This document shows, piece by piece, positions 1-64,000 of a stretch of DNA of 64,000 nt. How positions within the stretch are numbered: position 1 is the first letter of the stretch; every line of letters starts with the position of its first letter. Origin of the DNA: Sipunculus nudus (lineage: Eukaryota; Annelida; Sipuncula; Golfingiida; Sipunculidae); the NCBI GenBank assembly GCA_026874595.1, contig CM049317.1:50880118-50944117 (forward strand), written 5' to 3'. The translations under genes and the position numbers were made by a program. The notes under the pieces are model-generated. The model saw only the letters and a list, made by a program, of their open reading frames with translations. It searched no databases and was not told the DNA's origin.

Positions 1-297
1 ATACATATAACTACGCAGACCCCGAAGGAACAGGGGCGCTATATGTATTCTCGGAATATATCACGTTCCTCTAGACATTGCCAACATTAATGTTCATATT
101 CATTTGCAATATATTATGTGTATTAACTCAGGTTATTACCTCATATTAGCTGAAACAAAATTAAAACCATCCCGCCCCAGTTTACCTGTGTTATACGTTG
201 TTATGGTTCTTTGTGTGAATGAACAGTCCACGTGTGTCTGTTTACCACAACGAAACCTATATATATAGCTTGTGTGCCACCTGAATGTCTTCAGTTA

Positions 298-457
298 CAG
301 TGGAACCTAACAATTACGACCACTTTGGGGACTGACCAAAGTGGTCATAAATTGGGGGTGGTCGTATTTGTGAAACTCTATATTGCCAGGATCGTATATT
401 CGGGACCACGAAAGGTGGTCGTTAATGTGGGGGTGGTCGCAAGGCGGGGTTCCACTG
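298..457. mobile_element. TA-flanked MITE, 160 bp
   Basis: The left end reads CAGTGGAACC and the right end GGTTCCACTG, perfect 10-bp terminal inverted repeats. The inversion continues more loosely through GACCAC/GTGGTC motifs. Both ends are bordered by TA (296-297 and 458-459), as expected for Tc1/mariner-type target duplication. It has no coding capacity. It lies upstream of the ENPP exons, in intron or flank. Confidence 0.75.
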
Positions 458-683
458 TATTAAAAATCGACGTTTTGGTTGCAAGCTGCCGCTATACCCA
501 AACGGGCATTCCCTTTGCCACACACAAGTTGTGTGTTAAGGGATGAAAGTTGCCACGAATTCTGATTAAAATTATTTATAGTCCTCTTTGCTTAAATTAA
601 TTAATTACTATTTAGCTCTTTTTACCGTAGGCTTTTTCTTCAAGCCATCATACTTTCACTATCTGGGTGTTCGCTCTTTTCAG

Positions 684-1522
684 AATATCACTGGTTACCC
701 TATGCACGACAACTATTACTACTACACCGGAAATCTCCCTTTGCTTGGTTATCATGGCTACGACAACGGTGACGTCGACATGCGCGGAATATTTCTAGCT
801 CTAGGCCCAGGTATGTGACAATTTCATAGATACATTTGGAAATATTTCATTTTTATATGATTAATAAAACGCATAAAAAAGAGTGGTGGTTATGAGACGA
901 TGTAAATTAAACAAATATAAATCGATAAGTTATTTAATTATTAGGAGAAACATTTGCTTGGCATCGTAAATCCAATATATTTGTATTATATTATGATTAA
1001 TATACCAAACATAAATCTCAGAACTGATACATTCTTTTATAATTTCAACACCTCAGAAATTATGATATCGTTATTGCAAGTCCGATAAAAATTATTTAAC
1101 ATTTGTATGTTTAAACAATGAATCCTCGAAATAACAACCAACGAGACCTCGATATATTGGTCGCATTTTCGAGGTGGTCGCTGAACTGCATGGTCGTTAG
1201 GCGAGGTTTACTGTATACGCATATATATTATAAAGTGTTCAAAATAAATGATTTATTTGTTCATATTACTTTGACTAGAAAAATCCTGTTTGATTATTCA
1301 GATTTTAAGGAGGGGTACAGACAACCAGGATTTATGAATCTGCACGCTCACCAGATCATGTGTCACGTGCTCGGGATCACGCCGGCCACCAAGCACGCTA
1401 ATTGGTCAGAGATCGGTGGCATGATCAGAAAGGGCGGTGATACATCATCAGCCACCAGGCTCAGCCAATTACTGTATCTGTTGGTCACCTGGATTGTGAT
1501 ATGCTTATTAGGTTCATTTTGA
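684..1522 (+). CDS. ENPP family phosphodiesterase (ENPP6-like), last two exons
   Basis: Two exons, 684-810 and 1302-1522, encode the C-terminus of an ectonucleotide pyrophosphatase/phosphodiesterase. The first follows a pyrimidine-rich acceptor (cttttcag) and ends at a GT donor (gtatgtg at 811). The second begins after tgattattcag, and the split codon joins in frame as Asp. Exon 1 has GYHGYDN, whose His is the last zinc ligand of this family, then DMRGIFLALGP. Exon 2 continues DFKEGY and NLHAHQIMCHVLGITP, the usual ENPP ending. The protein closes with about 20 hydrophobic residues and no long cytoplasmic tail, as in GPI-anchored ENPP6, a choline-phosphodiesterase at the cell surface. The resemblance to ENPP6 and to ENPP4/5 is mixed, so the subtype is inferred. 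The N-terminal exons with the nucleophile Thr are outside the window. A possible poly(A) signal AATAAA lies at 1709-1714. Confidence 0.85.
1116..1213. mobile_element. 98-bp MITE in the ENPP intron
   Basis: The left end CAATGAATCCTCG is matched in inversion by CGAGGTTTACTG at the right end, followed by TA. It resembles the 298-457 element (GGTCG motifs inside) and is probably a degraded relative. It sits between the two ENPP exons. Confidence 0.6.
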
Positions 1523-1728
1523 TACCCCTAGAAGTTTTATAAAAGGCAGATGGAATGAAATCTCACTTTTTATTTTTGTTTCGGCAAATATTATCTGTAG
1601 ATCTTTAATGTTTAACTGGGCTGTGGTTTAAGAATGTGATATGCTTATATAAATTTAACGTGTCATTTTTTTTTATTCGTGTACATTATTCGTGTGCAAA
1701 ACCCAATCAATAAATGTTGTGCCTCACA

Positions 1729-1777
<49 letters not shown>

Positions 1778-3042
1778 ATTTATAAAAAATATGGCTTCAA
1801 CCTCTCATTTACTGTCAATTTTCTCCATGTGCTTGCTCAAATAAAGTAGGCTCAAAGAGCTGCTTTATAAAAACCCCTACTGTTGTATCCGTTCGACCTA
1901 ATTAGTTTGTATGTTTTATTTTTCTATCAAATGTTTGTATATTTTTTAAAAGATAGTATTAGGAAAGACAGTATAAAGCGTCAGCATTATTAAATTCTCT
2001 TTTAGTTTGTTTTGTTTGTGTTAACATCAGGATGTGGTAATATTTAATTAGTATATTTGTGCCAAAGGGTGTTGTCAATAAAATTGTGCAATAGGGAGAA
2101 ACTCATACTTTTACCTACCTGAATTGCAATTGAACAATCATTTATCCAAAATAATGATCGTTCGTATAACTCTTTAGATGATCGAGAAACCTAACTTATT
2201 TTTACTGCCGCTGTATATCTGATACGTAATAGTACTTAGGTGACGATTAAGTTGCCATTACCTCATTCTGTAATCATCTAATGCAAGCGTTGAGGTCTAA
2301 TTGTTATGATGACTTATTTCAACTGACATATGTAGCTCATCACATTATCAATACTGTAAGTTTAATTTATTCTTTATAAAACTTTATACATTCAGAGATT
2401 ATTAAACTTGTTATACATTTGGGTTTCAATTCTATATATTATGCAAACACTTTCTGCAACATTTCATACTATATGCAAATACTTTTTATTTTATGTTAAC
2501 AAGCTTTCAATTTTATATATTATGCACACAATTTCAAACAACTGCAAAATTTCATACAATATGAAAATACTTTTTATTTCATGTTAACAAGCTGTTGAAA
2601 ATGCTCAATATATGTCCAGTCAAATATATTATACACTCTATATGATTAACAAATTATAGGAAATGCTTTGCATGTTTTGTAAGATAATAATTTTTAGTTA
2701 TGTTTCCGGTTTTTGTCCCCGAAGACTTCTGCTGTAGCTATATTATTGTATGCACTGTTGTCTTTTTTATATTGTGTATATTTTTCTAAACTGACATATA
2801 TATTTTTAAACGGTTAGCATAAAATCATGATACAGGGAAACCACGGGTTAAAGACACCCCTCTGAGGCGGACGCCCATGTAACGGACAGTCATGTTTTGT
2901 ACACACTTTGAAATGCTGTACAATGGATCAACATTCTTGAAGAATTGTTACTATAATTGTTACATATCAAATATTTTGGTACAATTTATATTTTCTGTAT
3001 AAGGTCTGTATGTTTGGCTTATTTTTATATAAAACATTCCTT

Positions 3043-3078
<36 letters not shown>

Positions 3079-3912
3079 TGTAGATAATCAATCTTTTTTA
3101 GTGACTGTGTTGTACAAATTGTTTACACTTCAATAAAGGTTATATTTGTTTACCTTGCATTTTCTTTAGCATATAGATAACGGGGTGAAAAGTACATAAT
3201 TGAAACTCATTTAATATTATAATAAAGTATAGGCAAAATAGTATAGATAATTAAAGACAAATTCATAATATTTCAAAAATACCTTTTTAAAAAGTTCATT
3301 CAGCGCAGGGATAGAAATTTTAAATGACGCATATCGCTGGATACAGGTAGTATTCCAATTTTGGTGCGCATGCGCAGTTTGTTCGACCGATCGACATAGT
3401 ATGTTTTTAAAATAATAAAGGGTGCAAGGTTAGGCTATATTAGGTAAGCATATATGATATTGCCCATTTTAAGGTCAATATACACATTTAACAATAACAA
3501 AGATTTTCACTTAGCATTCTGGTCATGTAATGGCTTGATAAAATTGTTCATCATTGTTAACTGATCTCTTGCAAAGAATGGATTTATTTAAGAATATGGA
3601 AAGTAAGTATAGATTTTGTAAATAAATAAACGTTATGGAGACCACTGTTATCTATAATACATCCGCGTGTATATAGCATATGTCAGGCCCGCCAAAATAC
3701 ATAAACCTTCAGTAAGGACATCTGGCGACATCTGGCGGCAAGTCAAACGAACCAGTTTTGCAAAGGGCGTTTTGCCAACCTCCTCGCATGGATAAGGTCT
3801 ACTGAGCACAATAAATAATCCCTGCTTTCAGTGCCGGCCTTTAGCATGTTTGACCGGAAATTTGACCCATTCACCGCCTTACTTGTATGATCAGTAAATG
3901 TAAACAACATGA
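1523..3912. other. ENPP 3' flank and non-coding DNA
   Basis: AT-rich sequence after the ENPP stop codon. It holds a (TA)n array at 1733-1774, a (GA)n array at 3047-3077, and imperfect copies of a phrase about tgcaaatactttttatttcatgttaacaagct near 2460-2590. I see no gene. Confidence 0.6.
3640..3800 (-). repeat. Dispersed repeat, copy 1 (minus orientation)
   Basis: Contains GCCCGCCAAAATA, AAGGACATCTGGC and a GGCAAGTCA stretch that match, in the opposite orientation, blocks at 30845-31075 and 45850-46080, and in the same orientation 40120-40230. It is an unclassified interspersed family with four copies here. Confidence 0.6.
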
Positions 3913-5156
3913 CAGGGGCGTAGCCAGGATTGAGGGAGGGGAGGGGGCCATGTTCAGTGGCGAATCCAGATATTCGAAAAACGGAGAGGGGGGGGGGGGG
4001 GGGGGGGGCTAATATACATGTATGGGTACTATGAAAACTGTTATATTTACTGGTATATGTATGTATATATTATAAATGTTATTATATGTTATTATTATTA
4101 TCTTCATGATGACAATACGTTATATATTTTAGTGTATGAAACATGAATCATGGTTTCATCGAGGTTAGTTTCAGGTACATGGGGAGGGTATGAGAGGGGG
4201 TATCCCCCTCCCGTACTGGGAATTTTGTTTGATTATGCAATATAAAGAGGACGTTTTGAGGCAATTTTCACCAAAAAAAATGAGAATTTCCTGTACCAGA
4301 AAGAACTATTCCTTTAGGTCTCTGCGTTATGTTGTCAAACTGTAGAGAAGTTCAATGTTTACTATTTATATTTCTTTAAAATAAAAATATAAAATTTCAA
4401 TCGTGTTCAACAAGATTAAGTCAATGGCGCAAATTTAGGCGTATTTACGTTTATATCTTGCAAAATAATATCTTTTGAATGTAATGCTCGGAGTGAAATA
4501 ACTGATATGTTGAAGTTTTATGTTAGGCCAAAAAAACATGGTTTGGTTCTAAGGCACTTTTTTCAGAAATCAGTGCGGCCGGGCAATATTTTATTTTTTA
4601 CTTTTTTCGTATATTTTGATTAAAATGACATATGACAAGGAAAAAACGTGAAAATAACAGAATTATTTTCTTAACAGGTAAAAGCACTACATAACAAATG
4701 AAATCTGATCAAAAGTTGTATTATTTTATCTTCTTGAAAGATGAAATCAAAATAAAAAAATGGTGCCCCGGGGGGGGGGGGGGTAAAAATTGAAGCGGGC
4801 GGTGCCTAAGAACCATAACTTTTATTTTTTATTTATTTATTTATTTTTTTGTTTGCCTTAAACTTTCCAATTTACCGGGGTCCATGGCCTCGAGAGCACA
4901 CAAGACTCCGAAGAGCATAGATCACGAGATCACAAGAGGAGCCGTGAGATTGTTCACGGTCTACCCAAACCAGGGTCTGGTGCTCTGCAATTGTTCTGCA
5001 GATGTTCATAAATATCTTCATACTCATGAATTTAAAAGTATTAAACTGTAGATAAAAAATTTAATTGCTAATTAATAAAAAGAGATATGAATAACGAAAA
5101 TTAATCACGATTTTTTTTAATTTGATGAAAGGAGAGATATTGCAAAGGCAATTTGA

Positions 5157-5212
<56 letters not shown>

Positions 5213-5302
5213 CCTAAGTGAAAGTCCGAAAGGACGGCGTGTACTGGATGCAACCGGGGGGGGGGCATGGCCCCCTGCGGCCCCCCTCTGGCTACGCCCC
5301 TG
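3913..5302. mobile_element. Possible hAT-like element with CAGGGGCGTAGCCAG ends
   Basis: CAGGGGCGTAGCCAG at 3913-3927 is repeated in inversion as CTGGCTACGCCCCTG at 5288-5302. CAGNGGCGTA is the style of end seen in hAT elements. No matching 8-bp duplication flanks the pair, so the two ends may come from different insertions; another end-like motif, CAGTGGCGAATCCAG, starts near 3956. G-homopolymers lie at 3988-4008 and near 4770. No transposase ORF is visible. Confidence 0.4.
5160..5209. repeat. (TA)n microsatellite
   Basis: Uninterrupted TA array, also present at the same relative place in the right copy of the direct repeat (12604-12658). Confidence 0.95.
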
Positions 5303-6081
5303 AAAATGTGTCTCTCGATCCCTTGACACCCATGTCTTATGCTAGCATGCAATAACGCCAATTCATGTAGGTAATCCTTTTGCATAATGTTGAAAAAAAC
5401 AGAAGTGTCGCTGCACTGTCACTGTGCATTTACACCTTCAACAATTCTTGAAGCATTTGTATCATGTTAACTATCCAAGGAAGCACGTGCATAAGTTTCT
5501 CTTTGTATTTACAATTACGCGTCACAGATATTACACCGCAAATAGATCCACAGGTTTATTAATATATAAAATATGTTTCACGGACAAACAACTTTTGTTG
5601 GTTAAATTTGGAATCCGTGTTGTCGCAGCATCCTCTATATTTGCTTTAACTGAATTTTTGTAATTTACGTTTTTTACGCGATATGGCCCGCGTTCGGCTG
5701 GAAAGAGTGCTACGAGCAAATATCTTTGCAAGAGATCTATCCTTCACCTTTGTACACAGATTTCGTATGTGAAGAATGGGCGTTTTGCAACTTAATTGTT
5801 ACCATTCAACTTCCGCTCACATGCAAACAATCACTTAAAGTTACATGTTTTTTTTCAACATTGGCGCATTATTTTGTTTACGAACAGCTTGCAGGCTGAT
5901 TCCTCCGTGACAGAGGGTTTTATAAGAACTTTTCTTAACAGGAACTGCACAGAATTCATTAATATGTACTTTTTGTCAGCAAGAAGCAGAAATCACACCA
6001 GTTCTACAGGTGAGGTAGGCGAATAGCTGATTTTAACGTTGCGACACCATAGCATTCCCACAAGAGCTTCATATATGTTTA

Positions 6082-6266
6082 CAGTGAAGCTTTATAATGT
6101 GGGCACCCTTGGGACTGGACAAAACTGTCCATATTATTGAGGTGTCCAGTATATGGAGGTCATTGTTGCTATATATATAATAAAGCGGATAAAGCAAGAC
6201 TGTGAAAAACTGTCCACAAAACAAGTGTACACTTTAAGGAGGTTCCCACTAGTAAAGGTTCAACTG
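6082..6266. mobile_element. TA-flanked MITE inside the direct repeat
   Basis: The ends CAGTGAAGC and GGTTCAACTG are imperfect inverted repeats extending over about 25 bp. TA flanks both sides (6080-6081, 6267-6268). The same element is in the right repeat copy at 16570-16755. Confidence 0.6.
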
Positions 6267-6664
6267 TATATAATATTCAAAATTTGAAAATATTCTGATA
6301 ACATGAAGAAAAGAAGAATAATCAAATATACTTAAGTGCTCTGTATTTGTGAGATCACTGTCTGAGAGTAAGTACGTTTTAACAGCCTTGCTACCGGCGG
6401 TTTGTCATACCTTGGCTTTCAACGCACTGGCCGACACATGACGTCATGTCAGAGACGGGTCACGCTTGTACATTTCAGCCATGTTGTTGTTAACCTTTAT
6501 TTCCTCCGACAAAGCGAAGATCAACATACAAAAATGTCAATACAGAAGTAATATAAAAGCATTCCAAATTACAAACCAATAATCAGAAAGGTGAAATAGA
6601 AAAACATTTCATGTTGTATGGCATACAGGCAATTAATATGTTATTTGATAAAGATCAATATAGT

Positions 6665-9600
6665 TCATGAAGAATCTTCTTCTAAAGACTCTTTAAAGTA
6701 AAGAGAGACCTCATTCAGTAAAGCGGCTGAATAGTGTTCGAGTTCGGAAGATTCATTTAATCCATATACAATTTCCGCTTTTATCAAGGCTCTTACGAGT
6801 TCAATGTCCGACAGGGCAACCAATTGTGCCCCAACCTGAACGGGTAATTTATCACAAATAAAGTTCCACATATGTTCTCTCTGGTTAATTGTAGCCGTAC
6901 AGGATTCAACTATATGTACTACTGCATTGAAATATAATTTTCCGCAACGATGACAAAGGAGCTGATGTTGCATATTAAAAGTTTCCAGATTCACAAGTAT
7001 CTGCGCTAAGTACCTGAACCTAGGCAATGAACCAGGTATCTGACTTGATGTTATCCACAGAGCAGACGGCGAGAAGCGACCACCGTGAACCTCGAAAAAA
7101 TTAAATAAGGTCAAATCTCGCGAAACGCTAAATTCATGCATGGTATACTCATAGTTCACGATACTTTCAATTACTTTACATCTCCATTTGTCCCTGTCTG
7201 GAAAGGGTTCACGACCGATTAAGCAGTTATAAATAGTATCAAGCAGTTCATATTTGTTTAACAGTCGACACATGTCGGCGGTAAATCCGTATATGTTAAG
7301 ACTTTTATTCAACAAGAAGTTAATGAAACGGTATATCACGATTTTCTTGCAAGGATTAGAAATGATTAATCTGTACAAGTTACCAAAAAAATTAACTTTG
7401 CTTTATCAATAAAAGATTCTAAACAGGGTATACCTACAATTGATAAAGCAATATTAGTTCTAACATTTGGCTTGAAGTCCTGAGAAATCTTAACACAAAA
7501 CCTGTGAAATCTCTCCAATATCAAGAGTTTAGTCTTATTTAAATTACTCCATAGCTCACAGCCAAATAAAGCACTAGGAATTACAATCTGTTTGTATAGC
7601 AACATACACGAAAGTGGGTTTAAACCCTTTGGCCAAGCACCGATACCAGCCAATGACAGAAAAGATCCTTTCCCCCTATGACACGCGTTAGCAACAGATT
7701 CTTTGTGCGTGAAGTCAGTTAGACTGGTACCCCGCTCTATTATGGCACCGCTGCTCTAGGCCAATCATAGAGACGGGCGTACAACGCCATCTTAAGTACT
7801 CTTGGCAGACTGGTACTAACTCCAGTATATTATATATGATAAAAATAAGCATTTCGTTTGCTCAAAGAAGTTACCAAAAGTTGGCTGTATATTAAATGTG
7901 ACATCAATGATTAGATTAATAGATATTAATAATTAATCACTGCTACGTACAGTGGAAAATCAAAGATTTAGTATATCGTTTTATCTATGCAACCATCGTT
8001 CAATTTTTGTGCAACAACTTATTTTTCAATATTTGAAAACTAGAAATAACTAAAGAAAGTTATTTTATAAGAAATCTTCGAGGATAATCAACCAGGATCA
8101 CGTGAACGTCCATGATAACCGGTATGAGCGTGCATACTGAAGTAGGAACCAGTCTATAGGTAAGTCAGGAGTTGCAACTGGGAGTACTTAAGATGGCGTT
8201 GTACGCCTGTCTCTATGCTTGGCTGAGGGCCATAACAGAGCAGGGTACCAGTCTAGAAGTCAGTCTGCAAATGTACACCAAGATGCACGTGACTCCTCGC
8301 CTGTCGAATAACGTCCTGTCCTAAATACCACTCTCGCTTTGAGTAATATTTATTAAATGTCAAAACACTCTCCCCAGACGTCAGAATAACTGATTTTTTG
8401 GGGTTGAAGTTTAAACGCCATTTTGAACTGTGAGCATAGCATATATTGATCATATTTTGAAGACCCTGTGGAGTAGGCGAGAGTAGCGAAACATCATCAG
8501 CCTGAACTGGTAATTCTTCTAAGAGATCATTTATGTACACCAAAAACCACCAAGGTGATAAGACCCCACCCTACCGTACAGACTGTTTAACATTGAACCA
8601 TCTACTTATATAGCCATCCACCTGAACCGCGCTCTGAACATTGGTATAGGAAGAAACAATAAGCCTCCAAAATTTACCCTTAATTCCTAAATTGAAAATC
8701 TTATATAGAAGGCAATCGTGCCATACTGAATCAAAAGCTCTCTGATTATCGAGGCAGCACAGATATATTTTAGATCCTTTTTCTCTGAAATATGAAATAA
8801 CTTCTTGAACTATAAAAGAAGCATGTAATGAGGACATTTGTTTTTGATGAGCAAATTGTAGACTGTCGGGAACCGGATCTGATTCACCTTTATAAATTTC
8901 AAGGAACGTTCAAGTAATATTTTTTTTCAAAAACTGTATAAATAACAGACAGGAGCGAAATTCCTCTGTGTGCATCCGGTTTTGTACTGTTTCCTTTCCC
9001 TTTTGGTATGGTTACAATAAGGCTGCGCTTCAAACTAACTGGAATTTCTTCCTTGTACAAAATTAAATTGAAAAGGTGACAAAGATGATCCGTCAATGCA
9101 TTCCCAACAAAAAGGAGGTGCTCATTTGTTACACGATCAAGACCGTCGGATTTCCCTCTTTTAAGGGCCTTCACCGCATTGCGCACTTCTAGTGGTGTTA
9201 CAGCGCCATCTAGGAGCTTTTTGCTACAACTAAATGATACCTTTTTCATGTGGCTTACTTGCTCGACCACGTGGTGAAAACAGCCCCCATCAAAATGATT
9301 TTGCTGTTTAGGGGTATATATATTTTCGAAATAGTCAGCCCACCCTTCTGCAGTATCTTGTGGATTATACGAAATATGACCTGGAGAGAAAGAAATACCC
9401 CCTATATGTTTACGTTTAAACTTTCTTCTCTGTTTAACCATTGTCCAAAATCTATTCATATCAAGTTCTGAGTTATCGTGCAGCTCTTGAAAGAGCTCTT
9501 CCTCGACAACTTTATGAATATGCCTCATTGCACGTCTAAATTCACATTTCGCTAGTTTATACGAACGATATTCACTGCACTCCCAGCCACGCGGTCTGCC

Positions 9601-10742
9601 AGCTTCCAACCATTTTATTCGTGCGAATCTCATCACGTCATGTTTAGGTTTAGCCAAGGTTTTCCATTTTGGTTTAAGGTACTTTTTAAATTTTCGGGGC
9701 GGTATAGTGCAGTTCGCACTCACATGTAAACAATTTGTTAAGTTTTTATAATAATCTTCCAAAGTAGCTTCGTTACAATGAGCTTTATCCGGTCTGGACA
9801 GCTTCTTTAGGTTAGCTTGTAGCACACAGGTGTAACTATTTTTTATTTGAACGGGAATTACTTTTTTCCAGTGAAGGGATCCCGTTTGAAGTGGCATGGG
9901 TTGAGGAACACAAATACACATGTTGAAATTAACTGCCACAGGAAGGTGGACAGAATGGTTAAGTTCGTGGTCATCGTAAATTCTAGACTTTAAAATTTGA
10001 CTTTCTATTTGTGGTTCAACCAGAATATGATCGATCAAGGTTCGATTGCCGCTTACACCCGCGTCATAAGTATAAGATGGACCTTCACGCATTGGATGAA
10101 TCATCATAGATATCATTTTGAAGTCTTTTAGAAAAGATTTAAATATACCTGCTCGTCCCTTGCTACAAGATAGCGGACATAAATTACAATTTAGATCTCC
10201 CATGAATATCACATGACCAATAGAACAGTATTCGTTATAAAGTTCATAAAGTAATTCAGTTTTCTCCATATATGTACCTAAATTATGATTGGTGCTTGGT
10301 AAATAAACGTGAAATATACATAGTGAGAAAGAACCACAGTTAACTCGAATACCTACAACAAAATCGTACACTTCATCTATTGGAATAATTGACACGGCAT
10401 GTTTAAGAGACTTTTTCAAAACAGACACACACCACCCTTACCACGTCTATATGGATCTAAAGGGTCCAGGCTACTGTCAGCCACACCATGACAGCTGAAA
10501 CTGTAATTGATAGTTTCGAGAAAGTGTAAGTTGTCTTTAAACAACCAGTGTTCTGCTAACCCAAGAACATAGGTTTTGGGGTCATCGATTGTATACTATT
10601 TCGTTCAGCCATTACTAAAGAGTAGAGTAAATATCTCCGAATTGTCTGGTATAGTTGCAATAGAACATCTGGTTAAATATACAGTGGCCAAAGCTCAAGT
10701 TTCCACCACAGCAAGAAACAATGTAAAACAAATCTTGTCCAT
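6665..10742 (-). pseudogene. LINE ORF2: endonuclease plus reverse transcriptase, broken
   Basis: Reading the minus strand, the apurinic-type endonuclease begins near 10600 (LAEHWLF, then RRGKGGVC after it) and continues with GDLNCNL, TLIDHILVEP and HLPV. The reverse transcriptase starts near 9200 (PLEVRNAVKALKRGKSDGLD) and goes on with HRGISLL, then DNQRAFDSVWHD and ADDVSLLS. The C-terminus has LFGCELW, a conserved block in such elements, and a cysteine/histidine cluster, CHRCGKLYF with a later HIVESC. Damage includes two frameshifts near 8870-8930, a TAG at 8571-8573 where the family usually has Gln (VRQGG), a deletion just before ADD that removes the expected F/YxDD upstream residues, a frameshift near 7370, and the MITE at 7720-8255. 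Without the MITE and one 9-bp duplication the frame is continuous across that site. Confidence 0.85.
7720..8255. mobile_element. MITE with ~80-bp TIRs and 9-bp target duplication
   Basis: The left arm starts TAGACTGGTACC and the right arm ends GGTACCAGTCTA. The inverted similarity runs for about 80 bp, including the CATCTTAAGTACTC/GAGTACTTAAGATG block. Both sides carry GAAGTCAGT (7711-7719 and 8256-8264). A 9-bp duplication with long arms is typical of the Mutator superfamily. It has no coding capacity and interrupts LINE ORF2. Confidence 0.88.
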
Positions 10743-12326
10743 CTAATGAGGGTGGCGAGTGTACCATTTTCTGGTATATGCGCCCTTTGGCCAAAAAGTA
10801 CCAGACTCTATCTGATCACAAGACGTGTCCCAAACTCTGACCTTGGCACAGACATATCCAGGGATTCTACCAGGATACATACGCAAATCTATCAACTCTA
10901 CATTTCTCCTTTTGATGTAAGATATCAAATCATCATATGAAACACAGTTTTCTATTTTACCGACATAATAGTCCACTATATGTCTGTCTCGGTCTCCGCT
11001 CCGTCTCAGCGAGACACCAGTGAACGAGCCTTCTATTATATCAGTATTCCTATTGTTATACGTGCGTGTGTGGTAAGTGTCATCCTTGTTTAGAGGTGCC
11101 CGTGAAGTTGCCATCCCATTCTGCGCGGTATCAGATGAATTCAAATGACTGTTTGACTGCTGCACACTCGATCTAGTATCAGACTGCCGTCCTGATATCT
11201 GGCGTCCATGTTGAAGGGCATCCGCATACGGTCTGCTTTCTGGTGTGAAAAAGCGTGATTCTATTTCCGCAAGTTTTGCACGCAAAAATTTCAGTGATGT
11301 TATTGCGGATTCTGCCTTATGGGCACAGTCTTGGATGTCATTTTCTGCAGACCGGAGCCTTCCATAAGACAATCTGATGTCATTTCCAATCTTCAAACGA
11401 TCAGTTACAGCCTCATTTGTCATTTCTACTGCACGTCTCTTCACATTATTGATTAAACTGGAATGTTTTGCTAAATCATCCTTTACATCTCTCACAGAAA
11501 TTTCGAAGGTAGAGCGCATCATGCCAAGTTCATCAAAGCACATTTTAATATCATTTTTCATGTCTACCATCTCTACTCTTAACTGAATCAATTCAACTGA
11601 TTGTTTAGCAACGTCATCCTTCACGTCATTCAAGCTTTGAATAGAAAAACGTAAGCCCTCAATTTCTTCATTACATCGACTTATTTCACCATTTTTATCT
11701 GTGATTTCTTGTTTTAATTCAGACAAAGTATCAGAGAACCACTGTTTAATATTTGCACACTCTGACTGAATTTCTTCCAGTTTCACAGCGTGAAGAGCAA
11801 CTGTATCAGCCAGGCTGCTACTTCTGTCAAAAGGAACACGAGGGTGATCAGAGGGTTTACCGCAGGTTTCAATTATAACTGTACCACTAGATTTGCTTGT
11901 AGTGAAAATACTGGACAGCTCTTCTGCTGGAGCATCACAGATGAATGATGCCAGTATGTAGCAGTCTTTGGCCAGTTTTTCACCGAGACTTTGTCCCATT
12001 TGAGATTTTGGCCGTTGCCGTTTAATCAGAGACCCTCCAGGAAAGTTTGGTTTCATTTTAGCTTTTTCATAAAGTTCAAATCTGATGTTCTCTAACAACG
12101 AAACATTGTTTTGTGAGTACGTAAGGACTTTGTGAACCACAGCATCTTTTGGATCTGTGTTGATATCATCTAGAATTTTATCAATAATGTCCGAGACTGG
12201 CCTCTGTAAATATTCATCGGTGAAGTCGCCAACATCACACGATTCACTATTCAACATTTGCATGAGCGACCCCTCATTCAACAGTTCATGTGATTGCGCA
12301 ATAACGTTAACCACGGAGGTATTCAT
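10743..12326 (-). CDS. LINE ORF1 protein, 527 aa, intact
   Basis: An open frame ending at TAG, directly followed by the ATG of ORF2. The first 190 residues are acidic and unremarkable. About residues 190-360 are rich in heptad-like Leu, Ile and charged residues (for example ELKQEITDKNGEISRCNEE), which suggests a coiled coil for oligomerisation. A Ser/Asn/Gln-rich linker follows (about 365-420). The last 100 residues (GVSLRR, VDYYVGKIENCVSYDDLISY, FWPKGAYTRKWY) resemble the RRM-like RNA-binding tail of ORF1 proteins in invertebrate LINEs. Such proteins coat the element RNA. The start at 12326 is the first Met of the frame. It is an element gene, not a host gene. Confidence 0.8.
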   Translation of the reverse strand: MNTSVVNVIAQSHELLNEGSLMQMLNSESCDVGDFTDEYLQRPVSDIIDKILDDINTDPKDAVVHKVLTYSQNNVSLLENIRFELYEKAKMKPNFPGGSLIKRQRPKSQMGQSLGEKLAKDCYILASFICDAPAEELSSIFTTSKSSGTVIIETCGKPSDHPRVPFDRSSSLADTVALHAVKLEEIQSECANIKQWFSDTLSELKQEITDKNGEISRCNEEIEGLRFSIQSLNDVKDDVAKQSVELIQLRVEMVDMKNDIKMCFDELGMMRSTFEISVRDVKDDLAKHSSLINNVKRRAVEMTNEAVTDRLKIGNDIRLSYGRLRSAENDIQDCAHKAESAITSLKFLRAKLAEIESRFFTPESRPYADALQHGRQISGRQSDTRSSVQQSNSHLNSSDTAQNGMATSRAPLNKDDTYHTRTYNNRNTDIIEGSFTGVSLRRSGDRDRHIVDYYVGKIENCVSYDDLISYIKRRNVELIDLRMYPGRIPGYVCAKVRVWDTSCDQIESGTFWPKGAYTRKWYTRHPH

Positions 12327-12601
12327 GTTGATCTCACTGCCCAGCGGGCAAAAATGGCTTTTACAAACGTGTGTCCAGGGAAAATCAGCCAGGCGTGACT
12401 TAGTATCTGATTAATGCAAACAATTTTCAGAGAATGAACGTATAATATTTGTCCGACACTCACCTTAATTCAGTTATTTGTTACTTGGAAGGCACAGTAG
12501 CTGTATGCCACGTTTTGAGGAAAAGGGTGGCTTATTTCTGAAGAAAATCATGATAATTTCTCCCCACCGCCCCTTATATCAAAGGCAATTTGATGCATAT
12601 T

Positions 12602-12603
<2 letters not shown>

Positions 12604-12658
<55 letters not shown>
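12604..12658. repeat. (TA)n microsatellite
   Basis: TA array matching the one in the left direct repeat. A G-homopolymer follows at 12717-12733. Confidence 0.95.
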
Positions 12659-12661
<3 letters not shown>

Positions 12662-13498
12662 AAATTAGTACCAGCCTAAGTGAAATTCCGAAAGGACGGC
12701 GTGTACTGGATGCGACGGGGGGGGGGGGGGGGGAAGGCATGGCATGTGACTCTCGATCCCTTGACACCCATGTCTTATGCTTGCATGCAATAACGGTTAA
12801 TCCCCAAATTCATGCAGGTAATCCTTTTGCTTAATGTTGAAAAGACCACAAGTGTTGCTGCACTGTCACTGTGCATTTACATCTTCAACAATTGTATCAT
12901 GTTAAGTATCCAAGAAAGCATGTGCATAAGTTTCTCTTTGTATTTACAATACCGCGTCACAGATATTACACTGCAAATAGATCCACAGGTTTATTAATAC
13001 ATAAAATATGTTTCACGGACAAACACCTTTGTTGGTTAAATTTGGAATCCGTGTTGTCGCAGCATCCTCTATATTTGCTTTAACTGAATTTTTGTAATTT
13101 ACGTTTTTTACGCGATATGGCCCGCGTTCGGCTGGAAAGAGTGCTACGCGCAAATATCTTTGCAAGAGATCTATCCTTCACCTTTGTACACAGATCTCTT
13201 ATGGGAAGAATGGGCAATTTGCAACTTAATTGTTACCATTCAACTTCCGCTCACATGCAAACAATCACCTAAAGTTACATGTTTTTTTTCAACATTGGCG
13301 CATTATTGTGTTTAGCTTGCAGGCTGATTCATCCGTGACAGAGAGTTTTTATAAGAACTTTTCTTAACAGGAACTGCACAGAATTCATTAATATGTACTT
13401 TTTGTAAACAAGAAGCAGAAATCACACCAGTTCTACAGGTGAGGTAGGCGAATAGCTGATTTTAACATTGCGACACCATAGCATTCCCACAAGAGCTT

Positions 13499-16400
13499 CA
13501 GTGGCGTAGAAATTTTTTTTTTCATTGGGGGGTATGCGCTACAGGGGGGTGTCTGAGGGGGGAGTTCCCCCCTGAGAAGCTGGAAGCTTTTGGGTTTTTT
13601 TTCAAAGTGAATTGGTGCAATTTGATGACTACTTTTAGTGAAATTTTGATTAAAATGAACGTACGAGTTACCATTGAATATGACATCTTTGTAAGATAAT
13701 GAAACAATATTTTACAGCATTTATTTACTCACCTTATTTTCATACTTTTAAATACATCTGCTCAAATACAAACGATAAGCCTCTTAGTGCCTTTTTTTGC
13801 TTTCTTCTTATTCCCATTGGCATAAACATGGCTTCATAGAGTTAGAAACATTAAAAAGCAGTAATGAATAAAGTAAAGACAGTTATAGCAGTTCCGTTTA
13901 TTTATTTTGACATGTTGGAGCCGAACAGACACAAACAAAATGATACAGTACACTGTAAAATATGTCCCACATAAAACTGAAGATAGACACTATATATGAT
14001 GATGTTCACTGTTTTTTTAAGTATTTTAACATACTCGGTTGGTTATCAGCTGTAGATGTAGACCCGGCCCTTTTCCGTCGGGGAATGGACATCTGAAATG
14101 GACAAACAACAATTGTTACGGAACCTAATATAAACAGATCACGTATGCGTGATGAACACAAATTTTGTAATGGAGATAAAAAAAATTCCGATTCTGTAAC
14201 ACGAGGCAGCGGGAGATGTCTAGGGGAGTGAATAAAGAAGTCAGTGGTTTTTTGTTAACAAATAACTATAATTTATTCCTAAAACAACCCTAACAATACA
14301 ATACACTTAATCAATACAATTATACAGTATAACAGCGTTTTAGCAACAAGTCAATGCAATCACACAGAAAGATAATGGTACAGTACATGGATACCAACAC
14401 CATCACAACGATAAGTCCTTTAAATGTAAACTCTCAGAGAATGACACTCTTGTGGAAAGTTCTTGCAACATCCAGAAAGCAAACTGAAGTCCAAATGCAT
14501 AAAAACCCAGGAGAAAGTCTTTGAAAATGTATAATTGCCGCATTCGTCGGATAAGGCCTTAGAATCTGACATACGCTTCTGCGTCCGCTGGAATTTGCTG
14601 TGCTGTCTCTGCCCTCTTGTTCTAAACAACAGCCCCTTTATATAATTTTACACCCCAAACCGGGTATCTTCCACTTCTCGAACAGTCTAAATGTTCTTGC
14701 CCAATCACAGTAAACATGCGCTTCAGGAATTCTCTAGAAAGAAATCGCTGTGTATCTCCACACACCAGGCTCATCACGTGACCCACGACCAGGCGTGAAA
14801 ACCCAAGGCTCACATGACGAAAATTCAACCATTACGGATTAAACTACACGAGTTACGCCCGTGTCACATAATAAAAGGACAACCTATAACACAATGAACA
14901 AGAGATTATAACTTTCGCACATAGGCCTACATCTTATGAAACCTTTCCTATGGTGTAATAAAAGTGAAATGAATACCCCATGCATTAGATTTTCTCTCGG
15001 GTAAAGGGTTACACGACTTATTGTGACCCTAGAATCTGTCCATATTTACCATGCATATAATAGGCCTGTTAGGCCTGCCTCCAACTCCCTGAAATAATTC
15101 CTTTCCTGAGCTATTCTGTATGTTGATTGATAGCAGTCGCCACAGCTACTCGTTCAGAATAATTTCGGCCAAACCAAATTATCTAGCTAGGCCTAGGAGG
15201 TAAGCCTAATTTTCCCCTAGTAGAAATTTAAGCCTACCGTTTGTGTGCCTGCACAAACCTGCATGCTGCGAAACTTGATGGAATGCGATATAATGCCCAT
15301 GTGAAGCCCATGTTATACTACCAAGTCGCTTGACGCTAAGCGACTTTTTCTGACCTTCTCATTAACATCACTAAAAGTGAGTACAAATTTTCCATCTTTT
15401 TCTGGATTTGATATTATTAACTTCAACCCAAATTTTAACTTTACTTTGATAAAGAAAACTTTCTTTTACTTACCTTGGCACTGGTGTCGTGATGTTCCTT
15501 TTCACAAAACTCAACCTGTTGTCCTGGATGTTTTTTTTCAAATTTACTGAACGATACAGTGTTGAAAAAGTTCATTGCTATATCGTGAGTTTTTCGCGAC
15601 CAATTAGTTCTCATTAAAAGTAAGTCAACATATATATACCTATAAAACTTAAAAATGCTTCGATTTTACATAAAATAACTGATGTAAGTGTACACAACCC
15701 TTCAGTGTGAAAATGTGACTTGTTGTAGGTACAAGATCTGAGGACAGAAGTGCATACCTTAGCCTATTGGTACCAGATAATTCCTATGCTATCCAAATAA
15801 TTCTGTCACCAAAATTATGCTATTTCTCATTTTTGGTAAACCCAAAGGACATTGCAAAATATTTCTAGTATCAAGATTTTTCACATCACTTCCATATTAT
15901 CTAAGAAATCTCTTTAGGAAACCTATTTGAATTATGGGCAATTGATGTTAACTTTTCAGTTTGTTAAATCCATTCTTCCAGTTCAAGAAGATGAATATTA
16001 ACAAAAGGAGGATGTTTTGTGAAGTTGTATACATTGAGTCATTTTTTTTTTAATTTGTTGAATACATATCTTAGGAAGAAATATGCTACAATAATTAAGT
16101 AAGCATATTTTCTCTACTTATAATCTTGTAAAGCATGTGATCTTTAGGGTTTGCTTATAAGATGATGGGTTTACAATTTGTCTATGATAATGATCACCGG
16201 CATCCAAAGGGTTAAAAGATTTACAAAATAATTGGTTTCGTTCTTTGATTTAGTTCAGGCAAAGGCGCTGTTAAGCCAAAGGTGACTAATGTGGTAACTT
16301 ATTGATTTATGTTTCTTCAGCATATTTGTGAGTTTTCCTCTTCCACTTTTTAAAATCCAAGCATTTTGATAGCAAAAGCTGAAGACATCCCATTTTGATT

Positions 16401-16548
16401 ATGAATTCTGTGGCAGGATTTTAAAGTGTGACAAAAACTGAAAATCCAAATTTTAGCCTACACACAGTCAAAACATTGGGGGGTAAAATACAATGGGCCA
16501 TATTGGGGGGTATATATACCCCCATCCCCCCCGGGATCTACGCCTATG
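13499..16548. mobile_element. Non-autonomous hAT-like transposon, 3.05 kb
   Basis: The uninterrupted left repeat gives the empty site. Here AAGAGCTT is duplicated (13491-13498 and 16549-16556) around an insert that begins CAGTGGCGTAGA and ends TCTACGCCTATG. An 8-bp duplication with short CAGNGGCGTA ends is the hAT signature. No ORF of transposase size is present. The interior includes a solo LTR (14114-14868). The rest is AT-rich with G-runs near both ends. Confidence 0.85.
14114..14868 (-). mobile_element. Solo LTR, 755 bp (minus strand)
   Basis: On the minus strand it runs from TGTGACACGG to CCGTAACA and has a TATA box TATATAAAGGGG (14633-14644) well placed for an LTR promoter. A related copy lies at 35526-36354. 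No primer binding site, internal domain or clean target duplication is seen, so solo LTR is an inference from ends, TATA box and repetition. Confidence 0.6.
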
Positions 16549-16569
16549 AAGAGCTTCATATATGTTTTA

Positions 16570-16755
16570 CAGTGAAGCTTTATAATGTGGGCACCCTTTG
16601 AACTGGACAAAACTGTCCACATTATTGAGGTGTCCAGTATATGGAGGTCATTGTTGCTATATATATAAAAAGCGGATAAAACAAGACTGTGAAAACCTGT
16701 CCACAATAAACAAGTGTACACTTTAAGGAGGTTCCCACTAGTAAAGGTTCAACTG
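16570..16755. mobile_element. TA-flanked MITE, second copy
   Basis: The same element as 6082-6266, duplicated as part of the 1.3-kb direct repeat. Confidence 0.6.
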
Positions 16756-16966
16756 TATATAATATTCAAAATTTGAAAATATTCTGATAAGAAAAAAAGT
16801 ATAATCGAATCTACTTAAGTGCTCAATGTGAGTGAGATCACTGTCTGTGAGTAAGTGAGTTTTAACAGCCTGGCTACCGGCGGTGTGTCATACCTTGGCT
16901 TTCAAATCACTGGCCGACACATGACGTCATGTCAGAGACGGGTCACGCTTGTACATTACAGCCATG

Positions 16967-17520
16967 AGGCTCCGGGAGATGGAATGTTGGACGTGTATGT
17001 TTCAGACATGTATATTTCACTTCAAAACAGCTGGCACAGGTGGCCCGATGTGCGCTGACAGGCCTAATGCAAAAAGCCAAGTACCTCTCAGTAGCATCTT
17101 AACCGAATTATTTTTATCTTAATCTGGTCTAAGTCTAGAAGTAGTCCACTTTGCGTCCGCACTGTAGTTCGCCTTACAAAAGCCTAAATTTGTTTATTTA
17201 ACACATCGTTAGTTTACCGTCAGCATTTGGTGCATACTCCGATTCAGCCCTGCATAAGAGCACTCGCTGGCGCAACGCATGCTGAGGCAGCATAAAGTAG
17301 CAGTCAAGGCCGTTAGCTGAAACTGGACTCATTCGGACTAAAAGCAGATTTGCCTGTACCACTAGAAACCGGTTTACTGTAAACCGGACTAAAGTAAACG
17401 GGGCTACATATTTTTAAACCGAATTGATACGGAGTCATGATGCAAGTCAGAATTACAAATATTTGTTGTGTGGTAGTATTTGACATTAGCGGTTTATAAT
17501 GTCCTTGTTTTATTTACTTA
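16967..17520. other. Intergenic, no gene seen
   Basis: Unique-looking sequence to the right of the direct repeat. A short palindrome CCGGTTTACTGTAAACCGG lies near 17370. Nothing else is supported. Confidence 0.5.
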
Positions 17521-17665
17521 ATGATGAAGGGAAAATGTTGTTACACAAATTGTATGGTGGTAACCCTGGCGGCGAGAACCCAAGTTTGAAGCAGTTTCGA
17601 CTACCACAGTTTCCGCTGTCGAACCGCCATGGCCGAAGAAGTGACAAACTTTTCGACTAAAACCA
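17521..17665 (+). pseudogene. Possible THAP-like zinc-finger remnant
   Basis: A Met-started frame gives MKGKCCYTNC. After a shift to a neighbouring frame it reads GGNPGGENPSLKQF and LPQFP. A Cys-x2-4-Cys start followed by an F-x-FP motif is the layout of a THAP DNA-binding domain, as in P-element-related transposases and host regulators. The frame is broken, the zinc-binding Cys/His pair downstream is not evident, and I rate this as tentative. Confidence 0.25.
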
Positions 17666-17842
17666 ACCAGATCAATTGTTTCTTACCTCAGGAAAAAAAA
17701 GTTCAACAAGCAGATAAAAAATGATAAAGTATTATTATAGCAATGGCTTGCACATCTACCTGTACTAGAATTGATCCGAACCCAATATCTTGTACTGCCA
17801 TCTCAACGTCTTCAGTTTTGGTAATGGCCTATCTAGGTCAGG

Positions 17843-17844
<2 letters not shown>

Positions 17845-17898
<54 letters not shown>
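17845..17898. repeat. (TA)n microsatellite
   Basis: Long TA array that ends flush against the LTR-like fragment at 17899-17972. Confidence 0.95.
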
Positions 17899-17901
<3 letters not shown>

Positions 17902-17972
17902 TGTGCGCCACCGACTTGGGTTCGAATCCCGGATCTGTATTTTCCCATGAACAAAATGTCTTCGTAACAATA
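17899..17972 (+). mobile_element. Partial LTR of the TRIM-like family
   Basis: Matches the 3' half of the short LTRs at 29.2-29.6 kb: TGTGCGCCACCGAC, the B-box-like GGGTTCGAATCCCGG, TATTTTCCC and the end CTTCGTAACA. The 5' half is replaced by the TA array. No primer binding site follows. Confidence 0.7.
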
Positions 17973-18469
17973 TATATATCTATATATAGTTAGATTTAAT
18001 ATGACGTAGCGTCGAATAATAGACGCACTTGCACCACAAGAAAACAAGTTCCAAATATCGATGTCGATATTTATGTTAAACAAGAGTATTAAGAAAAAAA
18101 AGACAACTGATTCAGAAATCACTGTTCCTATATCTTATGTTTGACTTTTTTTGTGAATAATAAAAACAAATCTTAAAAAAATGTTTTTTTGCTTTTAATG
18201 CTTTTACCTCAGTCCCTACAAATAAACCATCCTAAATGGTAACATTCAAAATGGATTCAACCTTGTGTTACTCATGTGTCGACATATTTCCAGAATTGTA
18301 GTACTGGTTCGTATCATTGCTGCAGGCTATTAAATCCACGTACTTTTCTCGGCCGGTAATTTTTCAGATACGAAACAAAATTCTGGGCTCGTTCCATATA
18401 TATCTGGCCCCAGGATCCTTAGAACAATAATTTATTTATATTTTCCTATCTTCATCATTTATTATATAT

Positions 18470-19810
18470 TTATTTCATGTCAGCTGCAGTTTGAACCTCA
18501 GGAACACCGCTGAGCTTCGCTATTTTATTGAATAACTGCTTCAGTTTCTGGTGGTGCTTAATCAAATTTGTGTCCTTTATCTTGCACCCGCTGCGCTTGT
18601 TCACGTGACCATAACGGTGAACCCTCACGATGCTATGATGTAGGGTCGCATTATCATACTCAGGGAACTTCTGGACATTAGCGCCATGTCCAAGTGACAT
18701 AATGGCGCGGCTGTTATACAAAATCCTCATATCCGCTCGGCTCATTTTCTTATGTTTCACACAGTTCATTGTAACTAGACGTCCGATAGGCGATGTAAGG
18801 TGATTATGCTTAGTGCAGAAATTTGTAACTTTGATAGTCATAATGGCTGACCGTTGAAGGGCCGCTCCGTCTATAAAGTTAATAAGTTTTTCAACTTTAT
18901 TATCGAATTCATAAAACAATCTGGGTACTAAATATTCACTCATATTCAAGAACAGTACGTGACTGAAGTCTGGCATTGTACGATAGATACAGTCGTTCCT
19001 CAGGATTGCTTTATTTTCTTTGTTTCTGTTTCTTTTCGCTGACCACGGTAACACTGTGAGATATGATATAGATTTGTAATAATCTAGCACACGTTTAACG
19101 GCGCTAGAAACCTTTTGCCTTCCATACATGTAGACTGCGGTTATTCCCATGATTCTTTGCGCTTCAATCCATTCAATGACGCTTGTTGGTGACGTCACCT
19201 CCGTTTGTAATGTCATGCAGATCGCAACCTGACCTGGCCTCTGGCTGCGTAAATCGGCATCAATACGTGAAACCGCTACGAAATTAGTCGGCTGTTCACA
19301 CGCATGTTGTACTAGTGAAACAAAAAGGGGAATATCACCACTTGGCTCGGGGCATATATAAAACATTGCATACTTCTTTTTCACAGAGATGCGACGTTGT
19401 TGTTTATTATTTATCCGTACTCCCCATCCAACAATGTCCAGTATTTTGCCACCTTTGTACCAAAGCAGACAGTGAAATGTTTGGTTGTCTGAGCCATAAC
19501 CGAGCGATTTTACGTAAAAACTATCTTTTTCTCTCTCATCCCAGTACGCGGAGTAAATTTCTATATTCAAGTTGTTCACACGCTGGAACCCACCGTGTAG
19601 TTGCACTTGTGGGCGAGAGATGGCCTTAGCGTCGCATACACGCTCACTGTAAGGAAATTGCCTCTGGCGTTTAAAGTTAGTTTTAAAATCCAGGTGCCGC
19701 TGTTGCACAATTATTACACCAAAACTTATAACAAATGACACAAAGATGATTCTAAGCAGTCTTAATGTAGAAACTACATTCACACGAATCGTATTTTCAT
19801 CTGCGTTCAT
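18470..19810 (-). CDS. Glycosyltransferase family 92 protein, 446 aa
   Basis: A complete single-exon gene. Residues about 12-36 form one hydrophobic segment after a short polar N-terminus, giving a type II Golgi membrane protein. The GT92 (former DUF23) domain spans about 195-400: VAICMTLQTE, then VIEWIEAQRIMGITAVYMYG, then AILRNDCIYR, LFLNMSEYLVPR and HHSIVRVHRYGH. Known GT92 members add galactose to fucose or related acceptors on N-glycans. In most relatives the LFLNMSEYLVP segment reads D-x-D-E; here residues 289-292 are NMSE, so the first acidic residues of the metal-binding motif are replaced. It may be inactive or specialised. The start is the first Met, directly before the membrane segment. 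The neighbours give no functional clue. Confidence 0.8.
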   Translation of the reverse strand: MNADENTIRVNVVSTLRLLRIIFVSFVISFGVIIVQQRHLDFKTNFKRQRQFPYSERVCDAKAISRPQVQLHGGFQRVNNLNIEIYSAYWDEREKDSFYVKSLGYGSDNQTFHCLLWYKGGKILDIVGWGVRINNKQQRRISVKKKYAMFYICPEPSGDIPLFVSLVQHACEQPTNFVAVSRIDADLRSQRPGQVAICMTLQTEVTSPTSVIEWIEAQRIMGITAVYMYGRQKVSSAVKRVLDYYKSISYLTVLPWSAKRNRNKENKAILRNDCIYRTMPDFSHVLFLNMSEYLVPRLFYEFDNKVEKLINFIDGAALQRSAIMTIKVTNFCTKHNHLTSPIGRLVTMNCVKHKKMSRADMRILYNSRAIMSLGHGANVQKFPEYDNATLHHSIVRVHRYGHVNKRSGCKIKDTNLIKHHQKLKQLFNKIAKLSGVPEVQTAADMK

Positions 19811-22805
19811 GTTGAAGAACTCTTTTCAATTACCGGTATGCAGCATATAAGCAGTTACGCCGAAACAAACCATAAAGTTGAGGCACATACTATCTATTTA
19901 CTTTGTTTTTGTAGAAATATTTCCTTCAGAGCGAAAGAAGCAGATTAGGTTTTGGGTATCCTTGGCGCTTTATCCGGGTACTGTTGTTATTTTCTTGGTC
20001 ACGTGACATATATCGTGTTAAGTAAGTGATTGCCTTTCTTTTACTTAATCTTAGCAACCATTTTTTTAATATTCATCCTGTATGTTGAATCGCATGCAAT
20101 AATCCATGACTTTGAAGGTTGTATCCATTTTACACAGGAGAATTTAATATGAACTATACTCATCCATGTCTGGAAAAAAGGAAAATAATAATTTGGTTTG
20201 ACGGATATAACAGATTTTTAAATAAATATTTTTTAAACAGTCAAAATTCAAATTTTTTTCACGAATGGTTTAATGCATTGCATTGAAAAATACAATATAG
20301 ATTCAATATTCACACTTTGAAAAAGCACGATTTATAAAAAGATATAATTCATATATTTACACGTATATACTACATGGATAAATGTTTCAGAATATATTTT
20401 AACCATGGTTTAAGATTAAATACACGATATCATGTTAAAATATAGCAAAGGTTATTTTATGGCATAATTACTGTAAAATGAGTCCCTTATGTAATGAATA
20501 AAACTTGTGTTTATACGAAAACACGATTTTTGCCATCGTTTTTTGCATAAATAAGAGGTTTATAATGATAGTGAAACAAGGATGGAAAATTACTGTGAAG
20601 CCAAGAGATAATGATGTTAGTTATGATGTTTGATATTATGGAGTAATGACATTATAATGACGACACAGTATCAAGTTTATGATGATATGATGATGATGAT
20701 GATGATAACATAATTCATGCATGGGGACGAGAAAAAAAAATAAATCTTTAAAAAAATTAATTCAGAGGGATATGACGTAGCCTAGCCGTGAGTACACGAC
20801 TTAGTAAGCATTTATTTTGAGCCGGTAAGCCTATCATGAGTCGTGGTACAAAGAGAATCGTGGTAAACAGCCGATAATGTTAAAATTAGACTACGAATTA
20901 TTAATTAACACTATTATTACATGTGAACTCAAGTAACCCGTGCGAGCAATGCTGTGAGAAATTCGACGCACGTGGATAACGGAATTTTTCTCGCACAAGG
21001 CAGGTATTGTTAAAAAGTGTACTAAGAAAGCTGATTAATGTCAAGTGACAGTGTACTTGTAGAAAATGAGGCGTTGTAAAAAGTTACGAAAATATCTGAA
21101 TCCTCATAGAACTTTACAGTGCGGTCCTGGATGCAAGATGTCAAAGTATTCTGACGCTGACAGCCAAAATGGCGGTACTAGCGGTAAAGGCAAACCTAGC
21201 TAAACAAAACTGAAATCGCACAAGAATTTAACATCAGTTTCATCCACAGTCAAAATAAATTGCCGCCGGATATATGGACCTATTTTTTTAAAGCTATAAA
21301 TTCAGACGGTTCATTATACGTACCTTAGCCCATGACATTGATCAGTTTTAACCGATGATTTTGATCTGTTTACTCAGAGCCAAAGCCGAGTCATTCCGGT
21401 TTTCTAGTATAACTAAATGTGACATCCACTCGCGCAGTTTGCAAGTGTGAACGTAAGTACAGTAGAGTGCAAAATGTGCACATCTTGATAAATATATAAT
21501 TTGAATGTTACGTACATTGTAAATAGAGTGCAGTATATGGCTGTTTGTGAAGACCTTATGACTGATGCTGGTGATAGCGCCAATTTGATCAGTGATGCGT
21601 GGCCTGAGTGTGGTGATGATAATGATGCCTCTCTCGCCGGAGGACAGGACGTCTCCTGTGATTACATCTCGCCCGTGCCTGTGGTCATGTGACCTTGGTA
21701 ACATAATGACAGAGGCCCCATACCACGGGGTAATCAGTGGTATCCTTCAAATAAGGGTAAGTGAAGAGAGTGGGTGATGGAAAATATTACGAATGATAGA
21801 AAATATTTTAGAAAATAACCTGTCGTGAAGAATACTCTTATACACCAATCATTTTGATTCTGAAAGCAAAATTATTGTGACACGTATGTTTCAAAAGTAA
21901 ATAGACCTTACATCGATGAGGTAATTTAGGACGTATCATTTCATGAAGTTGATTTAACATATTTCATATATGTTATATTATACATAGCAAGTACATTAAA
22001 TAGCTACCCGAGGTATTATCCTCATATCGTGTCTAATTAAAAAGATACTGAACAGCCACCCGAGGTGGTTTATTTTCATATCGTGACCAATAGACATGTT
22101 ATAATTATTGTTATTTTTTTGTAATTATTTAATAAGAACAAAATCGACGTACATCGTTTAGTGCTGCCCTCTATTGACAAAAAAAACAACATTCGACAGA
22201 TCCTGAGATCACTGGAGAGATGAACGCTGCATCGGTTTGTTTCTTGTGAGTGCGTTGGCACAAGTACCATGCACTAATATCAATCATGGCTCAAGGCTTA
22301 CAACTGGATTAGACGATTGATGCTGTTGATTCCTGGTATCCGATCACCAATGCTAAATATCATCGAAATTTTAAAGAAAAGACAAGTTTGCTTGTCTGCT
22401 GATTTTGTTGGCAGGCTCTTTTTAAAGTTAAAAAATGAAAAAAAAAAAATTCGAGACCAAGAAAACGATGAGTCATTTTGGCATATTAACCTTTTTTTTC
22501 CTTATTGACAAGATGGGCCTCAGTATGTTACATGCTACCTGACCTTTGAAATCGGGCAAATTGTAATAGCATATATAATGTTTTATCGTAGAGTGTAGAT
22601 ACTTTTTACATAGGGTTGGAAAGCGAAAATGTTACATTAATATATGTGGAGACAGAGAGAGAGAGAGAGTTAACGGAACTTTAACATTTTCCTATAAAAT
22701 TGTTAAAAAAACCAGCTAGTTTACAGGAAAGTAAATCATCGGCTTTCTTCCGCTTTATGCCCGATTGTCTTCCAATATCGAACCATATCAAACTGTGCCG
22801 CGAAT
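19811..22805. other. Intergenic, no gene seen
   Basis: AT-rich DNA with a short (GAT)n run near 20683-20705, a pair of about 50-bp direct repeats at 22001-22095 (CCCGAGGT and TCATATCGTG motifs), and a (GA)n run near 22652-22669. Open frames here are short, overlap on both strands and match nothing I recognise. Confidence 0.5.
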
Positions 22806-22992
22806 AACATATAACATACAACATATAACATAGAATACATAACATTGAACATATAAAATTGAACATATAACTTATAACATATAACATATAACATAGATCA
22901 TAGGACATTGAACTAATAACATATAACATAGAACATATAACATAGAACATATAACATAGAAAATAAAACATAGAACATGGAACATAGAAAAT
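22806..22992. repeat. Minisatellite of ATAACATAGAACAT type
   Basis: Degenerate array of 7-15-bp units such as AACATATAACATAG. It explains the spurious Tyr/Cys-rich minus-strand frames here. Confidence 0.9.
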
Positions 22993-23258
22993 AACTTTCT
23001 AACGCACATTGTTAGTGTTGAATGTGCATTCAAGAAAACTATATTGCATACTTCGGACAAACTAGTTAAATCAGGATTTAATATTATCAAAAGGGGGAAT
23101 TTCATGAAGTTTATTCAGGAAACAAACGTTTAAGAGTAACTTAAATTTAAACTGTTAATTTAGATTAGTAAAATATACCTGTGCTAATTGTCAAGCAAAA
23201 ACAATATCATCCCCGGTTTCTGCCTAAAAGAAGAAGGGGACATATCTTACTGTCCAAC

Positions 23259-23415
23259 ATTACTATTATTATTATTATTATTATGAGTAGTATTAGTAGT
23301 AGTAGTAGTCATAGTAGTAGTAATAGTAGTAATATTATTATTATTACTATTATTATTAAATTTTATAATAATTGTTATTATTATTATTGTAATAATAATA
23401 ATAATAATAATAATA

Positions 23416-23463
<48 letters not shown>

Positions 23464-23472
23464 ATTATTATT
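23259..23472. repeat. Trinucleotide repeat tract (ATT/AGT/AAT)n
   Basis: Runs of ATT, then AGT, then AAT and ATT again, with AAT meeting ATT near 23417 so that the tract can fold back on itself. Confidence 0.95.
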
Positions 23473-23489
23473 ATTGTATCCGCCAAAAC

Positions 23490-24135
23490 AAAATTTTGCA
23501 GGTTTATACATCTTGGATAGCTTTCTGGATTTTGTGGTAGGTGGCGCCACCTACATTTATGTTTACGCTGCAGACATCCAAGCTCATATCTCGGGAACCG
23601 TTTGACCGATTGGGCAAATATTTTTCATGTGTATAGATCTCACATAGCTCTTTATCATACGCAAAACTGGTGGCGCCACCTGCAACCATTTTTGCACAGG
23701 GTCCGTCTGTTTGTCTGTTGTGGGGTAAAATCACTCATATCTCTGCACTGGTTTAACTTATCTGCCTAAAATTTTGCAATTTAATACATCTTGGATAGCT
23801 TTCTTGATTTTATGACAGGTGGCGCCACTTACATTCACATATACGCTGCAGACCTCCAAGCTCATATCTCGGGAACCGTTTGGCCGATTGGGCCAAAATT
23901 TTGCATGTGTATAGATCTCACATAGCTCTTTATCATAAGCAAAACTGGTGGCGCCACCTGCAACAATTTTTGCACAGGGTCTGTCTGTTTGTCTGCCGTG
24001 GGATAAAATCACTCATATCTCAGCAGTGGTTTGACTTTTTTTCATTTGTATACAGCCTTGATAGCTTTCTGGATTTTGTGGTAGGTGGCACAGCCTACAT
24101 ACACATTTCGGCTGCAGACATCCATGCTAATATGC
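23490..24135. repeat. 281-bp tandem repeat, about 2.3 copies
   Basis: Units start TACATCTTGGATAGCTTTCT at 23507 and 23788, with a shorter, diverged third at 24051. Each full unit holds two palindromic GGTGGCGCCACC-type sites, CATATCTCGGGAACCGTTTG, and TTTTTGCACAGGGT. The minus strand of both full units keeps an open frame of about 76-84 codons with near-identical peptides. I do not recognise the peptide. Confidence 0.85.
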
Positions 24136-25302
24136 AACACACCTCACTCTATTTCCCCTTGTTACTCAATCCATGCCTCACTTCACCCGTCCGCCTTTGA
24201 TTTCGGCGGATACACGTAGTCGCTTGTCGACTACCCGTATTCTAGTTGTTATTATTATTGCTTCCGCCAGGAAGGTATGCGTCCATCCGCGTTCGTGTAT
24301 GTGTTTGTTTGTGTGTGTTTGTTCAGTACATAAGTCACACCAAGGAGATTACAGGGAAATATGGTGTTCAAACTTATGATTGTTTAAAAATTTATATTAA
24401 ATACTGGGTCTCGCGTTAGCTCACATTGGAGGTCTCCGGGAACTAACGAGCTGTTCCGAAGTCACGCCGAAGGGGGTACGTCTCTCGCGCTGTATCAATT
24501 AGCACCGGGCCTATCAGCGGCATCCCTTTTTGCCTTAGAGCAGCGAGTTAACCCCGCCAGCAACATCCGACACGGCCAGACTTTCACTTGATACTCCATC
24601 CCTGTAGACTCCTTGGTCACACAATCATGAAGTGAATCTCGTGAAATTTTCAGGAAAATACGGAAATAGGCCAATGAAGAATCGTTAAGATTTGGCGTGG
24701 ATCCGGAAAATAATCCGGATTCAGGAACATTATTCAGAAATATTCACAAATGTAAAGTCATTTATGCACGAAAGAACCTGGGATTATTGGCCGTCTTCAG
24801 AGCATTCCAAAAAATAGGGGAACCCTCCCCCCCTCCCCCCACGGCCTCTACACGCACACACTGCGGGGGCTAGCATTTCTAAGTTGACAACTTTCTAGTT
24901 ATAATGATGATCATGATGATAATGATTTTTATTAAAACTGTTAGTTCTATTATTATCATCATTAATATGTCTCCAGAAGGAAATTTGGTAAAATCCCGGA
25001 AACAGGACCACCTGTGGGGGTCAACCAAAATGGTCTTGTTAGCGGCCGTGTCGTGTAAGCGAAATAGTCATACTGACTGGCAATAATATGAGTATCTTCA
25101 GAAATATTATTCGATATTCTTTCGTAAAAGTTCGTTTAAAACACAGGCGCACATGGGCATGTTTATTTCATACGTTTTCGTCCAAGGCAGTTTTGAGTGT
25201 TCCATCAGAGCCCACACACGCTGTATATTGAAATATGTCAACATATCTTTATTTATTATATAACTCTATTTATTTTACATAGATTTTACAATTAGGTATT
25301 AT
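24136..25302. other. Intergenic, no gene seen
   Basis: Includes a GC-richer stretch at about 24410-24620 that I cannot classify, and a (GATGAT) patch near 24903. Confidence 0.45.
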
Positions 25303-25473
25303 AAGTAAGATGAGGCACTCTCCATAGCTCGGATAGTGGCATTCAGTTGTCTCTAGAAGTGGAGGAAACCGGAGAAAACCACCGATCTTGGACGGGCCAC
25401 TACAACCCTGGGATCGAACCTGGGCCGCCAGCGGCTATCGACTATTCAGGCATCATCGAACTACGTGGTCCCC
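25303..25473 (-). mobile_element. tRNA-derived SINE (minus strand)
   Basis: On the minus strand it begins GGGGACCACGTAGTTCGATG, has a B-box GGTTCGATCCC, then a body with GGTTTTCTCCGGTTTCC, and ends GAGAGTGCCTCATC. A 3' fragment of the same family lies at 61175-61216. The tRNA-like head and box spacing fit a Pol III SINE. Confidence 0.65.
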
Positions 25474-26265
25474 AAAGAGTACAGTGTTTCCGCATTTTAA
25501 CATTGCCATCAAGCAGGATGTTTTCTTATTTAAATAAAAGTTAAAACCTTAATACTGATGATGCGTTCACTTACTCAATACACATCATGGCTTCGTGACT
25601 GGTTCCCCTACATTTTGGGCCAATCATGGCCGGCAAGGCGGTAACGTCATTCAGCCAGACAACGTTTACATTTCTAATTTGTAAAGAATGTCACTGATTC
25701 CGAAAATGTATTAATATAGTCCATGTGCGTTACCTGAACAACTGCACGCAGGTTTCGATAACAGCTTCGTTCTGACTATATATTGTATACTGCGTAAAAC
25801 TGTTTGGCGTAATTACCAGGTTTGGTTCGTGCTGAAATGTTAGCTTTTACACGTAGGCGCCCTGGTGAATTCTATGGTTTAAGTAAGAGTCTACCCGGGT
25901 TCGTGGCGAATATTCAGTATCTTATGTGATTCATAAATTGAAGTGTTATAAAAATGAGTGACATTTTAGTGATTCTTCGATAAAAAAAGTATACCCGGTA
26001 TAAAACCTGTTTTCTCCTTCAACTTAAACATATTCAAGTATGATACAATTACGTTCAGCATTTTGCATGATTGAATCATATGTTAATATGGTTTAATGTG
26101 TATAAATTACTAATGATAAGAGGTTTGGACACAGCAACTGGGAGTCCGCCTAAATGGGTTCTTAAAGTAGTAAAAACGTTTGTTTGGTCGTTCATAAGAC
26201 TGTCCGCTACACCAGGTGTCTGGACCAGAGGGGTTTCCGCAGCCCAGGGTGACAATGTATGTATG

Positions 26266-26270
<5 letters not shown>
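25474..26270. other. Intergenic, no gene seen
   Basis: No coding or repeat structure that I can support before the TA array at 26271. Confidence 0.45.
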
Positions 26271-26327
<57 letters not shown>

Positions 26328-26386
26328 ATGTATATATACACACACACATGTATATATATATATATATAAATATATATATATATTAT
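26271..26386. repeat. (TA)n microsatellites with GTAT/CA edges
   Basis: TA array 26271-26324, a short CACACACA segment, then a second, impure TA array. Preceded by (GTAT)n. Confidence 0.95.
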
Positions 26387-26820
26387 CACATAAGGTATAT
26401 TGTAGATCTGAGTCACTTCCGCCGGTTTGGCCTCAGCAGTTGACCAGGTGAATGAATTTCAACTACAGGGATATCGATTTTCAGTATTTCCTTTTCGCAC
26501 GGTTGGGCATAGCGCAACGGACCGTTTCTTCAGAAAGTTCGTTTGTCTGGAGCTGCAGATTGCCAGTTTCTCCGCTAAACACAAGTTGCACAGATGCGAA
26601 TAGGTGTTTGACTGCGGGACTGGTGATGATGATGGTGAAGCTTTGTTGCTCGTCTTTCAGTGTCCATATGTTTTGCAAGCTCATTTTCGTGTGAGTGTGT
26701 CATGTGTTTGAAGGAGTTGGTGTCCTTGTAATACCTTTGTTTAAAGTATCCTCCGGTTATGTCAATGTACGTATTTATACTGAACCATCGCTGTGCACGT
26801 CGGCTTGGTACCAAACGGAC

Positions 26821-26821
<1 letters not shown>

Positions 26822-26865
<44 letters not shown>
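26822..26865. repeat. (TA)n microsatellite
   Basis: Uninterrupted TA array. Confidence 0.95.
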
Positions 26866-26869
<4 letters not shown>

Positions 26870-27550
26870 CATGAAGAAAATAAATGTAACACATGAACTT
26901 TTCAATTGTCACTTGCTGTTTATTGCGGCAAGTCATTCTTGTAAAAAGATCTTTCGATAGCGAAGAAACGTCTGTTTATCACGCAGAGCGGGCCATATGT
27001 CTCATAATACCAGAAATCAATCATATTGTTTTGGCGCGTTTCCTCACGACGTTATCTGTCAATTACCAAGTGCAAGTGTCCGCCGTCACTTTAAAGGGTC
27101 CCCTGGAGCGATTACCGGGTATGATTCTTCGTATTGACAAGGTAGCTCTACTAAGTTGGCGGGCATCCATGTTAAACTTGGCACGAGTTGTGTTACAGGC
27201 TCATCACAGCAACAATCTGTGGTCTTTTTTATCTTTTGAATCCAAGCGCCTCCCGGTATATTTCAATAAGGTATCATGGACTCCTTAACTTGTCAATTGT
27301 TCAGTTTACCAAGATTAATAAATACTGCAAGCTGAAGGGGGTCGTAGTTTAGGAAGGCAGATATGAGGGTCAGATTATATTAAAACATATAAAAACTGAA
27401 AGATTAGTTTGAAAACTGGGAAAACACAGGCCACTTACCTCTAGCAGATTTATTTTTTGAGTCCTTGTTTTTTATCCAGCAATTATGACCTAAGTACTAC
27501 ACATTTCTGTTTTTTATATCGCTTGCCTTGCTTTCTGTTTGTCTCCCCCC

Positions 27551-27553
<3 letters not shown>
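26866..27553. other. Intergenic with one unassigned 131-codon frame
   Basis: A plus-strand frame at 26893-27288 is open for 131 codons. It shows no motif, signal peptide or domain that I recognise, and there is no support for it being a gene. Confidence 0.35.

Positions 27554-27602
<49 letters not shown>
27554..27602. repeat. (CT)n microsatellite
   Basis: Nearly pure CT array. Confidence 0.95.
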
Positions 27603-27604
<2 letters not shown>

Positions 27605-27993
27605 AGTATGTCCCCTTCTTCTTCTCCTCTCGCTATCCTATTGTTGTCTGTATCTCTATGTTTCTCTGTCTATTTTTTTTGTTTCTGTCTTACACCTCCT
27701 CACATTTTGGACCTTTATTCGATTCATTTTTGTATCAATATTTCTATAAACATGCGTGCTGTGTTTATACTTGGATTATCATTCTAAAATTTAATAAAGT
27801 AAAAGGTTCAGAAGAGAAAAACCAAAAAGAAATATTTTTTCCCGCAATTTAATAAATCTATAAAACCATTAAAAAGAAAAACGCACATGCTGTGAGGGAA
27901 AAGAGATGCTGGTGAACTTTAAAAAATAACCATTTTGAGTCATATTTAAGTGCGACGTGTACTTAAGAGTCTGGCACCATTTTTCTTATTAAA

Positions 27994-28068
27994 TAACAGG
28001 TCATATTACGCTTCCGCTTTGTTCCCGCTTCATCAACATGAAGCGGAACAGTAATATGACCTGTTTAA
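27994..28068. repeat. Imperfect hairpin
   Basis: AACAGGTCATATTAC (27995-28009) pairs with GTAATATGACCTGTT (28051-28065). Inside, GTTCCCGCTTCAT pairs with ATGAAGCGGAAC. The left arm has an extra GCTTCCGCTTT, seemingly a local duplication. Confidence 0.8.
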
Positions 28069-29158
28069 ATAATAAAAGTGAGTACCTTTCTTGTTCCGAG
28101 AGTCCTGACACGTTTTTACCAATAACTTTATTTTCCTGAATAGAAGCGTACAGAATAAATATAGATGCATTTATATGTATTAATAATTTACCAGATATCT
28201 TTGATGTAAAATAAATAAAACATGAAAAGTCTTTTTTTACCAAAATAATGATGGACATTGCATACAAAATCCAATTATGAAATTATTTTACAATAATACA
28301 ATTATACAATTATGAAAAATCGTGATACTTATCAATGAATCGTATCGACTGGTACCAAGGTACGGATATGATGATATAACTGATTGTACCCTGGCTTAGT
28401 AATGGACAGATTTATCGTTTAATTTCAGCAGGACCATGAGTCTTCAGGGAATACTCCATCAACCTAGTTGAGCTCTTGTCTGATTTAATTATGTGTTGCA
28501 GGTATTTAAATCATCATACACTCCTTTATGTGAAAGGAAAATAATCAGTGCGTTAGATATTTATAGCACAATAAATAAACATAAAGGTTTGGAAATATTC
28601 ATAAAAAAGCATACGGTTGTAGTCATTTTGTTCGCGAAGGGGTTTAAATTCGCAATATTCGCGAAAAGGGGATTATCGCTTAAATATAATTTTCGTGAAT
28701 AAGAGGTTCCATTGTTGAAGGCAAAAGTTGACATTAATAATTGATGACATTGAATAAAAGATCTTTCGAATTGTCTGCAATTAACGAACAATGTTTTTTT
28801 TAAGACGATTCTATGCACATAGTAATATGTAATATATGATATAATTTATTCACCATTGTGTAAAGATCTTTTGTATTGTGGATTGCGAAAATGGAACCCT
28901 CGCGACACAAATACAAAAAGTGAAAATCTCGAAATATTAACCCCGCGAATATGAAGCTACCACAGTATGCATTTATACGTACACGTCATAGGTGTTATCA
29001 GGAAGAATGGTTCTTGCGTATTTTTTACAGGGGGGTCAAATCAGTATAGAAATGACCCCTGTTTAAGCCAGTTATTCACCACTCTTATTAAATACTAGGT
29101 CGATGTATTTAATCGAGCGGAAAATGTTTACCAAATTTTTACCTTCATCCATGTAATC

Positions 29159-29853
29159 TGTTACGGGGTGACATAAAAGCGGACCGAACTGTCTCGCTAG
29201 TGAATCTTGCTTTACAAGCGAAGCAGTTGGAACGCCAGACATGTGCGCCACCGACATGGGTTTGAATCCCGGATCGGCCCAGTATTTTCCCCTGAGCAAT
29301 TTGTCTTCGTAGCAGATGGGGGCTCGTCCAAAAAAAGTCCAAAACGTGTGCCTGGGGAATGTTGGTTTGAAGTGATTAGAAAATTACCGCCACCAAGTTC
29401 ACTAAAGTGTGACTCCTGGGATAGTCTTGTACTGATAGCAGAACGCTCTTATGAGGGGGTGTGTATCGGGGTGACATAAAAGCGGACCAAACTGTCTTGC
29501 TGGTGAAGCTTGCTTTTCTAGCGAAGTTGGAACGCCGGACTTGTGCGCCACCGACATAGGTTCGAATCCCGGATCGGCCCAGTATTTTCCCCTGAGCAAT
29601 TTATGTTCGTAACAAATGGGGGCTCGTCCAAAGTGACGGCAAACTTTGTGGCCCAGGGAATGGTGGTTTGAAGTGACTGAGTAATTACCGCCACCTAGCT
29701 CACCAAAGTGTGACTCCTTGGACAGTTAATCTTGTTCTGAGAGCAGAACGCTCTTAAGAGGGGGTGTGTTACGTGGTGTCATAAAAGCGGACCGAACTGT
29801 CTCGCTAATGAAGCTTGCTTTTATTTTCCCCTGAATAATTTGTCTTCGTAACA
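29159..29853 (+). mobile_element. TRIM-like miniature LTR retrotransposon in tandem form
   Basis: Three short LTRs (29159-29314, 29462-29614, 29767-29853) alternate with two internal segments of about 147-152 bp. LTRs begin TGTTACG or TGTATCG and end CGTAACA or CGTAGCA. Two bases after LTRs 1 and 2 comes TGGGGGCTCGTCC (29317-29329, 29617-29629), the classical primer binding site for tRNA-Pro. Just before LTRs 2 and 3 are purine tracts ATGAGGGGG and AAGAGGGGG. The internal segments have no ORF, so replication would depend on another element's proteins. LTR 2 also carries TAGCGAAGTTGG and GGTTCGAATCC, matching tRNA A and B boxes at tRNA-like spacing. LTR 3 has lost that middle part. No target duplication is seen. 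Confidence 0.75.
29519..29569 (+). promoter_or_regulatory. tRNA-like Pol III A and B boxes within the LTR
   Basis: A-box-like TAGCGAAGTTGG (29519-29530) and B box GGTTCGAATCC (29559-29569) sit in LTR 2 with CGCCGGACTTGTG between, as in a tRNA body. LTR 1 has a diverged version. Function is inferred. Confidence 0.5.
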
Positions 29854-29855
29854 AC

Positions 29856-30822
29856 CTGAAGCTGGATTCGCACTACAGCGTTATCGCCGATGTTTACCGA
29901 CGTTTGGGAAAACGTCTAGCTCCGCCAGTAAAGTTAATGAAAGTTGATGTTCGTTGGCGAACGGTAGCGAACGTCGTGGTCGTTGCCGACAATTTCCCGA
30001 CGTTTGAAAATAAACGTTGGAGAAAGTTGTGCGCGGTTTGCAAACGTTCCTGAGCAAGTTGTGCAGATATTGCCCAAAATGAGCTCTATTGGCGAACGTC
30101 GAATGAGACGATGGCGGTGGCGAACATACGCTCATTGGCGTCAATTTATCTTCCCGGCTGGGGGGGGGGGGGGGGGGGGGGACTCGCAGACACACCCACA
30201 CATGCACTCACAAGTGAACTTTTATGAGAAAATACGATATTATTTTTCAATGATAAGTTTATTCGTAACAAAGTTTAGATAAAATATTTAATATTAAACT
30301 TATAAATGGAAAAAAAGTCTATTATTCTGTTTATTAAAAATGTCATTTGCAATATACAAATATTATTCTCTGAATAGTGGAGGGGGATGATTACATTGAC
30401 CATCCCCCCTTGCCAAAAAATGGGGGGGACATATACCTTCAACCCTATAATGACGCCCCTGCATACACCTCAAAAGCTCCAGGTTACCAGGAAGTGTCCC
30501 CAAGCGCTTCAGCTTTTTAACGGAACGTCGCCTGACGCCGACTTCAGCTGATACACGCTGAGTATTCGTTTGCCTGTAATAATTCTACTAAGTCCGCGAC
30601 CTCTACATACACACAAGGTCTTAAATTGGGAAAAGTACGCCCTCGCTAATAAAGAATTAATGCATGTCAGCAATCTTTCGTAAAAGTGGATATGCATATG
30701 CGCTAGATTTAAAAAATCCTTCTTCCGAACGTAATTTCGCCGACGTTTGAGCTAATCTCTCTGACTTTTCAAATTCTGGCTAACGCTCGTATACGAACGT
30801 TTATAGTGTGAATCCACCTTTA
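29856..30822. mobile_element. Element with GGATTCACACTA-type inverted ends
   Basis: The left end CTGAAGCTGGATTCGCACTA is mirrored by TAGTGTGAATCCACCTTTAAG at the right. The subterminal zones both contain CGCCGAyGTTT and ACGTT-rich sequence. Possible PIF/Harbinger type from the TGA/TTA flanks. The interior has a 22-bp G-run (30160-30181) and a nested hAT-like end (GACGCCCCTG near 30460). Confidence 0.5.
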
Positions 30823-30844
30823 AGATGGCAGGTTGCATATGTAC

Positions 30845-31075
30845 AGAAGTAAGAGAGGTCACTGGTTATAAAACGCCTTCTTTCAAAACTCAGATTCGTC
30901 TGACTTGCTGCCAGTTGTCCTTGTTGAATGTGTTTGGTTTATTTTGGCGGGCCCCGAAGTTATAAACACGCGGATATTAACAATACGAACAGCTCGTGTG
31001 CGTTATGATCGGCGTTTTCTGGATTATTTTACTAAAAAAAAAGGTTTAAGGGATTATATTTAGACGTCATATACC
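30845..31075 (+). repeat. Dispersed repeat, copy 2 (plus orientation)
   Basis: Shares CATCTGACTTG-like, CCAG.TGTCCTTGTT, ATTTTGGCGGGCC and GTTATAAACACG motifs, in order, with 45850-46080. Confidence 0.7.
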
Positions 31076-31195
31076 GGAACTGGTCCATTTATAGTAAGGT
31101 ATTTCTATATCATAGACATGTATCTTCAGGACTTCCATAATAGATCATTCAGACCACACTAGCGACAACTGGCGGAGAAGAAGCGAAAACTGAGG

Positions 31196-31198
<3 letters not shown>

Positions 31199-31267
<69 letters not shown>
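31199..31267. repeat. (TA)n microsatellite
   Basis: One of the longest TA arrays of the window. Confidence 0.95.
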
Positions 31268-31269
<2 letters not shown>

Positions 31270-31571
31270 GTATCATAAACAGTTAGTTTTACTTCATGTA
31301 CTACAGAACTGTTTCATGAGTACAGCTGACTAGCCGGCTCACTCTTCAGGTACTAACTGAACTGATCAGATATGCGGGTAAAGTTCGCCATAATAGGTCG
31401 GATAAATCCGGGGTTATTCGGTTCGGTGGGGCTGTCGTTGGGGCCCAGGTGGCTATTGTGTTGCGCTGGTTCCGTGGGGATTTGTGTGATTACTTAACGT
31501 TACAAAGCAGGTGTTTGGCCTTGTTAAGTTATCACACAAATCCCCACGGAACTAACTGTTTATGATACATT
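31267..31571. repeat. Split fold-back (two-part inverted repeat)
   Basis: 31550-31571 is the exact reverse complement of 31267-31288. The adjoining 31523-31552 is the reverse complement of 31469-31498 with one mismatch. The right arm is thus contiguous while the left arm is interrupted by 180 bp. Both junctions share GTT. Confidence 0.9.
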
Positions 31572-31649
31572 ATTAGTGCTCCCCTGCATGGTCGAGCACG
31601 TTTACTATGACGTATTGAAATTCTATGTGTATTACTTTGATTATGTATA

Positions 31650-32714
31650 CAGTTAAACCTCGTTGTGTCGAAGTCGAAGGGACTAGCGAATTTACTTCGA
31701 CACAACCGGAGTTCGAGACAACCGGTGTTCATTATATTCAACCTTCTGCAGCCGTGATTATTATCGATAAATACTGCACATGTATCGGGCCTATATTATA
31801 TAGTTCTCACAAATGTTTGCGTAAATCCTTTAGATTTCTTATTATTGTTTCTTTTCATTCTTTTAATTTGTTGAGACGATTTCTTTTAGCGTCATTAAAT
31901 TTCAAGGTGAAAAAGAAAAAAAGTGTGTGTAGAGAGAGCGATAGAGAGAGAGAAAGAGAGAGATTGAACGGGGTTTATATGGTCTTTACACCATGCAGCT
32001 TACGGTTAGCGGCCCGCGACGCCATAGAAAACACGACACGAACAATATAAAAGTGAAGCAGTAATACAGTATTACGTACTCTATGGTAAATATGAGTCAG
32101 TCTGATGTAGATCTCATCTTCCTCCCTTTATATAGAGTTCTGTATGTTTATCCTAGACACATTAAAGGGAAGGATTGAATTATGTTGGGTTTATCAATAA
32201 CTACTCATTAATGCTTTGTCGGCGAGAGAAGAAAGGTGTGATCATGAGTAACTAATTGGCAAGTAGGTAAACAACGGACTAGGTATGTAAGACATCGCGC
32301 TTGTTGAGTAAGATCTTTGCCGGTATTAATTATGTAACTGGTCGTCGCGGCCTTAGGTATGGTTGTTGGACCGTGCACAACTGTTTTCAAATTATTAAAG
32401 CGCCATGACCTCGAGTCGCGCTTGATGAGTGAGAACCTTGCCGGTATTAATTAATTATGACTGGTCATCACGGCTCAATCATGAATGACGGGCCGTGCAC
32501 AACTGTTATCCAAACATGACTTCGAGTTAAGCGATAGAAATATTAGCTGGGGACCGACAAAACACCTCAACACATCAGGGTTTTCGACACATCCGACTTC
32601 GACACAAGCGGAGTTAAAATAGTAAAGTTTTAACTGTTTTTTGCAGGGACCCCACATTCGACTTCGACACATGCGGAAATTCGACTTAACCGACTTCGAC
32701 ACAACGAGGTTTCA

Positions 32715-32717
<3 letters not shown>
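31650..32717. mobile_element. TA-flanked TIR element, 1.07 kb
   Basis: Starts CAGTTAAACCTCGTTGTGTC and ends with the near-exact inverse GACACAACGAGGTTTCACTG, about 28 bp of inverted repeat, with TA on both sides. Subterminal ACTTCGACACA motifs are repeated near both ends. It is non-coding. It holds a (GA)n run near 31935-31965 and an internal duplication of about 120 bp at 32295-32510. Confidence 0.8.
32295..32510. repeat. ~120-bp tandem duplication
   Basis: TCGCGCTTG.TGAGT, TTGCCGGTATTAATTA, ACTGGTC and CCGTGCACAACTGTT occur twice in order (from 32295 and from 32415). Confidence 0.85.
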
Positions 32718-32787
<70 letters not shown>

Positions 32788-32790
32788 TAC
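32718..32790. repeat. (TA)n microsatellite starting at a transposon end
   Basis: The array starts at the TA target site of the 31650-32717 element. Confidence 0.95.
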
Positions 32791-32985
32791 ACACATTGGG
32801 TTCGATTGACTTTACATGTTTATGGCTACCTGAGGTTTCATGTTGCATTTATGATAAGTGCGACAATCATCAGGCCACATGTATTTGAACCTGCAATAAC
32901 AGAAACAGAAATGAAGTATCTTAATATACTAAGCTACCGGTATCAGTAAGGGAGAAACATATTAAACATTAAACAAAGAGTGGGT

Positions 32986-32989
<4 letters not shown>

Positions 32990-33048
<59 letters not shown>

Positions 33049-33200
33049 TATGTGTGTATGCGAGAGAATAAACATATATGTGTGTGAGAATATATATTAC
33101 ATACATACATACATACATGCATACATACATACACATATACATACATATAAGTAGGGGCATAGGGGTGTCATATCATGATATATTCCATGGAGAGAGGGAT
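32990..33200. repeat. Composite repeat A: TA array, CATA array, unique tail
   Basis: A TA array (32995-33046), then GTGTGTGAGAATATATATTA, (CATA)n, and a tail with GGAGAGAGGGATTGAAC. The same order recurs at 33612-33910. Confidence 0.8.
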
Positions 33201-33309
33201 TGAACATATTAAGTTGGCTCATGGTATATGTACCAAGTGCCAAGTATTTAATACAATATTCCAAGGAAACCTTACATTCAGATTTGTAGTACAAATCTAA
33301 TATCTAATA

Positions 33310-33375
33310 ATCTTACTGGGATCGGAACCCAGACTGCTATTTCTTTTGGCACTAACTGGTTGCCCCCTGACCATG
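33310..33375 (-). mobile_element. Possible tRNA-like SINE fragment
   Basis: On the minus strand it has a B-box-like GGGTTCCGATCCC preceded by AACCAGTTAGTGCC, in tRNA-like order. Too short to be sure. Confidence 0.3.
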
Positions 33376-33483
33376 CATGAGATTATTGAATTTATATTTA
33401 AATTTTGTCTCCTTCATGATAAAGAAAGGTCGATATAAAACAAAAACTACCACTCCTAATTAGTACTACTAGAACACTCCTAC

Positions 33484-33486
<3 letters not shown>

Positions 33487-33541
<55 letters not shown>

Positions 33542-33545
33542 ATAT
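33487..33545. repeat. (TA)n microsatellite
   Basis: TA array with one TTTA interruption. Confidence 0.95.
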
Positions 33546-33608
33546 GAACCAACTGTTCTGTGTATTCATATTCCATAACTATATACATTCAACCAGCATG
33601 GCTATTCG

Positions 33609-33611
<3 letters not shown>

Positions 33612-33676
<65 letters not shown>

Positions 33677-33910
33677 CGAGAAAATATATAAATATGTGTG
33701 TGAGAATATATATTATATTTACATACATACATACATACAGACATACACAGATACAAATTAGTAGGAGCATGGAGGTGTGCCTATAAGACAATCACCTCTG
33801 TTTAACCTTTGGTTAAATTAAGAAAACACGCGTAGGAGTAAAGTTGCGATTCCTGATGGCGACAATCATGTTATATCGCATGGAGAGAGGGATTGAACTG
33901 GGCTAATTCC
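33612..33910. repeat. Composite repeat B, duplicate of repeat A
   Basis: TA array (33612-33659), (GT)n, GTGTGTGAGAATATATATTA, (CATA)n and GGAGAGAGGGATTGAAC, as at 32990-33200. Confidence 0.8.
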
Positions 33911-35525
33911 ATGTATTGATCTGTGGGGGATGCTCGTTATCCTATGCTCCGTTTTATTTGAATGAGGCCAATCTGTTGAAGCACGGGACGCACCGAACAG
34001 CACATGGGTCTTCACAGAATCGAGCACCGTTTGTCTGTGGACAGACACTGGGCTCGGCTTCACTTAGCCTGTAATGGACGGTGCGCAGAATACGGTAATA
34101 CAGCTTCATAAAAACAACAGATAACTCACCCAGCTCAATAGCTCTATCGCCATTGGGCATAGACCGGGTTCATATCCTCTTAGCTGTCGGGTTATTTGTA
34201 CAAATCAAGCTGTCCGCCGATTCTGTTCATTGGCAGGTTTACCTAGCGCCCTGTCGAAACGTCCTTGTGCTAAATTATCTTCTTAATCAACACCTTCCCG
34301 ACTCAGGAGTGTCCCGGAAAAGAATTCCTCTCCCAGCAACTTAGTTACCACATTAAACTTGTGACCCGCGGGTCTTGGTGCTCAGCTATCAAGAGAACAT
34401 GCAAATATATGACAGATTATCGAACCTGAAGATCAGTTATAACACAATGGAAACAAAAGACAGATGCAGCTCAGGGTGAATAGAAAATTCATAATCGCAG
34501 AAGTTTCAAAACAGTTTAAAAGGCATGATTTTGCTAATAAACATCTTCATACTACCGAGTCTGTGGCAGCTACGCTTTCAGAGACATAGATTTAGCGAGC
34601 CGCACTGGTGTTCACTTTATGACTAGTGAAAAAAGCTCAGAAACAAAAACTGTCGACCTAATCAAACAAATAATATATGAACAATATGCTGTTCAAGCGC
34701 CACCTGAACAAAAACACACGTGCACCAGGAACTGGTTTGGTTTCTATGGCTTTGTTTGATTGGTCAAATTCTCGAACTCCTCCTTTCAATGCTAAACGTT
34801 GGTCTTGAACTAGTACCAGGCATGTTCAGACAGCCGCTAAAACACGTTTACGCGAGTCATTTGATTTGTTCAGAGGCCAAATAGAGGCGAGTTTGTCTAA
34901 ATGAATCAAGGCATGTGAAAGCGTATCCACCACAGACTTGGTAGTATAAAGATGATATTGAAATCCAAATTTTCATAGATGTTAGTCCATTGACTATTAC
35001 CTCATCTATTGATGTTCCAGCCGGTTTGTAAGTACGTCGACTGCCTATTGACAGCCTTGGGTTGGTTAGGAAAAATCAGACGATGTTTTTGTAATCGGGT
35101 GTATGTTTACCTTAGTGCACACCAAAACTATTTTGGTGGCGACATCTACATTTTGGCCATAATGCGGATTTTTTTGTGTTTAGGACTCAGGGAACATGTT
35201 ACCCTTATGCTCATTGTTGAATGTTATGTATAGCTTACCATCAATGAGGAATGCGGACCATCGTCTTCTAGATGCCTATATCCTGATAAAACTATGAAGC
35301 AAAACACATAAGTGAAGGTATCTTAATTTAACATATCTGACAGTTTTTAAATTGTGCATTAAACATTCAACATATTTTTTTAATCAGGGTTAAATGGGAC
35401 TATCATATAAATTTGTTCTGGATTTCTACATCTTTAGCATTCTTATTTTTTGTTCATTTTTAGTATTTCCAGGTGTAAATGTATTCAAACTTGATATTTT
35501 TAATACAGTTATTAGATTGAATCAT
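33911..35525. other. Intergenic, no gene seen
   Basis: No coding motif or clear repeat. Open frames are short and mutually overlapping. Confidence 0.45.
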
Positions 35526-36354
35526 GTTACGGAACCTAATATCAACAGATCACGTAGTCATGAAGAACATAAACCCCACGATGGAGAAGGGGAAAAAATC
35601 AGATTCTGTAACACTAGGCAGCTTGAAATGCCTAAGGGAATGAATAAAGAAGTCAGTGGTCTTCTGTCAACAAATAATTATAATTTGTTCTTAAAACAAC
35701 CCTTACATTACAATACACTACATCGATACAATTACACAGTACAACAACAGTATAACAGCAAATCAATACGATCACACAGCATGATAAACAAATTGCACAG
35801 TAACTGGATACCACCACTGTCACAGCGACAAGTCCTTTAAAATCCATAAGCCGGATGACCAGTTCATACAAATCTTCTCAGAGAATAACAGTCCTATGCA
35901 AAGCTCTTGTAACAATCCCGAAAGTAAACTGGAGACAGGCAGCACTAAATTGTATGGAGTTTATAGAATCCCTGAAATTACTTGAATTATCGGATAGGTC
36001 CCACAACTGACTAACGTTTTTCTGTGTCCGCTGGAATATTTCTCTCACCTCTCCTCTCGGCTCTAAAACACAGCCCCTATATATAGCTTCTCATCTCAAA
36101 CCGAGAACATTCCATTTCCTGAACAACCTAAAGAACAATACATAATACACAGTACACACGCATTACAGGAAACATCTAGAACAAGAATGCTGTGAATGCT
36201 ACATGTCAGGGTTCACACGTGAGCCGGTCCAGAGAGTCGGCCCGGCCCGGCCCGGCCCGGCCAGGCGATGCTGTCATGGCAACGAGCTATGCGTGCTACA
36301 CGAACCAAATGTCAACAACACATGGAACATCCCTGCACATAGACATCTGTAACA
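35526..36354 (-). mobile_element. Solo LTR, second copy, 829 bp
   Basis: Aligned over most of its length with 14114-14868: TGTTACGGAACCTAATAT, AATAAAGAAGTCAGTGG and TCTCAGAGAAT motifs. On the minus strand it begins TGTTACAG, has a TATA box TATATATAGGGG (36073-36084) and ends CCGTAACA. It contains a (GGCCC)n run near 36240-36262. The 148-codon plus-strand frame overlapping its left end is repeat-derived, not a gene. Confidence 0.6.
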
Positions 36355-37582
36355 ACCATCTTCAATGTGCATCATCCTCACACATATTCTTGTTAAAACA
36401 CACAACATGTAAACAATAATGATCTGACTTATTCTTTGGCATTGTTGCAGTGACATTGGGAAATGGACTGAATTTTGCTTCAAGCATGCACTAATTGACT
36501 AGGCTATTTCTTAGTCCTTGTAATTCCGCTGATTGTCGATGTTTTCTTACACTGAGCATATTTATTGCGTTTAATGCACATGATCACATTTGATTTCTCC
36601 CAGAAACGTAGAGAAAAAGTTAATTATGTGCAATTTAATGTTAAGAGTATAAACAAGAATGTGTGGAAAGGTGATTGAACTTCGCATATCTTGTCGAATA
36701 AATAATAAGACGAGCTTTGAAAGCTGGATGTTACATTCAAACGAGCAAAGTTGTTTAACTTCCTATTGACAGGGAGACCCAAACATTATCTCATATAATA
36801 TTATTATGATAAGATATAATTTACATTAATAACGACATAAACCTGCCTTTTTAGACTAATCTGAACAAGTTAACCTATCGCAATTTACAAGCTTGTTTTA
36901 GACATGTGAGTCGCCCGGAGGGGGTTACGGTTCTCAAAACCCCACTCTGGCTCCATTCACGGGCTAGTTACACAATAAAAAGAAAAAAGTTCTGGCAATG
37001 TAAAAGATTTCTAATGGGCAGCTTTAAGTCTTCCGACCTTGAATTTACATTTATAACGTAAAATGAGCCTGATGTAAGCCCAGTCTCAAACCAAGGAAAA
37101 TATATTGCTGAGCGATGGAAAATAAATGCCTGCGCAGGGCACTAACGCTAAGCCTTCATCCGTCGCGGCGGTAATTTGGCGGGGGTCTTTTACGATATTT
37201 TACGATGGCGTGCTCCCGATCATCTCCTAGAGGCTGGTGTTCCGTTTTGGGCGGCAACCAGGCGTTACTAATGGCCGAACTACGTTTGTGCCCGTGCATC
37301 GGGGTCTTTAGTTGTCCCACAGCTTGAAGTAGATGTATGGTAATGCAGCCCTGTGATGTTGGGACAGGAAACATGGTTTTAACGTTTGACAGTGATTGAC
37401 AAGCATCTTGAGAGATATGCCACCACAGCTGGCGACAAAAAATTTATTGTCAGAGCTGCCTCCAAAAGCTAAATATTCTGATCTAATTACTTCAAGGAAA
37501 ACATGCTGACAGTAATTTCTGTGGTTATATACACTTCTTTTTTCTATCTTCGAAGATACTATACTTTTGGCTCCGTCGTCAC
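36355..37582. other. Intergenic, no gene seen
   Basis: Contains an open minus-strand frame at 37156-37374 without recognisable features. Confidence 0.45.
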
Positions 37583-37770
37583 CAGAGAACTATGACTTAG
37601 TTATTGTATTACATGTTCTAGTAGAAAGTAAAACTAGATGATTGTTTTGATAACTGTACATTTATATGGGGTATCATGTTTAGATATAAGCGTGAAAGCT
37701 TTGGTTAGAGAGCACTCGTGTCTCGTTTAATGTTAATTTCAGTACAGTTTGATTCCGTCGGAGCCGTCTC
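37583..37770 (+). repeat. LTR-like fragment, inverted relative of 47850-48056
   Basis: CACCAGAGAACT.TGACTTAG, GATGATTGTTTTGATAA and GTCTCGTTTAATGTTAATTT match the reverse complement of 47850-48050 in order. It is probably the 5' part of the same LTR on the opposite strand. Confidence 0.75.
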
Positions 37771-37843
37771 TATTTGGTCGTCTCTATAGTAACGAGTGTT
37801 TGTTGTTGTAGATTTTAAAGGATTTAGTGATCTTTTCAAACGC

Positions 37844-38140
37844 ATGCGTTTGCCGCGCGGCCAGTCCTTTTCAGTGTGAGCGTTTTGTATGCGGCAATCG
37901 CATTCCCTCCTGACAAAGCTGAACGGAATTAAACATACAAGTACGGGAAAACCCCACATGTGACGTCATTAAGGCGGAATTCGAATGCGTCTGCCGCGCG
38001 GCAAACTCAGAAATCCAGCACTGCTGGATTCCAAAACTGACGCGTGCGTTTGCCGCGCGGCAATCGCATACATGGAAATAGAACATGACTTATTAACTGG
38101 TTGGATATTCGCCCAGCGGCAACCGCTCGGCAATCGCTTG
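37844..38140. repeat. CCGCGCGGC-motif cluster
   Basis: GCGTTTGCCGCGCGGC (37846), GCGTCTGCCGCGCGGC (37987) and GCGTTTGCCGCGCGGC (38046), each with a GCAATCGC-type partner nearby, plus a weaker form near 38115. The motif core is a palindrome. Confidence 0.85.
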
Positions 38141-38349
38141 GAAAACGCGTACATGGAAAAGCACCCTAACACTTGTTTAGTTTGGATGTCTCAGGGTTTT
38201 ATCTCTGGAAACGTGTCAATATTAGAATCGTTCACATCTTTAGTGGTGCGAAACCCGTGTCTGTTTGTCCGTTTGCTTTTTATCTTCTTGACAAGATATC
38301 TCAGATAGGTGTACAGACGTGGCAAGATTATTATGAGTCAACAGTAGTA

Positions 38350-38810
38350 ATGTAGGACTGATGTGGACTCGAGTCCACAATTTTATGGCCTCGGACTCTG
38401 AATGGACTCGGACTCGACCGTACTAGACCCGGACTTCTACTCGGTCTCGGAGGCAGGGACTCGAGATACCTGTTCCCAAGTCCAGTACAAAAATCTGTCA
38501 CGTATTTGAAAGAGTTGAATTCATGTGAAATTACTAAAAACATTTTAACAATAATAAATATAATATACAGTACTAATTAGCTCTGTATTGAAATGCATGA
38601 TTTAATTAAACTTTCAAGTAAAAATCATGTTCTGAACTAACATATAATTCACATGATAATCCAAAATCTTGATTTTTCATATTTTTCTTCATGAGGAGAC
38701 TTTTTTTGTTAACTTGGATTCGGGAACCAAACGCCTGGATTCGAAGTTTGACTTGGACTCTAACATCAATGACCTAGACTCGGACATTTAGTTGGACTTT
38801 TATCGTGTGG
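38350..38810. repeat. GACTCGAGTCC-type dispersed repeat, copy 1
   Basis: Opens with an 18-bp palindrome TGTGGACTCGAGTCCACA (38362-38379) and has many GGACTCGGACTCG phrases. Related to 59020-59512. Confidence 0.75.
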
Positions 38811-40119
38811 GCAAGACTATATCACTATCAATTATTATTCTGAATGGTCCGCTTGCTGATCCGGTTCCGTATCACCTAAATGTCTAAATCTGTCAGTCAA
38901 TTTACACCTGTGACTGAAGCGCCATTTTAGCCCTCTGACATTAAACAGTGAACGACCAGTGTACAGGCGTTAGAGTGCATCTATATCCTTTAACGAGGAC
39001 TGCCCTGTTAGTATATATGAGGATGCTAATATTTCCGTTATTTCTGACGCCGCCGCAAGGCCTACAAGTACATTTTCACTTGACATATACCAGCCCAATC
39101 GTTAGCTTTTCTTAGAAACTTTCTGACAACACCTGACCAAGTGAATTTCCATTTTAACTCCGCATCATGATAAATCTCTCGGCATGTTTGTTGATTTTCT
39201 GCCCTTATGAATACAAGCATGGCTGGCACGGGTCACTGGACGACAGTCAAATTGTACACGATACAAGAATGGACGCGTTACATAAAGACGGATTTTCAGT
39301 TTGGTTTGTGATTACACATGTATCCTTTTGTGTTAATTCATCATCCGTGGCTTAATGTTAAGATTATTGGCTGTTAACCACGATATCAATGCAACGGGAT
39401 ATATGATCGTTGCAGTACATTCTCCCGTATGGCTTGTATCAGGACACAAGTTTGGCTTAGCAGCCCTATATAAATGCCCACTGAGTCGTATATATTCACG
39501 GCTACTGTGACTGGCGCTGTGCTTGTAGGGGACTCTGGTACTATTTTGAAGAAGATTGGTTGCTGCAAAATGGAACTTGTGGCCTCCGATTGATAACTAC
39601 GGGTCTGTGCGAATTTTACAAACACCTCAACACGCAACTGTCGATGTCATGTCAACATTTGTCAGAAGAGCCAATCAGAATCTTAAGAAAGTTTGCATAA
39701 TTAAAAACCCTCAGTTACTGTTTTTACTGTGTGACATTCTGCTGACATTCTTTCGTGTTTCCAAAACACGAGTGCATGAATATAACAGGTGAAGGTGTCA
39801 AGTTCTGTCTGTATATGGACTTTGAAAAACAAACATGGTCGAAACCATATTTGTCACACGATAGAACGCGTGTGCAGATATAGAAAAAAAAACTTGAAAC
39901 TTGCTTTTGATGAGAGAGGCGATGTTGGACTTATTGTGCACAAACGGCCGTTACAAATAATTATGAGGTTTAGACAATGTTTGATACCCTACCTCCAGAG
40001 GTTATCATGCTTAAAGGGGCTCAATCACCTACCTGACATATAAAAACTGAAGGTTATCTCTTTGAGCTTTAAAAGAAGGTTCAGAAAACATGGATATCAC
40101 CGCACGCAGGCTGCTTGTT
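38811..40119. other. Intergenic, no gene seen
   Basis: Nothing supported apart from a CTTAAAGGGGCTCAATCACC phrase near 40010 that recurs in diverged form near 45165. Confidence 0.45.
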
Positions 40120-40230
40120 TTGTTTATTGTATGTAGGGGTCCGCCAAAAAAATCTAAACAAATTCAAAAAGGACATCTGGCAGCAAGTCAGATAAGCCAA
40201 AGCCTTGCGAATAGCGTTTTTGAAATCTTC
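40120..40230 (-). repeat. Dispersed repeat, copy 3 (minus orientation)
   Basis: GGTCCGCCAAAA, AAGGACATCTGGCAGCAAGT and a GCGAATAGCG stretch match the 3640-3800 copy. Confidence 0.65.
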
Positions 40231-40672
40231 TTGCTTCATTCATCCCCTCAAACTAGAAATTTAAATTCTAACAAATACACACCAAAATGTAATCGATTCT
40301 ATATTGACCCATTCCCGAAATGCCCAGAAAAGTTAATTCCATTCATTATTGCGTGAGTTATGCTGTGCATACACGCACACACCTTCACACACATACACGG
40401 GAATGTACGCTTACCGTCCTGGCCGATGCAAAAATATTTCTCTTTTATTTGCCAGTGACATACAACCATTATCTCGTAAGATTATGGTATCATAAGATAA
40501 AATGTGCATTTCATAATTTGAAATATCAATTAGTGTAAAAGTATGGGCACAGTTAAGTGGGCTACTTCTCAATGGTAATCTAGCATTTGGCCGGGGTTCC
40601 ACCTTCCCTCTATAACTAGACAAAATATCAGATTTTGTAACCAGTGACATAGAGTACATTCCTGTCTACTTC

Positions 40673-40675
<3 letters not shown>

Positions 40676-40728
<53 letters not shown>
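40676..40728. repeat. (TA)n microsatellite
   Basis: Uninterrupted TA array. Confidence 0.95.
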
Positions 40729-40733
<5 letters not shown>

Positions 40734-42494
40734 TAGTATGTCTCATATGATTGTTGAAGAAAATATGATCAAGATCAGGGGTGAGTAGTTCCAATGCATA
40801 CCACAAAATCCCACTCTTGATCCGCGCCTACTTAAGAGCTCTGTCACATAGTGATATGGTATGTCGTAAAAATTTCATTGGTGACCTTTGGTGTATTGCG
40901 CTCGGTTCAGCTTGTGTCATCATCCGTATGTATCCACCCTTGCAATTTACTAAGCAGGCAACAAAAGGGATAAAAAATTCGGGTGAACTTTGATGTTGCT
41001 GTTATGATAACCCGTTCGAGCGCAAGCATTTAAAAGGTTCCTTTGATCTCACGATGAAACTCAATCCGTCTCTTGCACACAATAACGAATCACACGCGTA
41101 GAAAAAGGAATCCTTTATTTGTAGTCTACAAACAAACTGATCAATGGAGGAAAGAGTATTTGTGGTGGATCTGTGATGTAGTGGAATGATTCTAGGCTTG
41201 GCAGGCCAGTAAAGGTTACGTAGGGCGGCGTGACTGCCTGCAAAAAGGCTTCCTGCTCGCCATGCTTGGCCCTTTCGCAATCTTAGCTCTACGTGTGAAG
41301 TTTAGGATCATGTTTAAATAATGCAATGTAGAGAAACCAAAGTTTTTTTGTCGGCTCTGTAAAGATCAAAGGCATTTCCCTAACAGCTTCTCACTACGTC
41401 AAGAAACATTAAGTTCATATTTCAATGCTCTTACAACTCTTCAAAAAGAATGTTAATAGTCTAGGTTTACTTTGGCTGTAAATTTGTCTGACTCTTCACA
41501 AGTTTCCAAGTTCTGACCTGTCTAATGATTTATTTTCAAACGTTGGTTGATTCAAAATTAAATTTTAGTTTTATATGAGACTTTATTTATTGAAAATTTA
41601 TATGAACCATTCTGTAAGAAAATTTATATATTTTTTTTATTAATGGAAAGTGTAGGATGTCCAGGATTCCTTTATGCAAAAAAAAGTCGGTAACTTGCTC
41701 ACTTGGATATAATTTATGATCATTTTTCTTGCATACAGAAACAGGTTAAAAGCGGTACTTTGCCTTTTTGCCATATGTAAATTTGCTAAAATCAATGCAT
41801 TAATGATGACTTACAGTGCCGAGACAGTTATTTGGCATATAAACTGTTCAGCAGCATTCGAAAGGACAGTCATTAGAGGGCCTATTTTAAGACATCATGG
41901 TGGAGGTTATGAATATTTCTATATATAATTCATGAATTATACATAGTAACTTACTCTAAAATTGACTAATAATATCATCACATGAAGTTAAATAGTGGCT
42001 CCTTTATGCAGTGTCACAAAACGGTGGGATAGGTTGTTTTTGGTCTATGATTTACATTCAGGCGAAATACTTAATTATAAAAAGAAGCCTTATATCATTA
42101 TCATAGTGTCGTTTTTTTTATTACTGTAGCTGGGTGAACATATACATATATATAGATATATATACTTTATGTGGTGATTCAGAACATACGTAAGTTAAGA
42201 TAATAGCACTTATTTAGCGATATGTATTAAACATCCGATCCATAAAACATGTTACTGAATATGAAAATTTGAGCAAATTGAGAAAAAGCATCGAGTCAGT
42301 GACTGGTCAAACATACAAATTTTAAGAATAATCCTTTTGACATCCTCATACTGCTAAACCCACGACAGCTGCGCTGTTCACAGACCTTTAACTGTATGTC
42401 TGTCGAGAGAATATAGCCGAAAGTTGTTGACGACATTTGTTTTAGGCAAGTAATGGAAAAAGGAAGAAGGGCAATTTTTTGCGATATCGCGTTG
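40729..42494. other. Intergenic, no gene seen
   Basis: AT-rich, only short unrelated frames. Confidence 0.45.
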
Positions 42495-42568
42495 AAATTA
42501 TTAATTTATTAATTATTATTATATATATTATATATATAATAATAATATATTAATTATTATATATATAT

Positions 42569-42627
<59 letters not shown>
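42495..42627. repeat. AT palindromic tract and (TA)n
   Basis: Alternating TTAATTATTATTATATA and its complement, followed by a pure TA array; capable of cruciform folding. Confidence 0.9.
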
Positions 42628-42629
<2 letters not shown>

Positions 42630-44032
42630 ATGACTGGTTTTTAATTTTATAACTTTGGCGTCATACAGTAAAACCTGTTCTGTTCTTTACTTATTTTTAC
42701 AATACCGCTTTGGATTACCGCAGTTAAATAAGAAGCAAGTTCCAAGACAAGTAACTCATAAGCAGAGTTGCTCCAGTATGAAGAAAATACAAAGGGCATC
42801 GTTTCGTATTTATTCTGCTGGAGCACCGCTGTATCCCCTCCATTATTTTGTACGCCGTCTTCGGTATTTGGTCTGACAAAAATATACCTTTTCCCCTTTA
42901 TAGGAAGAATAGCGAAATAATATCACGATGAACATCGACAATATAGTATTCGATATCGTCTATGAATTTGAATATATCTTTCTTTTTATTATGATCATAT
43001 TGCTTTACATAGCCAGACATGCCCGATTGTCCTTTTGGAATACAATATAACACGGACGCCAGTCTAAAGTACGAGATTTTATAAAGTTTTACTTCCATTA
43101 TAAAATTATAAACATGCCCCTTTTGGATTATATCCGTTTTCTTCGGAATGAAATCTTCCACAGTTCATTACCAGTTTCGTTTTTTTTTGGTTGCCATTGG
43201 TAATGAAGAACATCAAAAGCAATGATTATATATATATGTATATATATTTGTATACATATGTATACATATACTTATTTTGGTTAAACTTAATGTTAATTAG
43301 ATATTTGATACATATTTCAGATACGTGAATTATGTGATATAGGGTGATACGCACATTTATTAATACATTGTAAAATACCCACCGACAAATAAAGAATCCT
43401 TACTTTATCCGCAAACGAAGACGGCGATGGTTTTATGATCGCTCGGTCGTATGTGCGTATATGTGTAGGTCTGTGTGTGTCCGGGCCACATCTTCGACAG
43501 TTTTGGAAAAATTCCAATCGAATGTTGTTGAACTATGGGCCACGGGTGAAAGAAAAACAGTTGTAATGTTTGGATGGATCGGTGGATTGGGTATGCGGAT
43601 CTGAATCGAGATCTGTCCAAATATGTCCGTTGTAGCTAACTGTTTCGCATAAATAAAACTGATCAATGCTTCAAAGCTCCATTGCCCACTCCCTCATTTT
43701 TTCACTTAAATCAATGGAGACCTTTTAGAGATATGTTGCGGAGATTAATGTTACGTTCATGGGTATCCTTAACGTTCAAAGTGGGTAATCAACGATGTCT
43801 CGTCGTAAAGGTGACATTCGCGTCATAGAAGTTTTGTGTTATGACAATGACATCGTAATGACGTCTCACGGTCCTGACATGCTGCTGTTTGCTGGCTTTA
43901 AAACCTTGGAGGGAGGTTCTGGGTCGTGTGGCTCACAGCCAACAAGCAACCACCCCTACGCCGCCCAACGCATCGCAAGAGGATTTTTTTTTAAATATTA
44001 TAATTAAACTGAGGAACTCGTTCGTCTCATTC

Positions 44033-44068
<36 letters not shown>

Positions 44069-45849
44069 CATATATTTATATGGAATGGCCTAGCCTTTGC
44101 TAATGGATGGCGTGGCTTCTTTCTGGCTACACACCTCAGGCTTTCTACTGAAGCCTGGAGGGTATCAGGCTCAGAACAGTCCCCTCCCCCCTGGCGCCAG
44201 ATCGGCCCTCTGGCATAATGGCCAGATCACCTGAGTCGTGTTTGTCACGGCTACCTCCCCCGTGACGTCATTAATGCATCACGCAATCAGTCAGTCAGAG
44301 CCTGCACAAACTGACAGATATACACTATAGGTTTTTACAAAACAAAATCTTCAAACGTGCATGATGATCTCTTTTACGTTAAGGGTCGATATCACCAAAT
44401 GTTTTCAATGAATTCCAGTGAGCCACTGTGGAATGTTGGGATATGATAGATTAGTTCTGAGGTGGGTCTGGATGCGAAGACAGGTGTTGATGTAGGTATG
44501 CGCTCTGTAAGTGATTTCTATTTTATATTGTAATTATATTGGTCATATAGAATGTAATACTGCTAATGAAATTAGCATTTTGAAATAAATGAATGATATA
44601 CTGTTTGCAAGCACCAATTTGTATGTTTATTAGAGAAAATGATGACTATTATAAGGGTTTTATAAAACGTTTTAAAGTGTGTTAAAATAAGCTGCACCAA
44701 GTCTGGCGCTGTCATTACGTATTCTAATGTAAGTTCTACATGTGCAACACACTAATCAAAATCTTTAAAAAAAATGGCGTGACATTAAAGTGTAGGGGCT
44801 GAGCCATTTATCAAATATAGAGAATTCCTGGAACCGTGATGAGCTTGTATTCTGAAGAAAGACGAGTCTGAGGAACAGCTTGCGTCTCGACGTCACGAGA
44901 CGTGGTCCCTGTTACAAAAGACTCATTTCGATATATATACCAACGTACCTGTCTGCCCTACTAAAAGGCCTCTGTCTTCATATAGCTTCATGGGCCAAGC
45001 AACATCTACGCAGACAGTCGCACAAGGGAAGATTTAAGATGAATATTTAACCAGATTAAGCTAGAGAAAGACTAAGCTGTATCTCGGCAAAGAATACATG
45101 CAGTCTCTGGTTGCTTCCTACTTTGCGCTGCGTTGTTCCAAGTCCTACCTCACAATCCACATATGCTTAAAGGGACATAATCAGGAGCAATTTTATGCCT
45201 ATTCCTTCACATTAACAATTCAATTTTGCTCTATACAAAAGTTTCCCAACAAAACCACCAAAGCAGTACCTCGCATAACAAGGCGGTTTAAAACCTTGTT
45301 ATGGCTTTGTGTGTTGATAAAAACACAGTCCACGTGTTTTTGTTTACCATAACCAGGCCGCGTGACCGGAGGTCCGATTGTGAGCGGCAGCACGCGGTGT
45401 TTCAACCAGCGGGAACATATATTACATATTTTGGACCAAGTGAGCCAGGGCATCTCTTGATTGACACGTGTTGTGGCTCCGCGTTCAAATGCGCTTTGTT
45501 TATGTTGACACCTGTGATCGCGCCCTGTCCACTGTTTTTAACACTCGTCTACAAGAGTAAGTAAAATTGTGCCAGGTACAGATTTATTTTTAAAGGGAAG
45601 AAGCTATATTTCGTGTTAATCCAACATGTTTTATAGGTGATTTGGCCCCTTTAAATCTATTTATTCACCTTCCTTTTCCAAAGCATTTATATGATTTCTG
45701 GCTGACCTTGCGTACATATAAATGCACTCTATAGGTAATTTCTATTAAAATTGTTCTTATATTAGAGCTCGGTTGTCTGCAAGCTGTTAGTTAGCCATAC
45801 GGACAAAACAAAGAAATAAAAAACAATCACCTAAGGGTGTTAGTTGCAT
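42628..45849. other. Intergenic, short repeats only
   Basis: Has a TA array at 44036-44064. A block near 45297-45350 resembles 195-235 (TTATGG.TTTGTGTG, CAGTCCACGTGT, GTTTACCA). No gene recognised. Confidence 0.45.
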
Positions 45850-46080
45850 ATGTCAGGAGGTTGAAAGTTTACTAGTTGCAAAACACCCATTGCAAAACTC
45901 TTGTTCATCTGACTTGACGCCAGATGTCCTTGTTAAATGTATTTGAATTATATTGGTCCGCCCTACATGTTATAAACACGTCTACATGAACAAACCGAAG
46001 AACCTGTGTGCCGTGGGATAAGTGTTTTGTGGCCTTTTTTTATCAAAGGTTTAAGGAAATATCTTAAGTTAATAGACGCA
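45850..46080 (+). repeat. Dispersed repeat, copy 4 (plus orientation)
   Basis: Best-preserved partner of 30845-31075: GCAAAACTCTTGTTCATC, GACGCCAGATGTCCTTGTTA, TTATAAACACG and AAAGGTTTAAGG. Confidence 0.7.
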
Positions 46081-46335
46081 AGTAATTCTGATAGGCCCCC
46101 TTAACAAATTGTGAACAGACAGGTGTAAACAAACAGGTAATCATGGTTCGAGGTGGATTTGGGCGATGAAATTTTCAGAACTTTCAAAACACATTTATGG
46201 ATTTTATTTTCACATGGAAATGTGAAGACAGCGTTAGACCCTTTACATCGTAAGGAACCTGTGCTACATTTTGTATGAATACCTCTGATTCACCATTGAG
46301 CATAGTGTCACACCACTACAGATGTTAACGACCTT

Positions 46336-48056
46336 CTAAAGCCTACATACACACTTGATAACGAACTCTTGCAGGGCATCGTCCTTGTACCCTAACGCTT
46401 GTCCACATTCGATAATAGACTTCACAGACTCCATGGTAACGGCTAAACTAACCGACCATTCAAGCGAACCGTATAACATAAACAAAAATCGTAAACGTAA
46501 AATACGTAAACCGTAAACGCTATCAAAGTGAACAGGTGGTACCCTTACAATTATACCTGGGTTGCACCGAAGATCAAAAGACTCACGAACGGACGGATGA
46601 ACATCTAGTATGTGATAATGAAGTCTGAGTACACGAATAAAAAGGAAACACTTATTGTCGTGTGACGTCACTCAACAAATCGCTGCAAGTCAAGGTAATT
46701 AAAATAGACTAAACCACTGTTAAATCTCTACTCTTGTCTGAGTAATTATCAAACGTATAATAGTAATTAATCATACCACTGAGTTACTATTAAGCATAAA
46801 ACGGTAGTTTACCATATCAAAGTATTAACCTGCATTAACCCTACGTGAAATGTGTATATTTCAAGTCTCAGCACTAACTCTCAATTTCAGATATTACAAA
46901 ACATTAAACAATTCAAAGAACTTATGTCAGTAAAATGTCACTAAATACTCAGGAAACAAAGTGTCTGACAGGATGATAGCTCTCAAACGGCTAAATCAAT
47001 CCTGAAATCACACTCGCCGTTATATGACACACCACTTAAGATGTGAACGACCAGGTTCTTTTAAAAGTCAAACGAACTGGCTGAAACACACATACGTATA
47101 TTCACATAAGTAAACTTAATTAGACATATGTTAACAAAACAATCAAAATATTAAAGAAAGCGTTATATATTGGAAAGAGGCGCTCTATATGTACATGCAC
47201 TGATGATTACTAACGACCAATAATCAACAAAGAAACAAGCGCCAAGTCTGTTAGACACCACATAGAGCAGTCCCTTTGTCTACACCTTCCTGATTACATG
47301 ACCATCGCGCAAACGTGTGATCGGAATGTTGCACTAGTCATTTCTCTGCTTCCTCGCGCTGTGTACATAGTACAATCAGTCCACTCACAGTAACACGGAG
47401 CCCCGAACACCAACAGTCCTTCGCTGGAGTATACTTGTTTACCTCTCGAGGTACAGTTCACGCAACACGCACAGACTATCCTATCTGGACTTAGAATCAA
47501 TGTCTTTAACAGCTGATGTCTCCTGGAATCACACTGTTTTAGGTAGCAGAATATGCTTCAACACAGCGATATCCATTACGCCTATAGTTATGCGTTTTAT
47601 AAAGTTCTCGGTCTGTTCCTCGAAGCGCTAACAACAGGTATAATCGCCAGATTACCAGTCCGTTGGCAAAATGTAATACTCGCTCTATAAACCATTACAG
47701 AGAAATCACCGTTGCCTTCCTCGGCATCGACTATCTACGCTTATAATCATCATATCTCAGCTGTATAGACTCTTGATGAACGCAATCCTGCCCCTGGACT
47801 GCAGGTATCGTCATGCTATACCATCCTGGCACGCTGGTCTATCAAATGTGTCGAACGGACACGGATCCGACGTTTTAAGCTGTACTGAAATTAACATCAA
47901 ACGAGACACATGTGCTCTCTAACTTAGGCTCTCTCGCTAATATCTGAACAGGATACTCCATATAAATGCACACTGTATTATCAAAACAATCATCTGGTTA
48001 TACTCCCTTCTTGAATATACAATATACAATAACTAAGTCACAGTTCTCTGGTTACA
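46336..48056 (-). mobile_element. LTR retrotransposon fragment: LTR plus gag-like start
   Basis: On the minus strand TGTAACCAGAGAACT (from 48056) has the look of an LTR start and recurs in a related block at 37.58 kb. Further downstream an ATG at 46434 opens a short frame, MESVKSIIECGQALGY then LQEFV, that resembles the N-terminus of gag-like proteins in invertebrate Gypsy-type elements. It stops after 32 codons at 46336. Where the LTR ends (perhaps CATTATCACA near 46612) and the primer site are unclear. The rest of the element is absent. Confidence 0.45.
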
Positions 48057-48289
48057 CATGGATGGTCGGGCTAGTATATCTTGCATAAGTTTGGACTTGC
48101 GCAATTGAATTCTTCAGTTTATATATTTATTAGTAATTCTAAGCCAGTCATTCCTCTTAATTCGCATGCAGGGTTTTCTTATGTGAAACAAATAAGTCAT
48201 ACGGACCAGCTTTTGGTGGTTTGTAAAAAAGGTAAATAAATGTACTATCTGTACATGATGATTTAATAAATTTTGATGGTTAAGATACA

Positions 48290-48451
48290 GAACATGAAAC
48301 CAAGTACAGAAAACCATCAGACCATACAAAATATGTTCTACGGATTCACCGCTCCTGTTTTTGATAGATTAATTTTATTGCATCTTGCAAATGAAGACAA
48401 GTTCCATGGTTTTGCTGCTTATTTGTGCTCTGGCATGAAAGCCTTCTTAAA
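48290..48451 (+). other. Exon-like open segment, unassigned
   Basis: An open frame encoding FYGFTAPVFDRLILLHLANE followed by KFHGFAAYLCSGMKAFLK lies between a possible acceptor (gatacag) and a donor (AAG|gtaagg). The residue composition is protein-like, unlike surrounding frames. I do not recognise the family, and it may be an exon, a transposon relic or chance. Confidence 0.25.
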
Positions 48452-48534
48452 GGTAAGGAAAATGGACTAAATTTGGTGTTTAACATATACACCGTCTCCG
48501 AAAATGAAATATTGGTTTCGTATTTTCTTGACAA

Positions 48535-51500
48535 GCTCGAAAAATAACACGTATTGTGTCGCGACCGGTAAAGAAATTAATGCCCCGCTCCCATCTTATT
48601 TTTCGTTCCCAGGTACATTACCAATACATTTTTATATGACCTTACCATTTTTTAATTCGTCAAGAGATTAAAATTTTATAGGATACTGTGATCCAATTGC
48701 TGGTTGTTGACCACGCTCTTTACAATGCGCTTTACCTATAGGCCTACTACCTATATCGTAAGCGCTGTTTGTTTTGACCTTGTATCCTGAATCGCTACAC
48801 CAGAGAGCACTGTATTTTTGTCCAATCAGATGAGACCCTGTGCTGGAAGACACGACCTCTATGGTTGGTTGGTGTGGTCACATGATTAATAAATAGCAAT
48901 TATAAATGTGTCGGCAGTTTTATTTTAGGGGTTGAAGAGGCCACTGTGTATAAGCTAGACCACAAACCGATTCCATAAATATTTGTGGTCCTCTTAACTG
49001 CGTGTAAACAATGACAACGCCCGATATGCGACACACAACTGGTGCGACAAGGTATCTGCATAAATATAAGGCCAAGTTGCCAGCAAGACGGTTTACCAGC
49101 CAAGTGAGGAAATACACGGAGCAACTTTTGTTACATTTGTTTTGAGAGACAGCTCATCGCCCCGGCAACCGTTTGAACAGGCCACAGTCTGTACGTGGAA
49201 CAGCTCAGAGAGAATGGCCCGACACGTGGTTTGCACTGCTCCATTGGCTCCGTGCACACCTCGCAGGCTGGTTTTCGTTTTGCTGGCAAACGAATACATG
49301 GCTACGCTAACAGAGTCATAATGTCATAATCGAATCGGTCGGTGTTGCAAAAACGCAGAGGGAGAAATTAAAATACGACTTTTTTTTACTAAGAGTAACC
49401 ACTTGAGTGCACTTGAAGCGCACATGAAGCGCAGCTTTGGACGGAGCCATGATGCCTGTCGAGTTTTTGTTAACTGGCATTTGGTTGGCTGCCAGACAAC
49501 ACCACCTGGTGTCTAAGTGTATCATAAACGGCCAAACCAGGCAGCGGGAAAATCAGTAGCTTCTTAAGATTTCCGCTGCCTCGGGAGCGTATTTGTTGAC
49601 AGTATATAGTATCAGTTTGTGAACAGCTTCTCAAATGGAACCCCTAAATATTCAGAATTGATCTGAAATAGATGGGACATTACGCAACAGCAACCTTTTA
49701 TAAAAAAATCGTATGTTAAACAGAACTTAGGCCACCCCTTTCTGAGATTCTTACGGCCAGACAACAGTCAGGCGCACAAGGTAAACCTACATTTATTAAC
49801 TAGAAATATGCATTCTCAGGAATGCAGGACTCCACAACCCGTCTTTTCATTCTCCCCTTGACCTATACTCCCATTGAGTATAGGTCAAGGTCACTAAAAC
49901 CTGGAGGAGTTATCTGTGGATATATGGAGCTAATTACTAAAGACGACATCTTGTGAGGTAGAGACATGCTGTGCATTGATTATGAGGAAACTCTCCGTCT
50001 CTCTTTCTCTCCCTCTCACATACACACACACACTCTTTATAACTATATGTTATTTATTTATTTTGGGCAATTTCATCCGAGAAGTGCCGAAACGAAACTG
50101 ACCATTAATAGAATACCTAAAAAGCTTATTTTGATCCATTTTTCACAATCTTGAAATATTCTAATCAAACCATCGGACACTCTGCCAGTAGTTTAAACTA
50201 AAATGCTAACTATTTTTTTTTCAGGTAAAGCACGTGATTCATCGCTACTGTTTGCCACTATGGTATTAAAAAATGACAGAAAGCGAGTGCTACCACAAGT
50301 GCTGTCAAGTAGTCCCAAACCGAAATGGAACTCTGCAGATGTACATACTTAGCTTAAGTATTAGATAACTCAGCATAAACAAATGCAGGCGGTAACCTCC
50401 ATCAAAGAATTTTTTGTAAAAATCATTTAAAAATGTTTGATCTATATAACGTCATTTTTAAACTGACATATTAAGCGCTCATAAGTGATAAAGTGCCACC
50501 TGATTTAAGTACTTGTAAAACATTCAACAAATTTAATATATGTATATAATTTAATATATGTATCTTCACGGGCATAAAATATGAAAAGCTTTCCCTGCAT
50601 TGCATCCGTGTTTGCCAAGAGAAGTTTCAAGCAAGCACTAACGAAAACCTGTCAAAATAGGAAGTTAATGGTTATGATTAAGATGAATATATTACTACTA
50701 TTACTCTATCTTACAGGAAAAATAAGATTTAATTAAATAAAACATTATTTATGGAGATTTTTAAAACAGGTAAACTTAGGAGACAAAATGTTGGTTCAAG
50801 GTGATTAAATAAACCATGGTGGCTAGCGGAATTTTGACTTATTTATCGACTGTATGGGATCATAAATTCCGTGAAAATCTGAGGCAAGTGAAACCCCCTT
50901 TTCAAAGCTCTGATGAAGAACCTGTCAGCACAGTGGATGGACGGAGGGATCCAAGTTATCTTAATGTGACCTTATACCTAGTTAATTAATATGAGTGCCT
51001 CAGCTTCGACAGCTTTTAGTGAAGCAGGAATGGCAGGATTACTCAGGTGATCCCGGGATTACCGATTTACTGAAAGGGTTATTCATCTTTTGCATAGGTT
51101 TTTGTATAGATAGCATAAAGAAAAAGACTGCTGATTCAATTTCTTAAAAAATGTTCCACCAGAAAAATATAGATTTCTTTCTTTCCAACTTAAACAATTT
51201 TAAGTGTAATTAAACACAGTTATTTTTACACTTGGCTTTTTAACATAAAAGGGGTATTCGTCTTTTTGAGGTTTTCTAAATGATAGCACAAAGAAAAAGA
51301 CTATTAATTAAATTCCTAAACATATTCCACCAGAAAAAATACAGTTATTCCAACTTTGGTAAAGTTAAGTTTAATTATAAACTGTCACATTGACAACTTA
51401 CCTCACTGTTTACCTAAAGCCACTGTTTTCTTGTGGCATTTGACGCAATTAGACGCATCCAGTGTTCAAAGAAGTTTCCTTCATAATATGCTTTCCATGG

Positions 51501-52529
51501 TTATCGAAGAAAAAAACCGAGGCCTGTCTATATTAATATTACAACGTCCGCTTTTTATTTAAAGTTACAATTGTTATCTTCATTTAACTTGATTTATAGA
51601 AGTATTTAAAATGAAATGTTATGTTGAAGTACACTGTACTCCTCTGGTCACAATCACAATTTCTTTGGTTACTGGGCGGTTTTCAGCTTTACTAAACAAT
51701 ATTTCCAATGAGCTTTTCTGACAAGTTCTGACAGATAATTCAAAAGAGCTTGTAAACTGAGGCAACAATTCAGATAACAGTAAAACAACTATAGCCACGT
51801 TTAAAAAAGTTCAGTGCTTTGCTTGGATAATACCGGTTTCCAGTTTTATTTCTTTTGATGCATTTATCTTGAGGAATATCGGAATAACATATCGGAATTG
51901 ATATTTTCTTATTTTGATTATCTTATGTTTTTGTTTAAGATGTCATACTTACAAGCAATCTTGCAGAAATATAAATTCAATCTTTAAGTGCTATCCTGGG
52001 TTTTAGTTTTCTTTTAGTTCGCTGCATTTATCTTGAGGGATATCGGAATAATGATATGTTGGTGATTTCCTTTTTAGTTTATCTTATACTTCTATAAGAC
52101 ATCATACTAAAATGCAGTCGTCCAGAAAAACATATTTACAAAATTGTTCCCAATTATAAACATATTTGTAATAAGTAGACAAGGACCACCTAAAAAAGTA
52201 AATATGAAATTGTTCAGTACAGAATAAAAAACAACAATAAGTCATGTTTTTTGCATAGCACTTTATGTACATACGTAAACAGACAACCTTATCGCAAGCA
52301 CGTCATTGAACACATAGATGTAAATATAATTATATTATATAAAATTACGTCCACTACGTGGTTTGTTTAGTAAAGCCTGACGCATATTTACAGAACACAT
52401 AGGGGTGTCCCATATTGACACTCTTTATTTCCACGTTATGTATGTAAACACACGACAGTAAGGCATCCCTCTTACGATTTTGTGACATTAAGTAAACAAT
52501 TACGATTGTCTTGGTCTGCTCGCCTTGTC
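48535..52529. other. Intergenic, no gene seen
   Basis: One 15-bp-arm hairpin at 49856-49890. Repeated phrases such as TTTATCTTGAGG.ATATCGGAATAA (51865, 52029) indicate an old local duplication. Confidence 0.5.
49856..49890. repeat. Perfect hairpin, 15-bp arms, 5-nt loop
   Basis: CCTTGACCTATACTC pairs with GAGTATAGGTCAAGG around CCATT. No U-run follows and no gene is nearby, so no terminator or RNA role is claimed. Confidence 0.9.
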
Positions 52530-52532
52530 TAA

Positions 52533-52705
52533 GGTCCGTTTTCCATGATCGAAAAAATCGCTCCAGTGTAAACCATGTTTCACGTTTCCACGATCACGTT
52601 TCCGCGCGTAAGTTATACCCGGGCGGAAAATAAATTGCACGATGTGTGATTTTTGCGCGCGCCGAAAAAAATACGCGCGAGGAAACGCGATAATGGAAAA
52701 GGGCC
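52533..52705. mobile_element. PIF/Harbinger-like MITE, 173 bp
   Basis: Ends GGTCCGTTTTCCAT and ATGGAAAAGGGCC are inverted repeats, flanked by TAA on both sides (52530-52532, 52706-52708). A 3-bp TWA duplication with GG..CC ends is the Harbinger pattern. The interior is rich in CGCG. Confidence 0.8.
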
Positions 52706-53613
52706 TAACGCTGACTGAATACTGAAGTCACATAATTATTTGTAAAGAATATAACAGGTTGCTAGATGCATTCACTATTAAGGACTTGATCAAGGATTTT
52801 TTTGTGGTAAAGCCAACAAAACATGCTTTAAACAGAAAACGTGAATTAAAAGTAAAATAATACAGCAACAATTTACTTATAATTTAATATTGACAATGAA
52901 ATGATTTGTTTTACCAGGGTTGGAATTAGAAAACAATGAATATGTTTAAGGTTTTAGGAGGGCGGTTGCAACCCCCCCCCCCCCCACCCCCACCCCCGCG
53001 CCCGGCAAACTCTTGTTCAATGCGATTTTTGGCTAGCTAATACGGCTTGAATGTGTATTTTAATTCCACACTTAGTGAACAAAATGCTGACAAAACAATT
53101 CAACAGGACAGCATTATCCTGTGCAGTTTCAAAACAATTGCAACGTGTCTTTATAATTAATTCCAGCAGCTCGTTTTGTAGGAAATTAGTAGTTAGCGTG
53201 ATTTAAAATAGTAGAGATAATTTTTTTCCCAAATACCAAACAATAACACATAAAATCTGGGATAGTCTCGGTATTTCATTTAAGCGAGTCCATTTCATAT
53301 TCTTCATAAGAAAATTGCTACAATAAATAGTTCAACTCAGGACAGATTGCTGGCTTAAGATTCAACTTTATGGCACACTATGGTGTAAAAAAAAAGTTAT
53401 CTGCACTAAGTCCAATGAATGAGGCTTAAGTCTGGGTGATTCACGGGTAGTTCCAGGAACATCAATTCATCCCCGGAATGAAGAGACACACCATATTGTG
53501 AGGGATCACGAGTCGTTATTCGCGGATGACAAACCTGTGATAGGCCCTTCATAAGGGATGGTTCCTGATCAAATAAAACCAACAGAGGCTGATTGTAAAC
53601 CGGAGATACAAGG
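52706..53613. other. GPCR 3' flank, no gene seen
   Basis: Contains a C-homopolymer with CCCCCA units near 52972-53000. Confidence 0.5.
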
Positions 53614-54819
53614 CTAAATTAGGTTTTGCTCCTCGGCCGCTCGACCATTGACTTTCTCAGTATCTCCGGTATTAAACGTGGTCATGGTTGTCTTCGTGTT
53701 GTGAGGGCCTGTCGGTACGTGGCCGGCTGAACCGTGGGATACTGAATGTTTTCTGTCATTGCGAACAACAGTCTGCCCGTCAGCAATACTGTAGCCTTTA
53801 CTTTGATATTCTCTATACTCCCTGTACGACCGGCAGAAAACCTCCATAAAGGTTTGCCGGAAAATCAGACTCCAGGCACAATAGACAATAAAGTTTATGC
53901 CACTGTTCACAGCTAAAAGCACGTCCGTAATTTCCCGTATACCTTTGACTAAGTTCTTCTCGTCATAAAAGCCAAATCCTAGAAAAGTGGACATGATGGC
54001 ATCGGGGGTAACACAGATAAAGTACAGAATGACTACCGTGACCAGCATTAATGTGATTCTGTTTCTTGCTGATATGGTCTTCCCCTTCACTCGTTGTCGA
54101 CGAAGAGCTCGGATTATACAAGCGTTAAAGAAAATCAACACTAGTAACGGAATGACCGACCGTACCAGGTTTATCGACCAGGAAAATATTTTGGCGTATG
54201 TCTCATTTAGCCATAGATCCGTTATTTGAATGGTGGGTATAGTTTTATTCTGCACCGGATCCCATTCCAACACGGTTTTGTATCTGAATAAGGAAGGCAG
54301 CGCCACAAGCCCCATACCTAAAAACACGAACACTGACACCAACCGCGCTCGTGGTATTGTACACATTTCTTTAGCTTTGGTCGGGTGGCACACGGAGATA
54401 TACCTCTCTACAGCCACAGAAACTGTCAACCATGACGTCGCACAGACCGCCATGTTTAATACATAATGGCTTACCGGGTAAACGTATCCCATCATTTGGG
54501 ATGCAATGTCCGGTCTCTTTTCACGGATGATGATGCATACGCAATATAAGGCATCATTGAGTAGTTTAATCGAATCTCCTACTGCTAAGGCTGACAGAAA
54601 CACATTTGTCGACGTCAGCATTTTCTTTCGTGATAACACAATTAAAGAAAGCATATTTCCTGATAAGCCAATGATAATGATGATTGGGAATACCACCACC
54701 CCCGTGATAAACTGGGACATTTCGAAAAATTCTTTGTATCCATCATCGTCATCATCAGGTGTCCCGGATGTTAGAATCGTCTGTAGTGTTGATAACGGCT
54801 CTTGTGTGGACACATTCAT
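53614..54819 (-). CDS. Rhodopsin-like GPCR, peptide-receptor type, 401 aa
   Basis: Seven hydrophobic segments in a single coding exon. TM1 has GLSGN (51-55), TM2 SALAVGD (Asp82), the end of TM3 is ERY (138-140) followed by ISVCHP, TM6 has ICVTPD, and TM7 NSGINFIVY (305-313). The extracellular N-terminus has an N-glycosylation site and a DDDDD run. TM3 onset YVYP and the TM3-loop pattern resemble FMRFamide/myosuppressin-type invertebrate receptors, a class that signals neuropeptides through G proteins; the ligand is inferred only. I start at 54819 rather than 54861 because TTTGCAG, a good splice acceptor, sits at about 54829-54835, just before GAGTTAACC-ATG; a 5' UTR exon probably lies upstream. 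The usual TM3 and second-loop cysteines are not visible. Confidence 0.85.
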   Translation of the reverse strand: MNVSTQEPLSTLQTILTSGTPDDDDDGYKEFFEMSQFITGVVVFPIIIIIGLSGNMLSLIVLSRKKMLTSTNVFLSALAVGDSIKLLNDALYCVCIIIREKRPDIASQMMGYVYPVSHYVLNMAVCATSWLTVSVAVERYISVCHPTKAKEMCTIPRARLVSVFVFLGMGLVALPSLFRYKTVLEWDPVQNKTIPTIQITDLWLNETYAKIFSWSINLVRSVIPLLVLIFFNACIIRALRRQRVKGKTISARNRITLMLVTVVILYFICVTPDAIMSTFLGFGFYDEKNLVKGIREITDVLLAVNSGINFIVYCAWSLIFRQTFMEVFCRSYREYREYQSKGYSIADGQTVVRNDRKHSVSHGSAGHVPTGPHNTKTTMTTFNTGDTEKVNGRAAEEQNLI

Positions 54820-54839
54820 GGTTAACTCCTGCAAAGACA

Positions 54840-55880
54840 TGAAAATTAAATAAATATTCAAATTTTATGGTAGATAAACTATATGCAGTATATTCCGTAA
54901 CCACTAATGTTTTACAGATGCAGCTTTTGAAAATCAAAATATTAACTTATACCTACGGATTTAAACAATATACATATTTTACGTGACAAAAAATAAAAGA
55001 AAATCCATTGCAAATATTTACGCGCATGCGTTTTAACTGCAAACACGTAAATTGGGCTGAATACCTTATGGAACTAGTATGGGGTACACTTTTCTACTGT
55101 AGTATGAACACGACGTGTATTCAATACCACATGTTGAATTCAGTATCATTTTGTATCAGTATTCGACGCCGGTGTAGTGTGAAAAAAATGTTGATTTAAA
55201 CAGTTTTGAAGATTAACGCTATAACAACATAATTATGATTAAAATTCAGGGGCAGACTGCAGGGGCGTCAAAATGGGGGGGGGGGGGGGATTTATATACC
55301 CCTATCTTTTAGCAGGGGGGATGTAACCACCAACCCTAACCCATCAGCCAATTTTAAGGTAATAATTGTTTCATATTAGAAATTGAATATAATAAAAATT
55401 AGAATAAAAGTCTTTAATTCAATTTCTTAGTTTCCTATGAAATGTAACATATCTAAATTTGGTTAAAATTTAACATATACATGAAACATAATATATATGC
55501 TTAACTGGTATATTTTTTTGTGTCACACAGAAAATACAAGTTATATACATATTTTTGTATATATATATACACACACGCATATATATAATTGACACCACTG
55601 AGTGCGTGTATGCAACGTTAAATATTTGCTTAATTCCATCTCGGATATAGATAATCACCATTTCGGTCAGGTAATAGTGCTTCTGAGACCTAAGGTGCAC
55701 TTTGGACTCCATACCTTCTCATTAAGGTAAAACACACATAAATCCCGTACCACACACCAAATGCCCTCTTTCCCTTTGCCGACGACTGTGTCACCTTCAC
55801 AGACAAACCAATGTTTTCAAACTTCCAAAACACCTTAACCTAATCTGTGTCAAGGTCTTGAGAGTACAACAAGTGAGTGA
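54840..55880. other. GPCR 5' flank, with a hAT-like end
   Basis: A GCAGGGGCGTCAAAATGGGG motif at 55259-55280 with a G-run resembles, in inversion, the end near 30400-30465. No complete element or gene is visible. Confidence 0.45.
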
Positions 55881-57540
55881 TGTAGATTTAAGTGTTAGAA
55901 TTTAATCGACGACACAGTAGATAGCTCCAAACGCTGAATGGTAAAATCACCATAGTACCTCAAACTAGAAATGATTTTTACAAATATCTCTCAGACATTG
56001 GCTCTAAAAGACCAAGGATATAGTCATCACATCTTTCACGCTACGCTGATGAGCCTTCCTTAGGAAATAAATTTAATGATTTCTTCACTGGAAAGATCAA
56101 ACAGATTCGACCAGGATTACATGGCTTGTGTTAACACACTCTCCAGCATCCCTCAGGTGACAGAGGACTCTGTTATCAAACTTATTCGTTCGAGTACATC
56201 AAAATCTTGTTATCTTGACCCAATTCCATCGGATGTTTTGAAAAAATGTGAAAATTCACTTGTTAAGCCAATAACGAAAATTATAAACAGCTCTATAAGT
56301 AGCGGTGTACTACGTAGCTACCTAGCAGTCTTAAAGAGGCGGTAGTAAAACCTTAACTGAACTAAGACTCTCCTCTAACCCCTTACCTCCTATTATTTGT
56401 AGTCATAAATTAGATTATCATATATATGCAGATGAAAAACAGATATATATACATATATATATATACATATTTCAGGGAACCAGATGTGTCTCAGACACGA
56501 GCAGTAAATCTTGTGCAGGCATGTGTAGCAGTAATGAAAGAGTAAATGAGAATTATATATCTTAAACTTGATGAGGAGAAAACTGAAGAAATGGTCATTT
56601 CAAGGAAGTCATATGCGACAGGTTATTCGATAAACATAGGTGGTCATGACATTGCACCTGCTTTCTCTGTGCGTGATCTTGGAGTTATTCTAGATTCGTC
56701 TGTGTTGATTGATAAGCACATAAATTACATGTGTAAGGTTGCTTTTTACATGATGAGAAATATTAGTAAAATTCGGCGCTGCTTGTCATTTGATGCTGTA
56801 AAGAAACTAGTCCATTTGTGGTTGCCAGTATGTTAGATTACTACAATAGCTTGGTGTCCTTCAGTAGCAACGTGATAAGAAATAGTATATCTGTGATTGT
56901 GCTGCCAGGGTTATCACTGGATTAAGCCGTAGGGAATACATTACCAGTAAAACGAATAGTCTTCACTAGTTTCCAGTGAAAGCACGGAATATGATATTTT
57001 ATTATTGGTCTTCAAATCACTACATGGCCTTGCACCAGATTATTTCCAAAATATTCTGGAGGTATATACCCTTGTGCGAAACTAGCGAACTATCCACAGT
57101 ATTACAGTTATAATATCTAGAGCCAGGCTGATTTACTATGAGGATAAAGGGTTTACTTACAGTGCACAGTATTATTGAATAGATAGCCTTCACATTTAAG
57201 ATCTCAAACAAATTTTAATGTTTTTAAGAAGATAATAAAGACTTTTCTTTTAAAGTGTGCTTATGTGCTGTTATATGTGCCATCGCATGTTTTGTGTAGT
57301 TTTACAGTCATTTATAGGACTTACACGTAAAGTTGATATGCATATAAGCAATATTTAAGGAATTTTTTAGTTTCCCATATATAGATATGTAGTTGAATAC
57401 GCAGGCATGTTATTACTGGCACAATTTTAATTATATTTTCAAGGTTTTACTTGATTTTATTGTAAAGCGCAATGAGCAATTGTATGTTTCGGTATGGCGC
57501 TATATAAATTGATATTATTATTACATTATAATATTATAGA
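55881..57540 (+). pseudogene. Degraded LINE fragment with reverse-transcriptase remnants
   Basis: Plus-strand frames give FNDFFTGKIKQI, then SKSCYLDPIPSDVLKKC (start of the reverse transcriptase) and, after a gap that lacks the catalytic region, FSVRDLGVILDSS and MCKVAFYMMRNISKIRR (end of the domain). Stops and frameshifts break the frames. The 3' end has GCGCTATATAAATTGATATTATTATTA, like the ATT-type tails of such LINEs. It differs from the 6.5-12.6 kb family. Confidence 0.8.
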
Positions 57541-57880
57541 TTCTTATTCTGAAAAAAAATATATATATCATTGTTATTGCTTCTTATTCTTATTATGGTC
57601 ATGATAATTATCATTATCATTCTTATTATTAGCATTATTATCTGACATCTATATTAGGATCAATATTATTATTATTGTTATTATTAGCATTATTAGCATT
57701 TTTATTAGCATTTCTGTTACCATTTTTATTTACAATAACATTAACATTAGCATTGAATTACCATAATCATTGTCGAAATTATCATTATTAGCACAAGCGT
57801 TATAAGCATTATTATTAATGGTATTATTAGAGTTGGCATTACCATTAGCAATAACATTAGCATTCTTATATACTGCCTAA
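57508..57880. repeat. Imperfect ATT/AGCATT repeat tract
   Basis: Follows the LINE tail. ATTATT, AGCATT and ACATTAGCATT units dominate. Confidence 0.85.
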
Positions 57881-58315
57881 CAGTTTATTATGATTCCTGG
57901 CGGAAGATGTGCTTTCAAACCTTTAAAGTGAATGGTCGGATTGCGTGTGGACCGTTTGGAAGAGCGAAATATATAAATGACGCGCAGTACGTAATTCTGT
58001 TATAAAACCAGTATGGAAAATGGTGTGCCATCCCTCCCTACGTCAAGTTTTATGTGACATGGCTCTTTAAACGTGTACGGGGCTGAGTGCTGGCGTGGGT
58101 TGAATAAGAACCTCATGATGCTGGCTGTGTTTCAAGGAATACCACTAACACATTACATATGCACATCCATTTCAGTTAGCAGCAATAATTTCAAAGGAGT
58201 CAAATTATTATGTGCAGGAAGTCACGCAAACAGCTAAAGCCTGGCCCGCATATTAACAATTCATTCTCAGCTGTGTTTTTCGCGGCTTTCATATAACAGG
58301 TGAAAAATAGCTCAA

Positions 58316-58407
58316 TTGAAACGATGGAGAGAGACAGAGACAGGCACGGAGAAAGAGACAGAAAGAGAGAGAGATACCAGAAAGACGAGAGACACACACA
58401 CAGACAA

Positions 58408-58440
<33 letters not shown>

Positions 58441-58450
58441 GAGAGAACAG
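58316..58450. repeat. (GA)n-rich tract
   Basis: Purine-rich GAGA units with some ACAC. The frames here are artefacts of the repeat. Confidence 0.9.
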
Positions 58451-59019
58451 GGAGATAAGACAAAGTTTACTGACACGATTTTGAAGCCCATAAGTTTCCA
58501 CTCTTCCTAAATATGTGTGTTTGAAAATAATCCGTAATTTTTCAGATACATCTTTACATGTCCCAAATTTATACCTTGATAACGGACCGCGCCTAAAATC
58601 CTTCAAAGGATACGGTACTGCTGAACAGACACCTTATTCACATGTTTATTTTGTTATGAAGAAATGTTGTCGATTGGATGCAGCCAAAAATTGACATACA
58701 TGTATCTAATAATCATCTCTGCTTGATATACGGGGGATTAATACATATACACCGCAAGTTCGTAACATTATTGTATTATAAATATATAAAGTCACTTAAT
58801 TTTTCAAGCAATGGCCTGTCCGTTTGCAGACCAAGACACATTTTTATATTGGAATTAATAAGTTTCATCTAAAAAAACTTGGTTAAAATATCGTTTTGTG
58901 ATGAAGTGATAAAATGTGATCTTAACAAAGTCGTTTGTACTTCTAACGCCAGATGGTCTTGATTGACCATTGCTATACGTTTTACCGTAAATACGGTGTA
59001 ATTTCCGTATTTTATTCCG

Positions 59020-59512
59020 GTGATGTGGCCAAGTCCACACCATCCGAGTCTGAGATTATGTCTGAGTCTAAGCCAGATTTCGAGATTTCGAGTCCTTGAA
59101 ATTCTACTCGATTTCCGCCTTTTTCGAGACTGAGTCCGAACCACTTAGAGCGCGAGGCCGAGACCAAGTAAATCTTCTTATTAAAAGAAATCTTAAGTCC
59201 AAGTCCGAGTCTATTACAAATATCTTTATCAAAAGAAAACTTATGTCCAATTCCGAAGCCAATGCAAATCTCCTTATAAAAAAAATCTTAGGTGCAAGGC
59301 CAAGGCCAATGCAGGTTTCCTTATCAAAGGAAATCTTAAGTCCAAGTCCAAGACCAATGCAAATCTCCTTATCAAAAGAAATCTCAAGTCCAAGTCCGAG
59401 GCCAATGCAAGTCTCCTTATCAAAAGAAATCTCAAGTCCAAGTCCGAGCCCAATGCAAATCTTATCAAACGAACTTTTAAGTCCGATACTGGACTCGAGT
59501 CACACATCTCTA
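59020..59512. repeat. GACTCGAGTC-type repeat, copy 2, with 48-bp minisatellite
   Basis: Begins with GATGTGG and AAGTCCACACC and ends GGACTCGAGTCACACATCTC. Between about 59170 and 59470 a 48-bp unit (core CTTATCAAAAGAAATCTC and AAGTCCAAGTCCGAGGCC) repeats about six times. As 48 is a multiple of 3, a 182-codon frame stays open, but it is not a gene. Confidence 0.8.
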
Positions 59513-62500
59513 GTTATTTCTATTGGAAATTTATTGTCATTGGATAACATTTTTTTCAAGGTATCGGAATTCACAAAGTTAATGACATCATTGCATATTG
59601 AGCTGGAGCTAATACTGACTCTCAGGTTGATTCCAAGAGAATAAACTTTAGAAAATAAAAAAAAAGACTCTGCAAAATGTCCTAATGAGACTTTTATTAT
59701 GCATTTCAAATATCAGCAACATCAAGCACATTCAGGATAAATCTTCATCGAATGAATAAAGAGACAGTTGTCACTATAAATTAATCTTCTTGGCATTAAC
59801 CTGCATTTAATTTTCACTAGCACATTTTGATGGTTGTTCGTTGTCAGTATCGCTATGTTTTCATATCAAGCTAATACAATAAGCATAATTGTTTGTTAGT
59901 GCCGTCAGCTTATGAGGATTTAAATTGTTTTATGTAATCAATTTTGTAAGAATAACCTTGCGTTGTCACATTCTTTCATTATGGCTCTAACAAGACATTG
60001 ATGCTCAATACCAAGTCAGATAAGGATATATATATATGTGTGTGTGTGTGTGTGTAAATGTTAAACATAATATATATTATATATCATATTTATGATATCT
60101 TATATATAATATATAATGTATATAAAATACATGTGCCTGTACTCATTAACTCTCTTTGATCATTGGGGATCATTGAACTGGGAAGTGATGTCGGAAATTT
60201 AATATCGTATCATTGTTCTAAGTACCATATCGTGTCGCAGTTGTAAGTATCGTATCGTATCGCAGTTTTAAGTACCATATTTGATCATCGTATGATCGTG
60301 AAATAGTATCAACGTGTTTGCCGGCTGTAACAGCAGTTAAGGAGTAAATGGTCATATCAGCAGTCCGACATCTCTTCATTCCTGCTTTGGAACCCTGTAG
60401 CTTCCACAAAATGTTCTACACAAGCAAATTAAGGAATGTAAGAAATTATATTTGTTCTAAAGTGTTATACTTAACTTTAAAACTTTTAGTTACAATCGAT
60501 AAGAAAGAAGTGTCTGGATATGACTTTCCCTACCGTCAAAATAATATACGTAACCACAAGAACCGTTCTCAGAGGGTTATGTGAGGAATATAATTGAGGC
60601 TAAGGTTTTTACAAAAATAGAGTATGAATATAAGAAGAAAATGAGTGCAATAAATAGGTTTCATTCTCGCCCTCAATGACACAGGTCAAAACTTAAAAGA
60701 AGTTATGTCTGGTTTATAGAGAGGGGTCTGTGCGAAGCTAACACGGACTTGTCTTTTGCAAATGATAAACTTCTGCAACCGACGAATATTTTTATTGAAT
60801 CATATTTATTTAAAGTTTACAAAATGGCAGACCTGCCACTGCCGTTTCTTTAATGCTTATTGAAGACTTAGTTAAGTCCTTTTCTTGAAAGCAAAAGGTC
60901 ATAACTTATAAAGTAATGGGAAAGATGTCAACACCTAATGGGCGACTAAAACATTTCTGTTTGACTAATGCATTTAACCCTTTGGAGTAGCTCTTTCATG
61001 TTTTATAAACAACATAACAAAAACAGAATTATAATATATTCGTAGAACTAAAGTCAAACAGTTATTACAGAATAACAAAAACTTCAGGTGCATTGAATTA
61101 AATAAATTTCACGTAATGATGTTAAAATGATTGGTAAAACAGTCACATGGATTGAACGACCAGTTAAAATAGCTAATGCGAGGCACTCTACATGGCTCGG
61201 CTGACGGTGTTCTGTAGTTTACAAAGTATTTACTAAAGTTCTAGTGTTTTTTTTTTTATAAAAGGAAACACAAATGAAATGCTTTCAATGGAACCTCGTC
61301 AACAGTGCTGTATTCAAGGCCGTAGTACTCCAAGTGAATTACTTTAGTGCCAGTGAATTACTTCAGAAGTTACCCTTCCATCAACGTGATTAATAGCGTG
61401 AATACAAGTAAATTGCTGAAAAAGAAGAAATCATTCGTTAAATATGTATCAACATTTATGAAAAGCAAGAGATTTGGGACCGTAAAGGTCCTTAATTTCG
61501 GCTCCGCGATCGCCAGTTCCTCCAACTGGCAGCCATACTAAAGGATGGACGGGAAGACGGGCGGACAAGGCGATCACTATAGGGCTCCGATTTTAAGCGG
61601 CGCCCTAATGAGCAATAGTATTACAAATCGTGTCTTAGTTATGTAGGTATAATTTGTACACTGAAGCACTGTAAGATTTCAGATTAATTCAAGTTACACC
61701 CCCGACACACAAACACTACAATCTTAATGAGAAATTTACTTTACATATACGTTCTGCATTGAGGTATGGTAGTACATACGTATATTGGCGTATCGGTGAA
61801 ATATGTTTGATGTTTGCAAGAGCGTATTTTCTTTTTGTTCAAAACGTTATGTCCCAAAAATTATTGCCCATTAAATGGAATATGAAATATTTAGAAATAC
61901 TAGATAAATCCTCCATGGTATATTGATGTTATAATACTAGTATTTTTGATATTATTAACAAAGTAACATTCATCTGTATTTCATATCTATCCTGTAAACC
62001 TACAGTGAATCCTGCATCACAGTCAACAGATGATGGTTAACAGCAGTGATATGGAAGCAGTAAATTACAAAAGTGAAGCGGGTGACTCTTCCTACCCTTT
62101 TCTGCTCCGCCAGATACTAAAGGAATGGTGCTATTTTGAATTCTCCGTGGTAATTTGATAAATCACCAAAGATAACGTGACCCTAAAACAAACACTTTCA
62201 TCTTTACTTTCCTTAGAACTGAATAGATTAGGGTAAGATAACCACATTTGAAACAGACAGAGAAGCAATGATATTTTCATTATCTCAAGATCACAGATCT
62301 TCTCCAGTGATTTCCAATTAAATGTTTTGCTAAGAATATCACAACGTGATCATCTTCATGTTATTTACGCAACGATCTCCGATAGAATATAAAGGCGCGT
62401 GTTCTATATGGAAGCCAAAACAATAAGAAAAAAATGCAAATTACGCGACTTTTGATCGCCCACTAATCATTATGTACATAATGTACAAAGTTGAAAACGG

Positions 62501-64000
62501 AGGCCCAGCAAGCGATATGGTTAATAGGGCACATTAAATCCCCACATTCTTCATTTGCATCGCAAGTATAAAAGAAGTTTTGTTTTTCCTTGCCTGACAT
62601 AACGAGAATCTACCAAAAAGTGGTCATTAACCGAACTGAGTGACGCACTCGGGCGCAATCGAAGCACTAACTGGTCCTCCAGTCCATTGGTCAGACAAAA
62701 CTTATCAAGAGGCTCTTTAGAAAAAGAGCGCGACGGACGGACAGGTGGACGAATGCTTGCTATGGTATTGTAGACCGACAATCCGGGCAAATGGGCACAG
62801 AAGTTAGGAGCCAGACCTTTGCTAACTGAAAATCTAATTAAAAAAAGTGCTTGTTCATGTGATTTATGTTTCATCTGTGTTCATAAAATGGTTTATGTAA
62901 TTGTTGTGTTGAAACATGCTTCTTTTGTTATTCGCAAGACGTCAGCTCTGTTTTTATTTGCTTGATCAGGTTCTGAAAATCACGTTTATGTGGGCATTAT
63001 TCAGTACAACTACAAGTTTTTTACTGGCTCAGAGTAAAACAGAAGTGCCAATATTATTATTTCTATAGGATATTTCTTTTTTCGAATGGAGGCTAAGATC
63101 CGGGTAGGGGAATTAAATACCTGAATTTTTCATTTTGGATCGTTAACAACACATATCGGGTTCAATCATTTTGGACTCTAGCAGTTTGTCTCATTGCATC
63201 TTTTTGGGACAATAAATAAAAGGAAAAAATTCTACAATAATCGTCCACGGATGATTATTATAACAAGGAGGTACATGAATTCACTAGCTTCAACTTTCGG
63301 CTTAGAAATTTGTCTAATACCTGATCTGAAACATTTCTGGTGCACAGTAAATGCTACAACATACCTAACTGCAGAGTTCGATGCACAGGTTGTTGAGAAT
63401 TGTGTCCTGCAATGTGGTGTGGTCGTGTAGTGTTAATCATGGAACGGTATATTTGTCGGTATTCTATTTAAACCGGAAGCTCGCGTCCCCCGGGTGACAC
63501 GTGCCGGCCAGCCTGGCAACCCTAAAGCACGTGCTTACTGCGTGTTCGCCGCGTGGCGAAGCAGACGGCGCTGTTGGGTACGGAAAAAAGTCCAGCTGTT
63601 ATTAGAAAATCAGAATGCTTTGATTTCTCTGGCGCCATCTTCTTATTTCCTTTGTCTGCAGATCAGGCGAACACATGCGTAAACCATTATAATACCTAAG
63701 GTGGATTTTCACTTTTAATCCAGACGGCTGAGTCACACTGGGGTCAATACCTTTGTACCAGATAAATGAGAAACAAGAAAAGGTATTCTGAACTAATTTA
63801 AGACTTTTTTTTCAGATCTTTTTATGGACTATTTCAGTAAACCCTGCACATATGACGCACACACATGGGTGTTGTCTCATACCACAAATCTTCTGAAAAA
63901 TCCGTTATTTATTTGGCGTAAAATCAAGCAATCGAACGAACTAAGACAATACTGTATATTACCAGCTTCCTAACGGAAGCATAAATACGTTCACAGGGGA
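59513..64000. other. Intergenic, no gene seen
   Basis: Holds a TA/TG dinucleotide tract at 60026-60055, AT palindromes near 60070-60120, ATCGTATCGTATCGCAG-type short repeats near 60200-60280, and a SINE fragment at 61175-61216. A GC-richer patch lies at 63480-63600. No coding evidence. Confidence 0.5.
61175..61216 (-). mobile_element. SINE 3' fragment
   Basis: GCGAGGCACTCTACATGGCTCGG matches the 3' part of the SINE at 25303-25473. Confidence 0.5.

Follow-up and report, generated by a model that had tools for sequence, protein, structure and literature searches.

At positions 29159–29853 of a 64,000-nucleotide stretch of the Sipunculus nudus genome (the window), short LTRs alternate with internal segments, tRNA-Pro-type primer sites and purine tracts lie at the junctions, and one LTR has the look of a tRNA gene. 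The locus raises the question of whether such an array is a miniature LTR retrotransposon of the TRIM type or a repeat that imitates one, and of what a tRNA-like sequence could be doing within its LTR.

Architecture of the window array and its genome-wide family

The original prediction described three LTRs alternating with two internal segments that lack ORFs. These borders were confirmed (Table 1), and no stop-to-stop ORF of at least 130 aa overlapped the window element, where the longest ORF with an ATG, GTG or TTG start was 90 aa. The 13-nt tRNA-Pro-type primer binding site (PBS) was found, as anticipated, two bases past LTR1 and LTR2; these are the only places in the window that match TGGGGGCTCGTCC with up to one mismatch, both matches are exact, and 100 shuffles gave none. 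No match to an 18-nt form of the site was found in the window with three mismatches or fewer. The 13-nt motif would complement the 3′ end of tRNA-Pro. Purine tracts had been placed before LTRs 2 and 3, and their 3′ ends do adjoin these LTRs, at 29461 and 29766. LTR3 is short owing to a deletion of its central part that removed both promoter boxes. The window copy has no target duplication (flanks aatc and acct).

Table 1. Features of the array, in positions of the window
Feature	Position	Strand	Remarks
LTR1	29159..29314	+	156 bp, TG...CA; box A decayed, box B with 1 mismatch
Internal segment 1 (INT1)	29315..29461	+	147 bp, no long ORF; purine tract at its end
Primer binding site 1	29317..29329	+	tRNA-Pro type, TGGGGGCTCGTCC, exact
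LTR2	29462..29614	+	153 bp
tRNA-type box A, LTR2	29519..29530	+	TAGCGAAGTTGG, 0 mismatches
tRNA-type box B, LTR2	29559..29569	+	GGTTCGAATCC, 0 mismatches
TTTT, LTR2	29585..29588	+	15 nt 3′ of box B; possible weak Pol III terminator (putative role)
Internal segment 2 (INT2)	29615..29766	+	152 bp; 3′ end is AAGAGGGGGTG
Primer binding site 2	29617..29629	+	TGGGGGCTCGTCC, exact
LTR3	29767..29853	+	87 bp; central part deleted, boxes A and B gone

Other repeats occur elsewhere in the window. Two tandem copies of a 278-bp unit, 90% matching, occupy 23490–24037, and a 48-bp tandem repeat (59158–59484) lies within 59072–59644, where each strand has a stop-to-stop ORF (190 and 131 aa). Two long ORFs on the minus strand at 8899–12410 resemble a non-LTR retrotransposon; their endonuclease match fell just under the Pfam cut-off, and the upstream ORF gave only a sub-threshold match of coiled-coil type.

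The genome (1.43 Gb, 153 contigs) was searched for further copies. A 456-bp query returned 53 matches, from the best 40 of 3574 candidates, and LTR2 returned 40, from the best 40 of 3123; combined, the two sets fall on every one of contigs C1–C17. Annotation of 70 loci yielded 72 groups, comprising 48 scorable insertions, 22 excluded groups (12 lacked TG/CA ends, 7 had truncated LTRs and 3 had no terminal LTR; the duplicate L041 is one of these 22) and two that were dropped as duplicates (L050 and L064). The single, tandem and solo forms sought were all recovered at dispersed sites: in this sample, which consists of the best matches to the window rather than random copies and so gives fractions that are not valid for the whole family, there were 33 LTR–internal–LTR insertions, 7 solo LTRs, 6 two-unit arrays and 2 longer ones. 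Exact 4-bp target duplications flanked 26 of the 48 insertions, as compared with a shuffle mean of 2.0, and were absent from the other 22. They were present at 17/33 single, 4/8 multimeric and 5/7 solo insertions; seven of the 26 consist of A/T only, where chance matches are easier. The duplications had been expected to measure 5 bp, a length found at none of the 48 insertions.

The LTR/internal borders are conserved across the copies, and the exact 24-mer spanning the LTR–PBS junction occurs at 103 genomic places (control 0). Over 13 nt, the PBS is exact in 34 of 57 internal segments, with one mismatch in 18 and two in 5; over 18 nt, it is exact in three of the 57. Beside the unit of ~460 bp there is a second form of ~430 bp with a shorter internal segment, and 64 internal segments fall into 43 long (141–156 bp) and 21 short ones (110–134 bp, mostly 118). 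LTR pairs from different loci (7928) had a mean identity of 0.870, and pairs from the same locus (73) one of 0.891. No match was obtained when viral contigs and prokaryote genomes were scanned with exact patterns. As to the assembly itself, long open COX1-family frames were seen on C60, C61, C62, C66, C72, C74, C75, C89 and C123, all outside C1–C17 (L079, L080); C123, read over its first 20 kb, looks bacterial, and genomes of symbionts or contaminants seem to be part of the assembly.

We conclude that the family is a TRIM and not a satellite, because many of its insertions carry 4-bp duplications and they occur as dispersed solo, single and tandem forms, although the window copy itself has no duplication. 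The reading of the window array as a TRIM in multimeric form stands on its structure together with these family-level duplications. The original prediction had staked this reading on target duplications, conserved borders and a unit other than a satellite, and at the level of the family all three were borne out.

The arrays differ in how alike their units are. Among nine within-array pairs of internal segments, identity ranged from 0.823 in the window to 1.00 in L017; L042, L062 and L054 reached 0.975–0.992, and the remaining four pairs were 0.83–0.94 alike. The window value places INT1 and INT2 at the 28th percentile of between-locus pairs, the level of strangers. Because identities are high within some arrays and stranger-level in the window, some arrays appear to be recent in-place duplications and the window array does not. 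The low identity of INT1 and INT2 would fit an array made during reverse transcription, by a switch of template from one element RNA to another, as opposed to DNA recombination after insertion, and a paper on cereals proposes template switching as a source of LTR-sharing elements (PMC1950507). However, four of the nine pairs (L017, L042, L062 and L054) are 97.5–100% alike, pointing to in-place duplication there, and the missing duplication at the window copy fits recombination between two elements. An origin of the window array by template switching is, in our judgement, doubtful.

tRNA-like promoter boxes in the LTR

LTR2 had been predicted to contain tRNA A and B boxes at proper spacing, and this was borne out. 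Its box pair is the sole pair without mismatches in the window on either strand. None of 5000 dinucleotide shuffles of LTR2 had fewer than three mismatches, and among 2554 overlapping 153-mers from both strands of the window two had none and the next best had three. Elsewhere in the array, the best pair in LTR1 has three mismatches, and LTR3 has no pair. Copies and controls were scored with identical box patterns. Across 127 LTR copies, both boxes were perfect in 51, with one mismatch in 47, two in 19, and a worse or no match in 10, such that 98/127 deviate by at most one. Box A and box B start 43 nt apart in 80 of the 127 copies, a distance much like that in tRNA genes; in 27 copies, the best match takes a second A-box-like stretch, 61 nt 5′ of box B.

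The resemblance to a tRNA gene extends to the boxes and the T stem, which keeps 4/5 pairs in the majority sequence; the other stems are mostly lost (D 1/4, anticodon 2/5, acceptor 3/7). Scoring with a tRNA finder, proposed as a check, gave a negative result: ARAGORN predicted no tRNA in the window. The Rfam tRNA model (RF00005) likewise had no match in the window or in the 20 of 70 element loci scanned, nor was a 5S rRNA match reported in these sequences. With the majority of its tRNA stems gone and no tRNA predicted, the LTR, as judged from its sequence, carries tRNA-like promoter boxes (boxes and T stem only) and is not a tRNA gene. Two weak Rfam snoRNA matches near LTR1 (E up to 10) lay far under the cut-offs and were taken as chance, as were Rfam matches at E up to 10 in the 20 loci, mainly in AT repeats. 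A tandem tRNA array was encountered separately, at C9:40605435–40699894 (L081), where 46 tRNA matches are listed, 44 with equal score and mostly ~1.67 kb apart; the one unit that was read contains tRNA-Lys(TTT) and tRNA-Met(CAT).

A TTTT follows box B in 96/127 copies, and should end many Pol III transcripts within the 5′ LTR. The string formed by box B and this TTTT recurs exactly at 106 genomic places (control 0). Another TTTT lies just 5′ of box A in 99/127 copies, and TTTT occurs in 18 of 64 internal segments against 38% expected, a weak avoidance. Mean conservation was 0.936 in the box columns and 0.915 elsewhere in the LTR; extra conservation of the boxes is not supported, because 7% of circular shifts do equally well.

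These observations bear on the alternative that survives best, that of an ordinary Pol II-driven TRIM in which the tRNA-like stretch is an inert SINE or tRNA relic inserted into an ancestral LTR. The loss of most stems, the lack of significant extra conservation in the A/B columns and the position of TTTT 3′ of box B all favour a relic. However, most copies keep both boxes with no more than one mismatch in all, AATAAA is found in just 2/127 LTRs and TATAA in 5/127, and the boxes recur across other Helenus families in the available text of PMC10886601. We regard a Pol II-driven element as unlikely, if still worth serious consideration. A satellite or tandem repeat merely resembling an LTR element would suit the ~300-bp tandem units of the window and several other arrays, but is very improbable given the many single and solo insertions and the matches across 17 contigs, and we reject it because dispersed single copies carry 4-bp duplications. 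The perfect boxes of LTR2 might also evoke a cluster of tRNA genes or an expanded tRNA gene family; this has a negligible probability and is rejected on the ARAGORN result for the window and the Rfam results for the window and the 20 loci scanned.

A candidate partner family and an LTR-leader chimera

The exact 18-nt PBS occurs at 529 genomic places (control 0). Six of these were read: four (L088, L090, L091 and L093) share a leader, with a common spacer 5′ of the PBS and related sequence 3′ of it, one is a chimera (L092) and one is different (L089). A gag-like frame starting MADFKPETF, to which Pfam gave no name, stays open throughout in L088 and L093, whereas L090 and L091 have it in broken form. 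In a search with the gag start, the best 150 of 2215 candidates were scored and all had at least 87% identity; many of the frames among the matches listed are only ~70 aa long, and the longest is 406 aa. The 28-mer leader junction of this family was found at 119 genomic places (control 0), and 12 of the 100 junctions listed have a gag match within ~200 nt downstream, as compared by eye with the best 150 gag matches. About 2 kb beyond the gag match at C3:43911238 lies an integrase zinc-binding (H2C2) domain (PF17921, E 2.6e-23), in a piece that is itself stop-free, has stops in frame upstream and is tied to the family by its position near that match. Domains of the PF17921 type are not unique to Gypsy.

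This LTR family, which shares the 18-nt primer site and bears a gag-like frame, is a candidate partner of the element, and we infer that it is of Gypsy type because of the integrase domain and the 4-bp duplications. The existence of a second LTR family with a tRNA-Pro PBS, beside the solo LTR at L056, counts against the assignment. That second family, at L056 1655–1900 on the minus strand, is a high-copy LTR family with an exact 18-nt tRNA-Pro-type PBS (best 40 of 3443 candidates scored), and the solo LTR of the Helenus-type element is oppositely oriented and sits immediately within it. At an L056-type LTR pair on C10 (L085–L087), no PBS was found beside either LTR, and the 1.5 kb read between them had no long ORF.

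The chimera, at C1:9442197–9442380, begins as a family LTR that has 89% identity to LTR1 and changed final bases, and runs into the partner's spacer, the PBS and the next 7 nt, as in L088 and L093. The match outside the PBS is short: in L088 and L093, 14 nt directly adjoin the PBS, and L090 and L091 match over fewer. A 35-nt pattern across the junction has two exact genomic places (C1:9442334 and C11:46513324; control 0), the second being known from its matched 35 nt alone. The simplest reading is recombination between both RNAs during reverse transcription, and an origin at the DNA level is also conceivable. The chimera and the second junction fit trans-mobilization of the element by the putative partner family.

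Placement among Helenus elements and a proposed life cycle

In the literature collection searched, Kojima 2024 (PMC10886601) is the only paper since 2023 listed for Helenus in combination with retrotransposons and tRNA. This paper defines Helenus as TRIMs with a tRNA-like LTR and reports them from six phyla of animals. Pteriomorph bivalves account for 51 families, and all the mollusc families are from Pteriomorphia. Units range from 311 to 1263 bp, the LTRs keep boxes A and B and are unlikely to form a functional tRNA, duplications in animals are of 4 bp, tRNA-Pro is among the bivalve primers, and the zebrafish family LTR-11_DR forms tandem arrays. Gypsy partners were inferred from PBS similarity to Gypsy in animals. 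The tRNA-type counterpart in an animal, which the original prediction called a notable chimera, had thus already been published.

The family described here agrees with Helenus in several structural features. It has two short LTRs and a short, non-coding internal segment, its unit of ~460 bp falls inside the Helenus range, and it has a PBS and a polypurine tract (PPT), tRNA-Pro being the presumed complement of the PBS. The A/B boxes are carried by LTR2 and by most copies, but not by LTR1 and LTR3 of the window, just as the 4-bp duplications belong to the family and not to the window copy; tandem arrays are common to both. Where Kojima (PMC10886601) reports PBS similarity to Gypsy in animals, the evidence here also includes an LTR-leader chimera. 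The placement is by structure, the named Helenus families having been compared by description rather than by sequence. We conclude that the window element is a real, well-formed member of the already described Helenus kind.

Two other groups were compared, each from the accessible part of its source. Cassandra of plants is a TRIM with a 5S rRNA-derived Pol III promoter in its LTR and with LTR/internal tandem arrays (PMC7215508, PMC10886601). The present family resembles it in its tandem arrays and in a presumed Pol III-type promoter in the LTR (PMC7215508); in Cassandra and Ajax, however, the LTR is 5S rRNA-derived, whereas here it is tRNA-like, with no 5S match reported in the window or the 20 loci scanned. 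The bivalve biv-TRIM (Satovic 2019) also has solo and tandem forms, with terminal repeats of 202–218 bp, an inner domain of 77–80 bp, no unambiguous PBS in the text available and a conserved segment TGATCCCAAAGGAC (PMC6934838). In contrast, the LTR here measures 156 bp and the internal segment 147–152 bp, a PBS is present, and TGATCCCAAAGGAC is absent from the window element at up to two mismatches. Identity with biv-TRIM was rejected on these sizes, the PBS and the missing segment.

We consider it about 80% probable that the element, at ~460 bp, is a non-autonomous LTR retrotransposon and a TRIM of the Helenus type, with a cycle based on Pol III and a helper. The observations from which this cycle starts are the LTR/PBS/PPT structure, the 4-bp duplications, the dispersal, the solo and tandem forms and the A/B boxes across copies; on the partner side, they are a same-PBS family that has a gag-like ORF and, close to one of its gag copies, an integrase domain, together with one chimera that was read and a second junction string. 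The A and B boxes of the 5′ LTR would recruit Pol III, which would read through the weak TTTT into the internal segment and the 3′ LTR. The element RNA would then enter the particles of a Gypsy-type element acting as putative helper, where tRNA-Pro would prime at the PBS and the PPT would prime the second strand. Insertion by the partner integrase would give the 4-bp duplication, and subsequent LTR–LTR recombination may produce solo LTRs and tandem arrays.

A more specific version, a retroelement with two Pol III products, is put forward only tentatively. The TTTT after box B would end most transcripts as a tRNA-like RNA with a predicted length of ~85–90 nt, and leaky read-through would yield the full-length RNA, in which R would begin where Pol III starts and extend as far as the 3′ LTR copy of this TTTT. 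This RNA would be packaged with a Gypsy-type helper and might sometimes recombine with it at the LTR/PBS junction.

The most useful additions made here are the family proposed as partner and the chimera of LTR and leader, for the latter of which we claim no priority. tRNA-like LTRs of this type can be mistaken for tRNA genes. One genome here combines a TRIM with a tRNA-like promoter, present in solo and tandem forms as well, with a likely helper family and a natural LTR–helper junction. How such a promoter serves a retrovirus-like cycle, and which element mobilizes the TRIM, are thus two questions that could be tested in a single species.
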